Shown in pieces: positions 1 to 64,000 of a stretch of DNA of 64,000 nt. The DNA lies in the NCBI RefSeq assembly GCF_011046535.1, contig NZ_CP049257.1:558001-622000 (forward strand), written 5' to 3'. Made by a program: the position numbers and the translations under genes. Within the stretch, counting starts at the first letter, position 1. The number at the start of each line of letters is the position of its first letter. The DNA is from Nocardioides anomalus (lineage in GTDB: Bacteria > Actinomycetota > Actinomycetes > Propionibacteriales > Nocardioidaceae). The notes beneath the pieces were generated by a model. That model made no database searches. It saw only the letters and a list, made by a program, of their open reading frames with translations, and was not told where the DNA came from.

Positions 1-54
1 GACTGCAGCGCGGGGCGGGAGGGTCGTCTCGACCCCCCGAGACAGGAGCAGACC

Positions 55-180
55 GTGCCCCGACCACCCCTCTCCGCGACCGCGCCCGGAACCGGTGCCA
101 CCTCCTCCACCGCGGGCCCCGCACCGGACGGCGTCCCGCCGCTGGTGCGGACCGGGCGGGCCGGGGAGGAGCCCCGATGA
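55..180 (+). CDS. Short upstream open frame, 41 codons, possibly the tail of a gene entering from the left
   Basis: A GTG at 55 follows AGGAG (44-48) at suitable spacing. It opens a Pro/Thr/Gly-rich 41-residue frame whose TGA overlaps the ATG of the hemerythrin gene (ATGA at 177-180), the kind of coupling used by the next genes. The same frame is open to base 1, so this may instead be the C-terminus of a gene that starts outside the window. A small hairpin (GGGTCG/CGACCC, 22-36) just upstream could be the end of a preceding transcript. No family is recognised and the composition is low complexity, so it may not be translated. Confidence 0.25.
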   Translation: MPRPPLSATAPGTGATSSTAGPAPDGVPPLVRTGRAGEEPR

Positions 181-860
181 GCGGCATCGACCTGACCACC
201 ATGCTGGCCATTCACCACGGCCTGCGCCGCGACCTGCGCCGCTTCGCCGCGGCGGCGGTGGCCACGCCGGTCGGCGACACCGGGGCGTGGTCGGCGCTGC
301 TGAGGCGGTGGGACCTGTTCGCGGCGGTCCTGGAGGACCACCACCACAACGAGGACCTGGTCGTCTGGCCCCTGCTGCGCGAGCGTGCCGCGGAGGCCGG
401 CGACAGCCACGCCCTGCGGGTCCTCGCCGAGGCCGAGGCCGAGCACGACGGCATCGACGCGCTGCTGCGCCCGGCCCGCGGCGCCCTCGCCGTGCGCCGC
501 GACGCCACCGGCGCGGTGGAGCGCGCCCGGCGCGGGCTCGAGCGTCACCTGGACCACGAGGAGAGCGAGGCGCTCCCGCTGCTCGGGCAGTACGTCGGCG
601 CCGCGGAGTGGGACGAAGTGCAGGCCAGCCTGCGCACCGGCCCGCCGGCCCGGCTGCTGCTATCGCTCCCGGCCTGGCTCCTGGACGAGCTGCCCGCCGA
701 GCTGGCCCACCCGTTGGTCGCCGGGGCCGGCTGGCACCTCCGGCTGATCGCCCGGCTCGGAGCGCCGCGCCTGCGTCGGCTCGACCGGCGCGCGTTCCGG
801 CACGTCTCCCAGTCAGATCCCAGCGCGGCCCCAGTGGCCGGGAGCAGCGTGCTCCCGTGA
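177..860 (+). CDS. Hemerythrin HHE-domain protein
   Basis: This 227-aa cytoplasmic protein carries a hemerythrin-like four-helix bundle in roughly residues 8-150. Histidines expected for a di-iron or oxygen/NO-binding site are visible: H13-H14 in LAIHHGL, the HHHNED cluster near 55-60, EHDGID near 90 and HLDHEE near 122-126. The C-terminal 70 residues are hydrophobic and helical and match no domain I can name. GGGGAGGAG precedes the ATG. The next gene starts inside the stop codon (GTGA at 857), so it forms a translationally coupled unit with the SRPBCC and GNAT genes. Roles proposed for actinobacterial members include oxygen or redox sensing. The substrate here is unknown. Confidence 0.85.
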   Translation: MSGIDLTTMLAIHHGLRRDLRRFAAAAVATPVGDTGAWSALLRRWDLFAAVLEDHHHNEDLVVWPLLRERAAEAGDSHALRVLAEAEAEHDGIDALLRPARGALAVRRDATGAVERARRGLERHLDHEESEALPLLGQYVGAAEWDEVQASLRTGPPARLLLSLPAWLLDELPAELAHPLVAGAGWHLRLIARLGAPRLRRLDRRAFRHVSQSDPSAAPVAGSSVLP

Positions 861-1318
861 GCACTCTCGTCCTGAGCCGCGACGTCGACGTCGCGCTGCC
901 CGCCCACCGGCTCGCCGCAGTGGTCCTCGACTGGCGCCGCGACCCCCTGTGGCGCGCGCAGGTCCGGTCCTTCGCCGCGAGCCCCGACAGCCGAGCCGTC
1001 ACCGGCCAGCAGCTGGTCGAGGAGCTCGTGTTCGCGGGCCTGACCTTCCGCACGACCACCGTCGTCGACCGCGCCGAGCCCCTCGCCGCGTCGTACGCCG
1101 GGCAGAGCCGGTCGGTGCGGGTGCGCGGCCACCGCGTGGTCACGCCGGTCTCCTCGACGACCTCGCGGGTCCGGCTGCACACCGAGATCGAGCTGCTCGG
1201 CGCGCTCAGGCTGCTGCAGCCGCTGCTGGCGCCGTCGTACCGCCGGACCGACGCCGCCGACGCGGCCCACCTGGCCGAGATCGCGGTCGAGGCTGCGAAC
1301 CGGGTCGGTGCGGCGTGA
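857..1318 (+). CDS. SRPBCC-family protein
   Basis: The 153-aa product begins with the typical START/SRPBCC pattern (STLVLSRDVDVALPAHRLAAVV), followed by DWRRDPLW, a run of alternating beta strands and a long C-terminal amphipathic helix rich in alanine (DAAHLAEIAVEAANRV). Such proteins fold into a helix-grip cavity that binds hydrophobic ligands or acts in polyketide-type chemistry; the ligand here cannot be read from sequence. The GTG start at 857 overlaps the upstream TGA, and its own TGA overlaps the GTG of the GNAT gene, so all three are probably translated from one mRNA. Confidence 0.75.
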   Translation: MSTLVLSRDVDVALPAHRLAAVVLDWRRDPLWRAQVRSFAASPDSRAVTGQQLVEELVFAGLTFRTTTVVDRAEPLAASYAGQSRSVRVRGHRVVTPVSSTTSRVRLHTEIELLGALRLLQPLLAPSYRRTDAADAAHLAEIAVEAANRVGAA

Positions 1319-1824
1319 CCTGGCTCCCGGAGGGCTGGCAGCACCCGAGCCGCGTCGAGCTGCCCACCGGGCACCACCTCCGGCCGATCCACCCCGACGA
1401 CACCCCGCTCGACCTGCCCGCGGTCCGCGGCTCGCGGGAGCGGCTGTGGTCGATCTACGGGGCCGCGTGGGGCTGGCCGCCGGCCGACCTCACCGAGGAG
1501 CAGGACCGCGAGGACCTGCAGTACCACTGGGACGAGGCCCAGCGGCAGAGCTCGTTCAACTACGCGCTCCTCGACGCCGAGGAGACCGAGCTCGTCGGCT
1601 GCGTCTACGTCGACCCGCCCGAGCGCGTCGGCGCCGACGCCGAGATCTCATGGTGGGTGCGCGAGGAGCACGTGGGCGGCCCGGTCGAGGCTGCGCTCGA
1701 CGCGTTCGTGCCGCAGTGGGTGGCCGAGGTGTGGCCGCTGCGCGCCCCGAGGTACGTCGGGCGCGACCTCTCGTGGCAGGAGTGGCTGGCCCTGCCGGAG
1801 ATCGAGGCCTCCGAGACCCCCTGA
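1315..1824 (+). CDS. GNAT-family N-acetyltransferase
   Basis: The 169-aa protein has the layout of a GCN5-related acetyltransferase: an N-terminal LRPIHPDDTPLD motif, a central beta strand pair (YALLDAEETELVGCVYVDPP) and a later strand-turn before a C-terminal helix. The acetyl-CoA loop (Q/RxxGxG/A) is not well preserved: the segment after ISWWVREE reads HVGGPVEAALDAF. This resembles the divergent GNATs of actinobacteria. The acceptor is unknown. The GTG at 1315 overlaps the stop of the SRPBCC gene. A short GC-rich gap separates it from the downstream ABC exporter. Confidence 0.7.
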   Translation: MTWLPEGWQHPSRVELPTGHHLRPIHPDDTPLDLPAVRGSRERLWSIYGAAWGWPPADLTEEQDREDLQYHWDEAQRQSSFNYALLDAEETELVGCVYVDPPERVGADAEISWWVREEHVGGPVEAALDAFVPQWVAEVWPLRAPRYVGRDLSWQEWLALPEIEASETP

Positions 1825-1898
1825 CCCCCCTGGCCGCGCCGCCGCTCCGGCCACCCCCAGGGCCGGGGCGGCGGCGCCACTCCCCACGAGGACACCCT

Positions 1899-4800
1899 GT
1901 GCCGACCACGCGCCGTACCGGCTCCCGCCGGGTCCGCCACCGCCTGCGCCAAGCACTGGCCCTGGTCGCGCTGGCCGCGCTGCTCACCACCAGCGCCTGC
2001 CTGGGACCGCTCTACCAGCGGGCCGCGGAGCAGGCCCTGGCCACCTCGGTGCTGACCCACGCCCCGCCGGCGGACCGTGCGCTGCGGCTCACCTCCAGCG
2101 AGCGCTCGGCCGCCGACCTGGAACGACTGCTGCCCGCGCGGACCGCGCGGTCCTTCGCGTCGCCGATCGTGGCCCGCGGCGTCCCGGTCGACGTCGACCT
2201 GCCGGGGAGCGACGACTCCGTCCTGACCCGGCTCTACGCCGTGGACGAGGCGTGCGCCCGCCTCGAGGTGGTGAGCGGCCGGTGTCCCGCGGCTCCGGGC
2301 GAGGTCCTGGTGAGCACCGCGGACATCGAGCTGAACGGCTGGACGGTCGGCGGCCGGGCGTCGTTCGCCGAGGCCGTCGACGCGGACGAGGCCCAGCCCG
2401 TGACGGGGGAGCTCACCGTAGTGGGCACCTACCGGGTCCGCGACGCCGAGTGGCTGGGCGCGCCCTCCACCGGCCGCGCCGGGACGGAGATCCCCGACAT
2501 CGGCCCGGCCACCGACGACTGGGTCACCGCCCCGGAGACGATCACCGGCGACCCGGCGCCGGCCTGGGACGCCGTCGCCACCTCGGTGGTCTGGGCCCTC
2601 GACGTCGACACGGTCGACCACGACAGCCTGCTGCGCGTCGGGGCCGCCGTCGACCGGATCCGCGTCGATGCCCTGGACAGCTCCGGCAGCGTCGACGTCC
2701 TCCCGGTCACCGACCTGCCCGGGATGGCCGAGCGGGTGGCCGCCGGCAGCGACCAGGGACGGACGACGATCGTGGTCCTGGCCTCCCAGCTGCTGGTCCT
2801 GGTCGCGGTGGTGCTGTGGATGGTCCTCGCCGCGGCGACGGGGGACCGGCGGGCCGAGCTGGCCCTGGTCCGCCTGCGTGGGCGGGGACGGCGGGGCGCC
2901 GCGGCGTACCTGCTGTCCGAGCTGGCCCCCCTCGCGCTCGCCGGCGTGGCTCTCGGGGCCCTCGCGGCGCCGTTCGGCACGGGGCTGGTGGCCCGGGTGG
3001 TCTTCCCCGTCCCGGTCGACCACGAACTGACCGACGGCTTCCTGCTCGCCGTCGCCGGCGCGGCCCTCGCGGTGCTCGGGGTCGTGCTGGTCGCCGCGCG
3101 GCGGGCCGCGCGGGAGCCCGTCGAGTCCCTGCTGCGCGCCGTGCCCCCCTCGCACGGCGGTCGTCGGGGCGGGGCGGTCGAGCTCGCGGTGACGGTCTTC
3201 TGCCTGAGCGCCGTCGTCGCCCTCGTCACCGGCAACCTGGAGGGACCGCTGGCCACGCTGGCGCCCACCCTCCTGGCGGTCGCGGTGGGGCTGCTGCTGG
3301 GCCGTGCCGTCGTCCCCGCCACCCGCTGGGCGGCCCGCCGGCTCCTCCGGCACGGTCGGGCGGTCGTGGGGGCCGGGCTCCTCAGCTCGGTACGACGGCC
3401 CGCGGCCCGGTCGGTCCTGGTGATGGTCGTGGTCGCCACCGCGCTCGTCACCTTCTGCCTCGACGCTCTGGTCACCGGCCAGCACAACCGCCAGGGCGCG
3501 GCGGAGCAGCTCAACGGGGCCCGCTACTCGCTCCGGCTGGCCCCCGAGACCGACCTGGACGACCTGCTGGAGGCCGTCCGCGCCGCCGACCCCGAGCGCG
3601 AGCACCTCACGCCGGTCGTCACCACCACCAACAACGGCTCCGCGACCCCGCCGACGGTGGCGGTGGACCCGGTCGCCCTGCCCCGGGTGGCCTTCTTCCC
3701 CGGCTCGGCACCGGACCCCGCGCAGTGGGCGGGGATCGCAGCACCGGACGTCGAGCCCCTCGACCTCACCGGCGCGACCCTGAGCGGCACCGTCACCTCG
3801 CAGAGCGTCCGGCTCCGCGGCCCGGCGCACGAGCGCGTCGACGAGCTGCGGATCGCCCTGCGCTACGTCGGACCCGACCACCGTTCGCTGGTCGAGCCGC
3901 TGTCGGTGATCGCGACCGGCGACGGCTCGGCGTCCTTCGCGGTGTCCCTGCCCTGCGCCGACGGGTGCACGCTCACCGGTCTCCAGGTCACCGCCCCGGT
4001 GGGCGGCCGGACCGAGGGGACGGTGGTCCTGCACGGGCTGACGGTGGACGGGCTGCCGTTCGCGCTCGGGACGCCGGACGACTGGCCCCGGGTCAGCGAC
4101 ATCGGCGGCACGCTCACAGCCGCTGCGGCCGCGGACGGCGGCCTCGCCGTCACGATCTCCGCCGAGACCGCGTCCCCGCCCGTGCTCACCCACGCCTGGG
4201 TGCCCCAGCCGGTCCACGCCCTGGTCAGCGGGGACGAGACCGGCGAGTTCCTCGCGCCGGGGCCGAACGGCCAGATCGCGCTGACGGCCACCGGCCGGGT
4301 GGCCCAGGTGCCGGGCTCGCCTCCGGGCACGCGCGTGGTGGACCTCGAGAGCATCCAGCGCCGCCCGGAGGCTCGGGGCGGGACCGACCTGGTCGAGGTG
4401 TGGTCCGACGACGCCGACGCGCTGCGGCGGGTGCGCACCGCGCTGCGCGACCGCGGAGTGGCCGCCGCCGACGTCACCACGGTCGGCCAGGTCCGCGCCG
4501 AGCTCGACGCCTCACCGGCGGCGTGGAGCCTCGCGCTCTCGGTGCTGGTCGGTCTGCTCGCCGTCCTGGTGGCCACGCTGGTGCTCCTCGTCACGACCGC
4601 GACCACCTGGCGGGCCCGGGCCGGCGACCTCGCCGCGCTGCGGATGGCGGGTCTGCGACCGAGACTGCTGCGGCGGGTGGAGCTGTTCGGTCAGCTCCCC
4701 GTCGTCGTGGTCGGCGCGGTCGCCGGGACCGCCTGCGGGCTCGGCGCCGGCGTGCTCGCTCTGCCCGGCGTACGCCAGTTCACCGACCCGCCGGCCGTCG

Positions 4801-4943
4801 ACACCACCGACTTCTCGACGCCGTGGTCGGCGGTGCTGACCGGAGCCTCCGTGGCGCTGCTGGTGCTCGTCGCGGTGGCGTCGGCCGCGGCCCGGTGGGT
4901 CGCGCGCCGGGCCGTCCTCGAGCTGGTCGAGGAGTCGGTCTGA
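1899..4943 (+). CDS. FtsX-like (MacB-type) ABC exporter permease, two permease halves in one chain
   Basis: This 1014-aa membrane protein has an N-terminal membrane segment (residues about 18-40), a first cluster of membrane helices (about 290-310, 340-360, 380-400, 428-470, 504-525), a large extracytoplasmic region and a C-terminal FtsX-type block of three helices (about 877-905, 933-955, 978-1000). That is the layout of duplicated ABC3 permeases which move lipids or peptides, or transmit force, rather than import nutrients. GTG 1899 is chosen because CGAGGA lies 8 bases before it; the open frame further upstream overlaps the GNAT gene. Its TGA overlaps the ATG of the first ATPase. Substrate unknown. 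Confidence 0.85.
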   Translation: MPTTRRTGSRRVRHRLRQALALVALAALLTTSACLGPLYQRAAEQALATSVLTHAPPADRALRLTSSERSAADLERLLPARTARSFASPIVARGVPVDVDLPGSDDSVLTRLYAVDEACARLEVVSGRCPAAPGEVLVSTADIELNGWTVGGRASFAEAVDADEAQPVTGELTVVGTYRVRDAEWLGAPSTGRAGTEIPDIGPATDDWVTAPETITGDPAPAWDAVATSVVWALDVDTVDHDSLLRVGAAVDRIRVDALDSSGSVDVLPVTDLPGMAERVAAGSDQGRTTIVVLASQLLVLVAVVLWMVLAAATGDRRAELALVRLRGRGRRGAAAYLLSELAPLALAGVALGALAAPFGTGLVARVVFPVPVDHELTDGFLLAVAGAALAVLGVVLVAARRAAREPVESLLRAVPPSHGGRRGGAVELAVTVFCLSAVVALVTGNLEGPLATLAPTLLAVAVGLLLGRAVVPATRWAARRLLRHGRAVVGAGLLSSVRRPAARSVLVMVVVATALVTFCLDALVTGQHNRQGAAEQLNGARYSLRLAPETDLDDLLEAVRAADPEREHLTPVVTTTNNGSATPPTVAVDPVALPRVAFFPGSAPDPAQWAGIAAPDVEPLDLTGATLSGTVTSQSVRLRGPAHERVDELRIALRYVGPDHRSLVEPLSVIATGDGSASFAVSLPCADGCTLTGLQVTAPVGGRTEGTVVLHGLTVDGLPFALGTPDDWPRVSDIGGTLTAAAAADGGLAVTISAETASPPVLTHAWVPQPVHALVSGDETGEFLAPGPNGQIALTATGRVAQVPGSPPGTRVVDLESIQRRPEARGGTDLVEVWSDDADALRRVRTALRDRGVAAADVTTVGQVRAELDASPAAWSLALSVLVGLLAVLVATLVLLVTTATTWRARAGDLAALRMAGLRPRLLRRVELFGQLPVVVVGAVAGTACGLGAGVLALPGVRQFTDPPAVDTTDFSTPWSAVLTGASVALLVLVAVASAAARWVARRAVLELVEESV

Positions 4944-5818
4944 TGGTCGTCGAGCCGACCGCCGAGCCGGGCGCGCCGGGCCCTCGTGGCCTGAGCGTGC
5001 GGACCCGGGGGCTGGTGCACGTCTATCGCGGCGAGGGTCGCGACGTGGCCGCCCTCGCCGGGGTCGACCTGAGCGTGCGGGCCGGGGAGGTGGTGGCGCT
5101 GCTCGGCCCGTCGGGCGCGGGGAAGTCGACGCTGCTGTCGTTGCTGGCCGGGCTGTTCCGACCGACCGCCGGCAGCGTCCACGTGGGGGAGCTCGACCTG
5201 ACCCGGGCCGCGCAGCCCGAGCTGGACCGGCTGCACGCCCACGGGGCGTCGCTGATGCTGCAGGGGGCCGCCCGCAACCTCGTGCCGTTCCTGACCGCCG
5301 AGGAGAACATCGCTTTCGCCCAGCACGCCGCGCGGCGGGCCCGCGGCGAGGCGCGGCTCCCGGACGCGTCCGAGCTGCTGCGCACCGTCGGGCTCGCCGG
5401 CGACGGTGGCGCGCCGCTGTCGTCGTTCACCCCCGGGCAGCTGCAGCTGGTCACCCTGGCCGTGGTGCTGGCCACCGCGCCGGGACTGCTGCTCGCGGAC
5501 GAGCCGACGAGCCGGCTCGACCACGCGGCCAGAGAGCGGGTCCTGGCGGCGCTGAGCGCCGTGAACCGGCGGTGGGGGACGACGGTCGTGCTGGTCACCC
5601 ACGACGCCGAGGTGGCGCGGTGGGTCCCGCGCACCGTGACGATCCGGGACGGCCGGATCGGGGGCGAGGGCCGTTCGGGTGAGGAGTACGCCGTGGTGAC
5701 CGCCGACGGGTTCCTCCCGCTGCCGGCCCACGCGCTGGAGCTGCTGGCACCGGGCACGCTGGTGCGCTTCGAGCTCGACCACGGGGTCTACCGGCTGCGC
5801 GTCGAGGAGGGCTCGTGA
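4943..5818 (+). CDS. ABC exporter ATP-binding subunit with divergent signature motif
   Basis: This 291-aa nucleotide-binding subunit has Walker A (GPSGAGKST, residues about 54-63), Walker B with the catalytic glutamate (LLLADEPTS, about 182) and a switch histidine (VTHD). The signature motif reads FTPGQLQ in place of LSGGQ (about residue 160), so this subunit probably forms a weakened ATP site in a heterodimer with the next gene product. A C-terminal extension of about 50 residues follows the NBD. Start and stop overlap both neighbours (TGATG at 4941, GTGA at 5815), consistent with fixed stoichiometry in one operon with the permease. Confidence 0.88.
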   Translation: MVVEPTAEPGAPGPRGLSVRTRGLVHVYRGEGRDVAALAGVDLSVRAGEVVALLGPSGAGKSTLLSLLAGLFRPTAGSVHVGELDLTRAAQPELDRLHAHGASLMLQGAARNLVPFLTAEENIAFAQHAARRARGEARLPDASELLRTVGLAGDGGAPLSSFTPGQLQLVTLAVVLATAPGLLLADEPTSRLDHAARERVLAALSAVNRRWGTTVVLVTHDAEVARWVPRTVTIRDGRIGGEGRSGEEYAVVTADGFLPLPAHALELLAPGTLVRFELDHGVYRLRVEEGS

Positions 5819-6477
5819 GCGGCTCGCGGCTGGCGCTGGAGGACGTCGAGGTCCGCCACGGCGAGGTGGTCGCCGTGGCCGGTGTGAGCCTGGTCGTGCC
5901 GGCGGGTCGGGTGCTGGCGGTGACCGGCCCGTCGGGAGCCGGAAAGACCTCCCTGCTGTGGGCGATGGCGGGGGCACTGAGGCCCGACCGCGGTCGCGTC
6001 CTCCTCGACGGGATCCCGGTCGGCGCCCGGCACCAGGCGGCGGCCCGCGGTGCGGTGCTCGTGCCGCAGGGCAACGGGCTGGCCACCGTGCTCACGGCCG
6101 CGGAGAACGTCGTCGTGCCGCTGCTGGCCCAAGGGCACGACGCCCGGGACGCCACGGCCCGCGGCGAGGAGGCGCTGCGCCTGGTCGGGCTGGCCGAGTG
6201 GAGGGACCACCTGGTCGAGGAGCTGTCCGGTGGCCAGGCCCAGCGGGTCGCCGTCGCCCGGGCCCTGGCGGCCCGGCCCACCCTCCTGCTGGCCGACGAG
6301 GCCACGAGCGAGCTGGACAGCGGCAACCGTGGGGTCGTGCTCGGAGCGCTGCGTGCCGCGGTCGAGCGGGGGGCTGCGGTGGTGCTGGCCACCCACGACC
6401 CCGAGGCCGCCGCCGCGGCCGACGCCGAGCTCGCCCTCGACGAGGGGCACGCCACCTGGGTGCGTCCCTTCACCTGA
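5815..6477 (+). CDS. ABC exporter ATP-binding subunit, canonical motifs
   Basis: The 220-aa protein is a compact LolD/MacB-type NBD with Walker A (GPSGAGKT), Q-loop (VPQGNG), a canonical LSGGQAQRVAVARAL signature, Walker B (LLLADEATS) and H-loop (ATHD). It is the third gene of the exporter operon, and the GTG start overlaps the previous TGA. Because its signature is intact while its partner's is degenerate, the pair likely works as an asymmetric ATPase on the single two-halved permease. The gene converges on the minus-strand membrane protein ending at 6497, leaving about 20 bp between the stops with no strong terminator hairpin visible. Confidence 0.9.
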   Translation: MSGSRLALEDVEVRHGEVVAVAGVSLVVPAGRVLAVTGPSGAGKTSLLWAMAGALRPDRGRVLLDGIPVGARHQAAARGAVLVPQGNGLATVLTAAENVVVPLLAQGHDARDATARGEEALRLVGLAEWRDHLVEELSGGQAQRVAVARALAARPTLLLADEATSELDSGNRGVVLGALRAAVERGAAVVLATHDPEAAAAADAELALDEGHATWVRPFT

Positions 6478-6496
6478 CGTGGGGACCGTCCCAGGC

Positions 6497-6859
6497 TCAG
6501 CCCCGGGCGCGGTCCACGGTCAGCGCGAGCGCGTTCAGGCCGGCCCACCCGAGGGTGACCGCGAGCACCTTCTTGCGCACGTCCTCGTCGTCGGTCCAGG
6601 TGGCCAACAGGGCGCAGTCACCGAGGTCCATGGCGATGCGCAGCGCCATGGCGGTGCGGACCGTGCGGTCGGAGCGGCCGAACACCGCGAGGCTGCTGAT
6701 GGCCAGGTCGCGCACGCCGAAGGTCCGGGCGAGCAGCTCGAGGCCGGCGCTGTGCTGCTCGGCCTGCAGCGCCTGCCACAGGTGGGCGGGGCGGGCGAGC
6801 GCGAAGACGCCGTAGGCCGCCGTGGCGGAGGAGAGGGTGCGGCTGAGCGGAGAGGCCAT
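6497..6859 (-). CDS. Small membrane protein, DUF4267-like
   Basis: The 120-aa product has about four short hydrophobic segments and a central GVRDLAISSLAVF motif that resembles the RxxGxRDLalG core of DUF4267-type small membrane proteins. A charged loop (WTDDEDVRKK) precedes the last helix. The ATG at 6857-6859 starts a frame preceded on the minus strand by a short gap after the MerR/DICT gene (stop at 6880), so the two may be cotranscribed. No enzymatic motif is present. The family assignment is only by resemblance. Confidence 0.6.
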   Translation of the reverse strand: MASPLSRTLSSATAAYGVFALARPAHLWQALQAEQHSAGLELLARTFGVRDLAISSLAVFGRSDRTVRTAMALRIAMDLGDCALLATWTDDEDVRKKVLAVTLGWAGLNALALTVDRARG

Positions 6860-6879
6860 GGTCGGGCGGTACCCGATGC

Positions 6880-7710
6880 TCAGGCGTCGGCGTACGTCGC
6901 GAAGCGGCGCAGCAGCGAGATCGAGCGGCCCGGGTCCTCGGCGAGGGCGGCGGTGTGGGCCGCGGTGGTGGCGGGCAGGTCCGGGAGGCCGAGGCCGGCC
7001 GCGGTGGTCGCGCAGTGGGCGGCGGCGTCGCGGACCACTTCGGGCTCCAGGCTGACCAGCCCCTCGAAGCGACGGGCGCCGCCGGTGGTGCCGTCGCGCG
7101 GTGGCTCCCAGGCCACGAGCACGACGCTGAAGCGCGGGTCGACGCAGACCACGGCCCACTCGTTGCGCATGGGGGAGTCCTCGGGCAGCGCGACGCGCGC
7201 GGGCGACGCGTCGGGGTCGCTGGCGGCGAAGTCGGAGAACGTCACCGCGGAAGTGGCGGAGCGGGCGAGCTCGCGCCAGCGCCGGCCGGCCCGCTCCAGG
7301 TGGCGCTGGTGCTGGAAGCAGCCGAAGAGCAGCGGCCGCGACGCGTAGGCCAGGCACTCGTCCTCGATGGACCAGGACAGCGCCTTCATCACGCGCTCGC
7401 CGACCCGGATCGGCTCCAGGTGCGGGTGCGCGGCGCGCAGCGCGGCGTACAGCGACTGCGTGTCCCCTGCGCCGACGACCCGGTTGACCGCGGCGACCGC
7501 GGCGCTCAGGGACAGGCCGCGCTGCCTCTCGGCCAGCACCCGCCCGACCCGCTCGACGTCGCTGGCGAGGTAGCGGCGCTGTCCTCCGGCCGTCCGGACC
7601 GGCGCCGGGAAGCCCACGCGCCGCTCCCACGCCCGCAGCGTCGTGCTGGCCACCCCCGTGCGCGCCTCGAGCTCACCGATGCCGATGAGCTCGTCCGGCC
7701 CGGCGCTCAC
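6880..7710 (-). CDS. MerR-type regulator with C-terminal DICT sensory domain
   Basis: The 276-aa protein begins with a MerR winged helix (GIGELEARTGVASTTLRAW, residues about 10-28, then GFPAPVRTAGGQRRY, about 33-47, and DVERV). Residues about 95-230 match the DICT sensory domain, which includes the pattern MKALSWSIEDECLA, then LFGCFQHQRHLERA and a TFSDF strand. DICT domains occur beside diguanylate cyclase and two-component modules and are thought to sense a cytoplasmic signal. The gene is divergent from a LuxR-type regulator, and the roughly 130-bp gap between them holds dyad symmetries. Most likely it autoregulates and controls the neighbour; targets are unknown. Confidence 0.82.
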   Translation of the reverse strand: MSAGPDELIGIGELEARTGVASTTLRAWERRVGFPAPVRTAGGQRRYLASDVERVGRVLAERQRGLSLSAAVAAVNRVVGAGDTQSLYAALRAAHPHLEPIRVGERVMKALSWSIEDECLAYASRPLLFGCFQHQRHLERAGRRWRELARSATSAVTFSDFAASDPDASPARVALPEDSPMRNEWAVVCVDPRFSVVLVAWEPPRDGTTGGARRFEGLVSLEPEVVRDAAAHCATTAAGLGLPDLPATTAAHTAALAEDPGRSISLLRRFATYADA

Positions 7711-7764
7711 CGGGCTCCTGGTTCAGCCCTGGAGGTGAGGCACGTGGTCTGCACACCCGCCATG

Positions 7765-7796
7765 CTAGATCCTCGACAGAGTGTCTAGGTAGGACA
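7765..7796. promoter_or_regulatory. Dyad-rich candidate operator between divergent regulators
   Basis: CTAGA (7765-7769) pairs with TCTAG (7784-7788). Inside this, GACA-GAG-TGTC (7775-7785) is a perfect dyad followed by a second GACA at 7793-7796. This is AT-richer than its surroundings and sits between the start codons of the MerR/DICT and LuxR-type genes, where a MerR-family protein would bind. Binding is inferred, not shown. Confidence 0.35.
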
Positions 7797-7839
7797 TGGA
7801 TACTTGTACACGATCGAAAAGTACGGCGAGAGGCCACCG

Positions 7840-8517
7840 TTGGACAACGCCAGACCGCGCACGCCGGTGCGAGCCGCCGTCGTGTCGCGCCATCCGCTGA
7901 CCCGGGCGGGCATCACCGCGCTCCTGGGCGCGCACCCGGCCCGGGTCGCCGTGCTCGACGTGGCCTCGTCCGACGGCCACCTGAGCGGCCACGACGTGGT
8001 GATCTACGACCTGGCCGGGTTGGCCGCGGGTGGCTCGGAGGACCTGGACCACCTGGTCGCCGGTCGCGCGCCCGTGCTGGGCCTGGAGCCGCTGGGCCGA
8101 CCCGACCTCGGCGAGGGCGCCCAGGCGATGGGCGTGGCCATCGTGGTGCCGGCCTCGATCAGCGGTCCCGGCCTGCTGCAGGCCGTCGAGCGCACCGCCG
8201 CCGGCTACCGCCAGGACCCCGCGGCGCGGCGGGCGGCGGCCCTCGCGGCCGTGGCGAGCTCGACCGGGCTGACCACCCGCGAGCTCGAGATCCTCGCCCT
8301 CATCGCCCAGGGCCTGCGCAACCACGACATCGCCGCGCGGCTCTTCCTGAGCATCAACTCGGTCAAGAGCTACATCCGGCTCGGCTACCGCAAGATCAAG
8401 GCCACCAGTCGCAGCGAGGCCGTGTTGTGGGCGGTCCGGCACGACCTGGTCCGGCTGGTCGGCGGCGGTCCCGCGACGCTCGCCGTCGGGAATGCCGAGA
8501 CCCCCGCAGACCGTTGA
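7840..8517 (+). CDS. LuxR/NarL-type response regulator with an atypical receiver
   Basis: The 225-aa product has an N-terminal receiver-like domain (residues about 10-120) and a C-terminal LuxR helix-turn-helix (LTTRELEILALIAQGLRNHDIA, then LFLSINSVKSYIRLGYRKI). The presumed phosphoacceptor aspartate is present in VVIYDLAG, but the usual acidic pair after beta-1 is replaced by Ser-Arg (VVSRHPLTRAG). Phosphorylation is therefore doubtful, and the domain may signal by ligand or protein contact. TTG 7840 is preferred because GGCGAGAGG lies 6 bases upstream; an in-frame TTG at 7804 has no such site. No sensor kinase is adjacent. Confidence 0.78.
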   Translation: MDNARPRTPVRAAVVSRHPLTRAGITALLGAHPARVAVLDVASSDGHLSGHDVVIYDLAGLAAGGSEDLDHLVAGRAPVLGLEPLGRPDLGEGAQAMGVAIVVPASISGPGLLQAVERTAAGYRQDPAARRAAALAAVASSTGLTTRELEILALIAQGLRNHDIAARLFLSINSVKSYIRLGYRKIKATSRSEAVLWAVRHDLVRLVGGGPATLAVGNAETPADR

Positions 8518-8523
8518 GGGACC

Positions 8524-8943
8524 GTGAGCGAGGAGTTCGAGTTCGAGGCACCGGCCGTGGTCTTCCCGGGCAAGGTGGCCCAGCCGCAGTCGGCCTACCG
8601 CGTGGCCTACGACCTGCTGGAGCGGCGCGCTCCGGCTGAGGCCCTGGACGTGCTCGAGCCCGCCCTGGAGCAGGAGCCCCGCAACCACGGGCTCCGCACC
8701 CTGCGGGCCTGGGCCTACCTCATCCGCGCCCAGCTCGGCCGGGCCGAGCAGGAGCTCGCGGCACTGGTCGACGACGACCCCAGCGACGTGTGGGCCCGCC
8801 ACGCCCTCGGTCGCGCGCTCGAGCGCCAGAGCCGGCCGGCCGAGGCCCTGCCGCACCTGCGGCTGGCCGCCGCCATGAGCGGCGACCCGGTCCACCAGGC
8901 CGCGGCCAACCGGGTCCAGGCCCGGGTGGCACAGCTCAGCTGA
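8524..8943 (+). CDS. Tetratricopeptide-repeat protein
   Basis: This 139-aa cytoplasmic protein consists of a short N-terminal lead (residues 1-20) and about three helix-pair repeats with TPR-like spacing: RVAYDLLERRAPAEALDVLEPAL, then LRTLRAWAYLIRAQLGRAEQEL, then WARHALGRALERQSRPAEALPHL. TPR proteins act as protein-protein adaptors. The GTG start lies 6 bases after the stop of the LuxR-type gene, so the two are probably one transcript and the TPR protein may be a partner or target of that regulator. Confidence 0.8.
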   Translation: MSEEFEFEAPAVVFPGKVAQPQSAYRVAYDLLERRAPAEALDVLEPALEQEPRNHGLRTLRAWAYLIRAQLGRAEQELAALVDDDPSDVWARHALGRALERQSRPAEALPHLRLAAAMSGDPVHQAAANRVQARVAQLS

Positions 8944-8959
8944 GGCGTCCGGACCGGCC

Positions 8960-9907
8960 TCAGGCCGCGGCATCGGTACGCCGGCGCCAGGTGGCGACCA
9001 GGTCGAGGTAGACCTCCGGGTCCTCGAGCATGAGCACGTGGCGCCGGTCATCGAGGACGTGGCCCTCCCAGTCGGGGCGCGCGGCCAGGACCGCCCGCAG
9101 GGTGCGGGCGGGGACGAGGGCGTCGGCGGTGCCGCCGAGCAGGAGCGTGGGCGCCTGCACGCGGCGTACGGCGCGCCACACGCCCCGCGGGTCGGTCCAG
9201 GTCGCGGCGATCGAGGCGAGCGCGCCGAGCAGCGCGCTGCGCCGGGTCTCCGGGCTCAGCTCCGGTGAGGTGAGGTCGGCGGCCATCAGGTCGAGGACCC
9301 GGCGGTCGACGCTGTCGGGGTCGGGGAAGATCAGCTGCAGCATCGCCCGGTCGCGGCGCTGGCTGAGGCTCGGGCCGGCCAGGCCGACGGCGCCGAGGGC
9401 GGCGGCGGTCACCGACGACAGCGCGACCGGCAGCATCCCCTCGAGGGTCGCGCGCGAGGGCAGGACCAGGCCGACCGGCAGCCGCGGCGGCAGTGCGGGG
9501 GAGACGAGCACGAGCCGCGCGACCCGGTCGGGGTGGCGGGCCGCCAGCACGGTGCCGACGAGGCCGCCCATGGAGTTGCCGTGCAGCGCGAAGCTCGCCC
9601 AGCCGAGCGCCTCGGCCGCCTCGAGCACCACGTCGACGTACCCCCGCACGGTGAGCCGGTCGTCCGGCAGCGGTGCGGTCCGTCCGAAGCCGGGCAGGTC
9701 CAGCGCCACGACCGGGCCGTGCGCGGCCAGTCCGCTCATCACCTCGACCCAGGTGGCCGCCGAGCCGCCCAGCCCGTGCACCAGCAGCTGCGGCTCGGCG
9801 GAGGCCTCGGAGGCGCGGGACTCCGCGCGCAGGACGCGGACCCGCCGCCCGCCCACCTCGAGGTGGGTGTCGAGGACGTCGGGGTAGCCGCGGACCCGGT
9901 GGCTCAT
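8960..9907 (-). CDS. Alpha/beta-fold hydrolase
   Basis: The 315-aa protein shows an alpha/beta-hydrolase core: oxyanion segment LLVHGLGGSAATW, nucleophile elbow GNSMGG, an acid in LLGGTADALVPA, and the catalytic histidine in DDRRHVLMLEDPE near the C-terminus. There is no signal peptide. The family covers esterases, epoxide hydrolases and meta-cleavage product hydrolases, and nothing visible fixes the substrate. The ATG is at 9905-9907. It converges with the TPR gene (stop 8943). Confidence 0.85.
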   Translation of the reverse strand: MSHRVRGYPDVLDTHLEVGGRRVRVLRAESRASEASAEPQLLVHGLGGSAATWVEVMSGLAAHGPVVALDLPGFGRTAPLPDDRLTVRGYVDVVLEAAEALGWASFALHGNSMGGLVGTVLAARHPDRVARLVLVSPALPPRLPVGLVLPSRATLEGMLPVALSSVTAAALGAVGLAGPSLSQRRDRAMLQLIFPDPDSVDRRVLDLMAADLTSPELSPETRRSALLGALASIAATWTDPRGVWRAVRRVQAPTLLLGGTADALVPARTLRAVLAARPDWEGHVLDDRRHVLMLEDPEVYLDLVATWRRRTDAAA

Positions 9908-9966
9908 CGCCCCAGAGTGCCCCACCCCGCCGCGCGGCATGCGCTCCTCGGCCAGGCTGTGGTCGA

Positions 9967-10389
9967 TCAGGCCACGAGGATCTTGGTGCCGTCGACGGTG
10001 ATGGGGACGGTGGCCAGCGACTGCGTGGCGGGGCCCTGGGTCACCGAGCCGTCGTCGATGGAGAAGCGGCTGCCGTGCAGGGGGCACTCGATGCCGTCCG
10101 AGCCGACCGCGTCGAGCGCCGCACCCTGGTGGGTGCACACCGCGGCGAAGGCCTTGAACTCGCCGTCGGTCGGCTGGGTCACCACGACACCGGCGTCGGC
10201 CAGGACGATCCCGCCGCCCACGGGCACCTCGTCGGTGGTGGTCAGCTCGCTCCCCGCCGTGACCGGCGGCGAGGTGTCGGGATCGCCGGCCTCGTCGGAC
10301 GACGAGCCCCCGCACCCGGCCAGCGCCACGGCGATGCCGAGCACCCCCATGCCCTGGAAGACGATGCGCCGGCTCATCACGTCGGTCAT
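9967..10389 (-). CDS. Rieske [2Fe-2S] lipoprotein, probably Tat-exported
   Basis: This 140-aa protein starts with a twin-arginine-like motif (SRRIVFQ, residues 6-12) and a lipobox (ALAGC, lipidated Cys at 26). A Ser/Asp/Thr-rich linker leads to a small Rieske domain with the two cluster loops CTHQG and CPLHGS, so both Cys-His ligand pairs are present. It is expected to sit on the outer face of the membrane and carry electrons for an unidentified partner. AGGA lies 7 bases before the ATG. Comparable short Rieske lipoproteins are common in actinobacteria and are distinct from the bc1-complex subunit. Confidence 0.88.
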   Translation of the reverse strand: MTDVMSRRIVFQGMGVLGIAVALAGCGGSSSDEAGDPDTSPPVTAGSELTTTDEVPVGGGIVLADAGVVVTQPTDGEFKAFAAVCTHQGAALDAVGSDGIECPLHGSRFSIDDGSVTQGPATQSLATVPITVDGTKILVA

Positions 10390-10446
10390 GGTGAAATCCT
10401 GTACGACCGCCCCAAGAGGAGCCTGTGAGCGCGCCCCGAGCTCGGC

Positions 10447-11034
10447 TCAGAGCGCTCGGCGCACCACCACGCGCGGGAAGCCGGCGCTGACCGACCGGGT
10501 CTCCGCGACCTGGGTGAAGCCGGCCCGCTCGAACATCGCCAGGGTCCCGACGAACGCCATCGTCAGGTCCACCTTCGCGCCACGGTTGTCGACGGGGACG
10601 GCCTCGACGGCCGGGGCGCCGTGGGCGCGGGCGAGCTCGACCGCGCCCTCGATGAGCGCGGCGCTGACCCCGCGGCCGCGGAAGCCGGGTCGCACCCGGA
10701 CGCAGAAGACGTTCCACACCGGCTGGTCGTCGTACGCCGCGATCCTGGTCGAGCGCGCCACCGGCAGCTCGGCGCGCGGGGCCACTCCCGCCCACCCGCA
10801 CACCTCGTCGCCGTCGTAGGCCAGGACGCCCGGCGGCACGGGAGCGGCCACCAGGTCGCGCACGTACGCCGCGCGCTCGCGCCCGGCCAGGGAGCGGTTG
10901 GTGCGCGAGTCCACGCGGTGGCTCAGGCACCAGCAGACGGTGGCGTCCGGGCTCCGCTTCGGCCCCAGCATGGTGGCGACGTCGTCGAAGACCGTCGCCG
11001 GCCGCACCTCGATCGAGCCCCGGTCACCGGCCAT
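10447..11034 (-). CDS. GNAT-family N-acetyltransferase
   Basis: The 195-aa enzyme has a clear acetyl-CoA binding core: strand VWNVFCVRVRPGFRGRGV followed by SAALIEGAVELAR (RGRGVSAAL is the Q/RxxGxG/A motif). An N-terminal CWCLSHRV segment and a C-terminal FERAGFTQV strand complete the fold. The acceptor is unknown. The gene stands alone between the Rieske gene and the divergent RTX gene, and its start is only about 35 bp from that gene's GTG, so the two promoters must overlap. Confidence 0.82.
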   Translation of the reverse strand: MAGDRGSIEVRPATVFDDVATMLGPKRSPDATVCWCLSHRVDSRTNRSLAGRERAAYVRDLVAAPVPPGVLAYDGDEVCGWAGVAPRAELPVARSTRIAAYDDQPVWNVFCVRVRPGFRGRGVSAALIEGAVELARAHGAPAVEAVPVDNRGAKVDLTMAFVGTLAMFERAGFTQVAETRSVSAGFPRVVVRRAL

Positions 11035-11056
11035 TCCCAGACGGTAGTCCTCCGAT

Positions 11057-11062
11057 TAGGGT
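11057..11062 (+). promoter_or_regulatory. -10 element (TAGGGT) of a probable leaderless RTX transcript
   Basis: TAGGGT fits the TANNNT -10 pattern and ends exactly 6 bases before the GTG at 11069. No Shine-Dalgarno sequence is present. The second RTX gene has TAGCGT with the same 6-base spacing, which argues that both mRNAs start at or next to the start codon. Confidence 0.5.
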
Positions 11063-11068
11063 CGCCGC

Positions 11069-11833
11069 GTGAACCGCCGCCTGCCGCAGCTCGTCGTCGT
11101 GCCCGTCGCCGCCCTGGCCCTCGTGCTGGCGCCCCAGGTGGGGGCCGAGGCCAAGAAGTACACCGGCAACGACCGCGACAACACGCTGAAGGGCAAGAGC
11201 TCGAACGACAGGTTCTACGGCTACGGCGGCAACGACACGATCACCGGGGCCGGGGGCAACGACAAGGCCTGGGGCGGCGACGGCGACGACACGCTCAAGC
11301 TGGGCGGCGGCGCCGACCAGGGCTACGGCGAGGCCGGCGACGACACCGTCCAGGGCGGCGGAGGCAACGACCTGGTCGACGGAGGAGACGGCGACGACCG
11401 GCTCACCGGCCAGGCGGGCGACGACCACCTCGTCGGCGGTGAGGGCGACGACCAGACCCTGCAGGGCGGCGCGGGTGACGACGTGGTCGAGGGTGGCGGC
11501 GGCCGCGACGACCTCGACGGCGGCGCGGGCAACGACACCCTCGACGACGGCGACGGCGACGACCACCTCTCGGCCGACGAGGGCGACGACGTGCTGCGCG
11601 TCGGGCCCGGCGCCGACGAGGTGTACGGCGAGCCGGGGGCCGACACGATCTACCTGCTCAACGACGGGGCCAAGGACGTCGTCTACTGCGGCGACCCGCA
11701 GGCCGGCGACCCCGGCGACGAGGTGGTGCTGGTCGGCGGTCGCGACCCGCTCGACGAGATCGCGCACTGCCCGACGATCACCACCCAGCGGATGACCCTG
11801 CCGTGGAGCCTCCTCGCGCGCACCCTCCGCTGA
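11069..11833 (+). CDS. Secreted RTX-type calcium-binding repeat protein
   Basis: The 254-aa protein has a signal peptide (residues 1-27, ending near GAEA) and then about a dozen nonapeptides of the GGxGxDxUx type through residue about 200 (GGNDTITGA, DGDDTLKLG, AGDDVVEGG and others), which fold into a calcium-binding beta roll. The C-terminal module has two cysteines (VYCGDP and AHCP) that could form a disulphide and is shared with the next gene. There is no type I secretion gene nearby, so Sec export is likely. The underlying DNA is a run of GGCGACGGCGACGAC-like units that could expand or contract. Function unknown; a surface or matrix protein is plausible. Confidence 0.85.
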   Translation: MNRRLPQLVVVPVAALALVLAPQVGAEAKKYTGNDRDNTLKGKSSNDRFYGYGGNDTITGAGGNDKAWGGDGDDTLKLGGGADQGYGEAGDDTVQGGGGNDLVDGGDGDDRLTGQAGDDHLVGGEGDDQTLQGGAGDDVVEGGGGRDDLDGGAGNDTLDDGDGDDHLSADEGDDVLRVGPGADEVYGEPGADTIYLLNDGAKDVVYCGDPQAGDPGDEVVLVGGRDPLDEIAHCPTITTQRMTLPWSLLARTLR

Positions 11834-11845
11834 AAGGGTGAGAAA

Positions 11846-11887
11846 GCTCGGGTTCTCGTCCGCGGCCCGAGCGGCTCGGGTTAGCGT
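11846..11887 (+). promoter_or_regulatory. Hairpin plus -10 element between the two RTX genes
   Basis: GCTCGGG (11846-11852) and CCCGAGC (11866-11872) can form a 7-bp stem that may end the first RTX transcript. GCTCGGGTT recurs at 11874-11882 and runs into TAGCGT (11882-11887), a -10-like hexamer 6 bases before the next GTG. The second paralogue thus appears to have its own leaderless promoter. Confidence 0.45.
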
Positions 11888-11893
11888 CGTCCC

Positions 11894-12841
11894 GTGAGTC
11901 GACTCCGCCGAGCCCTCGTCGTCCCCGCCTCCGTGGCGGTCCTCGCGCTGGTCCCGCCGCTCGCGGCCGACGCGAAGAACTTCCACGGGACCAAGAAGGC
12001 CGACACCGTCAAGGGCACACCCAAGAACGACAAGTTCAAGGGCAAGGACGGCAACGACCGCTTCAAGGGCATGGCCGGCAACGACAAGGCCTGGGGCGGC
12101 ACCGGCAACGACACCCTCGAGGGCGGTCCCGGCGCTGACCTGCTGTACGGCGAGGACGGCGACGACGCTCTCAAGGGTGGTGGCGGCAACGACACCATGG
12201 ACGGCGGGATCGGCAACGACCAGTTCGACGGTCAGGCCGGCAACGACACCGCCACCGGCGGCGACGGCAACGACACCTTCAGCATGGGCAGCGGCGACGA
12301 CGTGGCCCACGGCGACGCCGGCAACGACATCCTCAGCATGGCCGATGGCAACGACCAGGCCTGGGGCGGCGACGGCGACGACCAGATCAAGGGCATCAAC
12401 GGCAACGACGTCCTCTACGGCGAGGCCGGCAACGACTACGTCCAGGGCGGCGACGGCGACGACCTCGTCTACGGCGGCGACGGCGACGACGACCTCGACG
12501 GCGGCGCCGGCAACGACATCCTCTACAGCGGCGGTGGCACCGACCACCTCTCGGCCGACGAGGGCGACGACACCATCTACGTCGGCTACGGCGGCGGCGA
12601 CACCTACGGCGAGCCCGGCGGCGACAAGATCTACGTCCTCAACGACGGCATCCGCGACGAGGTCTACTGCGCCGACGGCGGCGTCACCAACGGCGACCCG
12701 GGCGATCAGCTGATCCTCGTCGGCGGCCCGGACCGCACGGACCACATCAACTACTGCCCGACGCCGACCGTGGTCGCGAAGGGCACGCCGGAGTACGCCG
12801 CGATCCTGGCCAACATGGGAACGGTGCCGGCCGGCTTCTGA
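11894..12841 (+). CDS. Secreted RTX-type calcium-binding repeat protein, paralogue
   Basis: This 315-aa paralogue of the preceding gene has a signal peptide (residues about 1-27), a lysine-rich lead (TKKADTVKGTPKNDKFKGKDG), about 18 glycine/aspartate nonapeptides, and the same two-cysteine C-terminal module (VYCADG and NYCP). It is about 60 residues longer, mostly through extra repeats. The HLSADEGDD block is nearly identical in both proteins, and the C-terminal YGEPG-D-IY-LND segment is very similar, which points to tandem duplication followed by repeat expansion. It converges on the LLM oxidoreductase gene with 10 bp between stops. Confidence 0.85.
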   Translation: MSRLRRALVVPASVAVLALVPPLAADAKNFHGTKKADTVKGTPKNDKFKGKDGNDRFKGMAGNDKAWGGTGNDTLEGGPGADLLYGEDGDDALKGGGGNDTMDGGIGNDQFDGQAGNDTATGGDGNDTFSMGSGDDVAHGDAGNDILSMADGNDQAWGGDGDDQIKGINGNDVLYGEAGNDYVQGGDGDDLVYGGDGDDDLDGGAGNDILYSGGGTDHLSADEGDDTIYVGYGGGDTYGEPGGDKIYVLNDGIRDEVYCADGGVTNGDPGDQLILVGGPDRTDHINYCPTPTVVAKGTPEYAAILANMGTVPAGF

Positions 12842-12851
12842 CCAGCCGCGC

Positions 12852-13721
12852 TCAGGCCTCGTTGACGGGTCTCAGCACGTCCTCGGCGAAGCGCGCCATG
12901 CCCTCGAGCTTCTGCTCCAGGGTGGCGTCCCGGCCGGAGTAGTACATCCAGGGCATCGTCATCGCGTCGGTGACCCCACCGCGCTCGGCGCGCGCGAAGT
13001 GCTCGGGCAAGAAGGCGTCGGTGAGCGCGCAGAAGACCGCGAAGTCGCCCTCCGCGTCGACCGCCTCCCGCGCGTCACGCAGCCGGGCGGCCCAGGCGAC
13101 CGCCTCCTCGGTGGGGTACATGTCGCCGATCCAGCCGTCGTGCCGCGCCGCGCGCGCGAAGGCGACGTCCGACAGCCCGCCGACGTAGACCGGCACCGGC
13201 GCGGTGGGCGTCGGCTCCATGGTCAGCCGCGGCGCGTCGTACACCTCGCCGTGGAACTCCCGCCAGCCCGGCTGCCACAGCTCCCGCATCAGCGCGAGGC
13301 CCTCGTCGGTGCGCCGGCCGCGGGTCCGGAAGGACTGGCCGAGCAGCTCGAACTCCTCCTCGCACCACCCGATCCCCACCCCGAGCCCGACCCGGTTGCC
13401 GGACACCACCGCCGCCGTGCCCACCGACTTGGCCACCTGGAACGGGCTGCGCAGCGCCGGCACGTAGACCGTGGTCACGAAGCGCAGCCGCGTGGTGACG
13501 GTCGACAGTGCGCCGGCCATCACCCACGGGTCCGGCCACTCCGCGTCCGGGCTCCAGCGTCGCGACCCGTCGGGCGTGTAGGGGTACGGCGTGCGCAGCG
13601 TCTCGAGGTCGACCACGTGGTCGGGCATGGCCAGGCTGTCGTAGCCCAGCTCGTCGGCCGCCCGGGCGATCGGGACGAGCTGGTCGGTCGGCAGGAACGC
13701 CGTGCTGATCGAGAACCGCAC
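12852..13721 (-). CDS. LLM-class (luciferase-like) F420-dependent-type oxidoreductase
   Basis: The 289-aa protein follows the bacterial luciferase-like TIM barrel: STAFLPTDQLVPIARAADELGYDSLAMPDHV at the N-terminus, RLRFVTTVYVPALRSPFQVAK, and GVGIGWCEEEF near residue 130. Many actinobacterial members use F420, and fbiC is present in this window, so F420 use is likely but inferred. GTG 13719-13721 is taken as start because an unrelated frame extension upstream would run through the palindrome at 13730-13743. That palindrome matches the KstR box and places this gene in a probable sterol/lipid regulon. Confidence 0.82.
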   Translation of the reverse strand: MRFSISTAFLPTDQLVPIARAADELGYDSLAMPDHVVDLETLRTPYPYTPDGSRRWSPDAEWPDPWVMAGALSTVTTRLRFVTTVYVPALRSPFQVAKSVGTAAVVSGNRVGLGVGIGWCEEEFELLGQSFRTRGRRTDEGLALMRELWQPGWREFHGEVYDAPRLTMEPTPTAPVPVYVGGLSDVAFARAARHDGWIGDMYPTEEAVAWAARLRDAREAVDAEGDFAVFCALTDAFLPEHFARAERGGVTDAMTMPWMYYSGRDATLEQKLEGMARFAEDVLRPVNEA

Positions 13722-13729
13722 CCAGGGAT

Positions 13730-13743
13730 TAGAACAGGTTCTA
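13730..13743. promoter_or_regulatory. KstR-type operator, TAGAACAGGTTCTA
   Basis: A perfect 6-bp inverted repeat with a 2-base spacer matches the published mycobacterial KstR consensus TNNAACNNGTTNNA at every fixed position. It lies 9-22 bases upstream of the LLM gene's GTG, where a TetR-family repressor would block transcription. KstR itself is not encoded in this window. Confidence 0.6.
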
Positions 13744-13795
13744 GTGCGGGGCGCCCGCTGGGAGCGACCACGTCGGCGCGGGGTACCCACCCGTC

Positions 13796-14461
13796 ATGGC
13801 CGACGACTCCGAGACGACCGACCGCCCCGGCGCCCAGCGGTGGGTGCCCGAAGGGGCGACCCTGCCCCAGCTGCGCGAGGCGGTGCAGGAGTGCCGCGGC
13901 TGCGAGCTGTGGCAGGACACGACCCAGGCGGTGATGGGGGACGGGCTGCCGCAGGCGCGCCTGGTCCTGCTCGGCGAGCAGCCCGGCGACCAGGAGGACC
14001 GCCAGGGCAAGCCGTTCGTCGGCCCGGCCGGTCGGCTCCTGGTCCAGGCCCTCGACGAGGCGGGCATCGACCGCGCCGACACCTACCGCACCAACGTGGT
14101 CAAGCACTTCCGCTTCCGGGGGCGCGGCAAGCAGCGCATCCACCAGACGCCCAACCAGGTGCACGTCACCGCGTGCGCGCCGTGGCTGGCCGCCGAGTTC
14201 ACCCAGCTGCAGCCGGTGGGCGTCGTCGTGCTCGGGGGCACGGCCGGCAAGCTGGTCTTCGGCTCGGCGTTCCGGGTGGGGGAGATGCGCGGGTCGCTCA
14301 CGGACTGGCCGGAGCGGTTCCCGGTGGCCAACGCACCGCAGTGGGTGCTCCCCACCACGCACCCGTCGGCGGTGCTGCGGGCTGAGGACCAGCGCGAGGC
14401 GGCGTACTCCGGGCTGGTGGCCGACCTCCGGATCGCGGCGGAGGCCCTGCGGGGCGCCTGA
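13796..14461 (+). CDS. UdgX-type uracil-DNA glycosylase
   Basis: The 221-aa protein belongs to the UDG superfamily. Motif A reads GEQPGDQED (residues 60-68), the CRGC pair (33-36) and Cys127 fit the Fe-S cluster set, and the C-terminal motif is HPSAVLR. The diagnostic UdgX loop is present as KQRIH (112-116), where the histidine of M. smegmatis UdgX forms a covalent bond with the abasic product. It should therefore cap uracil sites in DNA rather than turn over. It is divergent from the LLM gene and sits alone, followed by a terminator-like hairpin. Confidence 0.87.
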   Translation: MADDSETTDRPGAQRWVPEGATLPQLREAVQECRGCELWQDTTQAVMGDGLPQARLVLLGEQPGDQEDRQGKPFVGPAGRLLVQALDEAGIDRADTYRTNVVKHFRFRGRGKQRIHQTPNQVHVTACAPWLAAEFTQLQPVGVVVLGGTAGKLVFGSAFRVGEMRGSLTDWPERFPVANAPQWVLPTTHPSAVLRAEDQREAAYSGLVADLRIAAEALRGA

Positions 14462-14480
14462 CCCGCCCAGTCGGGTCAGG
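14457..14480. terminator. Bidirectional hairpin after udgX
   Basis: CCTGACCCG (14457-14465) and CGGGTCAGG (14472-14480) form a 9-bp stem with a CCCAGT loop. The stem overlaps the stop codon of the UdgX gene and lies 14 bp past the stop of the convergent 46-codon gene, so it can serve both. There is no U tract, as is usual in these genomes. Confidence 0.5.
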
Positions 14481-14494
14481 GGCCGTCCGCCGGG

Positions 14495-14635
14495 CTACTT
14501 GAAGATGCTGTAGCCGCCCGGGCCCACCACGAACGCCAGGACGATCAGGATGAGCCCCCAGAGGATCGACCCGCGGAACAGCGCCACGATGCCCGCGATG
14601 CCGATGAGCACCGCCAGAATCCAGAGCAGAAACAT
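14495..14635 (-). CDS. 46-aa hydrophobic membrane protein
   Basis: This gene is short but well formed. It encodes 46 residues with two closely spaced hydrophobic stretches (FLLWILAVLIGIAGIVALF and ILWGLILIVLAFVV) and the ending GPGGYSIFK. The ATG (14633-14635) is preceded by GGGAGAAAGGGAAAGAG, one of the best purine-rich ribosome sites in the window. Its nucleotide composition is markedly less GC-rich at the 5' end. Short membrane proteins ending in GPGG-x-S-x-F recur in actinobacteria; I cannot give a function. Confidence 0.7.
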   Translation of the reverse strand: MFLLWILAVLIGIAGIVALFRGSILWGLILIVLAFVVGPGGYSIFK

Positions 14636-14708
14636 CTCTTTCCCTTTCTCCCACGCCCGCCGTCAGGCGGTGCGTCCCTCCCTCGACGGCTCCTGGTCAG
14701 GAGCCGAC

Positions 14709-15158
14709 TCAGTAGTCCCCGTCCTCGGGGACCACGTGCACGGCCGCCTCCTCGGCGGAGGCGGCGGCGCCGTCGATGCCGACGTCGTCGCCGACGAGGT
14801 CACCCTCGGTGTCCTCGTGGGCGCCCTCGTCGGGTGCGACCAGCCGGCCGGCGCGCTCGTCGCCGACCTCGCCGTCGTCGAGCTGCTCGTCGTCGTCGGC
14901 GGACGCGGCCTCGTCGTACGGGTCGGCCTCAGGGACCTCCTGCTCGAGGCGCTGGTCCAGCGTCTCGCCGGCGGCCTCCTCGTACGGCGTGTTGCCGAAG
15001 CCCTGCGCGGCCGACCACTTCTCCGGCGGCGAGTAGCCGCGGTCGAGCGCGTCGTCGACGTCCGGGTCGCCCAGGTCGTCGACGTTCGAGGGCTGGTCCT
15101 CGTCGTCGACGCTGTAGTCGTTGTAGGTCTCGGCTTCCTCGGGGCTGTTCTCCGTCAC
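14709..15158 (-). CDS. DUF5709 acidic protein
   Basis: The 149-aa protein is extremely acidic and lacks membrane segments. It contains the conserved block GYSPPEKWSAAQGFGNTPYE followed by GETLDQRLEQE-P, the hallmark of DUF5709 proteins of actinobacteria, which are of unknown function and usually small, soluble and partly disordered. An ACCCC-GA-GGGGT dyad at 15170-15181 lies just upstream of the ATG. The gene is divergent from the xylB operon. Confidence 0.82.
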   Translation of the reverse strand: MTENSPEEAETYNDYSVDDEDQPSNVDDLGDPDVDDALDRGYSPPEKWSAAQGFGNTPYEEAAGETLDQRLEQEVPEADPYDEAASADDDEQLDDGEVGDERAGRLVAPDEGAHEDTEGDLVGDDVGIDGAAASAEEAAVHVVPEDGDY

Positions 15159-15200
15159 GGCTCAGGAGTACCCCGAGGGGTGACTCAGCAATCCCGAGCC

Positions 15201-15230
15201 TTGACTTTAGTTCAAGACTCGTACTAAATA
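15201..15230 (+). promoter_or_regulatory. xylB promoter with overlapping inverted-repeat operator
   Basis: TTGACT (15201-15206) and TAAATA (15225-15230) are separated by 18 bp and resemble a housekeeping promoter. A perfect inverted repeat, TTTAGT (15206-15211) and ACTAAA (15223-15228), spans the spacer and -10. The GTG of xylB is 5 bases past the -10, so the mRNA is probably leaderless. A ROK repressor from this locus is the natural ligand of the repeat. Confidence 0.65.
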
Positions 15231-15235
15231 GGCGG

Positions 15236-16621
15236 GTGGCACTCGTCCTGGGGGTCGACACCTCGACCCAGTCCTGCAAGGCGGTCCTCGTCGACAGCGA
15301 CGACGGCACGGTCGTCGACCAGCGGTCCGCGGCGCATCCCGACGGTACCGAAGTCGACCCGCGGGCGTGGCTCGCCGCGGTCGACGACGCGGCCGGTCCG
15401 CTGCTGGAGCGGGCGGAGGCCCTGGCGGTCGGGGGCCAGCAGCACGGCATGGTCGCCCTGGGCGCCGACGGCGAGCCGGTGCGCGACGCGCTGCTGTGGA
15501 ACGACACCCGCTCCGCCGAGGCCGCGCGCCAGCTCATCGCCGAGCACGGCGGCCCCGAGGCCTGCGCCGAGGCGGTGGGCAGTGTGCTGGTCGCGTCGTT
15601 CACCGTCACCAAGCTGCGCTGGCTGCGCGACCACGAGCCCGAGAACGCCGCGCGCGTGGAGCAGGTGCTGCTGCCGCACGACTACGTCTCGGCGCACCTC
15701 GCCGAGCCCGGCACCCGCGCCTTCACCGACCGCGGCGACGCGTCCGGGACCGGCTACTACTCCGCGATGGAGGACCGCTGGCGCGAGGACCTGCTCGAGG
15801 CCGCGCTCGGCCACCCCGCCGCCGTGCCCGAGGTCGTGGCGCCCGGCGCCGTGGCCGGTCGCACGCCCGGCGGCCAGGCCATCGGCGCGGGGACCGGCGA
15901 CAACGCGGCGGCGGCGCTGGGGATGGCCCTCGAGCCAGGCGACGTGCTGCTCTCGGTCGGGACGTCCGGCGTGGCCTCGACGGTCAGCCGCGCGGCCGCC
16001 GTCGACGGCACCGGGACGGTGACCTGCTTCGCCGACGCCACCGGCGGGTTCCTGCCGCTGATCGCCACGATGAACGCCGCGCGCATCCTCGACCTCCAGG
16101 CCGCCCTGCTCGGGGTGGACCACGACGGGCTGGCCGAGCTCGCCCTCAGCGCTCCCGCCGGCGCCCACGGGGTGACGATCTCGCCCTACTACGGCGGCGA
16201 GCGCACGCCGAACCGACCGGACGCCACCGGCACCTGGACCGGACTGCGGCCGACGACCACCCGCGCCGACCTCGCGCGCGCGGCGTACGAGGCACTGCTC
16301 TGCTCGCTGGCCGACGCCGCCGACCTGCTGGCCGAGCGGGTGCCCGAGCCCGTGGGGCGCGTCCTGCTCGTCGGCGGCGCCGCCCGCAGCGCGGCCGTGC
16401 GCGCCCTCGCGCCGGCGGTCCTGGGCCGGCCGGTGGTCGTGCCGCCCGCGGGGGAGTACGTCGCCCTCGGCGCGGCCCGGCAGGCCGCCTGGGCCCTGGC
16501 CGGCACCGAGGCCCCGCCCACCTGGCCGGTGCGGGGCACCGAGCTGCTCGAGGCCGACCCCACCCCCGACGTCCGCGCGCGCTACTCCGAGCTGCGCGAC
16601 CGCACCACCGACTGGAGCTGA
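15236..16621 (+). CDS. xylB: Xylulokinase
   Basis: The 461-aa FGGY-family kinase phosphorylates D-xylulose to xylulose 5-phosphate. It begins with the phosphate-1 motif ([15 protein letters not shown]), has the substrate loop [10 protein letters not shown] and LLWNDTRS, the adenosine segment LLVGGAARS and a C-terminal [18 protein letters not shown] block. Length fits the family. It is the first gene of the plus-strand xyl operon, with one base between its stop and the GTG of xylA. The start lies directly after the promoter at 15201-15230, with no ribosome site, as in leaderless mRNAs. Confidence 0.93.
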
Positions 16622-16622
16622 T

Positions 16623-17789
16623 GTGACCATCACCGTGCCCACCCCCACCCCCGAGGACAAGTTCTCCTTCGGCCTCTGGACCGTCGGCTGGCAGGGCGTC
16701 GACCCCTTCGGCCCGGCCACCCGGCCGCCCATGGACACCGTGCACGCGCTGGAGAAGCTGGCCGAGCTCGGCGCCTACGGCGTGAACTTCCACGACGACG
16801 ACGTGATCCCGTTCGGCAGCGACGACGCGACGCGCCAGCAGATCATCGACCGGTTCAAGAAGGGCCTGGCCGACACCGGCCTGGTCGTGACCACCGCGAC
16901 CACCAACCTCTTCAGCCACCCGGTGTTCAAGGCTGGCGGCTTCACCAACAACAACCGCGACATCCGCCGCTTCGCGATCCGCAAGGTGATGCGCAACGTC
17001 GACCTGGCCGCCGAGCTCGGCGCCAAGGTGTACGTCGCGTGGGGCGGTCGCGAGGGCGCGGAGTACGGCGCCTCGCAGGACACCGCGGTCGCGCTGGACC
17101 GGATGAAGGAGGCCTTCGACCTCCTCGGCGACTACGTCACCGAGCAGGGCTACGACCTCAAGTTCGCCATCGAGCCCAAGCCCAACGAGCCGCGCGGCGA
17201 CATCCTGCTGCCCACGATCGGCCACGCGCTGGCCTTCATCAACGAGCTCGAGCGGCCCGAGCTGGTCGGCGTGAACCCGGAGATCGGGCACGAGGAGATG
17301 GCCGGGATGAACGCCGCCGCGGGCTACGCCCAGGCGCTGTGGTCCGGCAAGCTCTTCCACATCGACCTCAACGGCCAGAACGGCCCGAAGTACGATCAGG
17401 ACCTCCGCTTCGGTGCGGGCAACGTCCGCGGCGCGTTCTGGATCGTCGACGTGCTGCTCGCGGGCGGGTACGACGGCCCGGTCCACTTCGACTACAAGCC
17501 GTCGCGCGTCGAGGACGAGGACGGCGTGTGGGTCAGCGCCGCCGCCAACATGCGCAACTACCTCATCCTGCGCGAGAAGGTGAAGGCGTTCCGCGCCGAC
17601 CCCGAGGTCCAGGAGGCGCTGGCCGCCGCCCGGCTGCCCGAGCTCGCCCAGCCGACCCTGGGCGACGGCGAGGGCTGGCAGCAGCTGCTCGAGTGGTCGC
17701 TGCCCGACCCGGAGCAGCTCGCCCAGCTCGGCGCGGCCACCGAGCACCTCGACCAGCTGGCGCTCGAGCACCTCTACGGCGTGCGCTGA
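16623..17789 (+). CDS. xylA: Xylose isomerase
   Basis: The 388-aa enzyme converts D-xylose to D-xylulose. It matches the class I actinobacterial type in length and motifs: [10 protein letters not shown], the catalytic His/Asp segment [12 protein letters not shown] (H57, D60), [25 protein letters not shown], the metal-binding [12 protein letters not shown], and [15 protein letters not shown]. All expected metal ligands appear intact. It is translated right after xylB (TGATGTG junction), and the ROK regulator follows 16 bp later, giving a xylB-xylA-xylR order. Confidence 0.96.
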
Positions 17790-17805
17790 TCCTCAGGGGT
17801 CCGCG

Positions 17806-18975
17806 GTGACCGAGCCGGCCAGCCCCGCCAGCACCGAGCGGTTGCGCAGGCAGAACGCCTCGCTGGTGCTGCGCAGCCTGCGCCGTCTCGGTCCCGGGAG
17901 CCGCAGCGAGCTCGCGCAGCGCACGGGGCTGGCCAAGGCCACCGTCGGCACCATCGTCGGCGAGCTGGAGGCGCTGCACGCCGTCGCCGAGGAGCCGGCC
18001 CGGCCGGGCTCGCGGGGCCGGCCCGGTCGCCCGGTCGCGCTGGCGGGGGAGCGCTACGTCGCGCTCGGGCTCGAGCTCAACGTCGACTACGTCGCGGCCG
18101 TGGTCCTCGACCTGGCCGGCGGGACCGTCGCCCACGAGGTGCGTCCGGTGGGCGACGCCGCGCCCCTCGAGGCCCTGGTGGCGCTGGTCGCCGACACCGC
18201 CCGCCCGATCGAGGACCGGGTGCTGGTCGGCAGCGTGGTGGCGGTGCCGGGGCTGGTGCGCGGCGACGACCGCACGGTGGACTGGGCGCCCAACGTCGAC
18301 ATCGACGGCGAGGTCGTGGCCGAGCGCGTGGCCGCGGTGCTCGGCCGGGGCCCGGTGCACGTGGCCAACGACGCCGACTGCGCGGCGTACGCCGAGGCCC
18401 ACCACGGCGCGGCCACCGACACCGCCTCGCTGCTCTACCTGACCGGCACCGTCGGCGTCGGCGCCGGCATCGTGGACGGCGGGGAGCTGGTCCGCGGCGG
18501 CTCGGGCTTCGCCGGGGAGGTCGGCCACATGCCCATCGGCGATCCCGCCGCGGTCTGCGGCTGCGGTCGCCGCGGCTGCTGGGAGACCGCCGTCGGCCTG
18601 CACGCCATGCTCCGCGCCGTCGAGGAGCCCGAGGTCGGCACCCCGCTGGCCTCGGCCGAGGCCGTCGCCCTGCGCGCCCGCGACGACGACGAGGTGCGCG
18701 CCGGGCTCGCCCGGCTCGGCCGGGACCTCGGGCGGGGCCTGGCCGTGCTCTGCGAGGTGCTGGACCCGGCCGTGGTCGTCCTGGGCGGCTACTTCGTGCC
18801 GCTGGGCGACCTCGTCCTCGACCCGGCCCGCGCGACCCTGGCCGAGCGCGTCCTCGGCCCGCGGCAGGGGCCGGAGCTGCGGGTCGGCACGCTCGGCATC
18901 GAGGCCGCGGCGCTCGGCGCGGCCGAGCGCGCCTTCGCCGGCGTCTTCGCCGGCGAGGTCGAGCTGGCGCCCTAG
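17806..18975 (+). CDS. ROK-family repressor of the xyl operon
   Basis: The 389-aa protein has an N-terminal winged helix (GSRSELAQRTGLAKATVGTI) and a ROK sugar-kinase-like domain with the cysteine-rich zinc motif CGCGRRGCWET, FAGEVGHMPIGD and a C-terminal VVLGGYF. The glucokinase-type catalytic DxGxT site is not kept (LELNVDYVAAVV), as expected for a repressor. It ends the xylBA operon and most likely senses xylose and binds the TTTAGT/ACTAAA repeat upstream of xylB. It faces a second ROK gene tail to tail, only 9 bp apart. Confidence 0.88.
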   Translation: MTEPASPASTERLRRQNASLVLRSLRRLGPGSRSELAQRTGLAKATVGTIVGELEALHAVAEEPARPGSRGRPGRPVALAGERYVALGLELNVDYVAAVVLDLAGGTVAHEVRPVGDAAPLEALVALVADTARPIEDRVLVGSVVAVPGLVRGDDRTVDWAPNVDIDGEVVAERVAAVLGRGPVHVANDADCAAYAEAHHGAATDTASLLYLTGTVGVGAGIVDGGELVRGGSGFAGEVGHMPIGDPAAVCGCGRRGCWETAVGLHAMLRAVEEPEVGTPLASAEAVALRARDDDEVRAGLARLGRDLGRGLAVLCEVLDPAVVVLGGYFVPLGDLVLDPARATLAERVLGPRQGPELRVGTLGIEAAALGAAERAFAGVFAGEVELAP

Positions 18976-18984
18976 GGCCCGGCG

Positions 18985-20205
18985 CTAGCCCGCGACCCGG
19001 GCGCGGGCGTCCAGGATGGCGCGGCCCAGCGCGGAGGGCGGGTCGACGAAGAGCGGCTCGAAGGCCATCTCGGCCGCACCGAGCAGCACCGAGTCGTCGC
19101 CGAGGGCCGGGTGGGCGAGCGTCACCGACTCGGCCGCGGCCGGCAGCGCGCCGTCGGCCACGCCGCCGTCGATCTCGTCGCGCACGAGGGAGTAGAGCGC
19201 CCCGAAGTAGCCACCCATGACCACGACCTGGGGGTTGAAGGCGTTGATGAGGCTGGCCAGCCCCTGGCCGATGGCCTGGCCGATCGCGCGCAGCTCGCGC
19301 GGCGCCTTGGCGTAGCCGGCCAGCACGGCGCCGAGCTCGGGGACCCGCTCGGGCGGGCAGCGGATCGCGTCGGCGATCGCGTGCGCACCGACCTCGGTCT
19401 CCCAGCAGCCCAGGTTGCCGCAGTGGCAGGGCTTGCCGCCCGGGTTGAAGCGCAGGTGGCCGATCTCGCCGGCGTACCCCCCGGCGCCCTCGAGCCGCTG
19501 GCCGCCGGTGATGACGCCGGCGCCGACGCCGACGTTGCCGGAGACGTAGATGAGGTCGCCGACGCCCACCGCGGCGCCGCGCTCGTGCTCGGCCATCGCG
19601 CCTAGGTCCGCGTCGTTGGCCAGCGAGATCGGCACGTCGACGCCCAGCGCGGCCAGCACGATGCTGCCGAAGGAGACGTCGTGCCAGTCCAGGTTGGGCG
19701 CGAGCCGGATCAGCCCGTCGCTGCGGCGCACCAGACCCGGGACGCTGATCCCGATCCCGACGAGCGGGGAGAGGTCCGGGGCGTCCGCGACCACCTTGCG
19801 CACCAGCCCGGCCACGACCGCGCCGACCTGCCAGGCCTCACTGCCCTCGAAGACCGTCTCGGCCCGCTCGAGCACGGTGCCGCCCATGCCGACCCGGGCC
19901 ACGACGGCCCGGTCGACGCCGAGGTCGACCGCGACCACGAACGGGCCGTTGCGCGCGACCCGCACGCCCACCGAGGGGCGCCCGGCGCCGCGGGTGCCGC
20001 CGACGGTGTCGGCGTGCTCCACGGCGCCGAGCGACTCCAGCTCGGCGACCAGCCCGGCGATGGTGCTCCGGTTGAGCCCCATCCCCTTGGTCAGCTCGGC
20101 CCGCGAGCTCTGACCCCGTTGGTGGACGTGACGCAGGAGGGTGCCCAGGTTGTGTCGCCTGACCGCCTCCTGGTTCGTCCCGAGGCCGGCTCGTGGGGGC
20201 GCCAT
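18985..20205 (-). CDS. ROK-family repressor of the sugar ABC transporter operon
   Basis: This 406-aa ROK regulator has an N-terminal helix-turn-helix (SSRAELTKGMGLNRSTIAGL), an intact-looking AVDLGVDRAVVARV strand, the zinc motif CHCGNLGCWET and VVVMGGYFGAL. It is the last gene of the minus-strand importer operon (permease stop to ATG, 7 bp). Placement suggests it represses the importer, probably at the inverted repeat 23606-23630. It is only distantly similar to the ROK gene next door, so the pair is not a recent duplication. Confidence 0.87.
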   Translation of the reverse strand: MAPPRAGLGTNQEAVRRHNLGTLLRHVHQRGQSSRAELTKGMGLNRSTIAGLVAELESLGAVEHADTVGGTRGAGRPSVGVRVARNGPFVVAVDLGVDRAVVARVGMGGTVLERAETVFEGSEAWQVGAVVAGLVRKVVADAPDLSPLVGIGISVPGLVRRSDGLIRLAPNLDWHDVSFGSIVLAALGVDVPISLANDADLGAMAEHERGAAVGVGDLIYVSGNVGVGAGVITGGQRLEGAGGYAGEIGHLRFNPGGKPCHCGNLGCWETEVGAHAIADAIRCPPERVPELGAVLAGYAKAPRELRAIGQAIGQGLASLINAFNPQVVVMGGYFGALYSLVRDEIDGGVADGALPAAAESVTLAHPALGDDSVLLGAAEMAFEPLFVDPPSALGRAILDARARVAG

Positions 20206-20212
20206 CGACGGA

Positions 20213-21544
20213 CTAGACCCCCGCCGCCGAACGGCGGCGGCGCGAGATCGCGTCGACGCTCGCGGCGAGGAGGAGCACGCCACCGGTGACGAGGTAGTTG
20301 ATGTAGCTGGCCTGGTTGAGCAGTCCCAGGCCGTTGGGGATGGTGGCGATCACCAGACCGCCGATCACCGCGTGGATCGCCTTGCCCCGGCCGCCGAAGA
20401 GGCTGGTGCCGCCGATGACGGCCGCGCCCACGGCGTACAGCAGGACGTTGCCGCCGCCGGATCCCGGCGAGACCTTGCCGACGAACGACGCCAGCAGCAG
20501 GCCGCTGACCGCCGCCATGGACGAGCACAGCACGAAGGCGGTGACCTTGATCCGGGTCACGTTGATGCCGGCCCGGCGCGCGGCCTCGGCGTTGCCGCCG
20601 ACGGCGTACAGGTGCCGGCCGAAGCGGGTGCGGGTGAGCACGAAGGTCCAGAACAGCAGCAGCGCGATGACCACCGGGGCGACCCACGGGATGCCGCTGA
20701 TGTTGAAGATGGCCGGGTTCGGCGCGCGGTTCTTGCTCAGCAGCGCGGTGAGGCCGAGGACGATCACGGCCAGCACCGCGATCTGCAGCACGACCAGCGC
20801 GATCGGCTTGTGCACCAGGCCGCGCGAGGAGCGCGAGCGGTACTGGTAGAGCGACAGCGCCGCGAACCCGACCACGATGACCACCGCGGCGATCCAGCCG
20901 GCGGTGACCGGCACGTTCTTGATCGACAGCCCGCGCAGCACCTCGTCGTCGTAGCGCAGCGAGCCGCCGGAGCCGATCAGCTTCAGCGGACCGGCCTGGA
21001 GCCCGAGGAAGAAGGCCAGGGTGACGATGAACGACGGGATGCCGAGGACGGTCACCAGCACGCCGATGATGAGGCCGATGATCGCGCCGCAGGCCACGCC
21101 GGCCAGGGTGGCGACCCACCAGGACTGGCCGTGGTCGAGGATCGCCAGGGCCGTGATGGTGGCGCAGAAGCCACCGGCCACGCCGGCGGACAGGTCGATC
21201 TCGCCCAGCAGCAGGACGAAGACCAGGCCCATGGCCAGCACGCAGATGGAGCCGGCCTGCACGACGAGGTTCGCCATGTTGTACGTCGTGAGGAAGCGGT
21301 CGTTCAGCGAGCTGAAGACCACGAACAGCACGACGAGGCCGAGGATGGCGGGCAGCGAGCCCATGTCGCCGCCGCGCAGCCGGTTGAGGTAGTCGCGCGC
21401 CGCGTCGCCGAGCGTGCCCGCCTGGCGGCTGTCGATGTCGAAGGCGCCGCTGGTGCTGGCGGTGCCCGGGTCGGAGCCCGCGACCGGGTCCTTGGCCGCG
21501 CCCTGGGCGTCGGTGCTCTCGGAGTTCTCGGAGCTGATGGTCAT
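20213..21544 (-). CDS. Sugar (xylose-type) ABC transporter permease
   Basis: The 443-aa permease of the CUT2/RbsC-XylH family has a 60-residue soluble N-terminal lead rich in Ser/Glu/Gly, then about ten membrane helices and the hallmark AVGGNAEAARRAGINV cytoplasmic loop (EAA-like) near residue 330, and GTSLFGGRGKAIHAVIGG. GAGGGAGA lies 5 bases before the ATG. It lies between the ATPase and ROK genes and forms the membrane pore for the sugar captured by the lipoprotein encoded at 22456-23559. Confidence 0.92.
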   Translation of the reverse strand: MTISSENSESTDAQGAAKDPVAGSDPGTASTSGAFDIDSRQAGTLGDAARDYLNRLRGGDMGSLPAILGLVVLFVVFSSLNDRFLTTYNMANLVVQAGSICVLAMGLVFVLLLGEIDLSAGVAGGFCATITALAILDHGQSWWVATLAGVACGAIIGLIIGVLVTVLGIPSFIVTLAFFLGLQAGPLKLIGSGGSLRYDDEVLRGLSIKNVPVTAGWIAAVVIVVGFAALSLYQYRSRSSRGLVHKPIALVVLQIAVLAVIVLGLTALLSKNRAPNPAIFNISGIPWVAPVVIALLLFWTFVLTRTRFGRHLYAVGGNAEAARRAGINVTRIKVTAFVLCSSMAAVSGLLLASFVGKVSPGSGGGNVLLYAVGAAVIGGTSLFGGRGKAIHAVIGGLVIATIPNGLGLLNQASYINYLVTGGVLLLAASVDAISRRRRSAAGV

Positions 21545-21555
21545 GTCCGTCTCCC

Positions 21556-22332
21556 TCAGACGCTCGCGGTGGCGGGGTTCTCGGAGATGCCGAGGCTCCC
21601 GGATCGGCCCGAGGTGATCAGCTCGACCACCTGGCTGGTGTTGACGTCCTTCGCGGCCACGTCGGCGGCCACCCGGCCCAGGTAGAGGGCGGTGATCCGG
21701 TCGGCGACCTCGAAGACGTCGGTCATGTTGTGCGAGATCAGCACCACGCCGAGGCCGCGGTCGGCCAGCCGGCGGACCAGGTCGAGGACCTGACGCGTCT
21801 GGGCCACGCCCAGGGCGGCGGTCGGCTCGTCCAGGAGCACGATCTTGGAGTTCCACAGCACGGCCTTGGCGATGGCCACGGTCTGCCGCTGGCCGCCGGA
21901 CAGGCTGGCCACGCTCTGGCGCACCGACTTCACGGTGCGCACCGAGAGCGAGGCGAGCGTCTCGCGGGCCCGCGACTCCATCGAGACCTCGTCGAGGCCG
22001 ATGCCCTTGATCTCCTCGCGGCCGAGGAACATGTTCTGGACGATGTCCAGGTTGTCGCAGAGGGCGAGGTCCTGGTAGACGACCTCGACGCCCAGGCCCG
22101 CGACGTCGCGCGGGCTGTGCACGGACACCGGCTGACCGTCGAACAGGTACTCGCCCGAGTCCCGTCCGTAGATCCCGGCGATGATCTTGACCAGGGTGGA
22201 CTTGCCCGCCCCGTTGTCGCCCACGAGGGCAGTGACCTGCCCCGGGTAGACGGCGAAGTCGACGTCGTGGAGGACGTGGACCACGCCGAAGCTCTTGTTG
22301 ACGCCCCGCAGCTCGAGGAGCGGCTCGCTCAT
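21556..22332 (-). CDS. Sugar ABC transporter ATP-binding protein (single NBD)
   Basis: The 258-aa ATPase has Walker A (GDNGAGKST), Q-loop (VYQDLAL), signature (LSGGQRQTVAIAKA), Walker B (VLLDEPTAAL) and H-loop (ISHN). Classical XylG/RbsA proteins carry two fused NBDs of about 500 aa, whereas this one has a single domain, a form common in actinobacterial CUT2 systems, and must work as a homodimer. The gene is separated from the binding-protein gene by 123 bp holding a strong hairpin, which probably lowers its expression relative to that gene. Confidence 0.92.
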   Translation of the reverse strand: MSEPLLELRGVNKSFGVVHVLHDVDFAVYPGQVTALVGDNGAGKSTLVKIIAGIYGRDSGEYLFDGQPVSVHSPRDVAGLGVEVVYQDLALCDNLDIVQNMFLGREEIKGIGLDEVSMESRARETLASLSVRTVKSVRQSVASLSGGQRQTVAIAKAVLWNSKIVLLDEPTAALGVAQTRQVLDLVRRLADRGLGVVLISHNMTDVFEVADRITALYLGRVAADVAAKDVNTSQVVELITSGRSGSLGISENPATASV

Positions 22333-22402
22333 CGGATACCCCGATCCATTTGTTGTTCGGATAGCACTAGCGTGCGCGCCGCGCGGCAGCCACGACGCAG
22401 AA

Positions 22403-22432
22403 GGCGCCCGGGCCGGGTTCGGCCCGGGCGCC
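22403..22432 (-). terminator. Strong intercistronic hairpin between binding-protein and ATPase genes
   Basis: GGCGCCCGGGCCG (22403-22415) and its exact complement CGGCCCGGGCGCC (22420-22432) form a 13-bp GC stem with a GGTT loop. It lies 23 bp after the binding-protein stop and 70 bp before the ATPase start. In binding-protein-dependent operons such a hairpin usually protects the upstream mRNA or attenuates read-through, giving excess binding protein. Confidence 0.7.
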
Positions 22433-22455
22433 CACGACTGAGCGTATTGCGTGCG

Positions 22456-23559
22456 TCAGCCGGTGATGCCTGCGTCGGAGCAGAGCGACGCGTAGTCGCC
22501 GGTGCAGACGTCCTCGAACTTCTGGCCGCCGTCGGAGATGACGTCGCCCACGTTGTCCTTGGTGATCGACACCGGGTCGAGGAGGATCGACGGCACGTCG
22601 CGGCCGCCCTCGGAGTCCTCGGTGGTGCCGGTGGTGTCGGCGTCGTCGCCGTTGACCAGGGCGATCGCCGCGTCGGCGAGCGCACCGGCCTCGAGCTTGG
22701 CGGACTTGTAGACCGTCATGCACTGGGTGCCGGCGAGGACGTTCTGCAGACCCTCGACGGTGGCGTCCTGACCGGTGACCGGGACCTTGCCGGCCTGGCC
22801 GTTGCCCTCGAGGACGCCGATGGCAGCGCCACCGAGGCCGTCGTTGGCGGCCAGCACGCCGTCCACCTTGCCGTCAGCGGCGGTGTAGAGCTGCTGGAAG
22901 ATCGTGGCGGCCTGCTCGTTGTCCCAGTCCGGGACGGCCTGCTCGCCGACGACCTTGTAGTTGCTCATGCTGTCGAGCACCGAGTGGGCACCGTCGGCGA
23001 AGAGCGTCGCGTTGTTGTCCGTGGGCGAACCGTTCAGGTAGACGATGTTCGCGTCCTTGTCGCCCAGGCAGTCGGCCAGACCCTGGCCCTGGAGCTCGCC
23101 GACCTTGGTGTTGTCGAACGAGACGTAGTAGTCGGCCGAGCCACCCAGGGTGAGCCGGTCGTAGTCGATGGTCTTGACGCCCTGCGAGGCCGCCTTCTCC
23201 TCGATGGCCGCACCGGACTCGGAGTCCAGGTTGACGATCGCGAGCACGGTCACGCCGTTGCCGATCATGGTGTCGGCGATCTGCGTCATCTTCTCCGCGT
23301 CACCCTCGGCGTTCTGGATGTCGTAGTCGACACCCGCGTCCTTGAACGCCGCCTCGAGTGCGGGACGGTCAGCGGACTCCCAGCGCACCGAGGACTCGGT
23401 GTCAGGAAGGATCACGCCGATCTTGCCGGCGGCGTCCCCGCCGCCGCTGTTGCCGGAACCGGAACCCGAGTCACCGCTGTCCGAGTCGTCGCCGCAAGCC
23501 GCCAGGGTCATCGCGAACCCCAGTGCCCCGACGATCATCAGGCTGGTCTTACGCCTCAC
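22456..23559 (-). CDS. Sugar-binding lipoprotein of the xylose-type ABC importer
   Basis: The 367-aa protein has a lipoprotein signal (LAAC, lipidated Cys22), a Ser/Gly/Asp linker, and a periplasmic-binding-protein type I fold: KIGVILPDTESSVRWESADRP, GVTVLAIVNLDSESG, KTIDYDRLTLGG, YVSFDNTKVGELQGQGL, and VPVTGQDATVEGLQNVLAGTQCMTVYKS. These blocks match XylF/ChvE D-xylose or aldose binders. GTG 23557-23559 is preceded by AGGAGGC. It is the first gene of the importer operon, next to an inverted repeat, and divergent from the aldose epimerase. Xylose specificity is inferred from the neighbouring xylAB. Confidence 0.92.
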   Translation of the reverse strand: MRRKTSLMIVGALGFAMTLAACGDDSDSGDSGSGSGNSGGGDAAGKIGVILPDTESSVRWESADRPALEAAFKDAGVDYDIQNAEGDAEKMTQIADTMIGNGVTVLAIVNLDSESGAAIEEKAASQGVKTIDYDRLTLGGSADYYVSFDNTKVGELQGQGLADCLGDKDANIVYLNGSPTDNNATLFADGAHSVLDSMSNYKVVGEQAVPDWDNEQAATIFQQLYTAADGKVDGVLAANDGLGGAAIGVLEGNGQAGKVPVTGQDATVEGLQNVLAGTQCMTVYKSAKLEAGALADAAIALVNGDDADTTGTTEDSEGGRDVPSILLDPVSITKDNVGDVISDGGQKFEDVCTGDYASLCSDAGITG

Positions 23560-23605
23560 TACGCCTCCTATGAGATGCGCCTCCGTCCCCTCGACGGACG
23601 GACGC

Positions 23606-23630
23606 TATATGTTGCGCGCCACAACTTATA
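23606..23630. promoter_or_regulatory. Inverted-repeat operator between importer operon and aldose epimerase
   Basis: TATATGTTG (23606-23614) and CAACTTATA (23622-23630) are complementary at 8 of 9 positions with a 7-base spacer. It is an AT-rich island about 47 bp upstream of the binding-protein start and 80 bp upstream of the epimerase. A ROK or LacI-type repressor is expected; the ROK gene at the end of the operon is the best candidate. Confidence 0.6.
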
Positions 23631-23709
23631 GAGTGGTCGTCGTCACGTCCAGAGGTGTCGGCAGCATTTCTGCATCGTGACCGGAAAGTGACCTGACGGA
23701 CGGAGCCGC

Positions 23710-24717
23710 ATGTCGTCGAGCACCCAGGCGCACGGCGAGGCGCCGGGCGGTCCGGTCGACCTGGTGACCCTGGGCGGCGAGACCCTGGAGCTGTCGGTGA
23801 GCACCCTGGGCGCCGCCGCCCAGCGGCTCCTCGCGCACGGCCCCGACGGCTCCCGCGACCTGCTGCTCGGGCTCCGGGACGCGGCCGCGGCGCTGGCCGA
23901 CGAGTCCTTCATCGGGGTGGTGGCCGGGCGCTTCGCCAACCGGATCGCCGGCGGTGAGCTGCCCCTGGACGGCCACACCTGGACGCTGCCGGTCAACGAC
24001 GGCCCGAACACGCTGCACGGCGGTCCAGACGGCTTCGGGCGCCGGGTCTGGACCGTGACCGACCTCGACGACGGGCCGGAGCCGTGGCTCCGCCTCGCGC
24101 TGGTCAGCCCCGACGGCGACCAGGGCTTCCCCGGCGAGCTCGCCGTCGCCGCGACGTACGCCGTGCGCGGCTGGTCGGTCTCGCTGGACCTGGAGGCTCG
24201 GACCACCGCGACCACCGTGGTGAACCTGACGTCGCACGCCTACTGGAACCTCGCCGCCGGCGCCGACGTGCGTGACCACCACCTGCGGGTCGCCGCCTCG
24301 CGCTACCTGCCTGTGGACGGCACCGGCATCCCGGTCAGCGGTCCGGTCGACGTGGCCGGCACCGGCTACGACCTGCGCGACGGCGGCCCGCTGCGCGCCC
24401 ACCTCGACGGCGACGTCGACCACTGCCTGGTGCTGGACGACCCGCCGCCCGGCGTGGCGCAGGCGGTGCTGAGCGACCCCGCGAGCGGCTGGTCGGTGAG
24501 TGTGGAGACCGACGCGCCGGGTGTGCAGGTCTACACCGGAGCGCACCTCAGGGGCGCCTTCGCCGCGCACGACGGCATGTGCCTGGAGACCCAGTGGTTC
24601 CCCGACGCGCCGCACCACGAGGGTGAGCCCGGCTGGCCCTCGACCGTGCTGCGGCCGGGCGAGACCTGGCGGTCGCGGACGGTGTGGCGGATCGACCCGC
24701 CTCAGCGACCGGCGTAG
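23710..24717 (+). CDS. Aldose 1-epimerase (mutarotase)
   Basis: The 335-aa protein carries GalM signatures: [32 protein letters not shown] with the catalytic His in [16 protein letters not shown] with the second His, and [13 protein letters not shown] with the catalytic Glu. It interconverts alpha and beta anomers of aldoses. Beside the xylose importer, it probably supplies the alpha-anomer used by XylA. There is no signal peptide, so it is cytoplasmic. Its last 16 bp overlap the 3' end of the convergent fbiC gene. Confidence 0.9.
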
Positions 24718-27209
24718 GTCGTCGTCCGCTCCACCACCGGCCGGCCGATGCCGGCGCCGATCTCGACCAGCTCCGCGACGGTCTTGGCCGAGCCGTGCTC
24801 GGAGCCGGCCATCCGCGAGATGGTCTCCTCCATCAGGGTCCCGCCGAGGTCGTTGGCGCCGGCGTCGAGCATCGCGCGGGTGCCGTCCACGCCGAGCTTG
24901 ACCCAGCTGGTCTGGATGTTGCGGATCCGCCCGTGCAGCAGGATCCGGGCCATGGCGTGCACGGCCAGGTTGTCGCGCAGGGTCGGCCCGGGGCGCGCCA
25001 CGCCCGCGAGGTAGATCGGGGCGCTGGTGTGCACGAACGGCAGCGGCACGAACTCGGTGAACCCGGCCGTCTCGTCCTGGATCCGGCTCAGCACCCGCAG
25101 GTGGTTGACCCAGTGCCGCGGGTTGTCGACGTGGCCGTACATCATCGTGCTGGTCGTCGGGATGCCGAGGCGGTGGGCGGTGGAGACCACCTCGATCCAC
25201 GTGCGCGTCGGCAGCTTGCCCTTGGTCAGCACCCAGCGGACCTCGTCGTCGAGGATCTCCGCGGCGGTGCCCGGGAGCGACCCCAGTCCGGCCTCGCGCG
25301 CCTTGATGAGGAAGTCCTCGATGGACAACCCGGTGCGGGCGGTGCCGTTGACGACCTCCATGGGGCTGAAGGCGTGCACGTGCATCTCGGGCACCCGCTG
25401 CTTGACCGCGCTGACCAGGTCGAAGTACGCCGACGCAGGGAGCTCGGGGTCGATGCCGCCCTGCATGCAGACCTCGCTCGCCCCGAGGCCCCACGCCTCC
25501 TCGGCCCGGTCGGCGACCTCGTCGAGAGACAGGGAGTAGGCGTCGGCGTCGGTGCGGCGCTGGGCGAAGGCGCAGAACCGGCACCCGACGTAGCAGACGT
25601 TGGTGAAGTTGATGTTCCGGTTGACCACGTAGGTCACGTCGTCGCCCACGCTCTCGCGGCGCAGGTGGTCGGCCAGCCGGCACACCTGCTCCAGCAGCGG
25701 CCCCTCGGCGGTCATCAGGGTCAGCGCGTGCTCGTCGGACAGGTTCCCCGGGTCGCGCTCGGCGGCGGCCAGCGCCTCCCTGCCCTCGCTGTGCAGCACC
25801 GCGGCGGTGCCCGTCCCGGTGCCGGTCGCGGCGGCGGCCGCCTTGACCGAGTCCCAGTCGCCGTAGACGCCCGCGAAGTCCGAGCGGCGGTCAGAGGTCC
25901 GGCCCTCGGTGTCGACGGCCTCGAACAGGTCGGTGCGGCCGACGCTGGCGAAGCCGCCGTCCGGCTCCTGCCACGGCAGCCCGACGGGTCGTGCGCCGGG
26001 CCGGGCCAGCCCGTCGTCCTGGGCCAGCGCGGCCACGTGCGCGGAGACGCGTGGGTCCAGCCACGGCTCGCCGCGCACGACGTACTCCGGGTGGACGGTC
26101 AGCCTGGGCGTGAGCTCGAAGCCGCACTCCGCCGTGATCTGGCGCAGCCGCTCCAGCGAGGGCCAGGGTCGCTCGGGGTTCACGTGGTCCGGGGTCAGCG
26201 GCGAGACGCCGCCCCAGTCGTCCACGCCCGCGGCCAGCAGCGCGCGGCACTCCTCGAGGTCCACCAGGTTGGGCGGCGCCTGGACGCGCGCCCGGGGGCC
26301 GAGCAGGAGGCGGGTGACGGCGAGGGCGGCACGGTACTCGTCCAGGCCCAGGTCGTCGGTGTGCCGCATCGCGGTGTCCGGCTTGGCCCGGAAGTTCTGG
26401 ACGATGACCTCCTGCACCGCGCCGTACGCGCGCGAGACCTGGCGCAGCGCCAGGATCGTCTCGGCCCGCTCGGTGAGCGTCTCGCCGATGCCCACCAGCA
26501 GCCCGGTGGTGAAGGGGATCGAGAGCCGCCCGGCGTCCTCGAGCACCCGCAGCCGCACGGCCGGGTCCTTGTCGGGGGAGCCGTAGTGGGCCTCGCCCCT
26601 GGTCTCGAACAGCCGCCGCGAGGTGGTCTCGAGCATCATGCCCATCGACGGGGACACCGGCTTGAGCCGGTTCAGCTCCTCCCAGCTCATGACGCCGGGG
26701 TTGAGGTGCGGCAGCAGCCCGGTCTCCTCGAGCACCCGCACCGCCATGGCGCGGACGTAGGCCAGCGTGGAGTCGTAGCCCTGCTCGTCGAGCCACTCCT
26801 GCGCCTCGGGCCAGCGGTCCTCGGGCCGGTCGCCGAGGGTGAACAGCGCCTCGAGGCAGCCCATCTCGGCGCCCTGGCGGGCGATGTCGAGGATCTCGTC
26901 GGGGGAGAGGTACGGCGCGCGCCCGTCGCGCCGCGCCTGGCCCGGCGTCTCCACGAACGTGCAGTAGTGGCAGCGGTCCCGGCACAGCCGGGTGACCGGG
27001 ATGAAGACCTTGGGCGAGTACGTCACCACTCCCGCGCGGCCCGCCGCCGCGAGCCCGGCGTCGCGGACGCGGGCCGCCGCGGCGCAGAGCCGGTCCAGGT
27101 CCGCCCCGGTGGCCGCGAGCAGGACCGTGGCCTCGCCCAGGTCCAGGGCCGCGCCCCGCTCGACCCGAGCCAGCGCTCGGCGTACCTGCTGCGGGGTCGG
27201 CTCGGTCAC
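24702..27209 (-). CDS. fbiC: FO synthase, fused CofG-CofH (FbiC)
   Basis: The 835-aa protein joins two radical-SAM halves that build 7,8-didemethyl-8-hydroxy-5-deazariboflavin (FO), the precursor of coenzyme F420. The CofG half has the cluster motif CRDRCHYC (Cys76, 80, 83) and the CofH half has CYVGCRFC (around residue 535). Other conserved blocks are [25 protein letters not shown] and [18 protein letters not shown]. The length fits actinobacterial FbiC. GTG 27209 follows the MMPL gene by 21 bp on the same strand. Product use is suggested by the two LLM oxidoreductases in this window. Confidence 0.96.
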
Positions 27210-27230
27210 CCGGTCGAGGCTAGCGGCCGC

Positions 27231-29375
27231 CTACACGGTCGCCGGCGCCCGCTCGGACTCCGAACCCTCCGACCCGGGCGGGCGCTCGCCGCGGTCGAGC
27301 CGGCTGGGCCACCAGATCTTGCCGCCGACGTCGAGGTTGATCGCGGTGACGAGCACCGAGCGCACGATCATGGTGTCCAGCAGGACGCCCAGGGCGACCG
27401 CGACCCCGAGCTCGGCCAGGAAGACGAACGGGATCGAGCCGAGGACCAGGAACGTCGCGGCGAGCACGATCCCGGCCGAGGTGATGACGCCGCCGGTGGA
27501 GCCGAGGGCGATGAGCGAGCCCTTGCGCGTCCCGTGGGTGGCCGTCTCCTCCCGGACCCGCGTCATCAGGAAGATGTTGTAGTCGATGCCCAGGGCGACC
27601 AGGAACACGAACGCGAACAGCGGGAACCCTGGATCGGAGCCGGCGAAGCCGAAGACGTACTTGAACAGCAGTGACGACAACCCGAGCGCGGCCCCGAAGG
27701 ACAGGATCACCGTCCCCATCAGGATGAGGGGCGCCGCGACCGCACGGAGCAGCCCGATGAGGATGAGCAGCACCACGATGAGCACGATCGGGATGATGAC
27801 CTTGTTGTCGCGGTTCGAGGCGACCTTCGTGTCCAGGTAGAACGCCGACCCGCCGCCGACCCGGGCGTCGGCGCCGTCCACGCCGTGCACCGCGTCGCGG
27901 GTGGCCTGGACGATGTCGAAGGCCTTGGTCGAGGAGATGTCCTCGCCCACGGTGGCCTCGAAGAAGCTCCGCGTGTCCGAGACCTGCTGCGGCTCGGTCG
28001 GCGTGCCGAGGCCGCGGATGTCCTCCACCGCGGCGAGCACGTCGTCCAGCTCGTCGGTGTTCGCCACCACCTGCACGGTGTTGGAGTTGTCCTGCAGGCC
28101 GTGCTCGACGAGCAGCTTCTGGCCCTTGATGGAGTCGAACTCCTTCGTGTAGGTGTCCTCGGTCGACAGCCCGTCGGCCTTGAGCGTGAACAAGCCGAGC
28201 GAGCAGGCCAGCAGCAGGACCGTGGTGATGATCCAGACCTTGCGCGGTGCCTTGGCGATCCGGGCCCCGACGCGCGCCCAGAAGCCGCTGGCGTTCGGCT
28301 CGTCCGAGCCGTACGCCGGGCGCTTGGGCCAGAACACCCAGCGACCGCAGATGACGAGCAGGGCCGGCAGCAGCGTGACCATGACCAGGAAGGTCACGCC
28401 GATGCCGATCGCGTTGACCGGTCCGAGGCCGGCGGTGGAGTTGAGCTCGGCGAAGACCAGGCAGAGCATGCCCACCGCGACCGTGGACGCGCTGGCCAGC
28501 AGCGCCGGCGCGGCCCGGTGCAGGGCGAAGGCCATGGCCTCGTGGCGGTCGTCGTGGCGGCGGAGCTCTTCTCGGTAGCGGGCCACGAGCAGCAGCGCGT
28601 AGTCCGTGCCGGCGCCGATGACGAGGATGCCGAGGATGGCCTGGCTCTGCCCGTTGACCGTCAGCCCGGCGTACTTGGCCAGCAGGTAGACCACGCCGCC
28701 GGAGACGGAGTAGGCGAAGACCACGCTGAGGATCGGCAGGATCCAGAGCACGGGGCTGCGGTAGGTGAACAGCAGCAGCACGATCACCACGAGCAGGGTG
28801 ATGAGGATGAGGGTGGTGTCGATGCCCTCGAACGCCTCGGCCGAGTCGGCCGCCTGACCGCCGTACCCGGCGAGGTGCACGGTGACGCCGTCGACCTGGG
28901 TGATGTCGCGGACCTCGTCGACGGCGTCGGGGATGGCGTTCCAGCCGTCGGAGCCGAAGTTGAAGGTCAGCGAGGTGACCGCGACCTCGCCGTCCTCCGA
29001 CTGCGCCTGGAACGGCGCCCCCGGGAGCTGGGCCACCGCCTGCGGCGTGAAGACGGTCTTCTGCACCACGCCGTCGACGTCGGAGAGCTCGGTGGCCTGG
29101 TCCTCGATCGCCGACAGGTCGGCGTCGCTGAGCCCGCCGGAGCGGTAGTAGACGATCAGGGTCGGGATGTCGTTGGGGTCGACTGTCTCTGACAGCTCGT
29201 CGACCACCTTGGTCGACTCCGCCGAGCCCGGGAGCCACGACGAGGCCTCGTTGTTCTGGACGTCGACCAGCTTCGCGCTGAGCGACCCGAAGACGGCGAA
29301 GGCGGCGATCCAGGCGAGCAGGACCAGCCACTTGGTGACGCGACCGGTGAGCCTGCCGGCGATCTGGCGGTGCAT
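27231..29375 (-). CDS. MMPL-family RND transporter
   Basis: The 714-aa protein has an N-terminal helix, a large extracytoplasmic domain, a block of helices, a second extracytoplasmic domain and a final helix block, giving about 12 membrane spans. The proton-relay Asp-Tyr pairs of MmpL proteins are visible in GAGTDYALLL (around residue 255) and GIDYNIFLM (around 595). Such proteins export lipids or glycolipids using the proton gradient. The charged C-terminus (after residue about 690) is short, unlike mycobacterial MmpL3. It lies 21 bp before fbiC on the same strand, though a functional link is not evident. Confidence 0.92.
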   Translation of the reverse strand: MHRQIAGRLTGRVTKWLVLLAWIAAFAVFGSLSAKLVDVQNNEASSWLPGSAESTKVVDELSETVDPNDIPTLIVYYRSGGLSDADLSAIEDQATELSDVDGVVQKTVFTPQAVAQLPGAPFQAQSEDGEVAVTSLTFNFGSDGWNAIPDAVDEVRDITQVDGVTVHLAGYGGQAADSAEAFEGIDTTLILITLLVVIVLLLFTYRSPVLWILPILSVVFAYSVSGGVVYLLAKYAGLTVNGQSQAILGILVIGAGTDYALLLVARYREELRRHDDRHEAMAFALHRAAPALLASASTVAVGMLCLVFAELNSTAGLGPVNAIGIGVTFLVMVTLLPALLVICGRWVFWPKRPAYGSDEPNASGFWARVGARIAKAPRKVWIITTVLLLACSLGLFTLKADGLSTEDTYTKEFDSIKGQKLLVEHGLQDNSNTVQVVANTDELDDVLAAVEDIRGLGTPTEPQQVSDTRSFFEATVGEDISSTKAFDIVQATRDAVHGVDGADARVGGGSAFYLDTKVASNRDNKVIIPIVLIVVLLILIGLLRAVAAPLILMGTVILSFGAALGLSSLLFKYVFGFAGSDPGFPLFAFVFLVALGIDYNIFLMTRVREETATHGTRKGSLIALGSTGGVITSAGIVLAATFLVLGSIPFVFLAELGVAVALGVLLDTMIVRSVLVTAINLDVGGKIWWPSRLDRGERPPGSEGSESERAPATV

Positions 29376-29515
29376 GCGGGTACTCCATCAGAAGGGTGAG
29401 GTCGACGACATCAGGGTTTTCCCCGAGTCAGCGCGTGCTGACCGGCGATCACGCCTGAACTCATCGACACCCTCCAGCCCCCGGGTGTGACACCTCCACC
29501 GGTGGTCTGGACCGG

Positions 29516-29549
29516 TGGCCGCTGGACAGGTGGGACGTGGCCGCTGGAC
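29516..29549. repeat. 12-bp direct repeat in the MMPL/acyl-CoA dehydrogenase gap
   Basis: TGGCCGCTGGAC occurs at 29516-29527 and 29538-29549, with related GGTCTGGACCGGTGG just before. The whole gap (29376-29554) has no gene. It holds the MMPL promoter and the end of the acyl-CoA dehydrogenase transcript, but I see no clear hairpin or -10/-35 pair. Confidence 0.4.
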
Positions 29550-29554
29550 CGGCC

Positions 29555-30703
29555 TCAGAGACCCAGCGAGCGGCCGATGATCTCCTTCTGGATCTCCGTC
29601 GTCCCGCCGTAGATGGTCTGGATGCGCGAGTCCATGAAGGCCTTCGCGATGGGGTACTCCGTCATGTAGCCGTAGCCGCCGAACAGCTGCACGCCGCGGT
29701 CCACCAGCTTGGTCTGCAGCTCGGTGGTCCACCACTTGGCCATCGAGGCGAGCGCGGTGTCGACCTGCCCGGCGTTCAGCTTCGCCACGCAGTCGTTGAG
29801 GAAGACCCGCGCGATGTGCGCCTCGGTGGCCATCTCGGCCAGCAGGAACCGGTTGTGCTGGAACCTCCCGATCGGCTTGCCGAAGGCCTCGCGGGTCCGG
29901 GCGTAGTCCAGGCACAGGTCGAGGACGTGCTCGACCGCCGCGACCGCGATCGCGGCGATGGACACGCGCTCCTGGGGCAGGTTCTGCATGAGGTGGATGA
30001 AGCCCTGGCCCTCCTCGCCCAGCAGGTTGGCCTTGGGCACCTCGACGTTGTCGAAGAACAGCTCGGCGGTGTCCTGGGCCTTGAGCCCGACCTTCTCCAG
30101 GTTGCGGCCCCGCTCGAAGCCGTCCATGCCGCGCTCCACGACCAGCAGGGAGATGCCCTGGTGGCCCGCATCGGGGTCGGTGCGCGCGACGACCACGACG
30201 ACGTCGGACATGATCCCGTTGCTGATGAAGGTCTTGGAGCCGTTGAGGACGTAGTGGTCGCCCTTGTCGACCGCGCTGGTCCGGATGCCCTGGAGGTCCG
30301 AGCCCGCGCCCGGCTCGGTCATCGCGATGGCCGAGATCAGCTCGCCGCTGGTCAGCCCGGGCAGCCAGCGCTGCTTCTGCTCGTCGTTCGACAGGGAGGT
30401 GAAGTAGGGGAGGATCACGTCGTTGTGCACCGGGAAGCCGAGCCCGCCGCCCCCGACCTTGGTGATCTCCTCGGTGAGCACGCAGTTGTAGCGGAAGTCC
30501 TTGATCCCCGCGCCGCCGTACTCCTCGTCGACGTCGAAGCCGAGCAGCCCGGTCTCGCCCGCCTTGAGCCACACCTCGCGGCTGACCTGGCCGGCCTTCT
30601 CCCACTCCTCGACGTGCGGGACGACCTCCTTCTCCATGAAGGCGCGCGCGGTCCTGCGGAAGTCCTCGTGCTCCTGGTCGTAGATCGAAGGGCGCTCAGG
30701 CAA
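29555..30703 (-). CDS. Acyl-CoA dehydrogenase
   Basis: The 382-aa flavoprotein shows the family signatures AMTEPGAGSDLQGIRT (FAD/substrate loop), GSKTFISNG, QNLPQERVSIAAIAVAAVEH, the C-terminal QLFGGYGYMTEYPI and IYGGTTEIQKEIIGRSL. The catalytic base region near GGTTE is intact. It oxidises an acyl-CoA to the 2-enoyl-CoA, and the chain length is not readable. The start is a TTG (30701-30703) with AAGGAG 7 bases upstream, overlapping the MpaB-like gene by 8 bp. It is the third gene of the operon behind the palindrome at 32637-32657. Confidence 0.92.
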   Translation of the reverse strand: MPERPSIYDQEHEDFRRTARAFMEKEVVPHVEEWEKAGQVSREVWLKAGETGLLGFDVDEEYGGAGIKDFRYNCVLTEEITKVGGGGLGFPVHNDVILPYFTSLSNDEQKQRWLPGLTSGELISAIAMTEPGAGSDLQGIRTSAVDKGDHYVLNGSKTFISNGIMSDVVVVVARTDPDAGHQGISLLVVERGMDGFERGRNLEKVGLKAQDTAELFFDNVEVPKANLLGEEGQGFIHLMQNLPQERVSIAAIAVAAVEHVLDLCLDYARTREAFGKPIGRFQHNRFLLAEMATEAHIARVFLNDCVAKLNAGQVDTALASMAKWWTTELQTKLVDRGVQLFGGYGYMTEYPIAKAFMDSRIQTIYGGTTEIQKEIIGRSLGL

Positions 30704-31583
30704 CGTCTCGCTCCTTGTTCAGCTCGTCGAGCATCTTGGTGGGGCCGATCTGGCTCAGCCGGTAGCCGTTCGGGTACGTCGGGTGCGTGCGGTCGCGCGG
30801 CGCGCGCCGGGGTGGGGCGAACCGCAGGAGCCTCGCCCTCGCCCTCAGGCCGAGGTCGACGGCGCGGACCAGCCAGCGCGGCTGGTCCTCCATGCCGAGG
30901 GCCTCGCGCAGGGGCTCGTCCATGAGCGCGATGGTCACCCGGCGGAAGCCGACCTTGAGGTACCACGGCGCGGTCTGCCGACCGATCCGGATGGTGGCCT
31001 CGGTGACCCTGGTGTTCGCGGGGTCGGGGGCGAACCGCTCGCGCTCGTAGTCCTCCAGCAGCCGCTCGTAGCCCTCGTAGGTCTGCGGCAGCCCGGTGAT
31101 CTGCATGAGCTCGCCGAAGCGGGTGGTGAAGCGCGCGATCGCGACGAGCTCCTTGGGGTCGAGCGGGCGCCAGCCGTACCGCGTGATCCACCGGACCGGT
31201 CCCACGATCGTGGTGGCCAGGACGTACTGGAACTCGTCGTTCGGGATCGCGTAGTGGCCGTGGATCCGGTTCAGCCTCGCGACCGCCGCGTGCGAGCGGG
31301 CGGAGTCCACGCCCTCGGCGACCGCCTCCTCCTGGAAGACCAGCGTGTCGTCGTACCGCTTGACGCCGTGCTCCTCGAACTGCCTGGTGCGGTCGAGCAG
31401 CCGGCTGATCGACGGCACGCCGTAGTCGCGCAGGAACGCGATCGCCGTGCCCTGGTCGAAGTCCCAGGGGAAGTCGTGGCGCGCGGTGAGGGTGACGATG
31501 CGGTCGCGGTCCGCGTCGTCGTACGGGTCGAGGGTCCGGATCTCGTCCAGGTGGTCGTACCGGCCGCGCGACCCCCACCTCAT
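30696..31583 (-). CDS. Oxygenase MpaB family (DUF2236) protein
   Basis: The 295-aa protein belongs to the MpaB/DUF2236 group, recognised by RLNRIHGHYAIPNDEFQYV (His-rich helix), TIVGPVRWITRYGWRPLDP and a late TAPWYLKVGFRRV segment. The group includes the rubber oxygenase Lcp and the mycophenolic-acid enzyme MpaB, and members are haem or metal dependent. The conserved histidine after RLNRI is present. No signal peptide is seen. It sits between an LLM oxidoreductase and an acyl-CoA dehydrogenase, suggesting oxidative breakdown of a lipid-like compound. Confidence 0.8.
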   Translation of the reverse strand: MRWGSRGRYDHLDEIRTLDPYDDADRDRIVTLTARHDFPWDFDQGTAIAFLRDYGVPSISRLLDRTRQFEEHGVKRYDDTLVFQEEAVAEGVDSARSHAAVARLNRIHGHYAIPNDEFQYVLATTIVGPVRWITRYGWRPLDPKELVAIARFTTRFGELMQITGLPQTYEGYERLLEDYERERFAPDPANTRVTEATIRIGRQTAPWYLKVGFRRVTIALMDEPLREALGMEDQPRWLVRAVDLGLRARARLLRFAPPRRAPRDRTHPTYPNGYRLSQIGPTKMLDELNKERDVA

Positions 31584-31593
31584 GCGCCCGGCC

Positions 31594-32628
31594 TCACGAC
31601 ACCCAGTCCTTGAGCTGCGACACCGTCGCCGCCGGGTTGTCGCTGACCGGCGACACGGCCAGGTGGGTGACGCCGGCCTCCTGGAAGGCCGCGATCCGCT
31701 CCCGGACGTAGGACGCCGGGCCGACCAGGTTGCTGGCCTCCAGCCACTCGAAGGGGACCTTCGCCGCGGCCTCGTCCTTCTTGCCGTCGAGGTAGAGGTC
31801 CTGGATCTCCTTGGCCTCGGCCTCGTAGCCGTACTGCTGGGCGAGCTCGTTGTAGAAGTTCTTGCCGCGCGCGCCCATGCCCCCGACGTACAGCGCGTAC
31901 ATCGGCCGCAGGAAGTCCAGCAGCGCCTTGGTTTCCTCGCCCTCGCCGATCGCCACCATGCCGCCGGCGTTGATCTGCAGGGTGCCGAGGCTCGCGTCGC
32001 GCTTGGCCGCGCCGCGGTCCAGCGAGTCGCCCCACACCTCGCGCGCCTTGTCCGGCACGAACATGATCGGCAGCCACCCGTCGGCCAGCTCCGCGGTCAT
32101 CTCGACGTTCTTGTCGCCCAGCGACGCCACCCAGATCGGGATGCTGTCGCGCTCCGGGCGGGTGAGGATCTTGAGCGGCTTGCCCAACCCCAGCCCCTGC
32201 CCCTCGGACAGCGGGATGTCGAAGATCCCGTGGCTCTCGAGCGGCTCGCGCTGGAGCCCGCTGCGCACCAGCCGGATGATCTCGCGGGTGCGGCCCAGCG
32301 GCTTCTCGTAGGGCATCCCGTGGAAGCCCTCGATGACCTGCGGCCCGCTCGCGCCCAGACCCAGCACCGCGCGCCCCGCGCTCACGTTGTCCAGGCCCGC
32401 CGCCGTCTGCAGGATCGCGCCCGGCGTCCGGCTGAACACGTTGAGGATCCCCGCCGCGATCTGGAGCCTCTCGGTCTTGGCCGCCAGGTAGCCCATGAGC
32501 GTCGGCGAGTCGAACCCGTAGGCCTCCGCCACCCACACCATGTCCAGGCCCGCCTTCTCCAGCTCCACCACCTGGTCAGCGGTCTCGCGCGGGTTCCCGT
32601 CGTACTGCAGAGGCGTCGTGAGCTGCAC
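31594..32628 (-). CDS. LLM-class F420-dependent-type oxidoreductase
   Basis: This 344-aa luciferase-like enzyme has the TIM-barrel pattern GLDMVWVAEAYGFDSPTLMGYLA, RLQIAAGILNVFSRTPGAI, GLGASGPQVIEGFHG and IPIWVASLGDKNVE, close to the F420-dependent group with a long C-terminal helical region. It is the first gene of a three-gene minus-strand operon with the MpaB-like gene and the acyl-CoA dehydrogenase (gaps of 10 bp and an 8-bp overlap). GTG 32626-32628 lies 8 bp after a perfect 9-bp-arm palindrome, the probable operator of the operon. F420 use is inferred from the family and fbiC. Confidence 0.85.
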   Translation of the reverse strand: MQLTTPLQYDGNPRETADQVVELEKAGLDMVWVAEAYGFDSPTLMGYLAAKTERLQIAAGILNVFSRTPGAILQTAAGLDNVSAGRAVLGLGASGPQVIEGFHGMPYEKPLGRTREIIRLVRSGLQREPLESHGIFDIPLSEGQGLGLGKPLKILTRPERDSIPIWVASLGDKNVEMTAELADGWLPIMFVPDKAREVWGDSLDRGAAKRDASLGTLQINAGGMVAIGEGEETKALLDFLRPMYALYVGGMGARGKNFYNELAQQYGYEAEAKEIQDLYLDGKKDEAAAKVPFEWLEASNLVGPASYVRERIAAFQEAGVTHLAVSPVSDNPAATVSQLKDWVS

Positions 32629-32636
32629 GGCCCCAT

Positions 32637-32657
32637 CGTGACAGTTCCACTGTCACG
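32637..32657. promoter_or_regulatory. Perfect palindrome, candidate operator of the LLM-MpaB-dehydrogenase operon
   Basis: CGTGACAGT (32637-32645) and ACTGTCACG (32649-32657) are exact complements around TCC. The site starts 8 bp upstream of the LLM gene's GTG. The size and spacing suit a TetR or FadR-type dimer. No regulator gene is adjacent, so the protein that binds must be encoded elsewhere. Confidence 0.6.
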
Positions 32658-32678
32658 GTGCAACGGAGGGGGAGGTCC

Positions 32679-33032
32679 CGCCGCCGACCGCCGCCGTCCG
32701 CGCCGCCCGCCGCGGATCACGCGCCGCCGCCCGCCCCCAACCGCCGCCGATCGCGCGCCGCCGCCGCCCGCCGCCGCCCGCCGCCGATCGCGCTCCGCCG
32801 CCGCCCGCCGCCCGCCGCCGCCCGCCGCCGCCCGCCGCCGCCCGCCGCCGCCGACCGTGCGCCGCCGCCCGCCACCTGTCGCCGCCCGCACCCAGCCGCC
32901 GCTGACCGCCGCCGCCCGCCGCCGCCCGCACCCAACCGCCGCCGATCACGCGCCGCCGCCTGCACCCAACCGCCGCCGCCCGCCGCGCCCGCCGCCGATC
33001 GCCGCCGCCCGCCGCCGCCCGCCGCCGCCCGG
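32679..33032. repeat. CCG/CGCC low-complexity tract, about 350 bp
   Basis: This gene-free stretch is built almost only of CCGCCG and CCGCCCGCC units interrupted by recurring words such as AACCGCCGCCGATC and GATCACGCGCCGCCGCC. All frames stay open for long distances, but translations are only Pro/Arg/Ala or Gly/Arg repeats without sequence variation typical of genes. The minus strand is a dense series of GG and GGG runs that could form quadruplexes. It separates the LLM operon from the Tad operon. Confidence 0.8.
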
Positions 33033-33197
33033 CAGCTGCGGCCGCCCGCCGTCGCTTGGCTCAAGGGGACCGCCGGCGCCGAGACCGCTGCGGCCGCCGC
33101 GCGCGACGCGGCCGGGGTGCCCGCCTCATCCGTGCCCTCGCGTCACACCCGTCCCGAGTTCTCCACAATCCGGAAGTTCCCTCTTCCCCTGCCGACA

Positions 33198-33221
33198 AGT
33201 TCCGGTTTACGGTCCGGAACT
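33198..33221. promoter_or_regulatory. Inverted repeat upstream of the Tad operon
   Basis: AGTTCCGG (33198-33205) and CCGGAACT (33214-33221) are exact complements with an 8-base spacer TTTACGGT. A further half-site, CCGGAAGTTCC, lies near 33170-33180. The region 33130-33256 is less GC-rich than the surroundings and should hold the promoter of the Tad genes, whose first ATG is at 33257. Confidence 0.45.
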
Positions 33222-33256
33222 GTTCAGGCTCCTTCTCGGGAATCTCGGGGGCTCCC

Positions 33257-34522
33257 ATGACGATGACGCACGCCGCGGCACCAGCCCGCGACGAGCTGCT
33301 CGAACGGCTCGACGCCACGGTCCGCGAGGCCGTGCGCCGCGAGGGCGTCGACCCGCAGGCCGAGGCTGCCGTGGTGCGCCGCATCGCCGAGGGAGTGGTC
33401 CGCGACCACGACGAGCGCAGCCTGACCGGCGTGGTCTCGCCGGTGGCCGACGCCCAGGCGGTGGTGGGCGAGCTGGTGGCGCGGGTGAGCGGGTTCGGGC
33501 CGCTGCAGCCCTACCTCGACGACCCGGCGGTCGAGGAGGTCTGGATCAACGACCCGAGCCGGGTGTTCGTGGCGCGCGGGGGCCGCCACGAGCTGACCAA
33601 CCTGGTCCTCACCCGCGGCCAGGTGCAGGAGCTGGTCGAGCGGATGCTCAAGAGCTCGGGTCGCCGCATCGACCTGAGCCAGCCGTTCGTGGACGCGATG
33701 CTGCCCGAGGGCCACCGGCTGCACGTCGTCCTCGAGGGCATCAGCCGCGGCTTCAGTGCCGTGAACATCCGCAAGTTCACCGTCCGCGCCCACCGGCTCC
33801 ACGACCTGGTCGAGCTGGGGAGCCTCAGCCCGCGCGCGGCGACGTTCCTCGACGCCAGCGTCCGCGCGGGACTCAACATCCTGATCGCGGGAGGGACCCA
33901 GGCGGGCAAGACGACGATGCTCAACTGCCTGGCCGCTGCGGTGCCGGGCGGCGAGCGCATCGTGAGCGCGGAGGAGGTCTACGAGCTCCGCTTCAACCAT
34001 CCGGACTGGGTCGCGCTGCAGACCCGGCAGCAGGGGCTCGAAGGCACAGGTGAGGTGCGGCTGCGCGACCTGGTCAAGGAGTCGCTGCGCATGCGGCCGT
34101 CCCGGGTCATCGTGGGCGAGGTGCGGGCGGAGGAGTGCCTCGACCTGCTGCTGGCGCTCAACGCCGGGCTGCCGGGGATGTGCACGATCCACGCCAACTC
34201 GGCGCGCGAGGCGTTGGTCAAGGCGTGCACGCTGCCGCTGCTGGCCGGCGAGAACATCTCGGCGCGCTTCGTGGTGCCGACGGTCGCCTCGAGCGTGGAC
34301 CTGGTCGTGCACCTCGGGATCGACGAGCACGGCGTACGCCGGGTCAACGAGATCGTCGGCGTACCCGGCCGCGTGGAGAACGACGTCATCGAGACCGAGC
34401 CGGTGTTCGTGCGGCACGGGACCGAGCTGCGGCGCACGGGCGGGCTGCCGCCCAAGCTCGAGCAGTACGAATGCCGCGGCATCGACGTGCACGGGATCCT
34501 CAGCGGTCCGCTGGAGCGCTGA
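33257..34522 (+). CDS. tadA: TadA/CpaF-type secretion ATPase
   Basis: The 421-aa ATPase powers assembly of Tad (Flp) pili at the inner face of the membrane. Motifs include the N-terminal GFGPLQPYLDDPAVEEVWIN block, Walker A GGTQAGKTTM (around residue 213), the Asp box region RIVSAEEVYELRF, RMRPSRVIVGEVRAEECLDLL (Walker B) and the His box GMCTIHANSARE. The length suits CpaF without the N-terminal extension of some homologues. ATG 33257 is chosen; an in-frame ATG at 33263 is possible. Its TGA overlaps the ATG of tadB. No TadZ gene precedes it. Confidence 0.93.
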   Translation: MTMTHAAAPARDELLERLDATVREAVRREGVDPQAEAAVVRRIAEGVVRDHDERSLTGVVSPVADAQAVVGELVARVSGFGPLQPYLDDPAVEEVWINDPSRVFVARGGRHELTNLVLTRGQVQELVERMLKSSGRRIDLSQPFVDAMLPEGHRLHVVLEGISRGFSAVNIRKFTVRAHRLHDLVELGSLSPRAATFLDASVRAGLNILIAGGTQAGKTTMLNCLAAAVPGGERIVSAEEVYELRFNHPDWVALQTRQQGLEGTGEVRLRDLVKESLRMRPSRVIVGEVRAEECLDLLLALNAGLPGMCTIHANSAREALVKACTLPLLAGENISARFVVPTVASSVDLVVHLGIDEHGVRRVNEIVGVPGRVENDVIETEPVFVRHGTELRRTGGLPPKLEQYECRGIDVHGILSGPLER

Positions 34523-35379
34523 TGGGCGCGCTGGTCGGGCTCGGGGTCGGCGTGGGCCTGCTGCTGGTGTGGTCGGCGTTCTTCGTGCCGGTGCGACCGC
34601 GGCCGGCCGCGAGCGCCGAGGGGGGCCGGGCGGCCCGCCTCCTCCAGCGGGCCGGGCTGGGTGAGGTGTCGCCGACCGGGTTCCTCGTGCTGTGTGTGGT
34701 GTGCGGAGTGGTCGCGGGGTTCGTGGTCCAGGTCATCAGCCGTACGCCGCCCGTGGCGGTCGCCTTCGGGGTGATCGGTGGCTACCTGCCGGTGGCGGTG
34801 GTGGCCGGACGGGCGCGGCGGCGCCAGCGCGAGTTCGCCGAGGTGTGGCCGGAGGCGGTGGACAACCTGGCCAGCGCGGTGCGGGCCGGGCTGAGCCTGC
34901 CGGAGGCGCTGGCCGCGCTCGGGGTGCGCGGACCGGAGCCGCTGCGGCCGAGCTTCGACGCGTTCGGGCTGGACTACCAGGTGACGGGTCGCTTCGGGGA
35001 GAGCCTGGACCGGCTGAAGGAGCGGCTGGCCGACCCGGTCGGCGACCGGGTGGTCGAGGGCCTGCGGGTCGCGCGCGAGGTCGGCGGCGGCGACTTGGGC
35101 CGGCTGCTGCGCAACCTGTCCGGCTACCTCCGCGAGGACGCCCGCACGCGCGGCGAGCTCGAGTCGCGGCAGGCCTGGACGGTCAACGGCGCCCGGCTGG
35201 CCGTCGCGGCGCCGTGGCTCGTGCTGCTCTTCATGTCCTTCCAGACCGAGGTCATCCGCCGCTACGCCAGCCCGGGCGGCGCGCTGGTCCTGGCCGTCGG
35301 CGCCGGCCTCTGTCTGGTCGCCTACCGGCTCATGGTGCACATCGGCCGGCTCCCCGTCGAGCGCCGGATCCTGCGGTGA
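34522..35379 (+). CDS. tadB: TadB-type pilus assembly membrane protein
   Basis: The 285-aa protein has an N-terminal helix (residues 1-22), a second pair around 50-95, and a type II secretion F domain (WPEAVDNLASAVRAGLSLPEALAAL, then GESLDRLKERL and VAREVGGGDLGRLLRNLSGYLRED) before two C-terminal helices. Such proteins form the inner-membrane platform with TadC. The ATG overlaps the tadA stop, and the stop overlaps the GTG of tadC, so the three are tightly coupled. Confidence 0.87.
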   Translation: MGALVGLGVGVGLLLVWSAFFVPVRPRPAASAEGGRAARLLQRAGLGEVSPTGFLVLCVVCGVVAGFVVQVISRTPPVAVAFGVIGGYLPVAVVAGRARRRQREFAEVWPEAVDNLASAVRAGLSLPEALAALGVRGPEPLRPSFDAFGLDYQVTGRFGESLDRLKERLADPVGDRVVEGLRVAREVGGGDLGRLLRNLSGYLREDARTRGELESRQAWTVNGARLAVAAPWLVLLFMSFQTEVIRRYASPGGALVLAVGAGLCLVAYRLMVHIGRLPVERRILR

Positions 35380-36299
35380 CCCCCGCGACCTGGGGCGCCG
35401 CGCTCGGGGCCACGCTGGCGGCCGGTCTGCTGCTCGTCGCCACCGGGCTGGTCGCGGCCCGCCGGCCGCGGCTGGCGACCCGCGTGGCGCCGTACGTCCG
35501 CGACGTGCCGCGCCTGACCAGCCGGCCGGTGCCGACGACCAGCGCGGCCAGGGGCGTCTTCGGACCCCTGCTGGGCACCGCGGCCGACGCGGTCGAGCGG
35601 GTCCTCGGCGGCGCGACGTCCGTACGCCGCCGCCTGCAGCGCGCCGGCCTCACCGCGAGCGTCGCCGAGTTCCGCGTGCAGCAGGTCGTCTGGGGGCTGG
35701 TCGGCTTCGCGGTCGCCGCGGCGTACTCCCTCCTCAAGGCGCTCACCCACCCCGGCGGCGTGGTCGCGCCGGTCCTGCTCTGCCTCACCGCCTTCGCCGC
35801 CGGCGTCCTGCTGCGCGACCAGCACCTCACCTCCCAGGTCAAGCAGCGCGAGCGCCGGATCCTGGAGGAGTTCCCCACCGTGGCCGAGCTCCTCGCGCTC
35901 TCGGTGGCCGCGGGCGAGAGCCCGGTGTCCGCCCTGGACCGGGTCGTACGCCGCTCCGGCGGCGAGCTCAGCCGCGACCTCGCCACCGTCCTGGCCGAGG
36001 TCCGCACCGGCGAGCCCGTCGGCGCCGCCTTCGACCGGATGGCCGCCAGCACCGGCCTGCCGCTCGTCTCCCGCTTCGCCCAGGGCGTCGCGGTCGCCGT
36101 CGAGCGCGGCACCCCGCTGGCCGACGTCCTGCACGCCCAGGCCGCCGACGTCCGCGAGGCCGGGCGCCGCGAGCTCATCGAGACCGCCGCGCGCCGCGAG
36201 GTCGCGATGATGGTCCCGGTGGTGTTCCTGGTGTTGCCCGTCACGGTCCTGTTCGCCTTCTGGCCCGGCGTCGTCGGGCTCTCGCTCACGACCCCGTGA
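35376..36299 (+). CDS. tadC: TadC-type pilus assembly membrane protein
   Basis: The 307-aa protein is a second type II secretion F-domain membrane protein with an N-terminal helix (GAALGATLAAGLLLVATGLV), paired helices around residues 105-150, the F domain FPTVAELLALSVAAGESPVSALDRV with VLAEVRTGEPVGAAFDRMA, and a C-terminal helix MMVPVVFLVLPVTVLFAFWPG. It pairs with TadB under the ATPase. GTG 35376 overlaps the tadB stop (GTGA). Confidence 0.87.
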   Translation: MTPATWGAALGATLAAGLLLVATGLVAARRPRLATRVAPYVRDVPRLTSRPVPTTSAARGVFGPLLGTAADAVERVLGGATSVRRRLQRAGLTASVAEFRVQQVVWGLVGFAVAAAYSLLKALTHPGGVVAPVLLCLTAFAAGVLLRDQHLTSQVKQRERRILEEFPTVAELLALSVAAGESPVSALDRVVRRSGGELSRDLATVLAEVRTGEPVGAAFDRMAASTGLPLVSRFAQGVAVAVERGTPLADVLHAQAADVREAGRRELIETAARREVAMMVPVVFLVLPVTVLFAFWPGVVGLSLTTP

Positions 36300-36324
36300 G
36301 CACCTCTCGGGAAAGGAACCACCG

Positions 36325-36510
36325 ATGAACCACCTCAGGAGCAGGGTCTACCGCGCGCTCACCGCGCCGCGGGTGCGCGACGAGCGGGGTGACGTGCCGG
36401 GCTGGGTGCTCGTGACCGTCATGACCGCGGGCCTGGTGATGGCGATCTGGGGCGTGGCGCAGGGGCAGCTGACGTCGATGCTGAGCAGCGCGCTCGGCTC
36501 GGTGAAGTGA
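36325..36510 (+). CDS. Flp-like pilin, 61 aa
   Basis: The short protein has a basic leader of about 22 residues ending in DERG, then a single hydrophobic helix (WVLVTVMTAGLVMAIWGVA) and a small polar tail. A prepilin peptidase cut after the glycine of ERG-DVPGW is likely, although the usual Glu at +5 is a Trp here. Position directly after tadC marks it as the pilin candidate. AAAGGA lies 8 bases before the ATG. Its stop overlaps the GTG of the TadE gene. Confidence 0.75.
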   Translation: MNHLRSRVYRALTAPRVRDERGDVPGWVLVTVMTAGLVMAIWGVAQGQLTSMLSSALGSVK

Positions 36511-36881
36511 GCGGGCGCCGTCGCTCCGAGCGGGGTGCGGCGGTCGTCGACTTCGTCCTCGTGCTGGCGGTCCTGGTGCCGGTGGTGCTCGGGATCGCGC
36601 AGGTCGCGCTGGTCATGCACGTGCGCAACACGCTGGCCGCGGCGGCCTCGGAGGGGGCGCGGCTGGCGGCCACCCGCGACCGCGGGCCGGCGGACGGCGT
36701 CGCGCTGACCCGCAGCCAGATCGACGGAGCGGTGTCCGGGCGGTTCGCCCAGGAGGTCAGCGCGCAGCAGCAGGGCGACACCGTCGAGGTCACCGTGCAC
36801 GCATCGGTGCCGGCGCTCGGCCTCGGTGGCCCCGCGGTCGAGCTCACGGTGCACGGCCACGCGACCGAGGAGCCGCCGTGA
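36507..36881 (+). CDS. TadE-family pseudopilin
   Basis: The 124-aa protein has the short basic leader and cleavage context VSGRRRSERG-AAVVDF followed by a helix (VLVLAVLVPVVLGIAQVALVM) and an extracytoplasmic domain with SEGARLAATRD, the usual TadE layout. The +5 residue is Asp rather than Glu. The GTG overlaps the flp stop. Its own stop (TGA 36879-36881) overlaps a GTG at 36878 that would be the native start of the next pseudopilin gene if the 750-bp insert were absent. Confidence 0.85.
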   Translation: MSGRRRSERGAAVVDFVLVLAVLVPVVLGIAQVALVMHVRNTLAAAASEGARLAATRDRGPADGVALTRSQIDGAVSGRFAQEVSAQQQGDTVEVTVHASVPALGLGGPAVELTVHGHATEEPP

Positions 36882-36886
36882 GCCGC

Positions 36887-37288
36887 TCAGAGCACGGCGG
36901 CCAGCCGGTCCAGGTTGAGCACCCAGCCGCCGCGGTGCCCGTCGTCGCCGGCGTCGGGCGCGGTCTCGGCGTGCTCGAGGAGCAGGTGGGTGCCGTCGCC
37001 GTCCGGGGTGAGCGTGACGCTGACCGTGGTCTCGGGGTCGTCGTCGTGCGCCCACGCCCACGTGAAGACCAGGCGTTCGGTCGGGTCGACCTCGACGTAG
37101 GTCCCGCTCACGACGTACGAACCCATCGCGCAACGCCACGCCCCGCCGGGCCGGACGTCGAGCTCGCAGGCCACGTCGAGCGCGGGGTTGGGGCAGAACC
37201 ACTGCGCCATGAGCGCCGGTTCGGTGAAGCGCGCCCAGACCTTCTCGGGGGCGGCGGCGTAGTGGCGCTCGAGCGTGAAGTCGTGCAT
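36887..37288 (-). CDS. SRPBCC (AHSA1-type) protein paired with ArsR regulator
   Basis: The 133-aa protein begins FTLERHYAAAPEKVWARFTEPALMAQWFCP, the signature of AHSA1/START-like SRPBCC proteins, and continues with YVEVDPTERLVFTW and a C-terminal GGWVLNLDRL helix. Members often sit behind an ArsR regulator and bind or modify small hydrophobic compounds. The ATG (37286-37288) overlaps the arsR stop by one base (TGATG), so the two are coupled. It is encoded against the direction of the surrounding Tad genes. Confidence 0.85.
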   Translation of the reverse strand: MHDFTLERHYAAAPEKVWARFTEPALMAQWFCPNPALDVACELDVRPGGAWRCAMGSYVVSGTYVEVDPTERLVFTWAWAHDDDPETTVSVTLTPDGDGTHLLLEHAETAPDAGDDGHRGGWVLNLDRLAAVL

Positions 37289-37602
37289 CAGTGCTCCTCG
37301 GAGGTGAGTACGCCGTCGAGCCGGTCCAGCGCGGCGGTCCAGAACGTCCTGCGGTCGGTGAGCCAGCCGGCGAGCTCGTCGAGCGGCTCGGGGCGCAGCC
37401 GGCAGGTGACGACGCGGCCCTGCTTGCGGCGCTCGACCCAGCCGGCGTCGACCAGGACGCCGACGTGCTTGCTGACCGCGGTCAGCGACATGGCGTACGG
37501 CGCGGCCAGCTCCGACAGCGACGCCGGCCCCCGGGCGAGCCGCTCGACCAGTCCGGCGCGCGTGGGGTCGCCCAGGGCGGCACACAGGGTCGCGACGGTC
37601 AC
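37288..37602 (-). CDS. ArsR-family repressor
   Basis: The 104-aa winged-helix regulator has the ArsR core CAALGDPTRAGLVERLARGPASLSELAAPYAMSLTAVSKHVGVL and a wing with RRKQGRVVTCRL. No metal-binding CxC motif is present, as in the ArsR-SRPBCC pairs of actinobacteria. GTG 37600-37602 is preferred; an in-frame TTG at 37612-37614 falls inside the probable operator (37609-37628). It likely represses itself and the SRPBCC gene. Only 34 bp separate this start from the right edge of the inserted segment. Confidence 0.8.
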   Translation of the reverse strand: MTVATLCAALGDPTRAGLVERLARGPASLSELAAPYAMSLTAVSKHVGVLVDAGWVERRKQGRVVTCRLRPEPLDELAGWLTDRRTFWTAALDRLDGVLTSEEH

Positions 37603-38080
37603 GGAGATACTCAACCATCCGGTTCAGTGTTGGCGCAAGAGGGGTGAGCGGGGTAGTGCCCTCGTCGAGCTGACCTGGCTCGGGGTCCTGCTGCTCATCC
37701 CGATGCTGTGGATCGTGGTCACGCTCTTCCAGGCCCAGCAGGGCGCGTTCGCGGTGAGCAGCGCCGCCCGCGCCGCGGGCCGTGCCTACGTGCTCGCGCC
37801 CAGCGACGCCGAGGGCCAGCAGCGCGCCGAGGCCGCCGCGCGCGCGGCCCTGGCCGACCAGGGCGTCGACGCACCGGTGCGGGTCAGCGTCAGCTGCACG
37901 CCGTACCCCCACCAGTGCCACCAGGGCACCAGCGTCGTCACCGTCCGCGTCGCCACGCGCGTCGACCTGCCACTGCTGCCCGACGCACTCGGCGGTCGCG
38001 CGCCCAGCCTCGCGCTGGACGCCGAGCACTCCGTGCCGGTGGGGCAGTACCAGGAGGTGGACCGTGCGCCGCAGGGGTGA
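37562..38080 (+). CDS. TadE-type pseudopilin with displaced N-terminus
   Basis: From residue 32 this frame is a clear pseudopilin: leader end KRGERG, then SALVELTWLGVLLLIPMLWIVV (Glu at +5 as in class III prepilins), SSAARAAGRAYVLA, a cysteine pair (SCTPYPHQCHQ) and a beta-rich end. No start codon lies near the leader. The nearest in-frame GTG is 37562, inside the antisense arsR gene, giving a 31-residue leader; the frame is in fact open back to GTG 36878 through the whole cassette. The gene is best read as 5'-interrupted by insertion. Whether it is still translated is open. Its 3' end overlaps the next gene by 17 bp. Confidence 0.6.
   Translation: MGSPRAAHRVATVTEILNHPVQCWRKRGERGSALVELTWLGVLLLIPMLWIVVTLFQAQQGAFAVSSAARAAGRAYVLAPSDAEGQQRAEAAARAALADQGVDAPVRVSVSCTPYPHQCHQGTSVVTVRVATRVDLPLLPDALGGRAPSLALDAEHSVPVGQYQEVDRAPQG
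37609..37628. promoter_or_regulatory. Probable ArsR operator
   Basis: ACTCAACC (37609-37616) and GGTTCAGT (37621-37628) are complementary at 7 of 8 positions around ATCC. The repeat lies just upstream of the arsR GTG and within 10 bp of the right border of the insert, where autoregulation would act. Confidence 0.5.
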
Positions 38081-38501
38081 GGACGGGCAGGCGACGGTCC
38101 TCATCGTCGGCTTCGCGGTCGCGTTGGCCATGCTCATCGCGGCCGTCGTGGACGCCTCGGCTGCCTACCTCCAGCGCCAGGGCCTCGACACCCTGGCCGA
38201 CGGGGCCGCGCTGCGCGGTGCGGACCTCGGCGCGACCGGCGAGGACGTCTACCACGGCGGCGTCCCGGCCGACAGCCTCGCGCTCACCCCGGCGCAGGCC
38301 CGGGCCGCGGTCGGTGCCTACCTGCAGCAGGCCGGCGCCTACGCGAGCTACCCCGGGCTGACGTACGCCGTGCGCATCGTCGGCGACCGCGTCGAGGTCA
38401 GCCTGCACGCGCCCCTCGACCTGCCGCTCAGCGTTCCCGGCTCGCCCGAGCGTGCCACCGTCGGCGCCGAGGGCAGCGCGATCGTCGGCGTCGACGGCTG
38501 A
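38064..38501 (+). CDS. TadG/TadE-like pilus-associated membrane protein
   Basis: The 145-aa protein starts with a basic leader and Tad-like junction (RRRGEDG-QATVLIVGF), one membrane helix (VLIVGFAVALAMLIAAVVDASAAYLQ) and QGLDTLADGAALRGAD, which matches the Tad-associated N-terminal region of putative Flp pilus assembly proteins. An extracytoplasmic domain of about 95 residues follows. AGGAGGT lies 7 bases before the GTG and is the strongest ribosome site of the operon, so its translation does not depend on the disrupted upstream gene. Confidence 0.75.
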   Translation: MRRRGEDGQATVLIVGFAVALAMLIAAVVDASAAYLQRQGLDTLADGAALRGADLGATGEDVYHGGVPADSLALTPAQARAAVGAYLQQAGAYASYPGLTYAVRIVGDRVEVSLHAPLDLPLSVPGSPERATVGAEGSAIVGVDG

Positions 38502-38521
38502 GGCCACCTACCCTCGACGCC

Positions 38522-38974
38522 ATGCGCCGCCTCGCCGCCCTGACCCTCACCGCCGCCGTCCTCGTGGGCGGCGCGACCGCCCCCGCCGAGGCCGGCCGCG
38601 CCGAGTCGACGTACCAGCGCCAGGCGGTCAAGGCCACCAACGCCGCCCGCACGGCCCAGGGCCTGAAGCCGCTCCGCACGACCGACTGCCTGCAGCGCGC
38701 CGCGGTCCGCCAGGCACGGCTGATGGCCCAGCGCGAGGAGATGTTCCACCAGGACATCGGTGCCGTCCTGGCCGACTGCGGCCTGAGCACGGTGGGCGAG
38801 AACGTCGCCTACGGCTACCCCTCCGGCCGCTCGGTCGTGCGCGACGGCTGGATGGAGTCCGAGGGTCACCGCGCCAACATCCTCAACGGCGCCTTCCGGC
38901 TCATCGGCCTCGCGGCGCGCAAGGGCCACGACGGCCGCTGGTACGTCGCGCAGGTCTTCGGCGCGAAGGGCTGA
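38522..38974 (+). CDS. Secreted CAP (SCP/PR1) domain protein
   Basis: This 150-aa protein has a signal peptide (residues 1-24, ending APAEAG) and a single CAP domain: VKATNAARTAQGLKPLRTTDCLQRAA, EMFHQDIG, GENVAYGYPSG, WMESEGHRANILNG and the final GRWYVAQVFGAKG. The His and Glu residues of the CAP cavity are present. Bacterial CAP proteins are extracellular and of uncertain activity. TACCCT at 38509-38514 lies 7 bases before the ATG and no ribosome site is seen, suggesting a leaderless message. Confidence 0.88.
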   Translation: MRRLAALTLTAAVLVGGATAPAEAGRAESTYQRQAVKATNAARTAQGLKPLRTTDCLQRAAVRQARLMAQREEMFHQDIGAVLADCGLSTVGENVAYGYPSGRSVVRDGWMESEGHRANILNGAFRLIGLAARKGHDGRWYVAQVFGAKG

Positions 38975-39050
38975 GACGCGCCGCCGCGAACCAACCGCGT
39001 CGCCGGTGCATCGGACGAGGTGCAACTCCCCTCGAACGGAAGGCACCACC

Positions 39051-39845
39051 ATGCACCGCAGGAACCTCGTCGCGAGCACCGTGCTCGCCCTGTCCGCTGC
39101 CCTCACCCTGACCGCCACGTCCGCCGACGCCGCCGACGCGGCGCCGGCGAGCCAGGCCCGGGCCGGTTCGTACACCGTCACCGCCGACGTCAACAAGACC
39201 GAGCCCGAGTCGGGCCAGAAGGTCACCATCACCGGGACGGTCAAGCCGGCCGCACCGGGGGCGCAGGTCCGCGTCCAGGTCCGCTACGCCGGCCAGAAGA
39301 CCTGGAAGACCCTGGGCCAGGCCCGCCTGAGCAGGTCCGGGAGCTACCGGTTCAAGGACCAGGTCACGTCGGTGCGCGAGCGCCGCTACCGCGTGGTCAA
39401 GCCGGCCGACGCCCGCCGGGCGCAGGGGACGGCGCGGACCGCGAAGGTCACCGTGTTCGGCTGGCGTGACCTCACCTCGATCGGGGCGGTCCCGGGCGGC
39501 ACGCTGTACGAGGGCGGGGGAGCGACCATCGCCGGCTCGCACTACCCGAGCTCGCTGCGCGGCGGCAACCAGACCGCGAGCAGCGCCATCGAGTTCAACC
39601 TCAACCGCGACTGCAAGACGCTCGACGCGACCGTCGGCATCGACGACGCGTCGGCGTCGGGCAGCAGCGCGACGCTCACCCTCGCCGCGGACGGGACGCA
39701 GCGGTTCCAGGGCACCTTCGGGCTGGCCCAGGCCCAGCACGTGGTGAGCGACGTGACCGGGGTCTTCCGGATCTCGCTGAGCGCGACCCAGACCGGCGGT
39801 GCGTACGCCGCGGTGGGGTCGCCGAAGGTGCTGTGCAGCTTCTGA
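39051..39845 (+). CDS. Secreted protein with beta-sandwich and NPCBM-like C-terminal domain
   Basis: The 264-aa product has a signal peptide (residues 1-27). Residues about 35-130 form an Ig/Big-like module (TVTADVNKTEPESGQKVTITG, QVRYAGQKTWKTLGQARL). Residues about 145-264 resemble the NPCBM carbohydrate-binding fold (SAIEFNLNRDCKTLDATVGIDD, SATLTLAADGTQRF, VSDVTGVFRISLSA). ATG 39051 is preferred over an in-frame ATG at 39006 because GGAAGG lies 7 bases before it and the signal peptide starts there. A role in binding cell-surface or environmental glycans is an inference. Confidence 0.75.
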   Translation: MHRRNLVASTVLALSAALTLTATSADAADAAPASQARAGSYTVTADVNKTEPESGQKVTITGTVKPAAPGAQVRVQVRYAGQKTWKTLGQARLSRSGSYRFKDQVTSVRERRYRVVKPADARRAQGTARTAKVTVFGWRDLTSIGAVPGGTLYEGGGATIAGSHYPSSLRGGNQTASSAIEFNLNRDCKTLDATVGIDDASASGSSATLTLAADGTQRFQGTFGLAQAQHVVSDVTGVFRISLSATQTGGAYAAVGSPKVLCSF

Positions 39846-39907
39846 CCGGGGCCGCCCGGACCTGACGAAGCGGGGTCCTGCCGCGGGGACCAGTAACCTT
39901 GATCCTT

Positions 39908-41026
39908 GTGGCAGGACCCGACTTCGACACCGAGATCAAGCAGCTCCGGGCGACCATGAGCACCATCGAGCAGGTCCTCGACCTCGACGCCATGCGCCGC
40001 GAGATCGCCGACCTCGGTGAGCAGGTCGCGGCGCCGGACCTCTGGGACGACCAGGACAACGCCACGCGCGTCACCGGCCGGCTCTCCGCCCTGCAAGGCG
40101 AGGTCGACCGGGTCACCGCGCTCGCCGGCCGCATCGACGACCTCGAGATCATGGTCCAGCTCGGTCAGGAGGAGGGCGACGCCTCCACCCTGGCCGAGGC
40201 CGAGACCGAGCTGGCCCGCATCCACAAGACGGTCGAGGCGCTCGAGGTCCGCACCCTGCTGTCGGGGGAGTACGACGTCCGCGAGGCGCTCGTGACCATC
40301 CGCTCGGGCGCCGGTGGCGTGGACGCCGCCGACTTCGCCGAGATGCTCATGCGGATGTACACCCGCTGGGCCGAGCAGCACGGCTACCCGGTCGACGTCT
40401 ACGACACCTCCTACGCCGAGGAGGCGGGGCTGAAGTCGGCCACGTTCGCCATCCACGCGCCGTACGCCTACGGCACGCTCAGCGTCGAGGCCGGCACCCA
40501 CCGGCTCGTGCGGATCAGCCCGTTCGACAACCAGGGCCGCCGGCAGACGTCGTTCGCCGCGGTCGAGGTGGTCCCGGTGCTGGAGCAGACCGACGAGATC
40601 GACATCCCCGACGAGGACATCCGCGTCGACGTCTACCGCTCCTCGGGTCCCGGCGGTCAGTCGGTCAACACCACCGACTCCGCGGTCCGGCTCACCCACA
40701 TCCCGACCGGGGTGGTGGTGAGCTGTCAGAACGAGAAGAGCCAGCTGCAGAACAAGGCCAGCGCGATGGTCATCCTCAAGGCCAAGCTGCTGGCGCTGAA
40801 GAAGGCCGAGGAGGCCGCCCAGCTCAAGGAGCTCAAGGGCGACGTCCAGGCCAGCTGGGGCGACCAGATGCGCAACTACGTGCTGAACCCCTACCAGATC
40901 GTCAAGGACCTGCGGACCGGCTTCGAGGTCGGCAACCCGACGGCGGTCTTCGACGGCGAGCTGGACGGCTTCCTCGAGGCCGGGATCCGCTGGCGGCGCG
41001 GCCAGGACCGCGCCGCCGAGAACTAG
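39908..41026 (+). CDS. prfB: Peptide chain release factor 2
   Basis: The 372-aa factor recognises UGA/UAA: it has the RF2 tripeptide SPF ([11 protein letters not shown], around residue 204) and the catalytic GGQ ([14 protein letters not shown], around 248). The N-terminal coiled domain is encoded in one continuous frame, so the programmed +1 frameshift known from E. coli prfB is absent. The GTG start at 39908 lies 8 bases after TAACCT (39894-39899), a probable -10, with no ribosome site. The prfB-ftsE-ftsX-smpB order is common in actinobacteria; here about 4.4 kb of other genes intervene before ftsE. Confidence 0.96.
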
Positions 41027-41030
41027 AGCC

Positions 41031-42770
41031 CTACTTCAGCCTGACCTTGCGGCTGACATTGGGCGCGCTGGTGCCGAGGGCGTTGACCGCGTAGACGTAG
41101 AAGCGGACCTTGGCGGCGCGCTTGTACTTGAAGGTCAGGTGCTTCTTCTTGACCTTGAGCGTCACGGTCTTGAGCAGCTTGTCCTTCTTCCAGACCTGCA
41201 CGACCCAGCCGGTGACCGGCGACTTGCCGTCGGTCGCGGGCTTCTTCCAGTGCACCGAGGCGGTCTTCTTCTTGCTCTTCTTGCTGCCCGACTTGGCCTT
41301 GGCCTTCTTCGGCGCGCTCGGCACGTTGTAGGAGCAGTCGGTCCCGGGCGCCGCCGCGGCGGAGAGGGCGTACTGGCCGATGCTGCCGTAGTCGCTGTAG
41401 CCGGTCAGGCCGGTCCCGTTCCCGACCCCGTCGACGCGGGCGTAGACCAGGCTGAGACCGACGGTCGCCGACGTCGCGGCGTTGAGCCCGTTGGCCCGGT
41501 CGCGGTTGACCAGCGTCGAGGCCGGGTTGTTCGAGGCCAGCACGGTGCCGGCGGAGTTGATGAGGTCCAGCTGGATGTCCAGGTCCGGGCTGACCGCCGC
41601 CGGGCTGGCGGCGGCGCTCACGGTCCCGATGCAGCCGCCGAGGAAGTACACGTCCTGGTCACCGGCGTTGCTGATGGTGTGCGGCCCGGCGGAGAAGGCG
41701 GCCGCCGTCTGCGGGGTGCCGCCGGCGTCGTCGGGCGTGTAGCCGGCCCGCGCCGCGATGAGCGAGATGTCGTCCTGACCGGGCTGCGTCGCGCCGGCGT
41801 ACTCGCCCCGGCTCCACTGCGTCAGCGGCCGCTTGTAGCCGTTGCCCATGATCGGCGCCCAGAGGCCCTGGCCGTCGAAGTACGACGCGGTCGGGGTGCC
41901 GTCGTGCTGGAGGCTGAAGGTGTGGCCGACCTCGTGGGAGACGGCCTCGGCGATGTTCTTGGCGTCCTGGTCGCCGTTGTCGTTCAGCACCTTCTGCGGG
42001 AAGACCCAGGCGGGCTGGTAGTAGGCGTTGAGCTCGGCGAAGACGTCGATGTAGGCGACGCCGCCGCACTCGCTCGGGCAGAGCTTGGTCGCGGCCTCGG
42101 TGTCCGGGGTGACCAGCGCGCGCACGCCGTACGACGTGTCGGCGGTGCTGCTGCGGGCCAGCGCGTCCGGGCCCGGGTCCTGGGTGGTCACGTCGACGTC
42201 GAACGGCGCGTAGTCCTCCGAGACCCGCTGCCAGATGCTCTGGATGGCCTCGCGCTCGGCGGTGCTGAACGTCGTGGCGTCGGCGTCGATGGTGAACGCG
42301 GGCGCGGTGTGGGCGGAGAGCCCGAAATCGGCGTTCCACGCGGTGCCGGAGACCGGCTGGCCGTCGAAGTCGATGAAGATCTTCTTGGTCGACGTCGGCT
42401 TGCTGTGCAGCGCGAAGGTGTTCTCGAGCGGGTACGGCGCGGGCGCGGTCACCGGCCCCGAGGCCGGACCCGGCGTGGGTGCCGGGTCGGCGTAGTAGAG
42501 GCGCCCGGAGCCGTCGAGCCAGGCGGTCGGGTCGCTCTCGAGCGTGCGGCGCAGCTGGCCGGCGCTCCACCCGTTGCGGGCGGCGGTCGCGGCGAGGTCC
42601 GCGCCGAGCGCGTCCACGGCGGCCGCGCCGTGCAGGTGGCCGCGCTGGGCGGTGGGAGCCGGCGCGGAGCCGGGTCTGTCGTCGGCCGCCGAGGCGGCGG
42701 CGAGGGGCAGGGCGCTGAGCGCCAGGGCGGCCGCGGTGGCCGGGATGACGAGGGTCCTGGGGAGGGTCAC
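41031..42770 (-). CDS. Secreted zinc metalloprotease with C-terminal fibronectin III domain
   Basis: The 579-aa protein has a signal peptide (residues about 1-29), a propeptide-like region, and a metallopeptidase domain with HEVGHTFSLQHD around residue 277, i.e. HExxH plus a third His six residues on, followed by a PIMGNG Met-turn. The metzincin glycine (HExxHxxGxxH) is a serine here. A middle domain (about 370-480) is beta-rich. A Lys-rich linker (PKKAKAKSGSKKSKKK) leads to an FN3 module (VTGWVVQVWKKDKLL) that ends the chain. It is likely an extracellular protease attached to the wall through the basic linker. Its start is a GTG. Confidence 0.82.
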   Translation of the reverse strand: MTLPRTLVIPATAAALALSALPLAAASAADDRPGSAPAPTAQRGHLHGAAAVDALGADLAATAARNGWSAGQLRRTLESDPTAWLDGSGRLYYADPAPTPGPASGPVTAPAPYPLENTFALHSKPTSTKKIFIDFDGQPVSGTAWNADFGLSAHTAPAFTIDADATTFSTAEREAIQSIWQRVSEDYAPFDVDVTTQDPGPDALARSSTADTSYGVRALVTPDTEAATKLCPSECGGVAYIDVFAELNAYYQPAWVFPQKVLNDNGDQDAKNIAEAVSHEVGHTFSLQHDGTPTASYFDGQGLWAPIMGNGYKRPLTQWSRGEYAGATQPGQDDISLIAARAGYTPDDAGGTPQTAAAFSAGPHTISNAGDQDVYFLGGCIGTVSAAASPAAVSPDLDIQLDLINSAGTVLASNNPASTLVNRDRANGLNAATSATVGLSLVYARVDGVGNGTGLTGYSDYGSIGQYALSAAAAPGTDCSYNVPSAPKKAKAKSGSKKSKKKTASVHWKKPATDGKSPVTGWVVQVWKKDKLLKTVTLKVKKKHLTFKYKRAAKVRFYVYAVNALGTSAPNVSRKVRLK

Positions 42771-42795
42771 CGGCAGGAGTCAACCAGGAGATTTC

Positions 42796-43452
42796 TCAGG
42801 ACGCAGCAGCTTGTCCCGACAAGGCGTCGAGGACGCCCACGCACCACCGGCCCGCGCGGTCGACCGGGTCCCAGTCCGCGCCGGCCGGTCGGGTGACCTC
42901 GCAGACCACCCACGCGTCGCCGAACAGCCCCCGGTACGACGCGCGCACGGTGCCGTCCGCCGCGGTGCAGCTGAGCGCGAGCGTCGGGGAGCCGAAGGCC
43001 GGCCCGGTGCCCGGCGTGCAGCCGCCCGCCTTGCCGGCGCTCCGCGCCAGCCGGGCCGCGCGGGTCGTGTCGACGGGCGGCGCGAAGACCCACGCGCGCG
43101 CCTGGCCCCCGCTCGGGTCGGCGTAGGAGCAGCCGAACTCGTGCACCACGTCCGGCGAGCCGTTGCCCAGGTCGACCTGGTCGCCGTTGGCCCAGCTCTG
43201 CGCCTGCGGCACCGAGCCCAGCACCGCCTCGACCACGCGCTCGTCGAGGCGCTCGCAGAACGGGCCGCGCGTCACCACGGTGCCGCTCGTGTCGCGGTCG
43301 GCCAGCGGGGTCGCCGTGAACGGGGCCTGCGGCGCCGCGTCGTCGCGCGGGGCCTCGTCGTCGCCGCCCAGCACGAGCACGCCGCCGACGACCAGCAGCG
43401 CCGTCACCACGCCCGCGACCAGCAGGAACCGCAGCGGCACGCGCACGCGCAC
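42796..43452 (-). CDS. Membrane-anchored hypothetical protein
   Basis: The protein of up to 218 aa has one N-terminal membrane helix (LRFLLVAGVVTALLVVGGVLVLGG) and an extracytoplasmic domain with six cysteines (GPFCERL, FGCSYAD, GGCTPGTG, LSCTAAD, WVVCEV, RWCVGV) that could form three disulphides. This layout is typical of DUF3558-like or related actinobacterial surface proteins, but I cannot assign it firmly. Three in-frame GTGs (43452, 43446, 43440) are possible; TATCGT ends 6 bases before 43446, which would suit a leaderless start. It precedes the protease gene by 25 bp on the same strand. Confidence 0.65.
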   Translation of the reverse strand: MRVRVPLRFLLVAGVVTALLVVGGVLVLGGDDEAPRDDAAPQAPFTATPLADRDTSGTVVTRGPFCERLDERVVEAVLGSVPQAQSWANGDQVDLGNGSPDVVHEFGCSYADPSGGQARAWVFAPPVDTTRAARLARSAGKAGGCTPGTGPAFGSPTLALSCTAADGTVRASYRGLFGDAWVVCEVTRPAGADWDPVDRAGRWCVGVLDALSGQAAAS

Positions 43453-43471
43453 ACGATAGAGCGGTGGTTGG

Positions 43472-45440
43472 ATGAGCCGGATGGGCGCACCTCGGGAGAT
43501 CCACGCCGCGGCGGCCGAGCGGCTCGAGGGCGCGCTCGGCCTCGACGCGCTGGTCGGCCCGGGCGGGCTGAGCCCGGACCGGCGGCGGACCTTCGCGCTG
43601 CGCCTGGACCGGTACTGGCCGGACCTGGAGGAGGCGGTCCGGGGGCTCTTCGGCGCCGCCGCCGACGCCCTCCTGGGCCGGCTGGTGCGCACCGCCGCGT
43701 CGGCGTACGCCGCCCGACCGGCCGACCTGCACGTGCTCGACGAGCAGCGACTGCTGACCCCGGACTGGCTCCAGCAGCCGCGGATGTTCGGCTACGCCTG
43801 CTACGCCGACCGGTTCGCCGGCGACCTGGCCGGGGTGGCCGAGCACCTGGACCACCTCGAGGCCCTCGGCGTCACCTACCTGCACCTGATGCCGCTGCTC
43901 CAACCCCGCGAGGGCGACAACGACGGTGGGTACGCCGTGCAGGACTACCGCACCGTGCGCTCCGACCTCGGCACCACCGAGGACCTGCGCGCGCTCGCGA
44001 CGACCCTGCGCGGGCGCGGGATCAGCCTGGTCGTGGACCTGGTGCTCAACCACGTGGCCCGCGAGCACGCGTGGGCGGCGCGGGCGCGGGCCGGTGAGGC
44101 GACCTACCGCCACTACTTCCACGTCTTCCCCGACCGGACCCTGCCCGACGCCTACGAGCGGACCCTGCCGGAGGTCTTCCCCGACTTCGCGCCCGGCAGC
44201 TTCACCTGGGACGACGAGCTGGCCGGGTGGGTGTGGACGACGTTCAACGCGTTCCAGTGGGACCTCGACTGGAGCAACCCGGCGGTGCTGGCCGAGTTCG
44301 CCGACCTCATCCTGTGGCTGGCCAACCTCGGCGTCGAGGTGTTCCGGCTCGACGCGATCGCGTTCCTGTGGAAGCGGCTCGGCACCGACAGCCAGAACCA
44401 GCCCGAGGTGCACGCGCTCACCCAGGCGCTGCACGCGGTGACCCGGATCGCGGCCCCGGCGGTGGCCTTCAAGGCCGAGGCGATCGTGGGGCCGCGCGAC
44501 CTGGTGCAGTACCTCGGCACGGGCGCGCACGCCGGCCGGGTCAGCGACCTGGCCTACCACAACAGCCTCATGGTGCAGACCTGGTCGATGCTCGCCACCG
44601 GCAACACCGTGCTGGCGCGCAAGGCCCTGGGCGCGCTGCCGGTCACGCCGTCGACGGGCACGTGGGTCACCTACGTGCGCTGCCACGACGACATCGGGTG
44701 GGCCATCGACGACTCCGACGCCTTCGCGGCCGGGGTCACCGGCCCGGGGCACCGGCACTTCCTCTCCGACTGGTACGCCGGCGAGTTCCCCGGCTCGTGG
44801 GCCGACGGGCTCGTCTTCCAGGCCAACCCCGAGACCGGCGACCGCAGGATCAGCGGGACGGCGGCCTCGCTGGTCGGGCTGCGCGACGGCCTGACGCAGC
44901 AGGAGGAGGACGCCGCGCTGGCCCGGCTCCTCCTGGCCCACGCGATCGCCGCCGGGTGGGGCGGCGTACCGGTGGTGTGGAGCGGCGACGAGCTGGCCCA
45001 GGTCGACGACCCCGACTGGGCGGGGGGAGCCGGGACACGAGGACGACAACCGCTGGGCGCACCGTCCGCGGCTGGACTGGGCCCGCGCCGCCGCGCGTGC
45101 CGACGAGCGCACCGTGCCCGGCCGGGTCTTCTCCGGGCTCGCCCACCTGGCCCGGGTCCGCGCCTCGTTGCCCCAGCTGCACGCCTCGGCCCAGGTGAGC
45201 GTCCTGCCCGACACCGACGACGGCGTGCTGGCCGTGGTCCGCCGGCACGCGAGCGGTCCGTTCGTCGGGCTCTACAACGTCTCCGCCCAGCGCCGGCCCT
45301 TCGAGCTGCACCGGCTGCGCGCGGCCGGCCTGACCACGCCGTACGACGCGCTCGGCGGCCACGTGCTCGAGGTCGGCGGCGACGGCGTGCTGTGGCTTCC
45401 CGCACACGGCGCGTGGTGGGTGGTGGACGCGCCCGGGTGA
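43472..45440 (+). pseudogene. Amylosucrase-type GH13 enzyme, frameshifted at a G6 run
   Basis: The reading frame encodes an amylosucrase-like protein that would be 655 aa: helical N-domain, [12 protein letters not shown], nucleophile in [15 protein letters not shown] (around residue 294), acid in [11 protein letters not shown] (around 336), [10 protein letters not shown] and [18 protein letters not shown]. At 45022-45027 a run of six G shifts the frame: upstream it reads DPDWAGGAG, while the expected continuation [19 protein letters not shown] and the C-terminal domain lie one base off, ending at 45440. Removing one G restores the full protein. Amylosucrase makes alpha-glucan from sucrose. 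The cause may be a true mutation, phase variation or a sequencing error. Confidence 0.8.
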
Positions 45441-45482
45441 GGTGCCGGGAGCCCTCAGACTCACCCCGTACAGTCGAATCCC

Positions 45483-46172
45483 GTGATTCGCTTCGAGAAG
45501 GTCACCAAGACCTACCCCGGGACCCGTGCCCCCGCGCTCGACGCGGTCAGCATCGACATCGAGAAGGGCGAGTTCGTCTTCCTCGTGGGTCAGTCGGGCT
45601 CGGGCAAGTCGACCGCGCTGCGGCTGGTGCTGCGCGAGACCCGGTCGACCGGTGGCCGCGTGCACGTCGCGGGCAAGGACCTCAACCGGCTGGCCGGCTG
45701 GAAGGTGCCGCGGCTGCGGCGCCAGATCGGCACGGTCTTCCAGGACTTCCGGCTGCTGCCCAACAAGACCGTCTCGGAGAACGTCGCCTTCGCGCTGCAG
45801 GTGATCGGCAAGTCCCGCACCGACATCAAGCAGGTCGTCCCCCAGACGCTCGAGCTGGTCGGCCTCGACGGCAAGGGCGAGCGGATGCCCGACGAGCTGT
45901 CCGGTGGTGAGCAGCAGCGCGTGGCCATCGCGCGCGCCTTCGTCAACCGGCCGATGATCCTCATCGCCGACGAGCCGACCGGCAACCTCGACCCGACCAC
46001 CTCGGCCGGGATCATGAAGCTCCTGGACCGGATCAACCGCACCGGCACCACCGTGCTCATGGCCACCCACGACCAGCACGTCGTGGACCAGCTGCGCAAG
46101 CGGGTCATCGAGCTGGACAACGGCCGGGTCGTGCGCGACGACGCCCAGGGCGGCTACGGGGCCACCGCCTGA
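45483..46172 (+). CDS. ftsE: Cell division ATP-binding protein FtsE
   Basis: The 229-aa ATPase has Walker A (GQSGSGKST), Q-loop ([13 protein letters not shown]), signature ([15 protein letters not shown]), Walker B ([11 protein letters not shown]) and H-loop (ATHDQHVV), with the FtsE-typical [16 protein letters not shown] stretch. With FtsX it forms a complex at the division site that activates peptidoglycan hydrolases. GTG 45483 lies 8 bases after TACAGT (45469-45474), a possible -10. The last base overlaps the ATG of ftsX (TGATG). Confidence 0.95.
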
Positions 46173-47083
46173 TGCGCATCGGCTACGTCTTCTCCGAGCT
46201 CGGCCAGGGGCTGCGCCGCAACGTCTCGATGCACATCGCGGTCGTGCTGACGCTGTTCGTGTCCATGACGCTGCTCGGCCTCGGGGTGCTGATGAAGCAG
46301 CAGACCGACATCGCCACCCGCTACCTCGGCAACCAGCTCCAGGTCACCGTCTACCTCTGCCGCGACGGCGACGCCAACCCCGCCTGCGCCGGCCAGGTGA
46401 CCGACGAGCAGAAGTCCGCGGTCGAGGCGGCCATCAAGGACAACCCCGAGACCGCGACGTACCGCTTCGAGTCGCAGGAGGAGGCGTTCTCCAAGGTCAA
46501 GGAGCTCTACGGCAACGACCAGTTCGACGGCCCCAACCCGGCCATGACCGCGGCGGACATGCCGCAGTCGTACTGGATCACGCTCAAGGACCCGCAGAAG
46601 TTCGAGGGCGTCACCAGCGCGGTGGTCGGCCTCGACGGGGTCTCGCAGATCCGCGACCTGCGCGAGACGCTCAAGCCGCTCTACGAGTGGCTCGGGGCGC
46701 TGAAGTACGGCTCGTGGGGGATCGCGGCCTTCCTGCTGCTGGCCGCGCTGCTGCTGGTGGCCAACACCATCCGGCTGGCGGCGTTCGCGCGACGGCGGGA
46801 GATCGCCATCATGCGATTGGTCGGGGCCTCGACGCTCTACATCGCGCTGCCCTTCCTGCTGGAGGCGCTGGTCACCGCCGCGGTCGGCGTCGCGCTGGCC
46901 GCCGGGGCGCTCGGGGCGTTCATGTACTTCGGCGTGCACCAGCGGATCGCGGACTCGATCTCCTTCATGCCGTGGATCGGGCTGCAGGACTTCACCACCG
47001 CGCTGATCGTCATCGCGATCCTCGGCCCGCTGCTGACCCTGCTGCCGACACTCCTGCTGACCCGCAAATACCTCAAAGTCTGA
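46172..47083 (+). CDS. ftsX: Cell division protein FtsX
   Basis: The 303-aa membrane protein has the FtsX layout: a cytoplasmic amphipathic start ([17 protein letters not shown]), helix 1 (residues about 22-42), an extracytoplasmic domain of about 125 residues with a cysteine pair (YLCRDGDANPAC), then three helices (around 175-200, 220-250, 270-295). The extracytoplasmic loop is where FtsX contacts its hydrolase or coiled-coil partner, here probably the M23 protein encoded next. Confidence 0.95.
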   Translation: MRIGYVFSELGQGLRRNVSMHIAVVLTLFVSMTLLGLGVLMKQQTDIATRYLGNQLQVTVYLCRDGDANPACAGQVTDEQKSAVEAAIKDNPETATYRFESQEEAFSKVKELYGNDQFDGPNPAMTAADMPQSYWITLKDPQKFEGVTSAVVGLDGVSQIRDLRETLKPLYEWLGALKYGSWGIAAFLLLAALLLVANTIRLAAFARRREIAIMRLVGASTLYIALPFLLEALVTAAVGVALAAGALGAFMYFGVHQRIADSISFMPWIGLQDFTTALIVIAILGPLLTLLPTLLLTRKYLKV

Positions 47084-47137
47084 GCGCGGGCCTCTACGGT
47101 CGGGGCGTCAGTTACTTCCCCGACTGATTGGTAGACC

Positions 47138-48445
47138 GTGCGCTCCTTCCCCGGCGCTGCGGGTCGCTCCGTGCTGGTGACCCTCGCTCTCCTGACGACC
47201 CTCGGCACCCTCGGTTCCGCCGTACCCCTGGCCCACGCCGACGGCACCGACGACCTCAAGCACAAGCACCAGGACGTCCAGGCCCAGATCGAGCAGGCCC
47301 AGGAGTCCGCCGAGGAGGCCAGCAAGGCCGTCAACCGGGCCAAGAGCGACCTGGCCACCGCCGAGTCGCAGCTGGCCGACGCTCAGGTGTCGTACGCCGG
47401 CGCGCAGGCGCACGTCAGCGACGTGCAGGCCCAGCTGGCCGACGCCCAGGCCGTGGACGCGCAGATGCAGGCCGCGCTCCAGGCCGCCCAGGCCGACCTC
47501 GCGCAGGCCAAGGCCGAGGTGCGGGCCGGCCAGGCCGCGCTGGACGCCCAGCAGCAGGCGGTGAAGGACTCCGTCGTCTCGGTCTACCAGCAGGGCTCGC
47601 CCGAGCTGATGGCGTGGACCGGCTACCTGCAGTCGCAGACCCCGTCGGACCTGATCCGCAAGATGGAGTACGCCGACACGCTCATCGAGGACCAGAACAC
47701 CGTCTTCGACCAGCTGCACGCCGCCGAGCTCGCGCTGCGCGCCGAGCGCGACGAGGTCCGCACCGCCGAGCAGGCCGCCGACGAGCAGGCCGACCGGGCC
47801 GCCCAGCAGCTGGTCAACGTCCAGCAGCTGGAGCAGGAGGCCACCGAGGCCGCCAACGACGCGCTGCTCGCCCAGGACCAGGTCACGCTCACCGTGGCCG
47901 CGCGCGCCAAGGCCCAGCGCAAGGCCGAGCGCGCCAAGCGCCAGGACCTCGAGCAGCTGGAGAAGCTCAAGAAGCAGGAAGCCCGGATCAAGGCCCAGAT
48001 CCTGGCCGCGGCCGCCGCCGACCAGTCCGCCGGCTACGTCGGCGACGACGACGGCTTCCTGCTCCCGCCGGTCACCGGCGCCGTGACCTCACCCTTCGGC
48101 TACCGGATCCACCCCATCTACGGCTACTGGGGCCTGCACGACGGCACCGACTTCGGCGTGTCCTGCGGTGAGGGCATGCGCGCGGCGGCGGACGGCAAGG
48201 TCCTCTCGCGCTACTACTCCCCGGTCTACGGCAACCGGCTCTACGTCGACGTCGGCAAGGTCAACGGCCACGCCCTCACGGTCGTCTACAACCACGCCAC
48301 GTCGTACCGCGTGGACGTGGGCGACCACGTCACCCGCGGCGAGGTGGTCGGGTACGTCGGCTCCACGGGCTGGAGCACCGGCTGCCACCTGCACTTCACG
48401 GTGCTGCAGGACGGGACCGCGGTCGACCCCATGAACTACCTCTGA
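47138..48445 (+). CDS. Secreted coiled-coil M23 (LytM) peptidoglycan endopeptidase
   Basis: The 435-aa protein has a signal peptide (residues 1-34), a long coiled coil (about 38-290, alanine/glutamine/glutamate rich) and a C-terminal LytM domain (about 308-435). The zinc ligands appear intact: HDGTD (HxxxD) and CHLHF (HxH). The layout is that of EnvC or PcsB hydrolase partners of FtsEX, but unlike E. coli EnvC the catalytic site is complete, so it could itself cut peptide cross-links. It follows ftsX by 54 bp, a gap that holds a small GTCGGGG/CCCCGAC hairpin (47099-47124). Confidence 0.9.
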   Translation: MRSFPGAAGRSVLVTLALLTTLGTLGSAVPLAHADGTDDLKHKHQDVQAQIEQAQESAEEASKAVNRAKSDLATAESQLADAQVSYAGAQAHVSDVQAQLADAQAVDAQMQAALQAAQADLAQAKAEVRAGQAALDAQQQAVKDSVVSVYQQGSPELMAWTGYLQSQTPSDLIRKMEYADTLIEDQNTVFDQLHAAELALRAERDEVRTAEQAADEQADRAAQQLVNVQQLEQEATEAANDALLAQDQVTLTVAARAKAQRKAERAKRQDLEQLEKLKKQEARIKAQILAAAAADQSAGYVGDDDGFLLPPVTGAVTSPFGYRIHPIYGYWGLHDGTDFGVSCGEGMRAAADGKVLSRYYSPVYGNRLYVDVGKVNGHALTVVYNHATSYRVDVGDHVTRGEVVGYVGSTGWSTGCHLHFTVLQDGTAVDPMNYL

Positions 48446-48447
48446 CC

Positions 48448-48578
48448 GGTGGCTGAGGTGCGAGGAGCCCCGGCGACGAGCCTCGAAGCCGCCGCAGCCT
48501 AGGCGCCGACTCGACCCCGGTGCCTCAGCTCGCCTGGCTTCGAGGCTCGGCCGTGGACGGCCTCGCACCTCAGCCACC
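48448..48578. repeat. 131-bp nested palindromic element between M23 gene and smpB
   Basis: Outer arms GGTGGCTGAGGTGCGAGG (48448-48465) and CCTCGCACCTCAGCCACC (48561-48578) are perfect 18-bp complements. Inner arms CGAGCCTCGAAGCC (48477-48490) and GGCTTCGAGGCTCG (48536-48549) are perfect 14-bp complements. The element begins 2 bp after the M23 stop and ends 16 bp before smpB. Words of this kind (GGTGGnTGAGG and CTCGAAGCC) resemble dispersed palindromes known from actinobacterial genomes. As RNA it would make a long hairpin able to stop transcription. Confidence 0.75.
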
Positions 48579-48594
48579 GTGGGAGAATGGTGGG

Positions 48595-49071
48595 ATGGCC
48601 AGGGAGCAGGGGCGCAAGGTGATCGCGCAGAACCGCAAGGCGCGGCACGACTACGCCATCGAGGACACCTACGAGGCGGGCCTCGTCCTCCAGGGCACCG
48701 AGGTCAAGTCGCTGCGGCAGGGGCGGGCGTCGCTGGTCGACGGGTTCGTCGACATCGACCGCGGCGAGGCGTGGCTGCACGGCGTGCACATCCCGGAGTA
48801 CTCCCAGGGCACCTGGACCAACCACTCGGCCCGGCGCAAGCGCAAGCTGCTGCTCAACCGCGAGGAGATCGACAAGATCGAGCGGCGCGTCAACGAGAAG
48901 GGGCTGACCGTGGTCCCGCTGTCCCTGTACTTCCTCGACGGCCGGGCCAAGGTCGAGATCGCGCTGGCGCGCGGCAAGAAGAGCTGGGACAAGCGGCACA
49001 CCCTGGCCGAGCGCCAGGCCAACCGCGAGGTCGAGCAGGCCGTCGGCCGCCGGCTCAAGGGGATGGACTGA
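48595..49071 (+). CDS. smpB: SsrA-binding protein SmpB
   Basis: The 158-aa RNA-binding protein carries the SmpB blocks [62 protein letters not shown] and the basic C-terminal tail [19 protein letters not shown] that enters the decoding centre. It brings tmRNA to stalled ribosomes. ATG 48595 follows GAGAAT-6 bp, a possible -10, with no ribosome site. Its partner ssrA lies 2.5 kb downstream at 51591. Confidence 0.96.
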
Positions 49072-49970
49072 CCGCCGCTCCGCTGGACCGCTCGGAGGAC
49101 GTCCCGGCGGTCCGCGCGTTCTGGGAGGGGCTGGGGCTGCCCGGGCTCTTCGACGTGCACGTGCACTTCCTGCCGCCGCCGATCCAGAAGGCGGTGTGGG
49201 CGGTCTTCGACGCCGCCGGCCCGAAGATCGGGCGGGAGTGGCCGATCCGCTACCGGGCGTCGCACGAGGAGCGGGTGGCGCTGCTGCGCGAGATGGGCGT
49301 GCGCCGCTTCTCGACGCTGCCCTACGCGCACAAGCCCGGCGTCGCGACGTACCTCAACGAGTGGTCGCGCGAGTTCGCGGCGGCGCACGACGAGGTGCTG
49401 TGGTCGGGGACGTTCTACCCCGAGGACGGCGTCGCGGCGTACGTCGCGGACCTGGTCGAGGCGGGGGTCGAGGTCTTCAAGCTGCACCTGCAGGTGGGGG
49501 AGTTCCACCTCGACGACCCGCGGCTCGACGAGGCGTGGGGCACGCTCGAGGACGCGGCCGTGCCGATCGTCGTGCACGCGGGCTCCGGGCCGGTCGGCAA
49601 CGAGTACACCGGGCCGGAGTCCATGGCGCGGCTGCTCGCGCGGCACCCGCGGCTGGCCGTCGTGGTGGCGCACATGGGCGCCCCGGAGGTGGAGCCGTTC
49701 CTGCGCCTGGCCGAGACCCACGAGCGGGTGCGGCTGGACACCACGATGGTGTTCACCGAGTTCTTCGGCGTGGAGTACCCCGCGGCGCTGCTGCCGCGGC
49801 TGGCCGCCATCCAGGACAAGGTCCTGCTCGGCTCGGACTTCCCGACCATCCCCTACCCGTACGTCGAGCAGCTCGACGGCCTGGCCCGCCTCGACCTCGG
49901 TGACGACTGGCTGCGCGCGGTGTGCTGGGAGAACGGCGCTTCCCTGTTCGGCACGACCCCGCGTCGCTGA
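49068..49970 (+). CDS. Amidohydrolase-family protein, probable CTG start
   Basis: The 300-aa protein is a TIM-barrel amidohydrolase: [11 protein letters not shown] (metal His pair), [56 protein letters not shown] and a C-terminal ENGASLFG. These are the marks of ACMSD-like and related metal-dependent hydrolases or decarboxylases. No ATG, GTG or TTG lies in frame before DVHVH. CTG 49068 overlaps the smpB stop as CTGA, mimicking the GTGA couplings seen elsewhere, and is the most plausible start. The substrate is unknown. Confidence 0.78.
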
Positions 49971-49984
49971 GGGACACTGGGCGC

Positions 49985-50614
49985 ATGGCGGCGGACTGGG
50001 ACCTGGTGGTCCGCGAGCGGGCCGCGCTCGTCGAGCTCTTCGGTGGGCTCCAGGGCGATCAGTGGGCGGTGCCCAGCCTGTGCCCCGGGTGGAGCGTCCA
50101 GGACGTGCTGGCCCACCTGGCGAGCGTCCTCGACGCCAGTGCGCGCCAATCGCTGTGGGCCGTCGTGCGGGGCCGCGGGTGGCCGCCCGCGGTCATCGAG
50201 CAGCTCACCCGTGTCTACGCCGACCGCCCACCGGCCGACCTGGTCGCGGCGTACCGCCGCCACACCGACAGCACCTTCGGCCCGCCGGTGCTCGGTTGGC
50301 GGGCCTCGTTGACCGACGTGATGGTGCACCGCGCGGACGTCGCCGTCCCGCTCGGCCTCACCCTCGACCGGCCGCCGGCCGCCTGGCGGCCGGTGCTGGA
50401 GTTCCTCACCTCGGCCATTCCGATGATGGGCTCGATCCGCGGTGGACGCCCGCACGTCACCTGGCGGGCCACGGACCTGGACTGGTCGAGCGGCTCCGGC
50501 CCCGAGGTCACCGGCCCCGCCGACGCGATCGGCCCCGCCCTCGCCGGGCGGGCGGCACTGCTCGACCGGCTCGAGGGGCCCGGGCTCGAGCCGCTGGCGG
50601 CCTGGCTGCGCTGA
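49985..50614 (+). CDS. Mycothiol-dependent maleylpyruvate isomerase-family protein
   Basis: The 209-aa protein is a DinB-like four-helix bundle. The hallmark LCPGWSVQDVLAHLASV (residues about 32-48) holds the metal His, DVMVHRADVAVPLG the second, and the C-terminal half has VTWRATDLDW and GPALAGRAALLDRL, typical of the actinobacterial mycothiol-dependent/maleylpyruvate isomerase N-terminal group. Actual activities are known for few members. GACACT lies 6 bases before the ATG; no ribosome site is present. Confidence 0.82.
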   Translation: MAADWDLVVRERAALVELFGGLQGDQWAVPSLCPGWSVQDVLAHLASVLDASARQSLWAVVRGRGWPPAVIEQLTRVYADRPPADLVAAYRRHTDSTFGPPVLGWRASLTDVMVHRADVAVPLGLTLDRPPAAWRPVLEFLTSAIPMMGSIRGGRPHVTWRATDLDWSSGSGPEVTGPADAIGPALAGRAALLDRLEGPGLEPLAAWLR

Positions 50615-50656
50615 TCCGTCGGGTTGGGGCGGCGTCCGCGCGGGTAGGCCTCGCCC

Positions 50657-50986
50657 ATGAGCACCGCCCACCGCTTCGGTCGGGCCGCCCGGCTGGTGGT
50701 GACCGTGGTCATCATCGGGGGCGTCGGCTACGGCCTGGTGACCGGCAACCCCGGCGCCGCGTTCCCCGTCGTCCTCCCGGCGGCGGTGGTCCTCACGCTG
50801 CTGCGGCTGCTGCCCGGCGCCGGCTCGAGCGGCGGCTCGTCGTACGACGGCAGTGGGTCCGGCTCGTCGTCCAGCAGCCTGTGGAGCACCAGCTCCGACT
50901 CCGGGTCGGGCGGGTGGTCCGGCGGCGACTCCGGCGGCAGCAGCGGTGGTGGCGGGGACTCCTCGGGCGGCGGCGGCTCGTGGTGA
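50657..50986 (+). CDS. Small membrane protein with Ser/Gly-rich tail
   Basis: The 109-aa product has two hydrophobic stretches (LVVTVVIIGGVGYGLV and AAFPVVLPAAVVLTLLRLL) and then about 55 residues of almost only Ser, Gly, Asp and Trp, ending GGGGSW. Such Gly/Ser tails are found on membrane proteins of unknown function in actinobacteria. A TAGGCC motif lies 6 bases before the ATG. It is unassigned. Confidence 0.6.
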   Translation: MSTAHRFGRAARLVVTVVIIGGVGYGLVTGNPGAAFPVVLPAAVVLTLLRLLPGAGSSGGSSYDGSGSGSSSSSLWSTSSDSGSGGWSGGDSGGSSGGGGDSSGGGGSW

Positions 50987-51034
50987 GCACCCCGCGCGGA
51001 TTGGTCCCGTGACGCACGGGGTAGCACCCAGGCC

Positions 51035-51508
51035 ATGACCATCCCCCTGTGGCTGCCGTGGGCGGTGTTCGCCGCGCTGGTCCTGCCGCCGATCACGGTG
51101 CTGCTGCTCCAGCCGTCCGGCAGCAGGCCCACCGCGGCCACCCTCCCGGCCCTCTCCGCGGCACTCGTGGCTCTCGTGGTGGCCGGGGTGCTCTCGGTGG
51201 ACCGCTGGCACGTGTCCTACGACGAGTTCCACGACGCCGCTCAGCGCGCCGGCCACCGCGAGTCCGGCACCAACCCCGACGCCTTCCTGGCCCTGGTCGA
51301 CGACGTCGAGGCCGACCTCGGCCGCGACATCACCTGGGACAACGTGGAGGACCCCGACGGCGAGGACACCGGCGGCAGCGCACCGCCGTCGAACTTCTAC
51401 GAGCTCCGCCCCTCCGAGGGCTCCGACGTCGTCGTCTGCGTCGAGGAGATGCGTGACGACCTCGACCGGACCGTGCTGGACGTGTCCGGCGACGCCTGCG
51501 ACGCCTGA
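51035..51508 (+). CDS. Membrane-anchored hypothetical protein
   Basis: The 157-aa protein has two N-terminal membrane helices (PWAVFAALVLPPITVLLL and LPALSAALVALVVAGVLSV) and a soluble acidic domain of about 105 residues (SYDEFHDAAQRAGHRESG, FYELRPSEGSDVVVCVEEM, VLDVSGDACDA) with two cysteines. No family is recognised. The domain should lie on the same side as the N-terminus. It is the last protein gene before the tmRNA gene. Confidence 0.6.
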   Translation: MTIPLWLPWAVFAALVLPPITVLLLQPSGSRPTAATLPALSAALVALVVAGVLSVDRWHVSYDEFHDAAQRAGHRESGTNPDAFLALVDDVEADLGRDITWDNVEDPDGEDTGGSAPPSNFYELRPSEGSDVVVCVEEMRDDLDRTVLDVSGDACDA

Positions 51509-51590
51509 CCGGCCCCGGCGTACGGCGGGAATCTCAGGTGGGCCGCCGGCGTTGAACCGCTAGACTGTTCCACTGCACGACAACTCAAGA

Positions 51591-51960
51591 GGGGCTGATC
51601 GGTTTCGACTTGGGACGTCCGTTCCAGGAGAAGCGGGTCGAGGAGCCAGCGACATCTCGTAAACGACCGCTGGAAACCACAACTGCCAACGCTAAGCGCA
51701 GTTCCTTCGCTCTCGCCGCCTGAGCGGTGATCGAAGCGTCAGACCGGGTATCCGTCTCCGACCCGGACCCTGGCGTCATCTAGGAGACTTGCTGCTCACC
51801 TCTCGTCAGGAGGGGTGATCGGGACTCAAACCTGACTGGGCCTGTCGGCGACGTGTCTGTGCGAGCGCCGGGGCCGAGAAAAGCGACACCACGGACTGCA
51901 CCCGGAGAAGACCTGGTTCGACGCCGAAGGACGCGGGTTCGATTCCCGCCAGCTCCACCA
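51591..51960 (+). ncRNA. ssrA: Transfer-messenger RNA (tmRNA)
   Basis: The 370-nt RNA begins GGGGCTGATCGGTTTCGAC and ends with a T-arm GGGTTCGATTCCCGCC and CAGCTCCACCA. The 5' GGGGCTG pairs with 3' CAGCTCC to form the acceptor stem, and CCA is encoded. The tag frame at 51685-51723 reads ANAKRSSFALAA followed by TGA; ALAA is the usual degradation signal. TAGACT at 51561-51566 is a plausible -10 for the precursor. It rescues stalled ribosomes together with SmpB (48595-49071). Confidence 0.97.
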
Positions 51961-51965
51961 CCTCT

Positions 51966-52001
51966 GCCCCGGGCCGAGCGCTGACGCGCTCGGCCCGGGG
52001 C
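51966..52001. terminator. Strong terminator after ssrA
   Basis: GCCCCGGGCCGAGCGC (51966-51981) and its exact complement (51986-52001) form a 16-bp stem with a TGAC loop, followed by TTCGTCGTT. It starts 6 bp after the tmRNA CCA end. The remaining gap to 52092 holds nothing else I can identify. Confidence 0.85.
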
Positions 52002-52092
52002 TTCGTCGTTCCGCCGGCGGGAACCGGACCCGCGTCCGTCGGCGTCGCCCCAGCTCTTCTCGTCGCTCGGGTGCCGGCCGCTGCGCCTGCGC

Positions 52093-52710
52093 TCACTGCT
52101 CGGGGCGCACTCCCAGCAGGTCCGCGAGCGCGGCCCAGCAGGTCTCGGCGGCCTCGGCACGCTCACCGGCGGTGAGGGAGCCGACAGGGGTGACGTGGCG
52201 GCGCTCCACGTGCCCGGCGCCGACGTAGGGCAGCACGCACCGGGTCCAGATGAGGTGCAGCGGGTCGCCGAACTCCGCGGTCTCGCGGTCGGCGGGGGTG
52301 TCGCCGAAGGTGACGACCAGCGCGTCGAGGCGCAGCAGCGCCTCGGGCTCGCCCGCCGCGCCGCCCTGCAGCTTGTAGGCGACGCCCGGGGCGAGGACCC
52401 GGTCGAGCCAGCCGCTCATCGCGGCCGGCGGCTTGCCCCACCAGTTGGGGTGCAGCGCGACGAGCACGTCGGCGCTGGTCAGGTCCTCGCGGTAGCGCGC
52501 GGTGAGCGCGTCGCCCGCGGGGCCGGCGACGCCCAGCTGCACGTGGCGCGACTCCTCGGCCGTGAGCAGCGGGTCGAAGCCGTCGGCGTACAGGTCGTGC
52601 ACGAGGACCTCGCTGCCGGAGTCCCGGGCGCGCGCGACCAGGAGGTCGGCGACCGACCAGGTGAAGCTGTCGCGTCGCGGGTGGGCGACGACGAGGAGGA
52701 CACGGCGCAC
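52093..52710 (-). CDS. NAD(P)H-dependent (NQO/KefF-like) oxidoreductase
   Basis: The 205-aa flavodoxin-fold protein starts RRVLLVVAHPRRDSFTWSVADLL and contains the quinone-reductase block ALHPNWWGKPPAAMSGWLDRVL and a later LLRLDALVVTFGDTP. These match the NQO1/MdaB/KefF group that binds FMN or FAD and reduces quinones or drugs with NAD(P)H. The start is GTG (52708-52710). It is divergent from the peptidase-like hydrolase gene with about 50 bp between starts. Confidence 0.85.
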   Translation of the reverse strand: MRRVLLVVAHPRRDSFTWSVADLLVARARDSGSEVLVHDLYADGFDPLLTAEESRHVQLGVAGPAGDALTARYREDLTSADVLVALHPNWWGKPPAAMSGWLDRVLAPGVAYKLQGGAAGEPEALLRLDALVVTFGDTPADRETAEFGDPLHLIWTRCVLPYVGAGHVERRHVTPVGSLTAGERAEAAETCWAALADLLGVRPEQ

Positions 52711-52759
52711 CCGCAGACGCTACCGAGCCGCGCCGACCGCAGAGGAGCAGACTCGGCGC

Positions 52760-54040
52760 ATGGCCACGACGACGCGGATCCCGGGGTACGTGCTGACCGA
52801 CCACACCGTCGAGGTCCCGCTCGACCACGCCCGTCCCGACGACGGCCGGCGCATCGAGGTGTTCGCGCGCGAGGTGGTGGCGGCCGGGCGCGAGCGGGAG
52901 GAGCTGCCGTGGCTGCTGTTCCTCCAGGGCGGGCCGGGCGGGAAGTCGCCGCGGCCGGGCGGCGGCGCCGGCGATGCGTGGCTGCGGGTGGCGACGCGCA
53001 CGCACCGGGTGCTCCTGCTGGACCAGCGCGGCACCGGGCGGAGCACGCCGCTCACCCGGCACCTGGTCGCGGGCTGGTCGGACGCCGAGATCGCGGCGTA
53101 CGTCCGCCTGATGCGGGCCGACAGCATCGTGCGCGACGCCGAGGTGCTGCGCGAGCGGGTGGCGGGCGGGGCGCGGTGGGAGACGCTCGGGCAGTCCTAC
53201 GGCGGGTTCGTGACGCTGCCGTACCTCTCGATCGCGCCCGAGGGGCTGGCCGCCTGCTACGTGACCGGCGGCCTGCCGGGTCTGCGGGCGACCGCGGACG
53301 AGGTGTACGCGCGGACCTGGCCGCGGGTGGTGGCCAAGAACGCGGCCTACTACGCGCGGCACCCCGGCGACGTCGAGCTCGTCCGGCGGATCGCGGACCA
53401 CCTCGAGGCCCACGACGTGCGGCTGCCGGACGGTGACCGGCTGACCGTGCGGCGGCTGCGGCTGCTGGGCCAGGCGTTCGGGATGTCCGACGGCTACGAG
53501 AAGGTGCACTGGCTGCTCGAGGAGGCCTTCCAGGGCGCCGAGCTGTCCGACGTCTTCCGGCACGGCGTGCTCGCGGCCACCGGCGGCGTCGAGGGGCCGC
53601 TGTACGCCCTGCAGGAGTACACCTACGGCCAGCCCGGCTCCGGGCCCAGCGCGTGGGCGGCCGCGCGGAGCATGGCGGAGCGCCCCGAGCTCGGCGAGCA
53701 CGCGACGCCACTCGTGCTCACCGGCGAGATGTTCTTCCCCTGGATGTTCGAGGGCATCGCCGCGCTCCGGCCGTTCCGCGGCGCGGCCGAGCTGCTCGCG
53801 GCGTACGACGAGTGGGAGCCGCTGTACGACGAGGCGCGGCTCGCGGCCAACGAGGTGCCGGTGTTGGCCGCGGTCTACGCCGACGACATGTACGTCGACG
53901 CCGGGCTGCAGCTCGAGACCGCGGAGCGGGTCGCGAACGTGCGCGCATGGGTCACCAACGAGTACGAGCACGACGGGCTGCGCGTCGCGCCCGAGCGGGT
54001 GCTCGGCCGGCTCTTCGACCTGCGCGCGGGACGGGTCTGA
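52760..54040 (+). CDS. Alpha/beta hydrolase, prolyl aminopeptidase (S33)-like
   Basis: The 426-aa protein has the S33 signature: PWLLFLQGGPGGKSPRP, LLLDQRGTGRSTPL, the nucleophile elbow GQSYGGFVTLPYL, a long helical cap (about 185-330) and the catalytic histidine near NEYEHDGLR at the C-terminus. GGPGG and DQRGTGRS are typical of proline iminopeptidases. It is cytoplasmic and the physiological peptide substrate is unknown. AGAGGAG lies upstream of the ATG, at 10 bases or more. Confidence 0.87.
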   Translation: MATTTRIPGYVLTDHTVEVPLDHARPDDGRRIEVFAREVVAAGREREELPWLLFLQGGPGGKSPRPGGGAGDAWLRVATRTHRVLLLDQRGTGRSTPLTRHLVAGWSDAEIAAYVRLMRADSIVRDAEVLRERVAGGARWETLGQSYGGFVTLPYLSIAPEGLAACYVTGGLPGLRATADEVYARTWPRVVAKNAAYYARHPGDVELVRRIADHLEAHDVRLPDGDRLTVRRLRLLGQAFGMSDGYEKVHWLLEEAFQGAELSDVFRHGVLAATGGVEGPLYALQEYTYGQPGSGPSAWAAARSMAERPELGEHATPLVLTGEMFFPWMFEGIAALRPFRGAAELLAAYDEWEPLYDEARLAANEVPVLAAVYADDMYVDAGLQLETAERVANVRAWVTNEYEHDGLRVAPERVLGRLFDLRAGRV

Positions 54041-54068
54041 GCGGGGGGCGTCGGCCTACGCTGCGGGG

Positions 54069-54812
54069 GTGCCGCTGACGATGAGCCACCCCGCGGCGGT
54101 GCTGCCGCTGCGGTTCCTCGGGCTGCCGATGACCGCGATGGTGGTCGGGTCGATGGTGCCCGACGTCTGGGTGTTCGCGCGCTGGCACCGTGCCTACGCG
54201 CTGGCCCACACGCCGGTCGGCGTGCTCACGGTCGACGCCGCGGTGAGCGTGCTCGTGGTCGCCGCCTGGTTCGCGCTGGTGCGGGACCCGCTGGTCGACC
54301 TGGCGCCCGCGGCGGTCCGGTCGCGGCTGGCGCCGCACCGGCGCCTGGGGCTCCGCTCCTGGCTGCTGGTGGTGCCGGCGGCCGTCGTGGGCGCGTCGAC
54401 CCACGTCTTCTGGGACAGCTTCACCCACGCCGGGCGGTGGGGCGTGGACCGGGTCGGGTGGCTGCAGCTCGCGCACGCCGGCCTGCCGGGCTTCCGGTGG
54501 GCGCAGTACGCCTCGGGCCTGCTCGGCCTCGTCGTGGTCGGCGTCGCGGCGGTGCGGCACCTGAGGGCGCTCCCGCGCCGCACGCCCCGCCGGCCGCGGC
54601 CGAGGTGGGCGACCCCGGCGCTGCTCGCGACGTCCGCGCTCGTGCTGGACACCGGCGTGCGGACCGCCGCGTCGCGGCCGTGGCCGCGGCTGCACGCCCT
54701 GGCCTTGCACAGCGTGGTGAACGCCGTGCTCGTGGCGGGTCTCGCGCTCGCCGTCCTGTGCGCGGTGTGGCAGGCCGGAGAGCTCAGAGCCGGAAGAGCG
54801 CCACGACGGTGA
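54069..54812 (+). CDS. DUF4184 membrane protein
   Basis: The 247-aa protein shows the DUF4184 pattern: MSHPAAVLPLRFLG at the start, GSMVPDVWVFA, an LAHTPVGVLTVDAAVSVLV helix, and THVFWDSFTHAGRWG, whose conserved His and Asp residues suggest a metal site, as in related HxxD membrane hydrolases. About six hydrophobic segments follow. TACGCT (54057-54062) lies 6 bases before the GTG, again without a ribosome site. The last 29 bp overlap the convergent hypothetical gene. Confidence 0.82.
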   Translation: MPLTMSHPAAVLPLRFLGLPMTAMVVGSMVPDVWVFARWHRAYALAHTPVGVLTVDAAVSVLVVAAWFALVRDPLVDLAPAAVRSRLAPHRRLGLRSWLLVVPAAVVGASTHVFWDSFTHAGRWGVDRVGWLQLAHAGLPGFRWAQYASGLLGLVVVGVAAVRHLRALPRRTPRRPRPRWATPALLATSALVLDTGVRTAASRPWPRLHALALHSVVNAVLVAGLALAVLCAVWQAGELRAGRAPRR

Positions 54813-55149
54813 GGTACGTCGCCGCCGCGACCTCCGGCTCGTGCAGGCCGGCCGGATCGGCCCTGAGGGCGTCCGCGCGGGCGCGGATCACCGCGCCGGG
54901 GTCGGGTCGGACCAGGTCCTCGCAGAGCCCTGCGACGACGGCCGCCGCGTCGTGCTCGTCGAGGTGGTCCAGCACGAGCCCGTCGTGGAGGAGCGTGGCC
55001 GCCTCCTCGAAGACCTCGCGCGCCAGGTCGGGGTCGACCTCGTCCGGGCGCTCGCGGGCGACGCGCTCGGCGGTGACGAGCAGCTGGTCGTAGGGCGGGG
55101 GCCAGTCGCGCACGACGAGGAGCCTCGTCGGACCGGGCGCGGCCGGCAA
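54784..55149 (-). CDS. Hypothetical protein at the end of the catabolic operon
   Basis: The 121-aa product is soluble and helical (YDQLLVTAERVARERPDEV, LAREVFEEAATLLHDGLVLDHL, EHDAAAVVAGLCEDLV) and matches no family I know. The TTG start (55147-55149) lies 9 bp after the Rieske oxygenase stop on the same strand, so it is probably the fifth gene of that operon; a GTG about 40 bases inside is an alternative start. Confidence 0.55.
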   Translation of the reverse strand: MPAAPGPTRLLVVRDWPPPYDQLLVTAERVARERPDEVDPDLAREVFEEAATLLHDGLVLDHLDEHDAAAVVAGLCEDLVRPDPGAVIRARADALRADPAGLHEPEVAAATYLTVVALFRL

Positions 55150-55158
55150 GCGGGTTTC

Positions 55159-56268
55159 TCAGCCCTCGAGGTCGCGCCGGTAGCGCTCGTCGAAGCCGAA
55201 GACCCACGCGTCCTTGGCCGGGAAGACGCCGTGGTCGAAGGCCCGCGAGGTCACGCCGCGCTGGACCCGCTCGCAGGCCTCGTTGTCCTGGGCGGTGACG
55301 CGCTCGTTGAACTGCACGACCGGCGAGGGGTCGAAGGCGGGGTCGGCCAGGGCCTCGGGCGAGAAGAGGTACTCGGTGACCAGCCGGCAGCTCTGCGGAC
55401 CCGTGGGGAAGACGGCGGTGGCCAGGCAGCTGGCGCCGTCGACGTCGAGGAACATCGAGGGGTAGACCTGCGCGCCGAAGTACGCCGGCTCCTCGCCGGA
55501 GTCGCGGAAGCCGGGGAGCAGGGGCAGGCGCAGGCGCGGGTCGTCGACGATGGCGGTGCGGCCGTCGGCGAGGGAGACGCCGCCGTCGTCGCGACCGTCC
55601 TCCATGATCCAGCCCTTGCGGTACGCCGGGATGACGGCGACGAGCTCGGGGTGGACGGTCGGGCAGTGCAGGCACTCGTTGTAGTTCTCGATGACGATCT
55701 TCCAGTTGGCCTGCACGTCGGTGGTGCTGATGTGGCCGATGCGCAGGTCGGCCAGGCCGTACTTGGCCAGGGCGAGCGGGTCGTCCTGCTGGTCGGCCAG
55801 GTGCTCGAGCAGCGGCCGCGGCTCCTCGCGCGAGAGGTTGACGAAGACGAAGCCCTCCCACACGTCGACGTGCACCGGCCACAGCGAGGTGGAGGGCCGG
55901 TCGATCTCGTCCTTGTCGATCATCGGCGTGGTCACGAGCGTGCCGTCGAGGGCGTAGCCCCAGGCGTGGTACGGGCAGCGCAGGTGGGTCCGGGCGAAGC
56001 CCTGCTCGTCGTCGCAGAGCCGCGAGCCGCGGTGCCGGCACACGTTGTAGAACCCGCGGATGACGCCGTCCTTGCCGCGCACGACGAGCAGGCTCTCGCC
56101 GCCGAGCTCGACGCGCAGCCAACTCCCCGGCTCCGGGATGCGCTCGGCGCGCCCGACGTAGGTCCAGGTGCGGAAGAAGACCTTCTCCTGGTCGAGCCGG
56201 TAGCTCTCCTCGGAGTGGTACGCCGGCCCGGGCAGCGTCCGGCGGACCGGCTCGCGGGTGGTGGTCAT
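55159..56268 (-). CDS. Rieske non-haem iron oxygenase, large subunit (GbcA/Stc2-like)
   Basis: The 369-aa oxygenase has a Rieske domain with CRHRG and CPYHAW ligand loops (around residues 77-104) and a catalytic domain with the 2-His-1-carboxylate region WKIVIENYNECLHCPTVHPE. The N-terminal LPGPAYHSEESYRLDQEKVFFRTW and the NVCRHRGSRLC context resemble enzymes that demethylate or hydroxylate quaternary amines such as glycine betaine or stachydrine, more than benzoate-type ring oxygenases. It needs a reductase, which is not encoded nearby. The ATG is one base from the CaiD-like stop, so it lies in the same operon. Confidence 0.87.
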   Translation of the reverse strand: MTTTREPVRRTLPGPAYHSEESYRLDQEKVFFRTWTYVGRAERIPEPGSWLRVELGGESLLVVRGKDGVIRGFYNVCRHRGSRLCDDEQGFARTHLRCPYHAWGYALDGTLVTTPMIDKDEIDRPSTSLWPVHVDVWEGFVFVNLSREEPRPLLEHLADQQDDPLALAKYGLADLRIGHISTTDVQANWKIVIENYNECLHCPTVHPELVAVIPAYRKGWIMEDGRDDGGVSLADGRTAIVDDPRLRLPLLPGFRDSGEEPAYFGAQVYPSMFLDVDGASCLATAVFPTGPQSCRLVTEYLFSPEALADPAFDPSPVVQFNERVTAQDNEACERVQRGVTSRAFDHGVFPAKDAWVFGFDERYRRDLEG

Positions 56269-56269
56269 C

Positions 56270-57055
56270 TCAGCGTCCCTTCCAGACGGGCGTGCGCTTC
56301 TCGGCGAACGCCTTGAACCCCTCGACGCCGTCCTCGGAGTCGTAGAGCGTCTCCACCGTCTCGAGGCGGCTGGTGGTGACCAGGTCCATGGCGTCCTGGA
56401 AGGTCAGCGCCTCGGCGACGCGGGCGACCTCCTTGATGGCGGCGAACACGAGCGGGGGACCGGAGGCCAGGAGGCGCGCGGTCTCCCACGCGCGGCGGCG
56501 CACGGACTCCTCGTCGGGCAGCACCTCGTTGACGACGCCCCAGCGCGCGCCCTCCTCGGCGCCCATCCGGCGTCCGGTCAGCAGCAGCTCCATGGCCACG
56601 TGGTACGGCATCCGCTTGGGCAGCTTGATGGTCGCGGCGTCGGCGAGGGTGCCGGCGTTGATCTCGGGCAGCCCGAACTGAGTGGCCGCCGAGGCGTAGA
56701 TCAGGTCGCAGGACAACGCGAGCTCGAAGCCGCCGCCCATGGCCAGGCCGTGCACCGCGGCGATGACCGGCTTGTTGAGGTCGGGCAGCTCCTGGAGCCC
56801 GCCGAACCCGCCCACGCCGTACGCACCCTGGACCGGGGCGCCGTCGGCCGCGGCCTTGAGGTCCCAGCCGGCGCAGAAGAACTTCTCGCCCTCGGTCCGC
56901 ACGATCGCGACGCGCAGCCCGGGGTCGTCGCGGAAGTCGCGGAACACCTCGCCCATCGCCTGGGAGGTGGGCAGGTCGATGGCGTTGGCCGGCGGCCGGT
57001 CGAGGGTGACCTCGAGGACGCCGTCCTCGCGGACCAGGTGCAGGGGCTCGGACAC
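56270..57055 (-). CDS. CaiD-like enoyl-CoA hydratase
   Basis: The 261-aa crotonase-fold enzyme has the oxyanion loop blocks FFCAGWDLKAAADG and HGLAMGGGFELALSCDLIYAS, and the C-terminal FAEKRTPVWKGR, which is nearly that of E. coli CaiD (crotonobetainyl-CoA hydratase). The GWDLK and GGFGG features also match CaiD rather than generic EchA proteins. Glu in the GLPEINAG segment is the expected catalytic residue. GGGAGG lies before the GTG, within the end of the dehydrogenase gene one base away. Confidence 0.85.
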   Translation of the reverse strand: MSEPLHLVREDGVLEVTLDRPPANAIDLPTSQAMGEVFRDFRDDPGLRVAIVRTEGEKFFCAGWDLKAAADGAPVQGAYGVGGFGGLQELPDLNKPVIAAVHGLAMGGGFELALSCDLIYASAATQFGLPEINAGTLADAATIKLPKRMPYHVAMELLLTGRRMGAEEGARWGVVNEVLPDEESVRRRAWETARLLASGPPLVFAAIKEVARVAEALTFQDAMDLVTTSRLETVETLYDSEDGVEGFKAFAEKRTPVWKGR

Positions 57056-57056
57056 G

Positions 57057-58202
57057 TCAGCCTCCCAGGGGCCGCAGCAGGGAGCGGCTGATGATGTGGC
57101 GCTGGATCTCGCTGGTGCCGTCCCAGATCCGCTCGATCCGGGCGTCGCGCCAGATCCGCTCGAGCGGCAGCTCGTCCATGAGCCCCATGCCGCCGTGGAC
57201 CTGGATGGCCTCGTCGGCCACCATCGCGAGCATCTCGGTGGCCTTGAGCTTGGCCATGGCGATGTCGGCGTCGGTGGCGCGACCCTGGTCGAGCAGCCAG
57301 GCCACCTGCAGGGTGAGCAGCTCGGCGGCGCGGAGCTCGAGGGCCATGTCGGCGAGCTTGAAGCCGACGCCCTGGAACTTGCCGATCTTCTGCCCGAACT
57401 GCTCGCGGGTGGCCGCGTGCGCGGTGGACAGGGCCAGGGCGCGCTCGGCCCGGCCCAGGCAGGTGGCGGCCACCGACAGCCGGGTCGAGCCGAGCCACTC
57501 GCCGGACAGCTCGAGCCCCTTGCCCTCGGGGCCCAGCAGCGCGCTCTCCGGCACGCGCACGTCGTCGAAGTCGAGGATCGAGTTGGTGTAGCCGCGGTGC
57601 GAGACGTTGCGGTAGCCGTCGTGGACGGCCAGCCCGGGGGCGTCCAGGTCGACCAGGAACGTCGAGAAGTCGTTGCGGTCCGGACCCGAGCGGGCCAGCA
57701 GGATGACGAAGTCGGCCTCGTCGGCGTGGCTGATGAAGTGCTTGGTCCCCTTGATCACCCAGTCGCCGCCGTCGCGGGTGGCGCGGGTCCGGATGCCGCG
57801 CATGTCGGAGCCGGCGCCCGGCTCGGTCATGGCCAGGCAGTCGGTGCGCTCGCCGCGAACGGCGGGCAGCAGGTAGTCCTCGCGCTGTGAGCCCTCGCAG
57901 GCCATGAGGATGTTCGACGGACGCACGACGCCGGTGTAGTGCAGCGCGTAGCTGGCCTTGCCCAGCTCCTTCTCGAACAGCGCCAGCGTCACCGCGTCGA
58001 GGCCGGCGCCGCCGACGGACTCGGGCATGTTGGCGGCGTACAGCCCGGCCGCGAGCGCCTTCGCCCGGATCTGGGCGACCAGCTCGGGCCGGACGTGGCC
58101 GGTGCGCTCGACCTCCTCCTCGTGCGGGTAGAGCTCGCGCTCCACGAAGGCCCGGGTGACCTCGACGATGCTGCGCTGCTCGTCGGTCAGTGCGAAGTCC
58201 AC
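57057..58202 (-). CDS. Acyl-CoA dehydrogenase
   Basis: The 381-aa flavoprotein carries AMTEPGAGSDMRGIRT, KGTKHFISHADEADFVILLA, STRLSVAATCLGRAERAL, QVHGGMGLMDELPLERIWRDARI and IWDGTSEIQRHIISRSL. It should convert a saturated acyl-CoA to the enoyl-CoA used by the adjacent CaiD-like hydratase. GTG 58200-58202 has AGGAGGG upstream and overlaps the ligase gene by 16 bp. It is not closely similar to the other dehydrogenase at 29555. Confidence 0.92.
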   Translation of the reverse strand: MDFALTDEQRSIVEVTRAFVERELYPHEEEVERTGHVRPELVAQIRAKALAAGLYAANMPESVGGAGLDAVTLALFEKELGKASYALHYTGVVRPSNILMACEGSQREDYLLPAVRGERTDCLAMTEPGAGSDMRGIRTRATRDGGDWVIKGTKHFISHADEADFVILLARSGPDRNDFSTFLVDLDAPGLAVHDGYRNVSHRGYTNSILDFDDVRVPESALLGPEGKGLELSGEWLGSTRLSVAATCLGRAERALALSTAHAATREQFGQKIGKFQGVGFKLADMALELRAAELLTLQVAWLLDQGRATDADIAMAKLKATEMLAMVADEAIQVHGGMGLMDELPLERIWRDARIERIWDGTSEIQRHIISRSLLRPLGG

Positions 58203-60286
58203 TGCTGTCCCTCCTGCTGGGTGACGATCCGGGCGTCCAGGGCCACGGCTCCGGTGGGTGTGACCAGGACGGGGTTGAGCTCGAGCTCGGCGACCTCGGG
58301 GTGCGCGGCGGCGAACCGGCTCACCGCCGAGACGACCCGGGCGGCGGCGGGCACGTCGAGCGCCGCGCGCCCGCGGTGCTCGTCGAGGAGCGCGGCGGTG
58401 CGCAGGCCGCGGAGCAGGTCCTGCGCCTGGGCCTCGTCGACCGGCCCGAGGGCGACCACGACGTCGCCGAGCACCTCGGTCGCGGTGCCGCCGGTGCCGA
58501 CCAGGACCACGGGGCCGAAGCGCGGGTCCCACCGCGCGCCGACGATCAGCTCCACGCCGGAGGCCAGGCCGGCCATCTCCTCGACCGAGTACGCCGAGGC
58601 GTCGAGCCGGGCGTGCGCGTCGAGCAGCGCGGGCAGGTCGGGCAGGCCGACCACCACGCCGCCGCCGTCGGACTTGTGCAGCCGGCCCAGCGCCTTGAGG
58701 ACGTACGGCGCGGGCAGGTCGGCCGCCGCGGCCTCGAGCTCGGCTGCGGTGCGGACCTCGCGGGCCGCCACGAACGGCACGCCGGCCGCGGCGAACACGG
58801 CCCGGGCCGCGCTGTAGCCGGTCGGGCCCAGCGGCGCCGCGGCCGGCGGCAGGGGCGCCAGGCCGCGGGCACGCGGGGAGGTGAGGACCGCGAGCGTCGC
58901 GGCGGCGTCCTCGACCGCGGCGAAGACCGGGACCCCGGCCTCGGTCAGCACCCGGCAGGCCTCGGACTGGGGGAAGATCGACTGCACCGCGACCGGCTTG
59001 CGGCCCACGGCGTCGGCCGCGATCTGCTTGGCCGCGGCGGTCTCGGCCGGCCCGAGCCCGGCGAGGCCGTCCTCGCCGCTGGAGTAGCCGCCGAAGTAGC
59101 CGGTGACCAGCACCGCGTCCACGTCGGCGGCGTCCTGGAGCGCGGCGAAGGTGCGGGCGTAGCTGTCCGGGTCGACCTCGCCGTAGCCGGCCAGGTCCAC
59201 CGGGTTGGCCACGCTGGACTGCGCCCAGACGTGCTCGGCCAGAGACGTCTGGGTGGCGGGGGAGAGGGCCGGGACCTCGAGGCCGTGGGTCGCCAGGACA
59301 TCGGCGGCGATGACGCCGTGGCCGCCACCGTCGGTCAGCACCGCGACCCTCGGACCGCGGGGGACGGCCCGCTGCCGCAGGGCCGCGAGCACGTCGGCCA
59401 GCGCCCGTGGGGTGCGGACCTGGTGGGCGCCGGCGGCCCGGCACGCGGCGGCGACCACGGCCGCGTCACTGGTCAGCGAGCCGGTGTGCGACTGCGCGCC
59501 GCGGGCGCCGGCGCTGCTCGCTCCACCGACCAGCACCACCACCGGCGTGCCGCCGTCGACGGCCGCGGTCACCGCCGAGACGAAACCGCGGCCGTCGCGC
59601 ACGTCCTCGACGTACACCGCGACGGCCTCGGTGTGCAGGTCGGCCGCGCACGCCGCGATCAGGTCGACCAGCCCGACGTCGGCCTGGTTGCCGAGCGAGA
59701 CGAAGCGGGAGATGCCGAGCCCGCGGGCGGCGAGGAGCCGGTCCAGCTCGATGGCCAGGTTGCCGCTCTGGCTGAGCACGGCCACGCCGCCCGGCCGGAA
59801 GGAGTTGTACGCCGCGTAGGTGCCGGTGTGGTTGTCGACCACGCCCAGGCAGTTGGGGCCCACCAGCACCGCGCCGGCGGCGCGGACCCGGGCGACCAGC
59901 GCCGCCTCCCGATCCGGGGCGAGCCCCGCGGTGATGGCCACCAGCGCCTTCGCGCCCCGCGTGAGCACGCCGTCGACCGCCTCCTCCAGCCCGGCCTCGG
60001 GCACGGTGAGCACCGCGAGGTCGACCCGGTCGAGCTCGGCGACCGAGCGCAGGCACGGGCGGCCCAGCACCTCGCCGCCGCGCCGGTTGACCAGCTGGAC
60101 GCGGTGCCGGTCGGCGCCCCGCAGGGCCTGCACGGCGATCGCGTTGCCCCACTTGGCGGGGTCCGCGCTGGCCCCGACCACGGCGATCGAGGCGGGGTCG
60201 AAGAGCGCACTGAGGTCGCGGTCCACGGGTTGGGCCCACCTCCGCTCGGGCGCTGCTGGCGCGGTGGCGGAGCCCTTGACAGGCAC
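58187..60286 (-). CDS. ADP-forming acyl-CoA synthetase (acetate-CoA ligase family)
   Basis: The 699-aa protein has a CoA-binding domain (LFDPASIAVVGASADPAKWGN), a succinyl-CoA-ligase-like middle (VGPNCLGVVDNHTG; QSHTGSLTSD with the phospho-histidine) and a C-terminal ATP-grasp domain (YVLKALGRLHKSDGGGVVVGL, VLVGTGGTATEVLGDVVVALGP). It activates a carboxylate to its CoA ester with ATP, giving ADP. GTG 60286 is preferred; TTG 60301 is also in frame but falls inside a TAGGTT motif. It is the first gene of the catabolic operon and divergent from tetR across a palindromic region. Confidence 0.9.
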   Translation of the reverse strand: MPVKGSATAPAAPERRWAQPVDRDLSALFDPASIAVVGASADPAKWGNAIAVQALRGADRHRVQLVNRRGGEVLGRPCLRSVAELDRVDLAVLTVPEAGLEEAVDGVLTRGAKALVAITAGLAPDREAALVARVRAAGAVLVGPNCLGVVDNHTGTYAAYNSFRPGGVAVLSQSGNLAIELDRLLAARGLGISRFVSLGNQADVGLVDLIAACAADLHTEAVAVYVEDVRDGRGFVSAVTAAVDGGTPVVVLVGGASSAGARGAQSHTGSLTSDAAVVAAACRAAGAHQVRTPRALADVLAALRQRAVPRGPRVAVLTDGGGHGVIAADVLATHGLEVPALSPATQTSLAEHVWAQSSVANPVDLAGYGEVDPDSYARTFAALQDAADVDAVLVTGYFGGYSSGEDGLAGLGPAETAAAKQIAADAVGRKPVAVQSIFPQSEACRVLTEAGVPVFAAVEDAAATLAVLTSPRARGLAPLPPAAAPLGPTGYSAARAVFAAAGVPFVAAREVRTAAELEAAAADLPAPYVLKALGRLHKSDGGGVVVGLPDLPALLDAHARLDASAYSVEEMAGLASGVELIVGARWDPRFGPVVLVGTGGTATEVLGDVVVALGPVDEAQAQDLLRGLRTAALLDEHRGRAALDVPAAARVVSAVSRFAAAHPEVAELELNPVLVTPTGAVALDARIVTQQEGQQWTSH

Positions 60287-60302
60287 CCGCCGTGTGGGCA
60301 AC

Positions 60303-60326
60303 CTAACAAACTGATCAGTTAGTCAG
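60303..60326. promoter_or_regulatory. Overlapping palindromes between ligase operon and tetR
   Basis: AACTGATCAGTT (60309-60320) is a perfect 12-bp palindrome. CTAAC/GTTAG (60303-60307, 60318-60322) and CTGA/TCAG (60311-60314, 60323-60326) form further dyads on other centres, so two TetR dimers could bind side by side. The site covers the promoter region of both divergent operons and is a candidate binding site for the TetR product at 60354. Confidence 0.6.
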
Positions 60327-60353
60327 CCAGAGGTGACGAGGACGAATCTCGAG

Positions 60354-61004
60354 ATGACCCAGACCCCGACGAGGGCCCGGCGCAGCCGCGCCGACATCGC
60401 CGCGCAGACCCGCGAGGCGATCCTCAACGCGGCCTGCGAGGTGATCGCCGAGATCGGCCTGGAGAACGTCCGGATGCGCAACGTGGCCGAGCGGGCGGGC
60501 GTCTCCACGGCCGCGCTGCACTACCACTTCGACACCCGCGAGAACCTCTTCGAGGCCGCGCTGCACTACTCCTTCGGCCGCACCGGCGCCGACGTCTACG
60601 AGGCCCGCGGCGGCGACGACACCGCCACCGCCCGGCTGGCCCGGATCGTCATGGCCTCGCTCCCGACCACGCCCGGGCTGCGCCGCGAGTGGGCGCTGTG
60701 GCAGGAGCTGTGGTGCCGGGCCGGCCGCGACGCGGCCTCGCGCCGGATCGCCATCGAGCTCTACAAGGAGCACACCGACTGGATCGAGGAGACGCTGCGC
60801 GCGGGCGTCGAGGCGGGGGAGTTCGCCGAGCACGACGTGGTGGCCCACGCCCAGCTGGTCAACTCGGTCTGCGACGGCTACGGGGTGCACCTGATGATGC
60901 GCAGCCCGGCGGTCAGTCGCGAGCAGGCGCTGGACGCGATCTGGGCGGTCGCGGCCGCCCCGCTCGGCGTGACCACGCCCTACCCCCACGCGCGGCGCCG
61001 GTGA
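60354..61004 (+). CDS. TetR-family regulator
   Basis: The 216-aa repressor has an N-terminal helix-turn-helix (ILNAACEVIAEIGLENVRMRN, VAERAGVSTAALHYHFDTRENLF) and a ligand domain with WALWQELWCRAGRDAASRRIA, similar to BetI/PsrA-type TetR proteins of catabolic clusters. ATG 60354 follows GAGGAC; an in-frame GTG at 60333 would add seven residues. The last codon overlaps the GTG of the binding-protein gene (GTGA), so regulator and importer are cotranscribed and probably autorepressed through 60303-60326. Confidence 0.87.
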   Translation: MTQTPTRARRSRADIAAQTREAILNAACEVIAEIGLENVRMRNVAERAGVSTAALHYHFDTRENLFEAALHYSFGRTGADVYEARGGDDTATARLARIVMASLPTTPGLRREWALWQELWCRAGRDAASRRIAIELYKEHTDWIEETLRAGVEAGEFAEHDVVAHAQLVNSVCDGYGVHLMMRSPAVSREQALDAIWAVAAAPLGVTTPYPHARRR

Positions 61005-62119
61005 CCGCGACGCCGTACCTCTCGCGCCGCGCCCTGGTGGGCGCGGCGGCCGGTACGGCGCTGAGCACGTCGGCCTGTGCCTACATCGACCCGCCCGGCC
61101 CGGACCCGCTGCCGACGAAGAGGATCGTGCCCGAGGTCGACGGCGACCTCGTGTACTTCAACTGGGCCGACTACGTGCACCCGAAGGTGATGAAGGGCTT
61201 CCAGGAGGAGTACGGCGTCAAGGTCGTGCAGAGCAACTTCGACTCCATGGAGTCGATGCAGGCCAAGCTGGCCGCCGGCAACCGCTACGACGTCATCTTC
61301 CCCTCGGCGCAGTGGGTGCAGAAGCTGACCGCGGCCAACAAGCTCTACCCGATCGACCACTCCGTGCTGACCAACGCACCGGCGATCTTCGACCACTACG
61401 ACTACTTCGCCGACCCGTGGTACGACCCGGGCTCGGCGCACTCGGTCCCGTTCACGATGTACAAGACCGGGATCGCGTGGCGCAAGGACCAGCTCGGCGA
61501 CGAGCTGACCGGCAGCTGGCGCGACCTGTGGGACGACGACGCGCGCGACCACACCTTCGTCCTCGACGACCGCGACGAGGTGCTGGGCATGGCGGCGCTG
61601 CTCCTCGGGCTGCCGCTCAACACCTCCGACGTGCACGAGCTGGACCGGATCGTCGAGACCATGGGCACCCTGCGGCCCTACCTGCGCGCGTTCAGCAGCG
61701 ACGACTACCTCAACCTGCTCGGCGGCGACGCGTGGCTCCAGCAGACCTGGAGCGGCGACATGGCCGCGGTGCTGTGGCAGGCCGACGACCCCGGGCTCTA
61801 CGGGTTCGAGTCGCCGTCGGAGGGGACGCCGGTCAACAGCGACACCTACGCGATCCCGGCCAACGCCGAGCACCCCGGCACGGCGCTGCTCTTCATCGAC
61901 TACATGCTCCGGCCCGAGGTCGCGGCCAAGAACATCGGCTACATCGGCTACCCGATGCCGATCCACGGCACCGAGGAGGTCTACGACGACCTCATCGCGT
62001 CCTACCCCGCGTGCAAGGTGACCCTGGAGGACCTGGCCGGCGGCCACTACTTCACCGGCGGCTCGGTCGAGTCCACCCGGGTCCGCGACGCGGCGTACAC
62101 CGAGATCAAGGTCGGCTGA
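61001..62119 (+). CDS. Polyamine-type (PotD/PotF-like) substrate-binding lipoprotein
   Basis: The 372-aa protein has a twin-arginine-like signal with lipobox (SRRALVGAAAGTALSTSAC, Cys26). The mature part follows the spermidine/putrescine-binding pattern: LVYFNWADYVHPKVMKGFQEEYGVKV, AAGNRYDVIFPSAQWVQKL, SVPFTMYKTGIAWRKD, WSGDMAAVLWQADD and NSDTYAIPANAEHPGTAL. Ligands of this group are cationic amines, including quaternary ones. It is the first transport gene after tetR, and a base separates its stop from the next GTG. Confidence 0.9.
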   Translation: MTATPYLSRRALVGAAAGTALSTSACAYIDPPGPDPLPTKRIVPEVDGDLVYFNWADYVHPKVMKGFQEEYGVKVVQSNFDSMESMQAKLAAGNRYDVIFPSAQWVQKLTAANKLYPIDHSVLTNAPAIFDHYDYFADPWYDPGSAHSVPFTMYKTGIAWRKDQLGDELTGSWRDLWDDDARDHTFVLDDRDEVLGMAALLLGLPLNTSDVHELDRIVETMGTLRPYLRAFSSDDYLNLLGGDAWLQQTWSGDMAAVLWQADDPGLYGFESPSEGTPVNSDTYAIPANAEHPGTALLFIDYMLRPEVAAKNIGYIGYPMPIHGTEEVYDDLIASYPACKVTLEDLAGGHYFTGGSVESTRVRDAAYTEIKVG

Positions 62120-62120
62120 C

Positions 62121-62978
62121 GTGGCCCGGCGACCGGAGCGGCTGTGGGCCGCGCTGCTGCTGCCCGGGACGCTGTGGATGTCGGCGTTCTTCGTGTGCGC
62201 GCTCGGCCTGGTCGTCCTGCTGAGCTTCGGGCGCACCGACCAGCTGGGGAACCCCTACTTCAGCACCACGCTCGAGAACCTGCGCGACGTCCTGGACTGG
62301 ACCTACCTGCGCGTGGTCCTGCGCTCCCTGGTGTACGCCGCGAGCGCGGCGGTGATCTGCCTGCTCATCGCCTACCCGGTCGCCTACGTCATCGCGCGCC
62401 ACGGCGGACGCTGGAAGAACGCGCTGGTCGCGCTGCTCGTGGTGCCCTTCTTCGCCAACTACCTGGTGCGGATGTACGGCTGGCAGACCCTGCTGTCCGA
62501 CGACGGCGTGGTCCTCTCCCGACTGCGCGAGGCCGGGCTGGTCGGCTCGTCGTTCCACGTCCTCGACACCCCGGCCGCGGTGATCGGGGGGCTGGTCTAC
62601 GGCTACGCGGTGTTCATGGTGCTGCCGGTCTACGCGGCGCTGGAGCGGATGGACGGCTCGCTCATCGAGGCCGGCCGCGACCTCTACGGCTCGCCGCTGC
62701 GGACCTTCCTCACCGTCACCGTGCCGGCCACCCGCGCGGGGGCGTACGCCGGGCTCGCGCTCGTCTTCCTGCCGAGCATGGGCGACTTCGTCAGCGCCGG
62801 GCTGCTGGGCGGCACCGACGACCTGATGATCGGCAACCTCATCCAGGACAAGTTCTTCGCGGGCCAGAACTGGCCGCTCGGTGCCGCGCTGACCATGGTG
62901 CTGATGCTGCTGCTCCTGGTCTGCATGTCGGCCTACGTGCGCCAGACCGCGCGCGAGGCGAAGGCGGCCCGGGCGTGA
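62121..62978 (+). CDS. Polyamine-type ABC transporter permease (PotB-like)
   Basis: The 285-aa permease has six membrane helices and the cytoplasmic EAA loop (EAGRDLYGSPLRTFLTVTVP, around residue 190). It starts RRPERLWAALLLPGTLWMSAFFV, typical of PotB/PotH, and has FFANYLVRMYGWQTLL and FLPSMGDFVSAGLLGG. GTG 62121 lies one base after the binding-protein stop. Its stop overlaps the GTG of the second permease. Confidence 0.93.
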   Translation: MARRPERLWAALLLPGTLWMSAFFVCALGLVVLLSFGRTDQLGNPYFSTTLENLRDVLDWTYLRVVLRSLVYAASAAVICLLIAYPVAYVIARHGGRWKNALVALLVVPFFANYLVRMYGWQTLLSDDGVVLSRLREAGLVGSSFHVLDTPAAVIGGLVYGYAVFMVLPVYAALERMDGSLIEAGRDLYGSPLRTFLTVTVPATRAGAYAGLALVFLPSMGDFVSAGLLGGTDDLMIGNLIQDKFFAGQNWPLGAALTMVLMLLLLVCMSAYVRQTAREAKAARA

Positions 62979-63787
62979 GCGCGGCCCGGCGGCCCAAGGC
63001 GGCCATCGCCGTCACGATGCTGTTCTTCCTGTTCCTCTACGCGCCGATCGCCGCGGTCGTGGTCTTCTCCTTCAACACCAGGAAGTCGCTCGCCGTCTTC
63101 GACGGCTGGTCGCTGCGGTGGTACCGCGCGTTCCTCGACGACTCCGACCTGGTCCACTCCCTCGGCACCAGCCTCGAGGTCGCGGCGGTGGCCATGGTCG
63201 GCTCGGTGCTGGTCGGCACCGCACTGGCCTTCGGGCTGGTCCGGGTGCGCAGCCGGCTCGGCTCGGCCGCCGGGATCGTGATGCTGGTGCCGCTGGTGAC
63301 ACCGGAGATCGTGACCGGCGCGTCGTCGCTGATGCTGTTCAAGGGCGTCGGGCTCGAGCCCGGGCTGACCACGCTGATCCTGGCCGAGACGACGTTCTCG
63401 ATCTCCTACGTGACGGTCATCCTGCGCTCGCGGGTGGCCGAGCTGAACCCGGAGGTCGAGGAGGCCGCCATGGACCTCGGCGCCACCCGGGTCCAGGCGC
63501 TGCGTCTGGTCACGCTGCCGCTGCTGTGGCCCGCCGTGCTCTCCTCGGCGATCCTCATCTTCACCATCGTCTTCGATGACTTCGTGCTGGCCTACTTCAC
63601 CACCGGCGTGAGCCCGCAGCCGCTGTCGGTGCGCATCTACAGCGCGATCCGGTTCGGCGTGCAGCCCTCCATCAACGCGGTCGGCACCCTGCTGCTGCTC
63701 GGCTCGATCGTGCTCATCGTCCTGGCGCTGTTCCTGCCCCGCCTGCTCGGCCGCCGCGGCTCCGGGCTCGACCTCCTCGGAAGCTGA
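62975..63787 (+). CDS. Polyamine-type ABC transporter permease (PotC-like)
   Basis: The 270-aa permease has six helices, the PotC-like start VTMLFFLFLYAPIAAVVVFSFN, LVPLVTPEIVTGASSLMLF, the EAA loop EEAAMDLGATRVQALRLVTLP and FDDFVLAYFTTG. It pairs with the preceding permease. The GTG overlaps the upstream stop (GTGA), and the ATPase gene begins 8 bp after its own stop. Confidence 0.93.
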   Translation: MSAARRPKAAIAVTMLFFLFLYAPIAAVVVFSFNTRKSLAVFDGWSLRWYRAFLDDSDLVHSLGTSLEVAAVAMVGSVLVGTALAFGLVRVRSRLGSAAGIVMLVPLVTPEIVTGASSLMLFKGVGLEPGLTTLILAETTFSISYVTVILRSRVAELNPEVEEAAMDLGATRVQALRLVTLPLLWPAVLSSAILIFTIVFDDFVLAYFTTGVSPQPLSVRIYSAIRFGVQPSINAVGTLLLLGSIVLIVLALFLPRLLGRRGSGLDLLGS

Positions 63788-63795
63788 GGGACCCC

Positions 63796-64000
63796 ATGAC
63801 CGTCGTCTCCGACCCGCCCGTCGCGACCCGCACCGACGCCGCTGTGGAGCTGCGCGGTGTGGCCAAGTCCTACGGCGGCGCCAACGTCGTGCACGACCTC
63901 GACCTGGCTGTCGAGCCCGGGGCGTTCTTCTCGCTGCTCGGCCCCTCGGGCTGCGGCAAGACCACCACGCTGCGCATGGTCGGCGGCTTCGTCGACCCCA
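63796..64000 (+). CDS. Polyamine-type ABC transporter ATPase (PotA-like), partial at window end
   Basis: The first 68 codons encode the start of an NBD: VELRGVAKSYGGANVVHDLDL, AFFSLLGPSGCGKTTTLRMVGG (Walker A) and then the window ends. GAGGG lies 5 bases before the ATG. The Walker A context matches PotA/CysA-type ATPases. It completes the importer encoded from 61001. The rest of the gene lies beyond base 64000. Confidence 0.92.
   Translation, partial: MTVVSDPPVATRTDAAVELRGVAKSYGGANVVHDLDLAVEPGAFFSLLGPSGCGKTTTLRMVGGFVDP

Follow-up and report, generated by a model that had tools for sequence, protein, structure and literature searches.

The listing of ArsR-COG3832 pairs dates from 2009 and is reportedly the work of Makarova, Wolf and Koonin. 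In this listing the pair appears among toxin-antitoxin-like systems as a predicted two-gene operon of non-uniform distribution, for which antibiotic resistance was favoured as the more plausible role (PMC2701414). One table gives 280 and 259 occurrences, another 310 chromosomal and 13 plasmid ones, and the ArsR protein of the module is said to lack metal motifs (PMC2701414). In Mycobacterium tuberculosis the ArsR protein Rv2034 shares the operon Rv2034-Rv2035-Rv2036 with a gene encoding a polyketide_cyc2 domain, and autorepresses via an inverted repeat whose arms are separated by 4 bp, the protected region extending from -30 to +3 (PMC3338718). Flp reaches the surface of Micrococcus luteus only if TadE, TadE2 and TadF are all present, and the TadE/F minor pilins are ~150 aa long (PMC4322843).

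The locus described here resembles each of these systems in part. Like the ArsR-COG3832 module it consists of an ArsR gene and a COG3832/AHSA1 gene; unlike the module as described, it presents empty and occupied sites of one insertion, lies within a pilus operon and has a candidate operator that adjoins a pilus gene (PMC2701414). With the Rv2034 operon, compared by description, it shares an ArsR encoded next to a partner protein, there with a polyketide_cyc2 domain and here SRPBCC/AHSA1, and a 4-bp-spaced inverted repeat, here a candidate operator; the Rv2034 repeat, in contrast to ours, is CCGTAAGT-N4-ACTTACGG, and the available description mentions no pilus operon setting (PMC3338718). The Tad/Flp clusters of M. 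luteus, also compared by description, likewise have TadE/F-type pilins of ~150 aa, whereas an internal arsR-SRPBCC pair is not mentioned in the account available (PMC4322843). A search of one literature collection found no paper combining Nocardioides, the tad operon and ArsR.

Results

An arsR-SRPBCC pair within a Tad operon

The window, by which we mean the whole 64,000-nucleotide stretch analysed, belongs to a 5.12-Mb, single-contig genome of the genus Nocardioides. Its plus strand carries tadA, tadB, tadC, a small Flp-like gene, tadE, a second pseudopilin gene (PP2) and tadG, in this order (Table 1). The genes for the TadA ATPase, TadB/TadC, TadE and TadG in the expected order identify a Tad/Flp pilus operon. 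The original prediction had placed two minus-strand genes inside this plus-strand operon, and they are indeed present: an ArsR repressor gene and an SRPBCC/AHSA1 gene sit between tadE and PP2. A GC-rich tandem array of the CCG type (period 3/10/37; window 32677-33055) is found directly upstream of tadA.

Table 1. Features of the locus (window coordinates)
Feature	Position	Strand	Evidence and remarks
TadA-type ATPase, start of the Tad operon	33257..34522	+	T2SSE, 1.7e-35
TadB-type membrane protein	34582..35379	+	T2SSF, 2.5e-10
TadC-type membrane protein	35376..36299	+	T2SSF, 2.7e-16 for 35340-36299; start is the authors' choice
Small Flp-like gene	36325..36510	+	Named by position and size only; no significant Pfam match
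TadE pseudopilin	36507..36881	+	Pfam TadE, 6.6e-11; TGA stop within GTGA, the start of the next gene in relatives
Inserted cassette, ~760 bp	36882..37642		Missing in the 102 coupled loci; right border placed to within a few bases
SRPBCC/AHSA1 (COG3832-type), 133 aa	36887..37288	-	Pfam AHSA1, 1.6e-28; relatives
ArsR-type repressor, 104 aa	37288..37602	-	HTH_20 (Pfam), 5e-10; HTH_metalloreg (NCBIfam), 1.5e-19
Palindrome TCAACCATCCGGTTCA, candidate ArsR operator	37611..37626		Pattern searches
PP2, second (TadF-like) pseudopilin	37637..38080	+	Matched in 111 of 118 genus genomes; alignment of relatives
TadG-like protein (Tad domain)	38064..38501	+	PF13400, 1.2e-7

The ArsR and AHSA1 genes are adjacent and co-directional, the start of the SRPBCC gene and the stop of arsR overlapping by one base, and together they represent a module already described, ArsR-COG3832 (Aha1/START). 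Alignment with Nocardioides halotolerans placed the arsR start at GTG 37602, not at TTG 37614. In the 104-aa ArsR no metal-binding motif of the metal sensors was seen by eye. A defence system was considered and rejected: Csa3 models match the ArsR (8.7e-12 and 1.2e-10), probably through the shared winged helix, and no defence-system model matched the SRPBCC protein. Base composition does not distinguish the cassette (GC 0.70-0.76 vs 0.72-0.82 in the adjoining tad genes).

Both cassette frames are kept at the same place in N. halotolerans, with 85% identity for ArsR and 60% for SRPBCC. The SRPBCC protein is far more diverged than its partner also by dN/dS between the two genomes (0.78 vs 0.26), and is perhaps changing its ligand.

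Empty and occupied sites in the genus

We surveyed the tadE/PP2 junction in 109 of the 111 PP2-positive loci of the genus, leaving out two with weak matches (G001 and G039). In 102 of the 109 the tadE stop overlaps the PP2 start (82 GTGA, 20 ATGA) and the conserved part of PP2 begins less than 100 bases after that stop; these loci are classed as coupled and empty. An antisense arsR-SRPBCC pair occupies the junction in two loci only, those of the window and of N. halotolerans DSM 19273 (G090, NZ_KE383923.1). The original prediction was that arsR-SRPBCC had been inserted between tadE and the second pseudopilin gene, and it named an intact GTGA-coupled locus without arsR as the check. Such loci exist, 102 of the 109 being coupled and empty, and the comparison of empty with occupied sites bears the insertion out. 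The further claim that a GTG overlaps the TadE stop as at every other junction holds for flp/tadE, which has a GTGA overlap, and fails for PP2/tadG, where the overlap is 17 bases.

At L103 and L109 tadE and PP2 are close, not coupled. At L119 (G037) PP2 is coupled to TadE, yet 164 bases precede its conserved part. L122 and L175 had no TadE under the filter used in the survey. In L122 (G098) no more than 23 residues of the TadE C-terminus can be made out ahead of PP2, with another long frame upstream, and the Tad operon looks broken or rearranged. In L175 (G088) PP2 was matched only from about residue 61, lacking the first ~60 residues, and another long frame precedes it; here too the Tad operon is apparently disrupted. 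DNA matches to the cassette at these five loci were 13-38 bases long (E 0.002 or worse) and were dismissed as chance, not remnants.

The distribution of the pair is patchy, as is that of the ArsR-COG3832 module. An ArsR of more than 52% identity at E 1e-20 was found in only 2 of 215 genus genomes, the window genome and N. halotolerans, and in a family-wide search (341 genomes) one further ArsR match, of 47%, passed E 1e-24. A 30-taxon tree built from TadE, PP2 and TadG places the two genomes as sisters (support 0.999), and their PrfB proteins are nearest to each other (93%; next 90%; 211 of 215 genus genomes matched). A single insertion in the ancestor that they share would be the simplest explanation.

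Borders of the insertion

The borders were read from the alignment of the two occupied loci. In both, tadE ends ...CCGCCGTGAG. The right border of N. halotolerans reads GGAGCAAGAGGTGAGGCGGGACGAGCGG, a Shine-Dalgarno-like GGAG followed by a GTG in frame with PP2, at which the database protein P0149 starts. In N. halotolerans GTGAGGC is present at the left and at the right border; the insertion may thus have duplicated the stop/start sequence. A GTG is expected at a start codon, and the evidence for duplication therefore lies in the four bases after it, whose match by coincidence we estimate at roughly 1%; the candidate target duplication is just 7 bases. Ku is present in both genomes, so that end-joining would have been possible.

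At the right border of the cassette the window lacks 8 bases in comparison with N. halotolerans, and has no ordinary in-frame PP2 start nearby. GTG 37644 is out of the PP2 frame; going upstream, one first meets an ordinary start in this frame at GTG 37562, which falls within arsR on the opposite strand. The stretch around GTG 37562 is spanned by P0228, a predicted protein of a relative, which reflects the choice of the gene-caller and is no proof of use. Homology of PP2 to relatives with empty sites is clear from ~37646 onward. In the alignment with N. halotolerans AAG AGG (37637-37642) falls largely on the cassette side; the insert thus extends over ~36882-37642, and the neat multiple-of-three excision of exactly 750 bp, earlier proposed as the border, was a coincidence. 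A long pseudopilin fusion through the cassette, also proposed, had to be abandoned: the frame is open for 400 aa in the window and is closed by stops in N. halotolerans.

The second pseudopilin and its leader

PP2 of the window reads ERG/SALVELTWLGVLLL, the slash marking the prepilin site. It has the G/XXXXE pattern, a length of ~150 aa, a hydrophobic segment recognised by eye and a place in the tad operon; G6 and E11 are invariant in 26 aligned sequences. No Pfam or NCBIfam family model matched PP2, and in five relatives none exceeded a cut-off. As no TadE/TadF model matched, PP2 is filed only as TadF-like. Automatic annotation begins the window PP2 (P0126) at residue 27, close to where the membrane segment ends. 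Because TadE, TadE2 and TadF of M. luteus are each needed for Flp, PP2 is by analogy probably needed for pili where PP2 itself is produced.

Leaders were read from the best 120 of 2545 PP2 homologues, and 119 of the 120 had a recognisable one. In 9 of the 119 the leader is palindrome-like (e.g. VNHLVQC, MATVNHLVQC, MPTLNHLVQC), by a pattern that was read from the proteins and chosen after some leaders had been seen. Read on the plus strand, the palindrome that precedes arsR would translate into such sequence; the same frame of the window reads ILNHPVQCWRKRGERG/SALVE, with no ordinary start codon there. Ten contigs of equal size and source were noticed by eye in both the ArsR list (best 120 of 964) and the PP2 list (best 120 of 2545), with sizes of 66489, 599125, 745542, 135610, 68244, 13510, 2948, 1567, 1408 and 1050. 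Equality of the long ones means one contig and says nothing about the ArsR-PP2 distance, equality of the short ones would mean close neighbours, and some equal short sizes may be chance, as size 1301 recurs under different sources. The contigs of 1050 and 1408 are backed by palindrome-like leaders (P0125, P0124). Two metagenome proteins, perhaps encoded by decayed cassettes, have PP2 leaders that match antisense reading of the pair: P0150 matches antisense arsR (84% over 38 residues), and P0129 weakly matches the antisense end of the N. halotolerans SRPBCC gene (13 residues, E 1e-4).

From these leaders one might suppose that several Nocardioides lineages start PP2 within the palindrome (GTG AAC CAT ... 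= VNHLVQC), the ArsR operator having been recruited as start codon and signal leader of a pilus protein. The same DNA would then act as binding site of the repressor, as upstream region of arsR and as leader of the pseudopilin, and Tad pilus assembly would be controlled by a mobile module of the toxin-antitoxin-like kind. We put this forward tentatively and regard it as rather doubtful.

A tree of PP2 only (131 sequences, including the 11 empty genomes and 19 putatively occupied sequences) was poorly supported. In this tree 15 of the 19 fall in a 54-tip clade (support 0.41) that contains none of the 11 empty genomes; the window PP2 is among the four outside and is not united with N. halotolerans, and the putatively occupied P0123 is joined to G111, an empty genome, at 0.924. 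The pattern would be compatible with a single insertion and also with a subsequent loss or a second event.

A candidate operator before arsR

The palindrome TGAACCnnnnGGTTnA precedes arsR in the window and in N. halotolerans. Its core, AACCN4GGTT, was searched in 115 bases around the arsR start of other ArsR-homologue loci, 55 of 56 being used and the window and N. halotolerans not being counted. The core was present in 22 of the 55 loci, compared with 1 of 2463 control windows of the same loci. With an adjacent SRPBCC gene it was found in 14 of 28 loci (control 0 of 1182) and was absent in 14 of 28; without one it was found in 8 of 27 (control 1 of 1281). Many of these loci have the palindrome at the start codon, and in some another copy is found farther upstream. 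The window and N. halotolerans each carry a single copy in the stretch compared.

TNAACCNNNNGGTTNA occurs at a single place in the window genome, 37611-37626, between arsR and PP2. A backward control pattern gave one forward and one reverse match in this genome, as many as the real pattern, so the single copy by itself is no evidence. In N. halotolerans the control pattern gave zero matches and TNAACCNNNNGGTTNA occurs at three places, one of them at the cassette. The other two directly precede a second ArsR-like gene, at G090:C2:79127-79520 (L211, L212). No sigma-70-type promoter was found at 36800-38100.

Discussion

We consider the following account probable. A compact ArsR-SRPBCC module was inserted, antisense, into the 4-base tadE/PP2 stop/start overlap in the ancestor of the window strain and N. 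halotolerans. End-joining or a similar process with a short target duplication (GTGAGGC) would have brought this about, so that tadE kept its stop codon and PP2 had its own start. ArsR would bind the palindrome and repress its own operon until released by a ligand, perhaps one that the SRPBCC protein binds or removes. The palindrome is situated beside the PP2 start, on the far side of which arsR begins, and in the way of tad transcription; bound ArsR might for this reason, we suggest with less confidence, also lower PP2-tadG expression as a roadblock or by covering the start site. The lineage of the window has lost the right-hand GTG, and cassette DNA would have to provide the start of PP2.

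The coupled, empty loci set against two occupied sister genomes, and the low dN/dS of ArsR, speak for this account, as do the enrichment of AACCN4GGTT, the extra copies in N. halotolerans, the Rv2034 precedent, the palindrome-like leaders and the presence of Ku. Against it stand the negative promoter search, the shortness of the duplication, the SRPBCC-linked ArsR loci without the core, the backward control pattern, which in the window genome is as frequent as the real one, and the weakly supported PP2-only tree in which P0123 groups with an empty genome.

The cassette might instead be a neutral passenger that works alone, PP2-tadG being read through by tad transcription or decayed, with no link to the pilus. 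This reading, to which we give somewhat less than an even chance, shares the insertion with the account above and differs only in the last step, and the two estimates are not exclusive. Where the window and N. halotolerans differ, we counted departures from the majority of 28 other genomes. Sole departures in PP2 numbered 21 in the window vs 6 in N. halotolerans (p = 0.006), more than in TadE (7/6) or TadG (5/4), and the mean PP2 identity to the 28 genomes was 68.9% vs 74.7% (TadE 67.7%/69.0%; TadG 63.3%/63.8%). These figures show faster change of PP2 in the lineage of the window, without demonstrating its loss, and they favour a passenger, as do the late start of the automatic PP2 call and the dN/dS of SRPBCC. 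Loss of constraint on PP2 was suggested by the majority count and not by the other two counts: residues unseen in the 28 genomes were 5/3 for PP2 (window/N. halotolerans; TadE 6/2, TadG 6/6), and polarised silent/replacement changes were 10/17 in the window and 4/9 in N. halotolerans, with no shift between the branches (Fisher p = 1.0) or against TadE plus TadG (0.60). The dN/dS of PP2 between the two genomes, 0.32, is near that of TadE and TadG (both 0.27), ArsR is conserved and the palindrome is kept, all of which argues against a mere passenger.

It is unlikely that the pair arrived as cargo of a transposon or phage that left no trace. The short direct repeat at the N. halotolerans borders would fit such an element, and so would the ArsR homologues on 525 plasmid records. 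All of the latter, however, are below 60% identity and only three phage records carry an ArsR, distant in each case; with no close relative there, a plasmid or phage origin of the cassette was rejected. As first predicted, no transposase accompanies the cassette, none being present among 16 neighbouring proteins scanned. No terminal inverted repeats were seen among the pairs listed (25 of 31 for the window, 25 of 84 for N. halotolerans), so within these proteins and pairs the hallmarks of an insertion sequence or transposon are lacking, and no defined element with the same ends was found. Among the best 120 of 964 matches the ArsR relatives form a cluster at 68-95% identity, followed by full-length matches of at most 62%. 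The pair may move as a unit, as originally predicted, with one insertion site of it known. An ancestral arrangement, in which arsR-SRPBCC always separated tadE from PP2 and most lineages later lost it, is highly improbable, given the overlap in 102 of 109 loci across the sampled genus and the position of the occupied genomes as one inner pair in the three-protein tree, against which there is only P0123 beside an empty genome in the weak PP2 tree.

The preferred account, insertion of the module followed by autorepression with a side effect on PP2-tadG, implies that a pilus operon may have acquired a mobile regulator as part of its circuitry. The ArsR-COG3832 module, suspected to be mobile since 2009, now has paired empty and occupied chromosomal sites, and a stop/start overlap can accept an insertion without loss of either gene. 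If ArsR controls PP2-tadG, a mobile two-gene module would have captured a pilus operon by landing inside it, its operator being reused as coding sequence.
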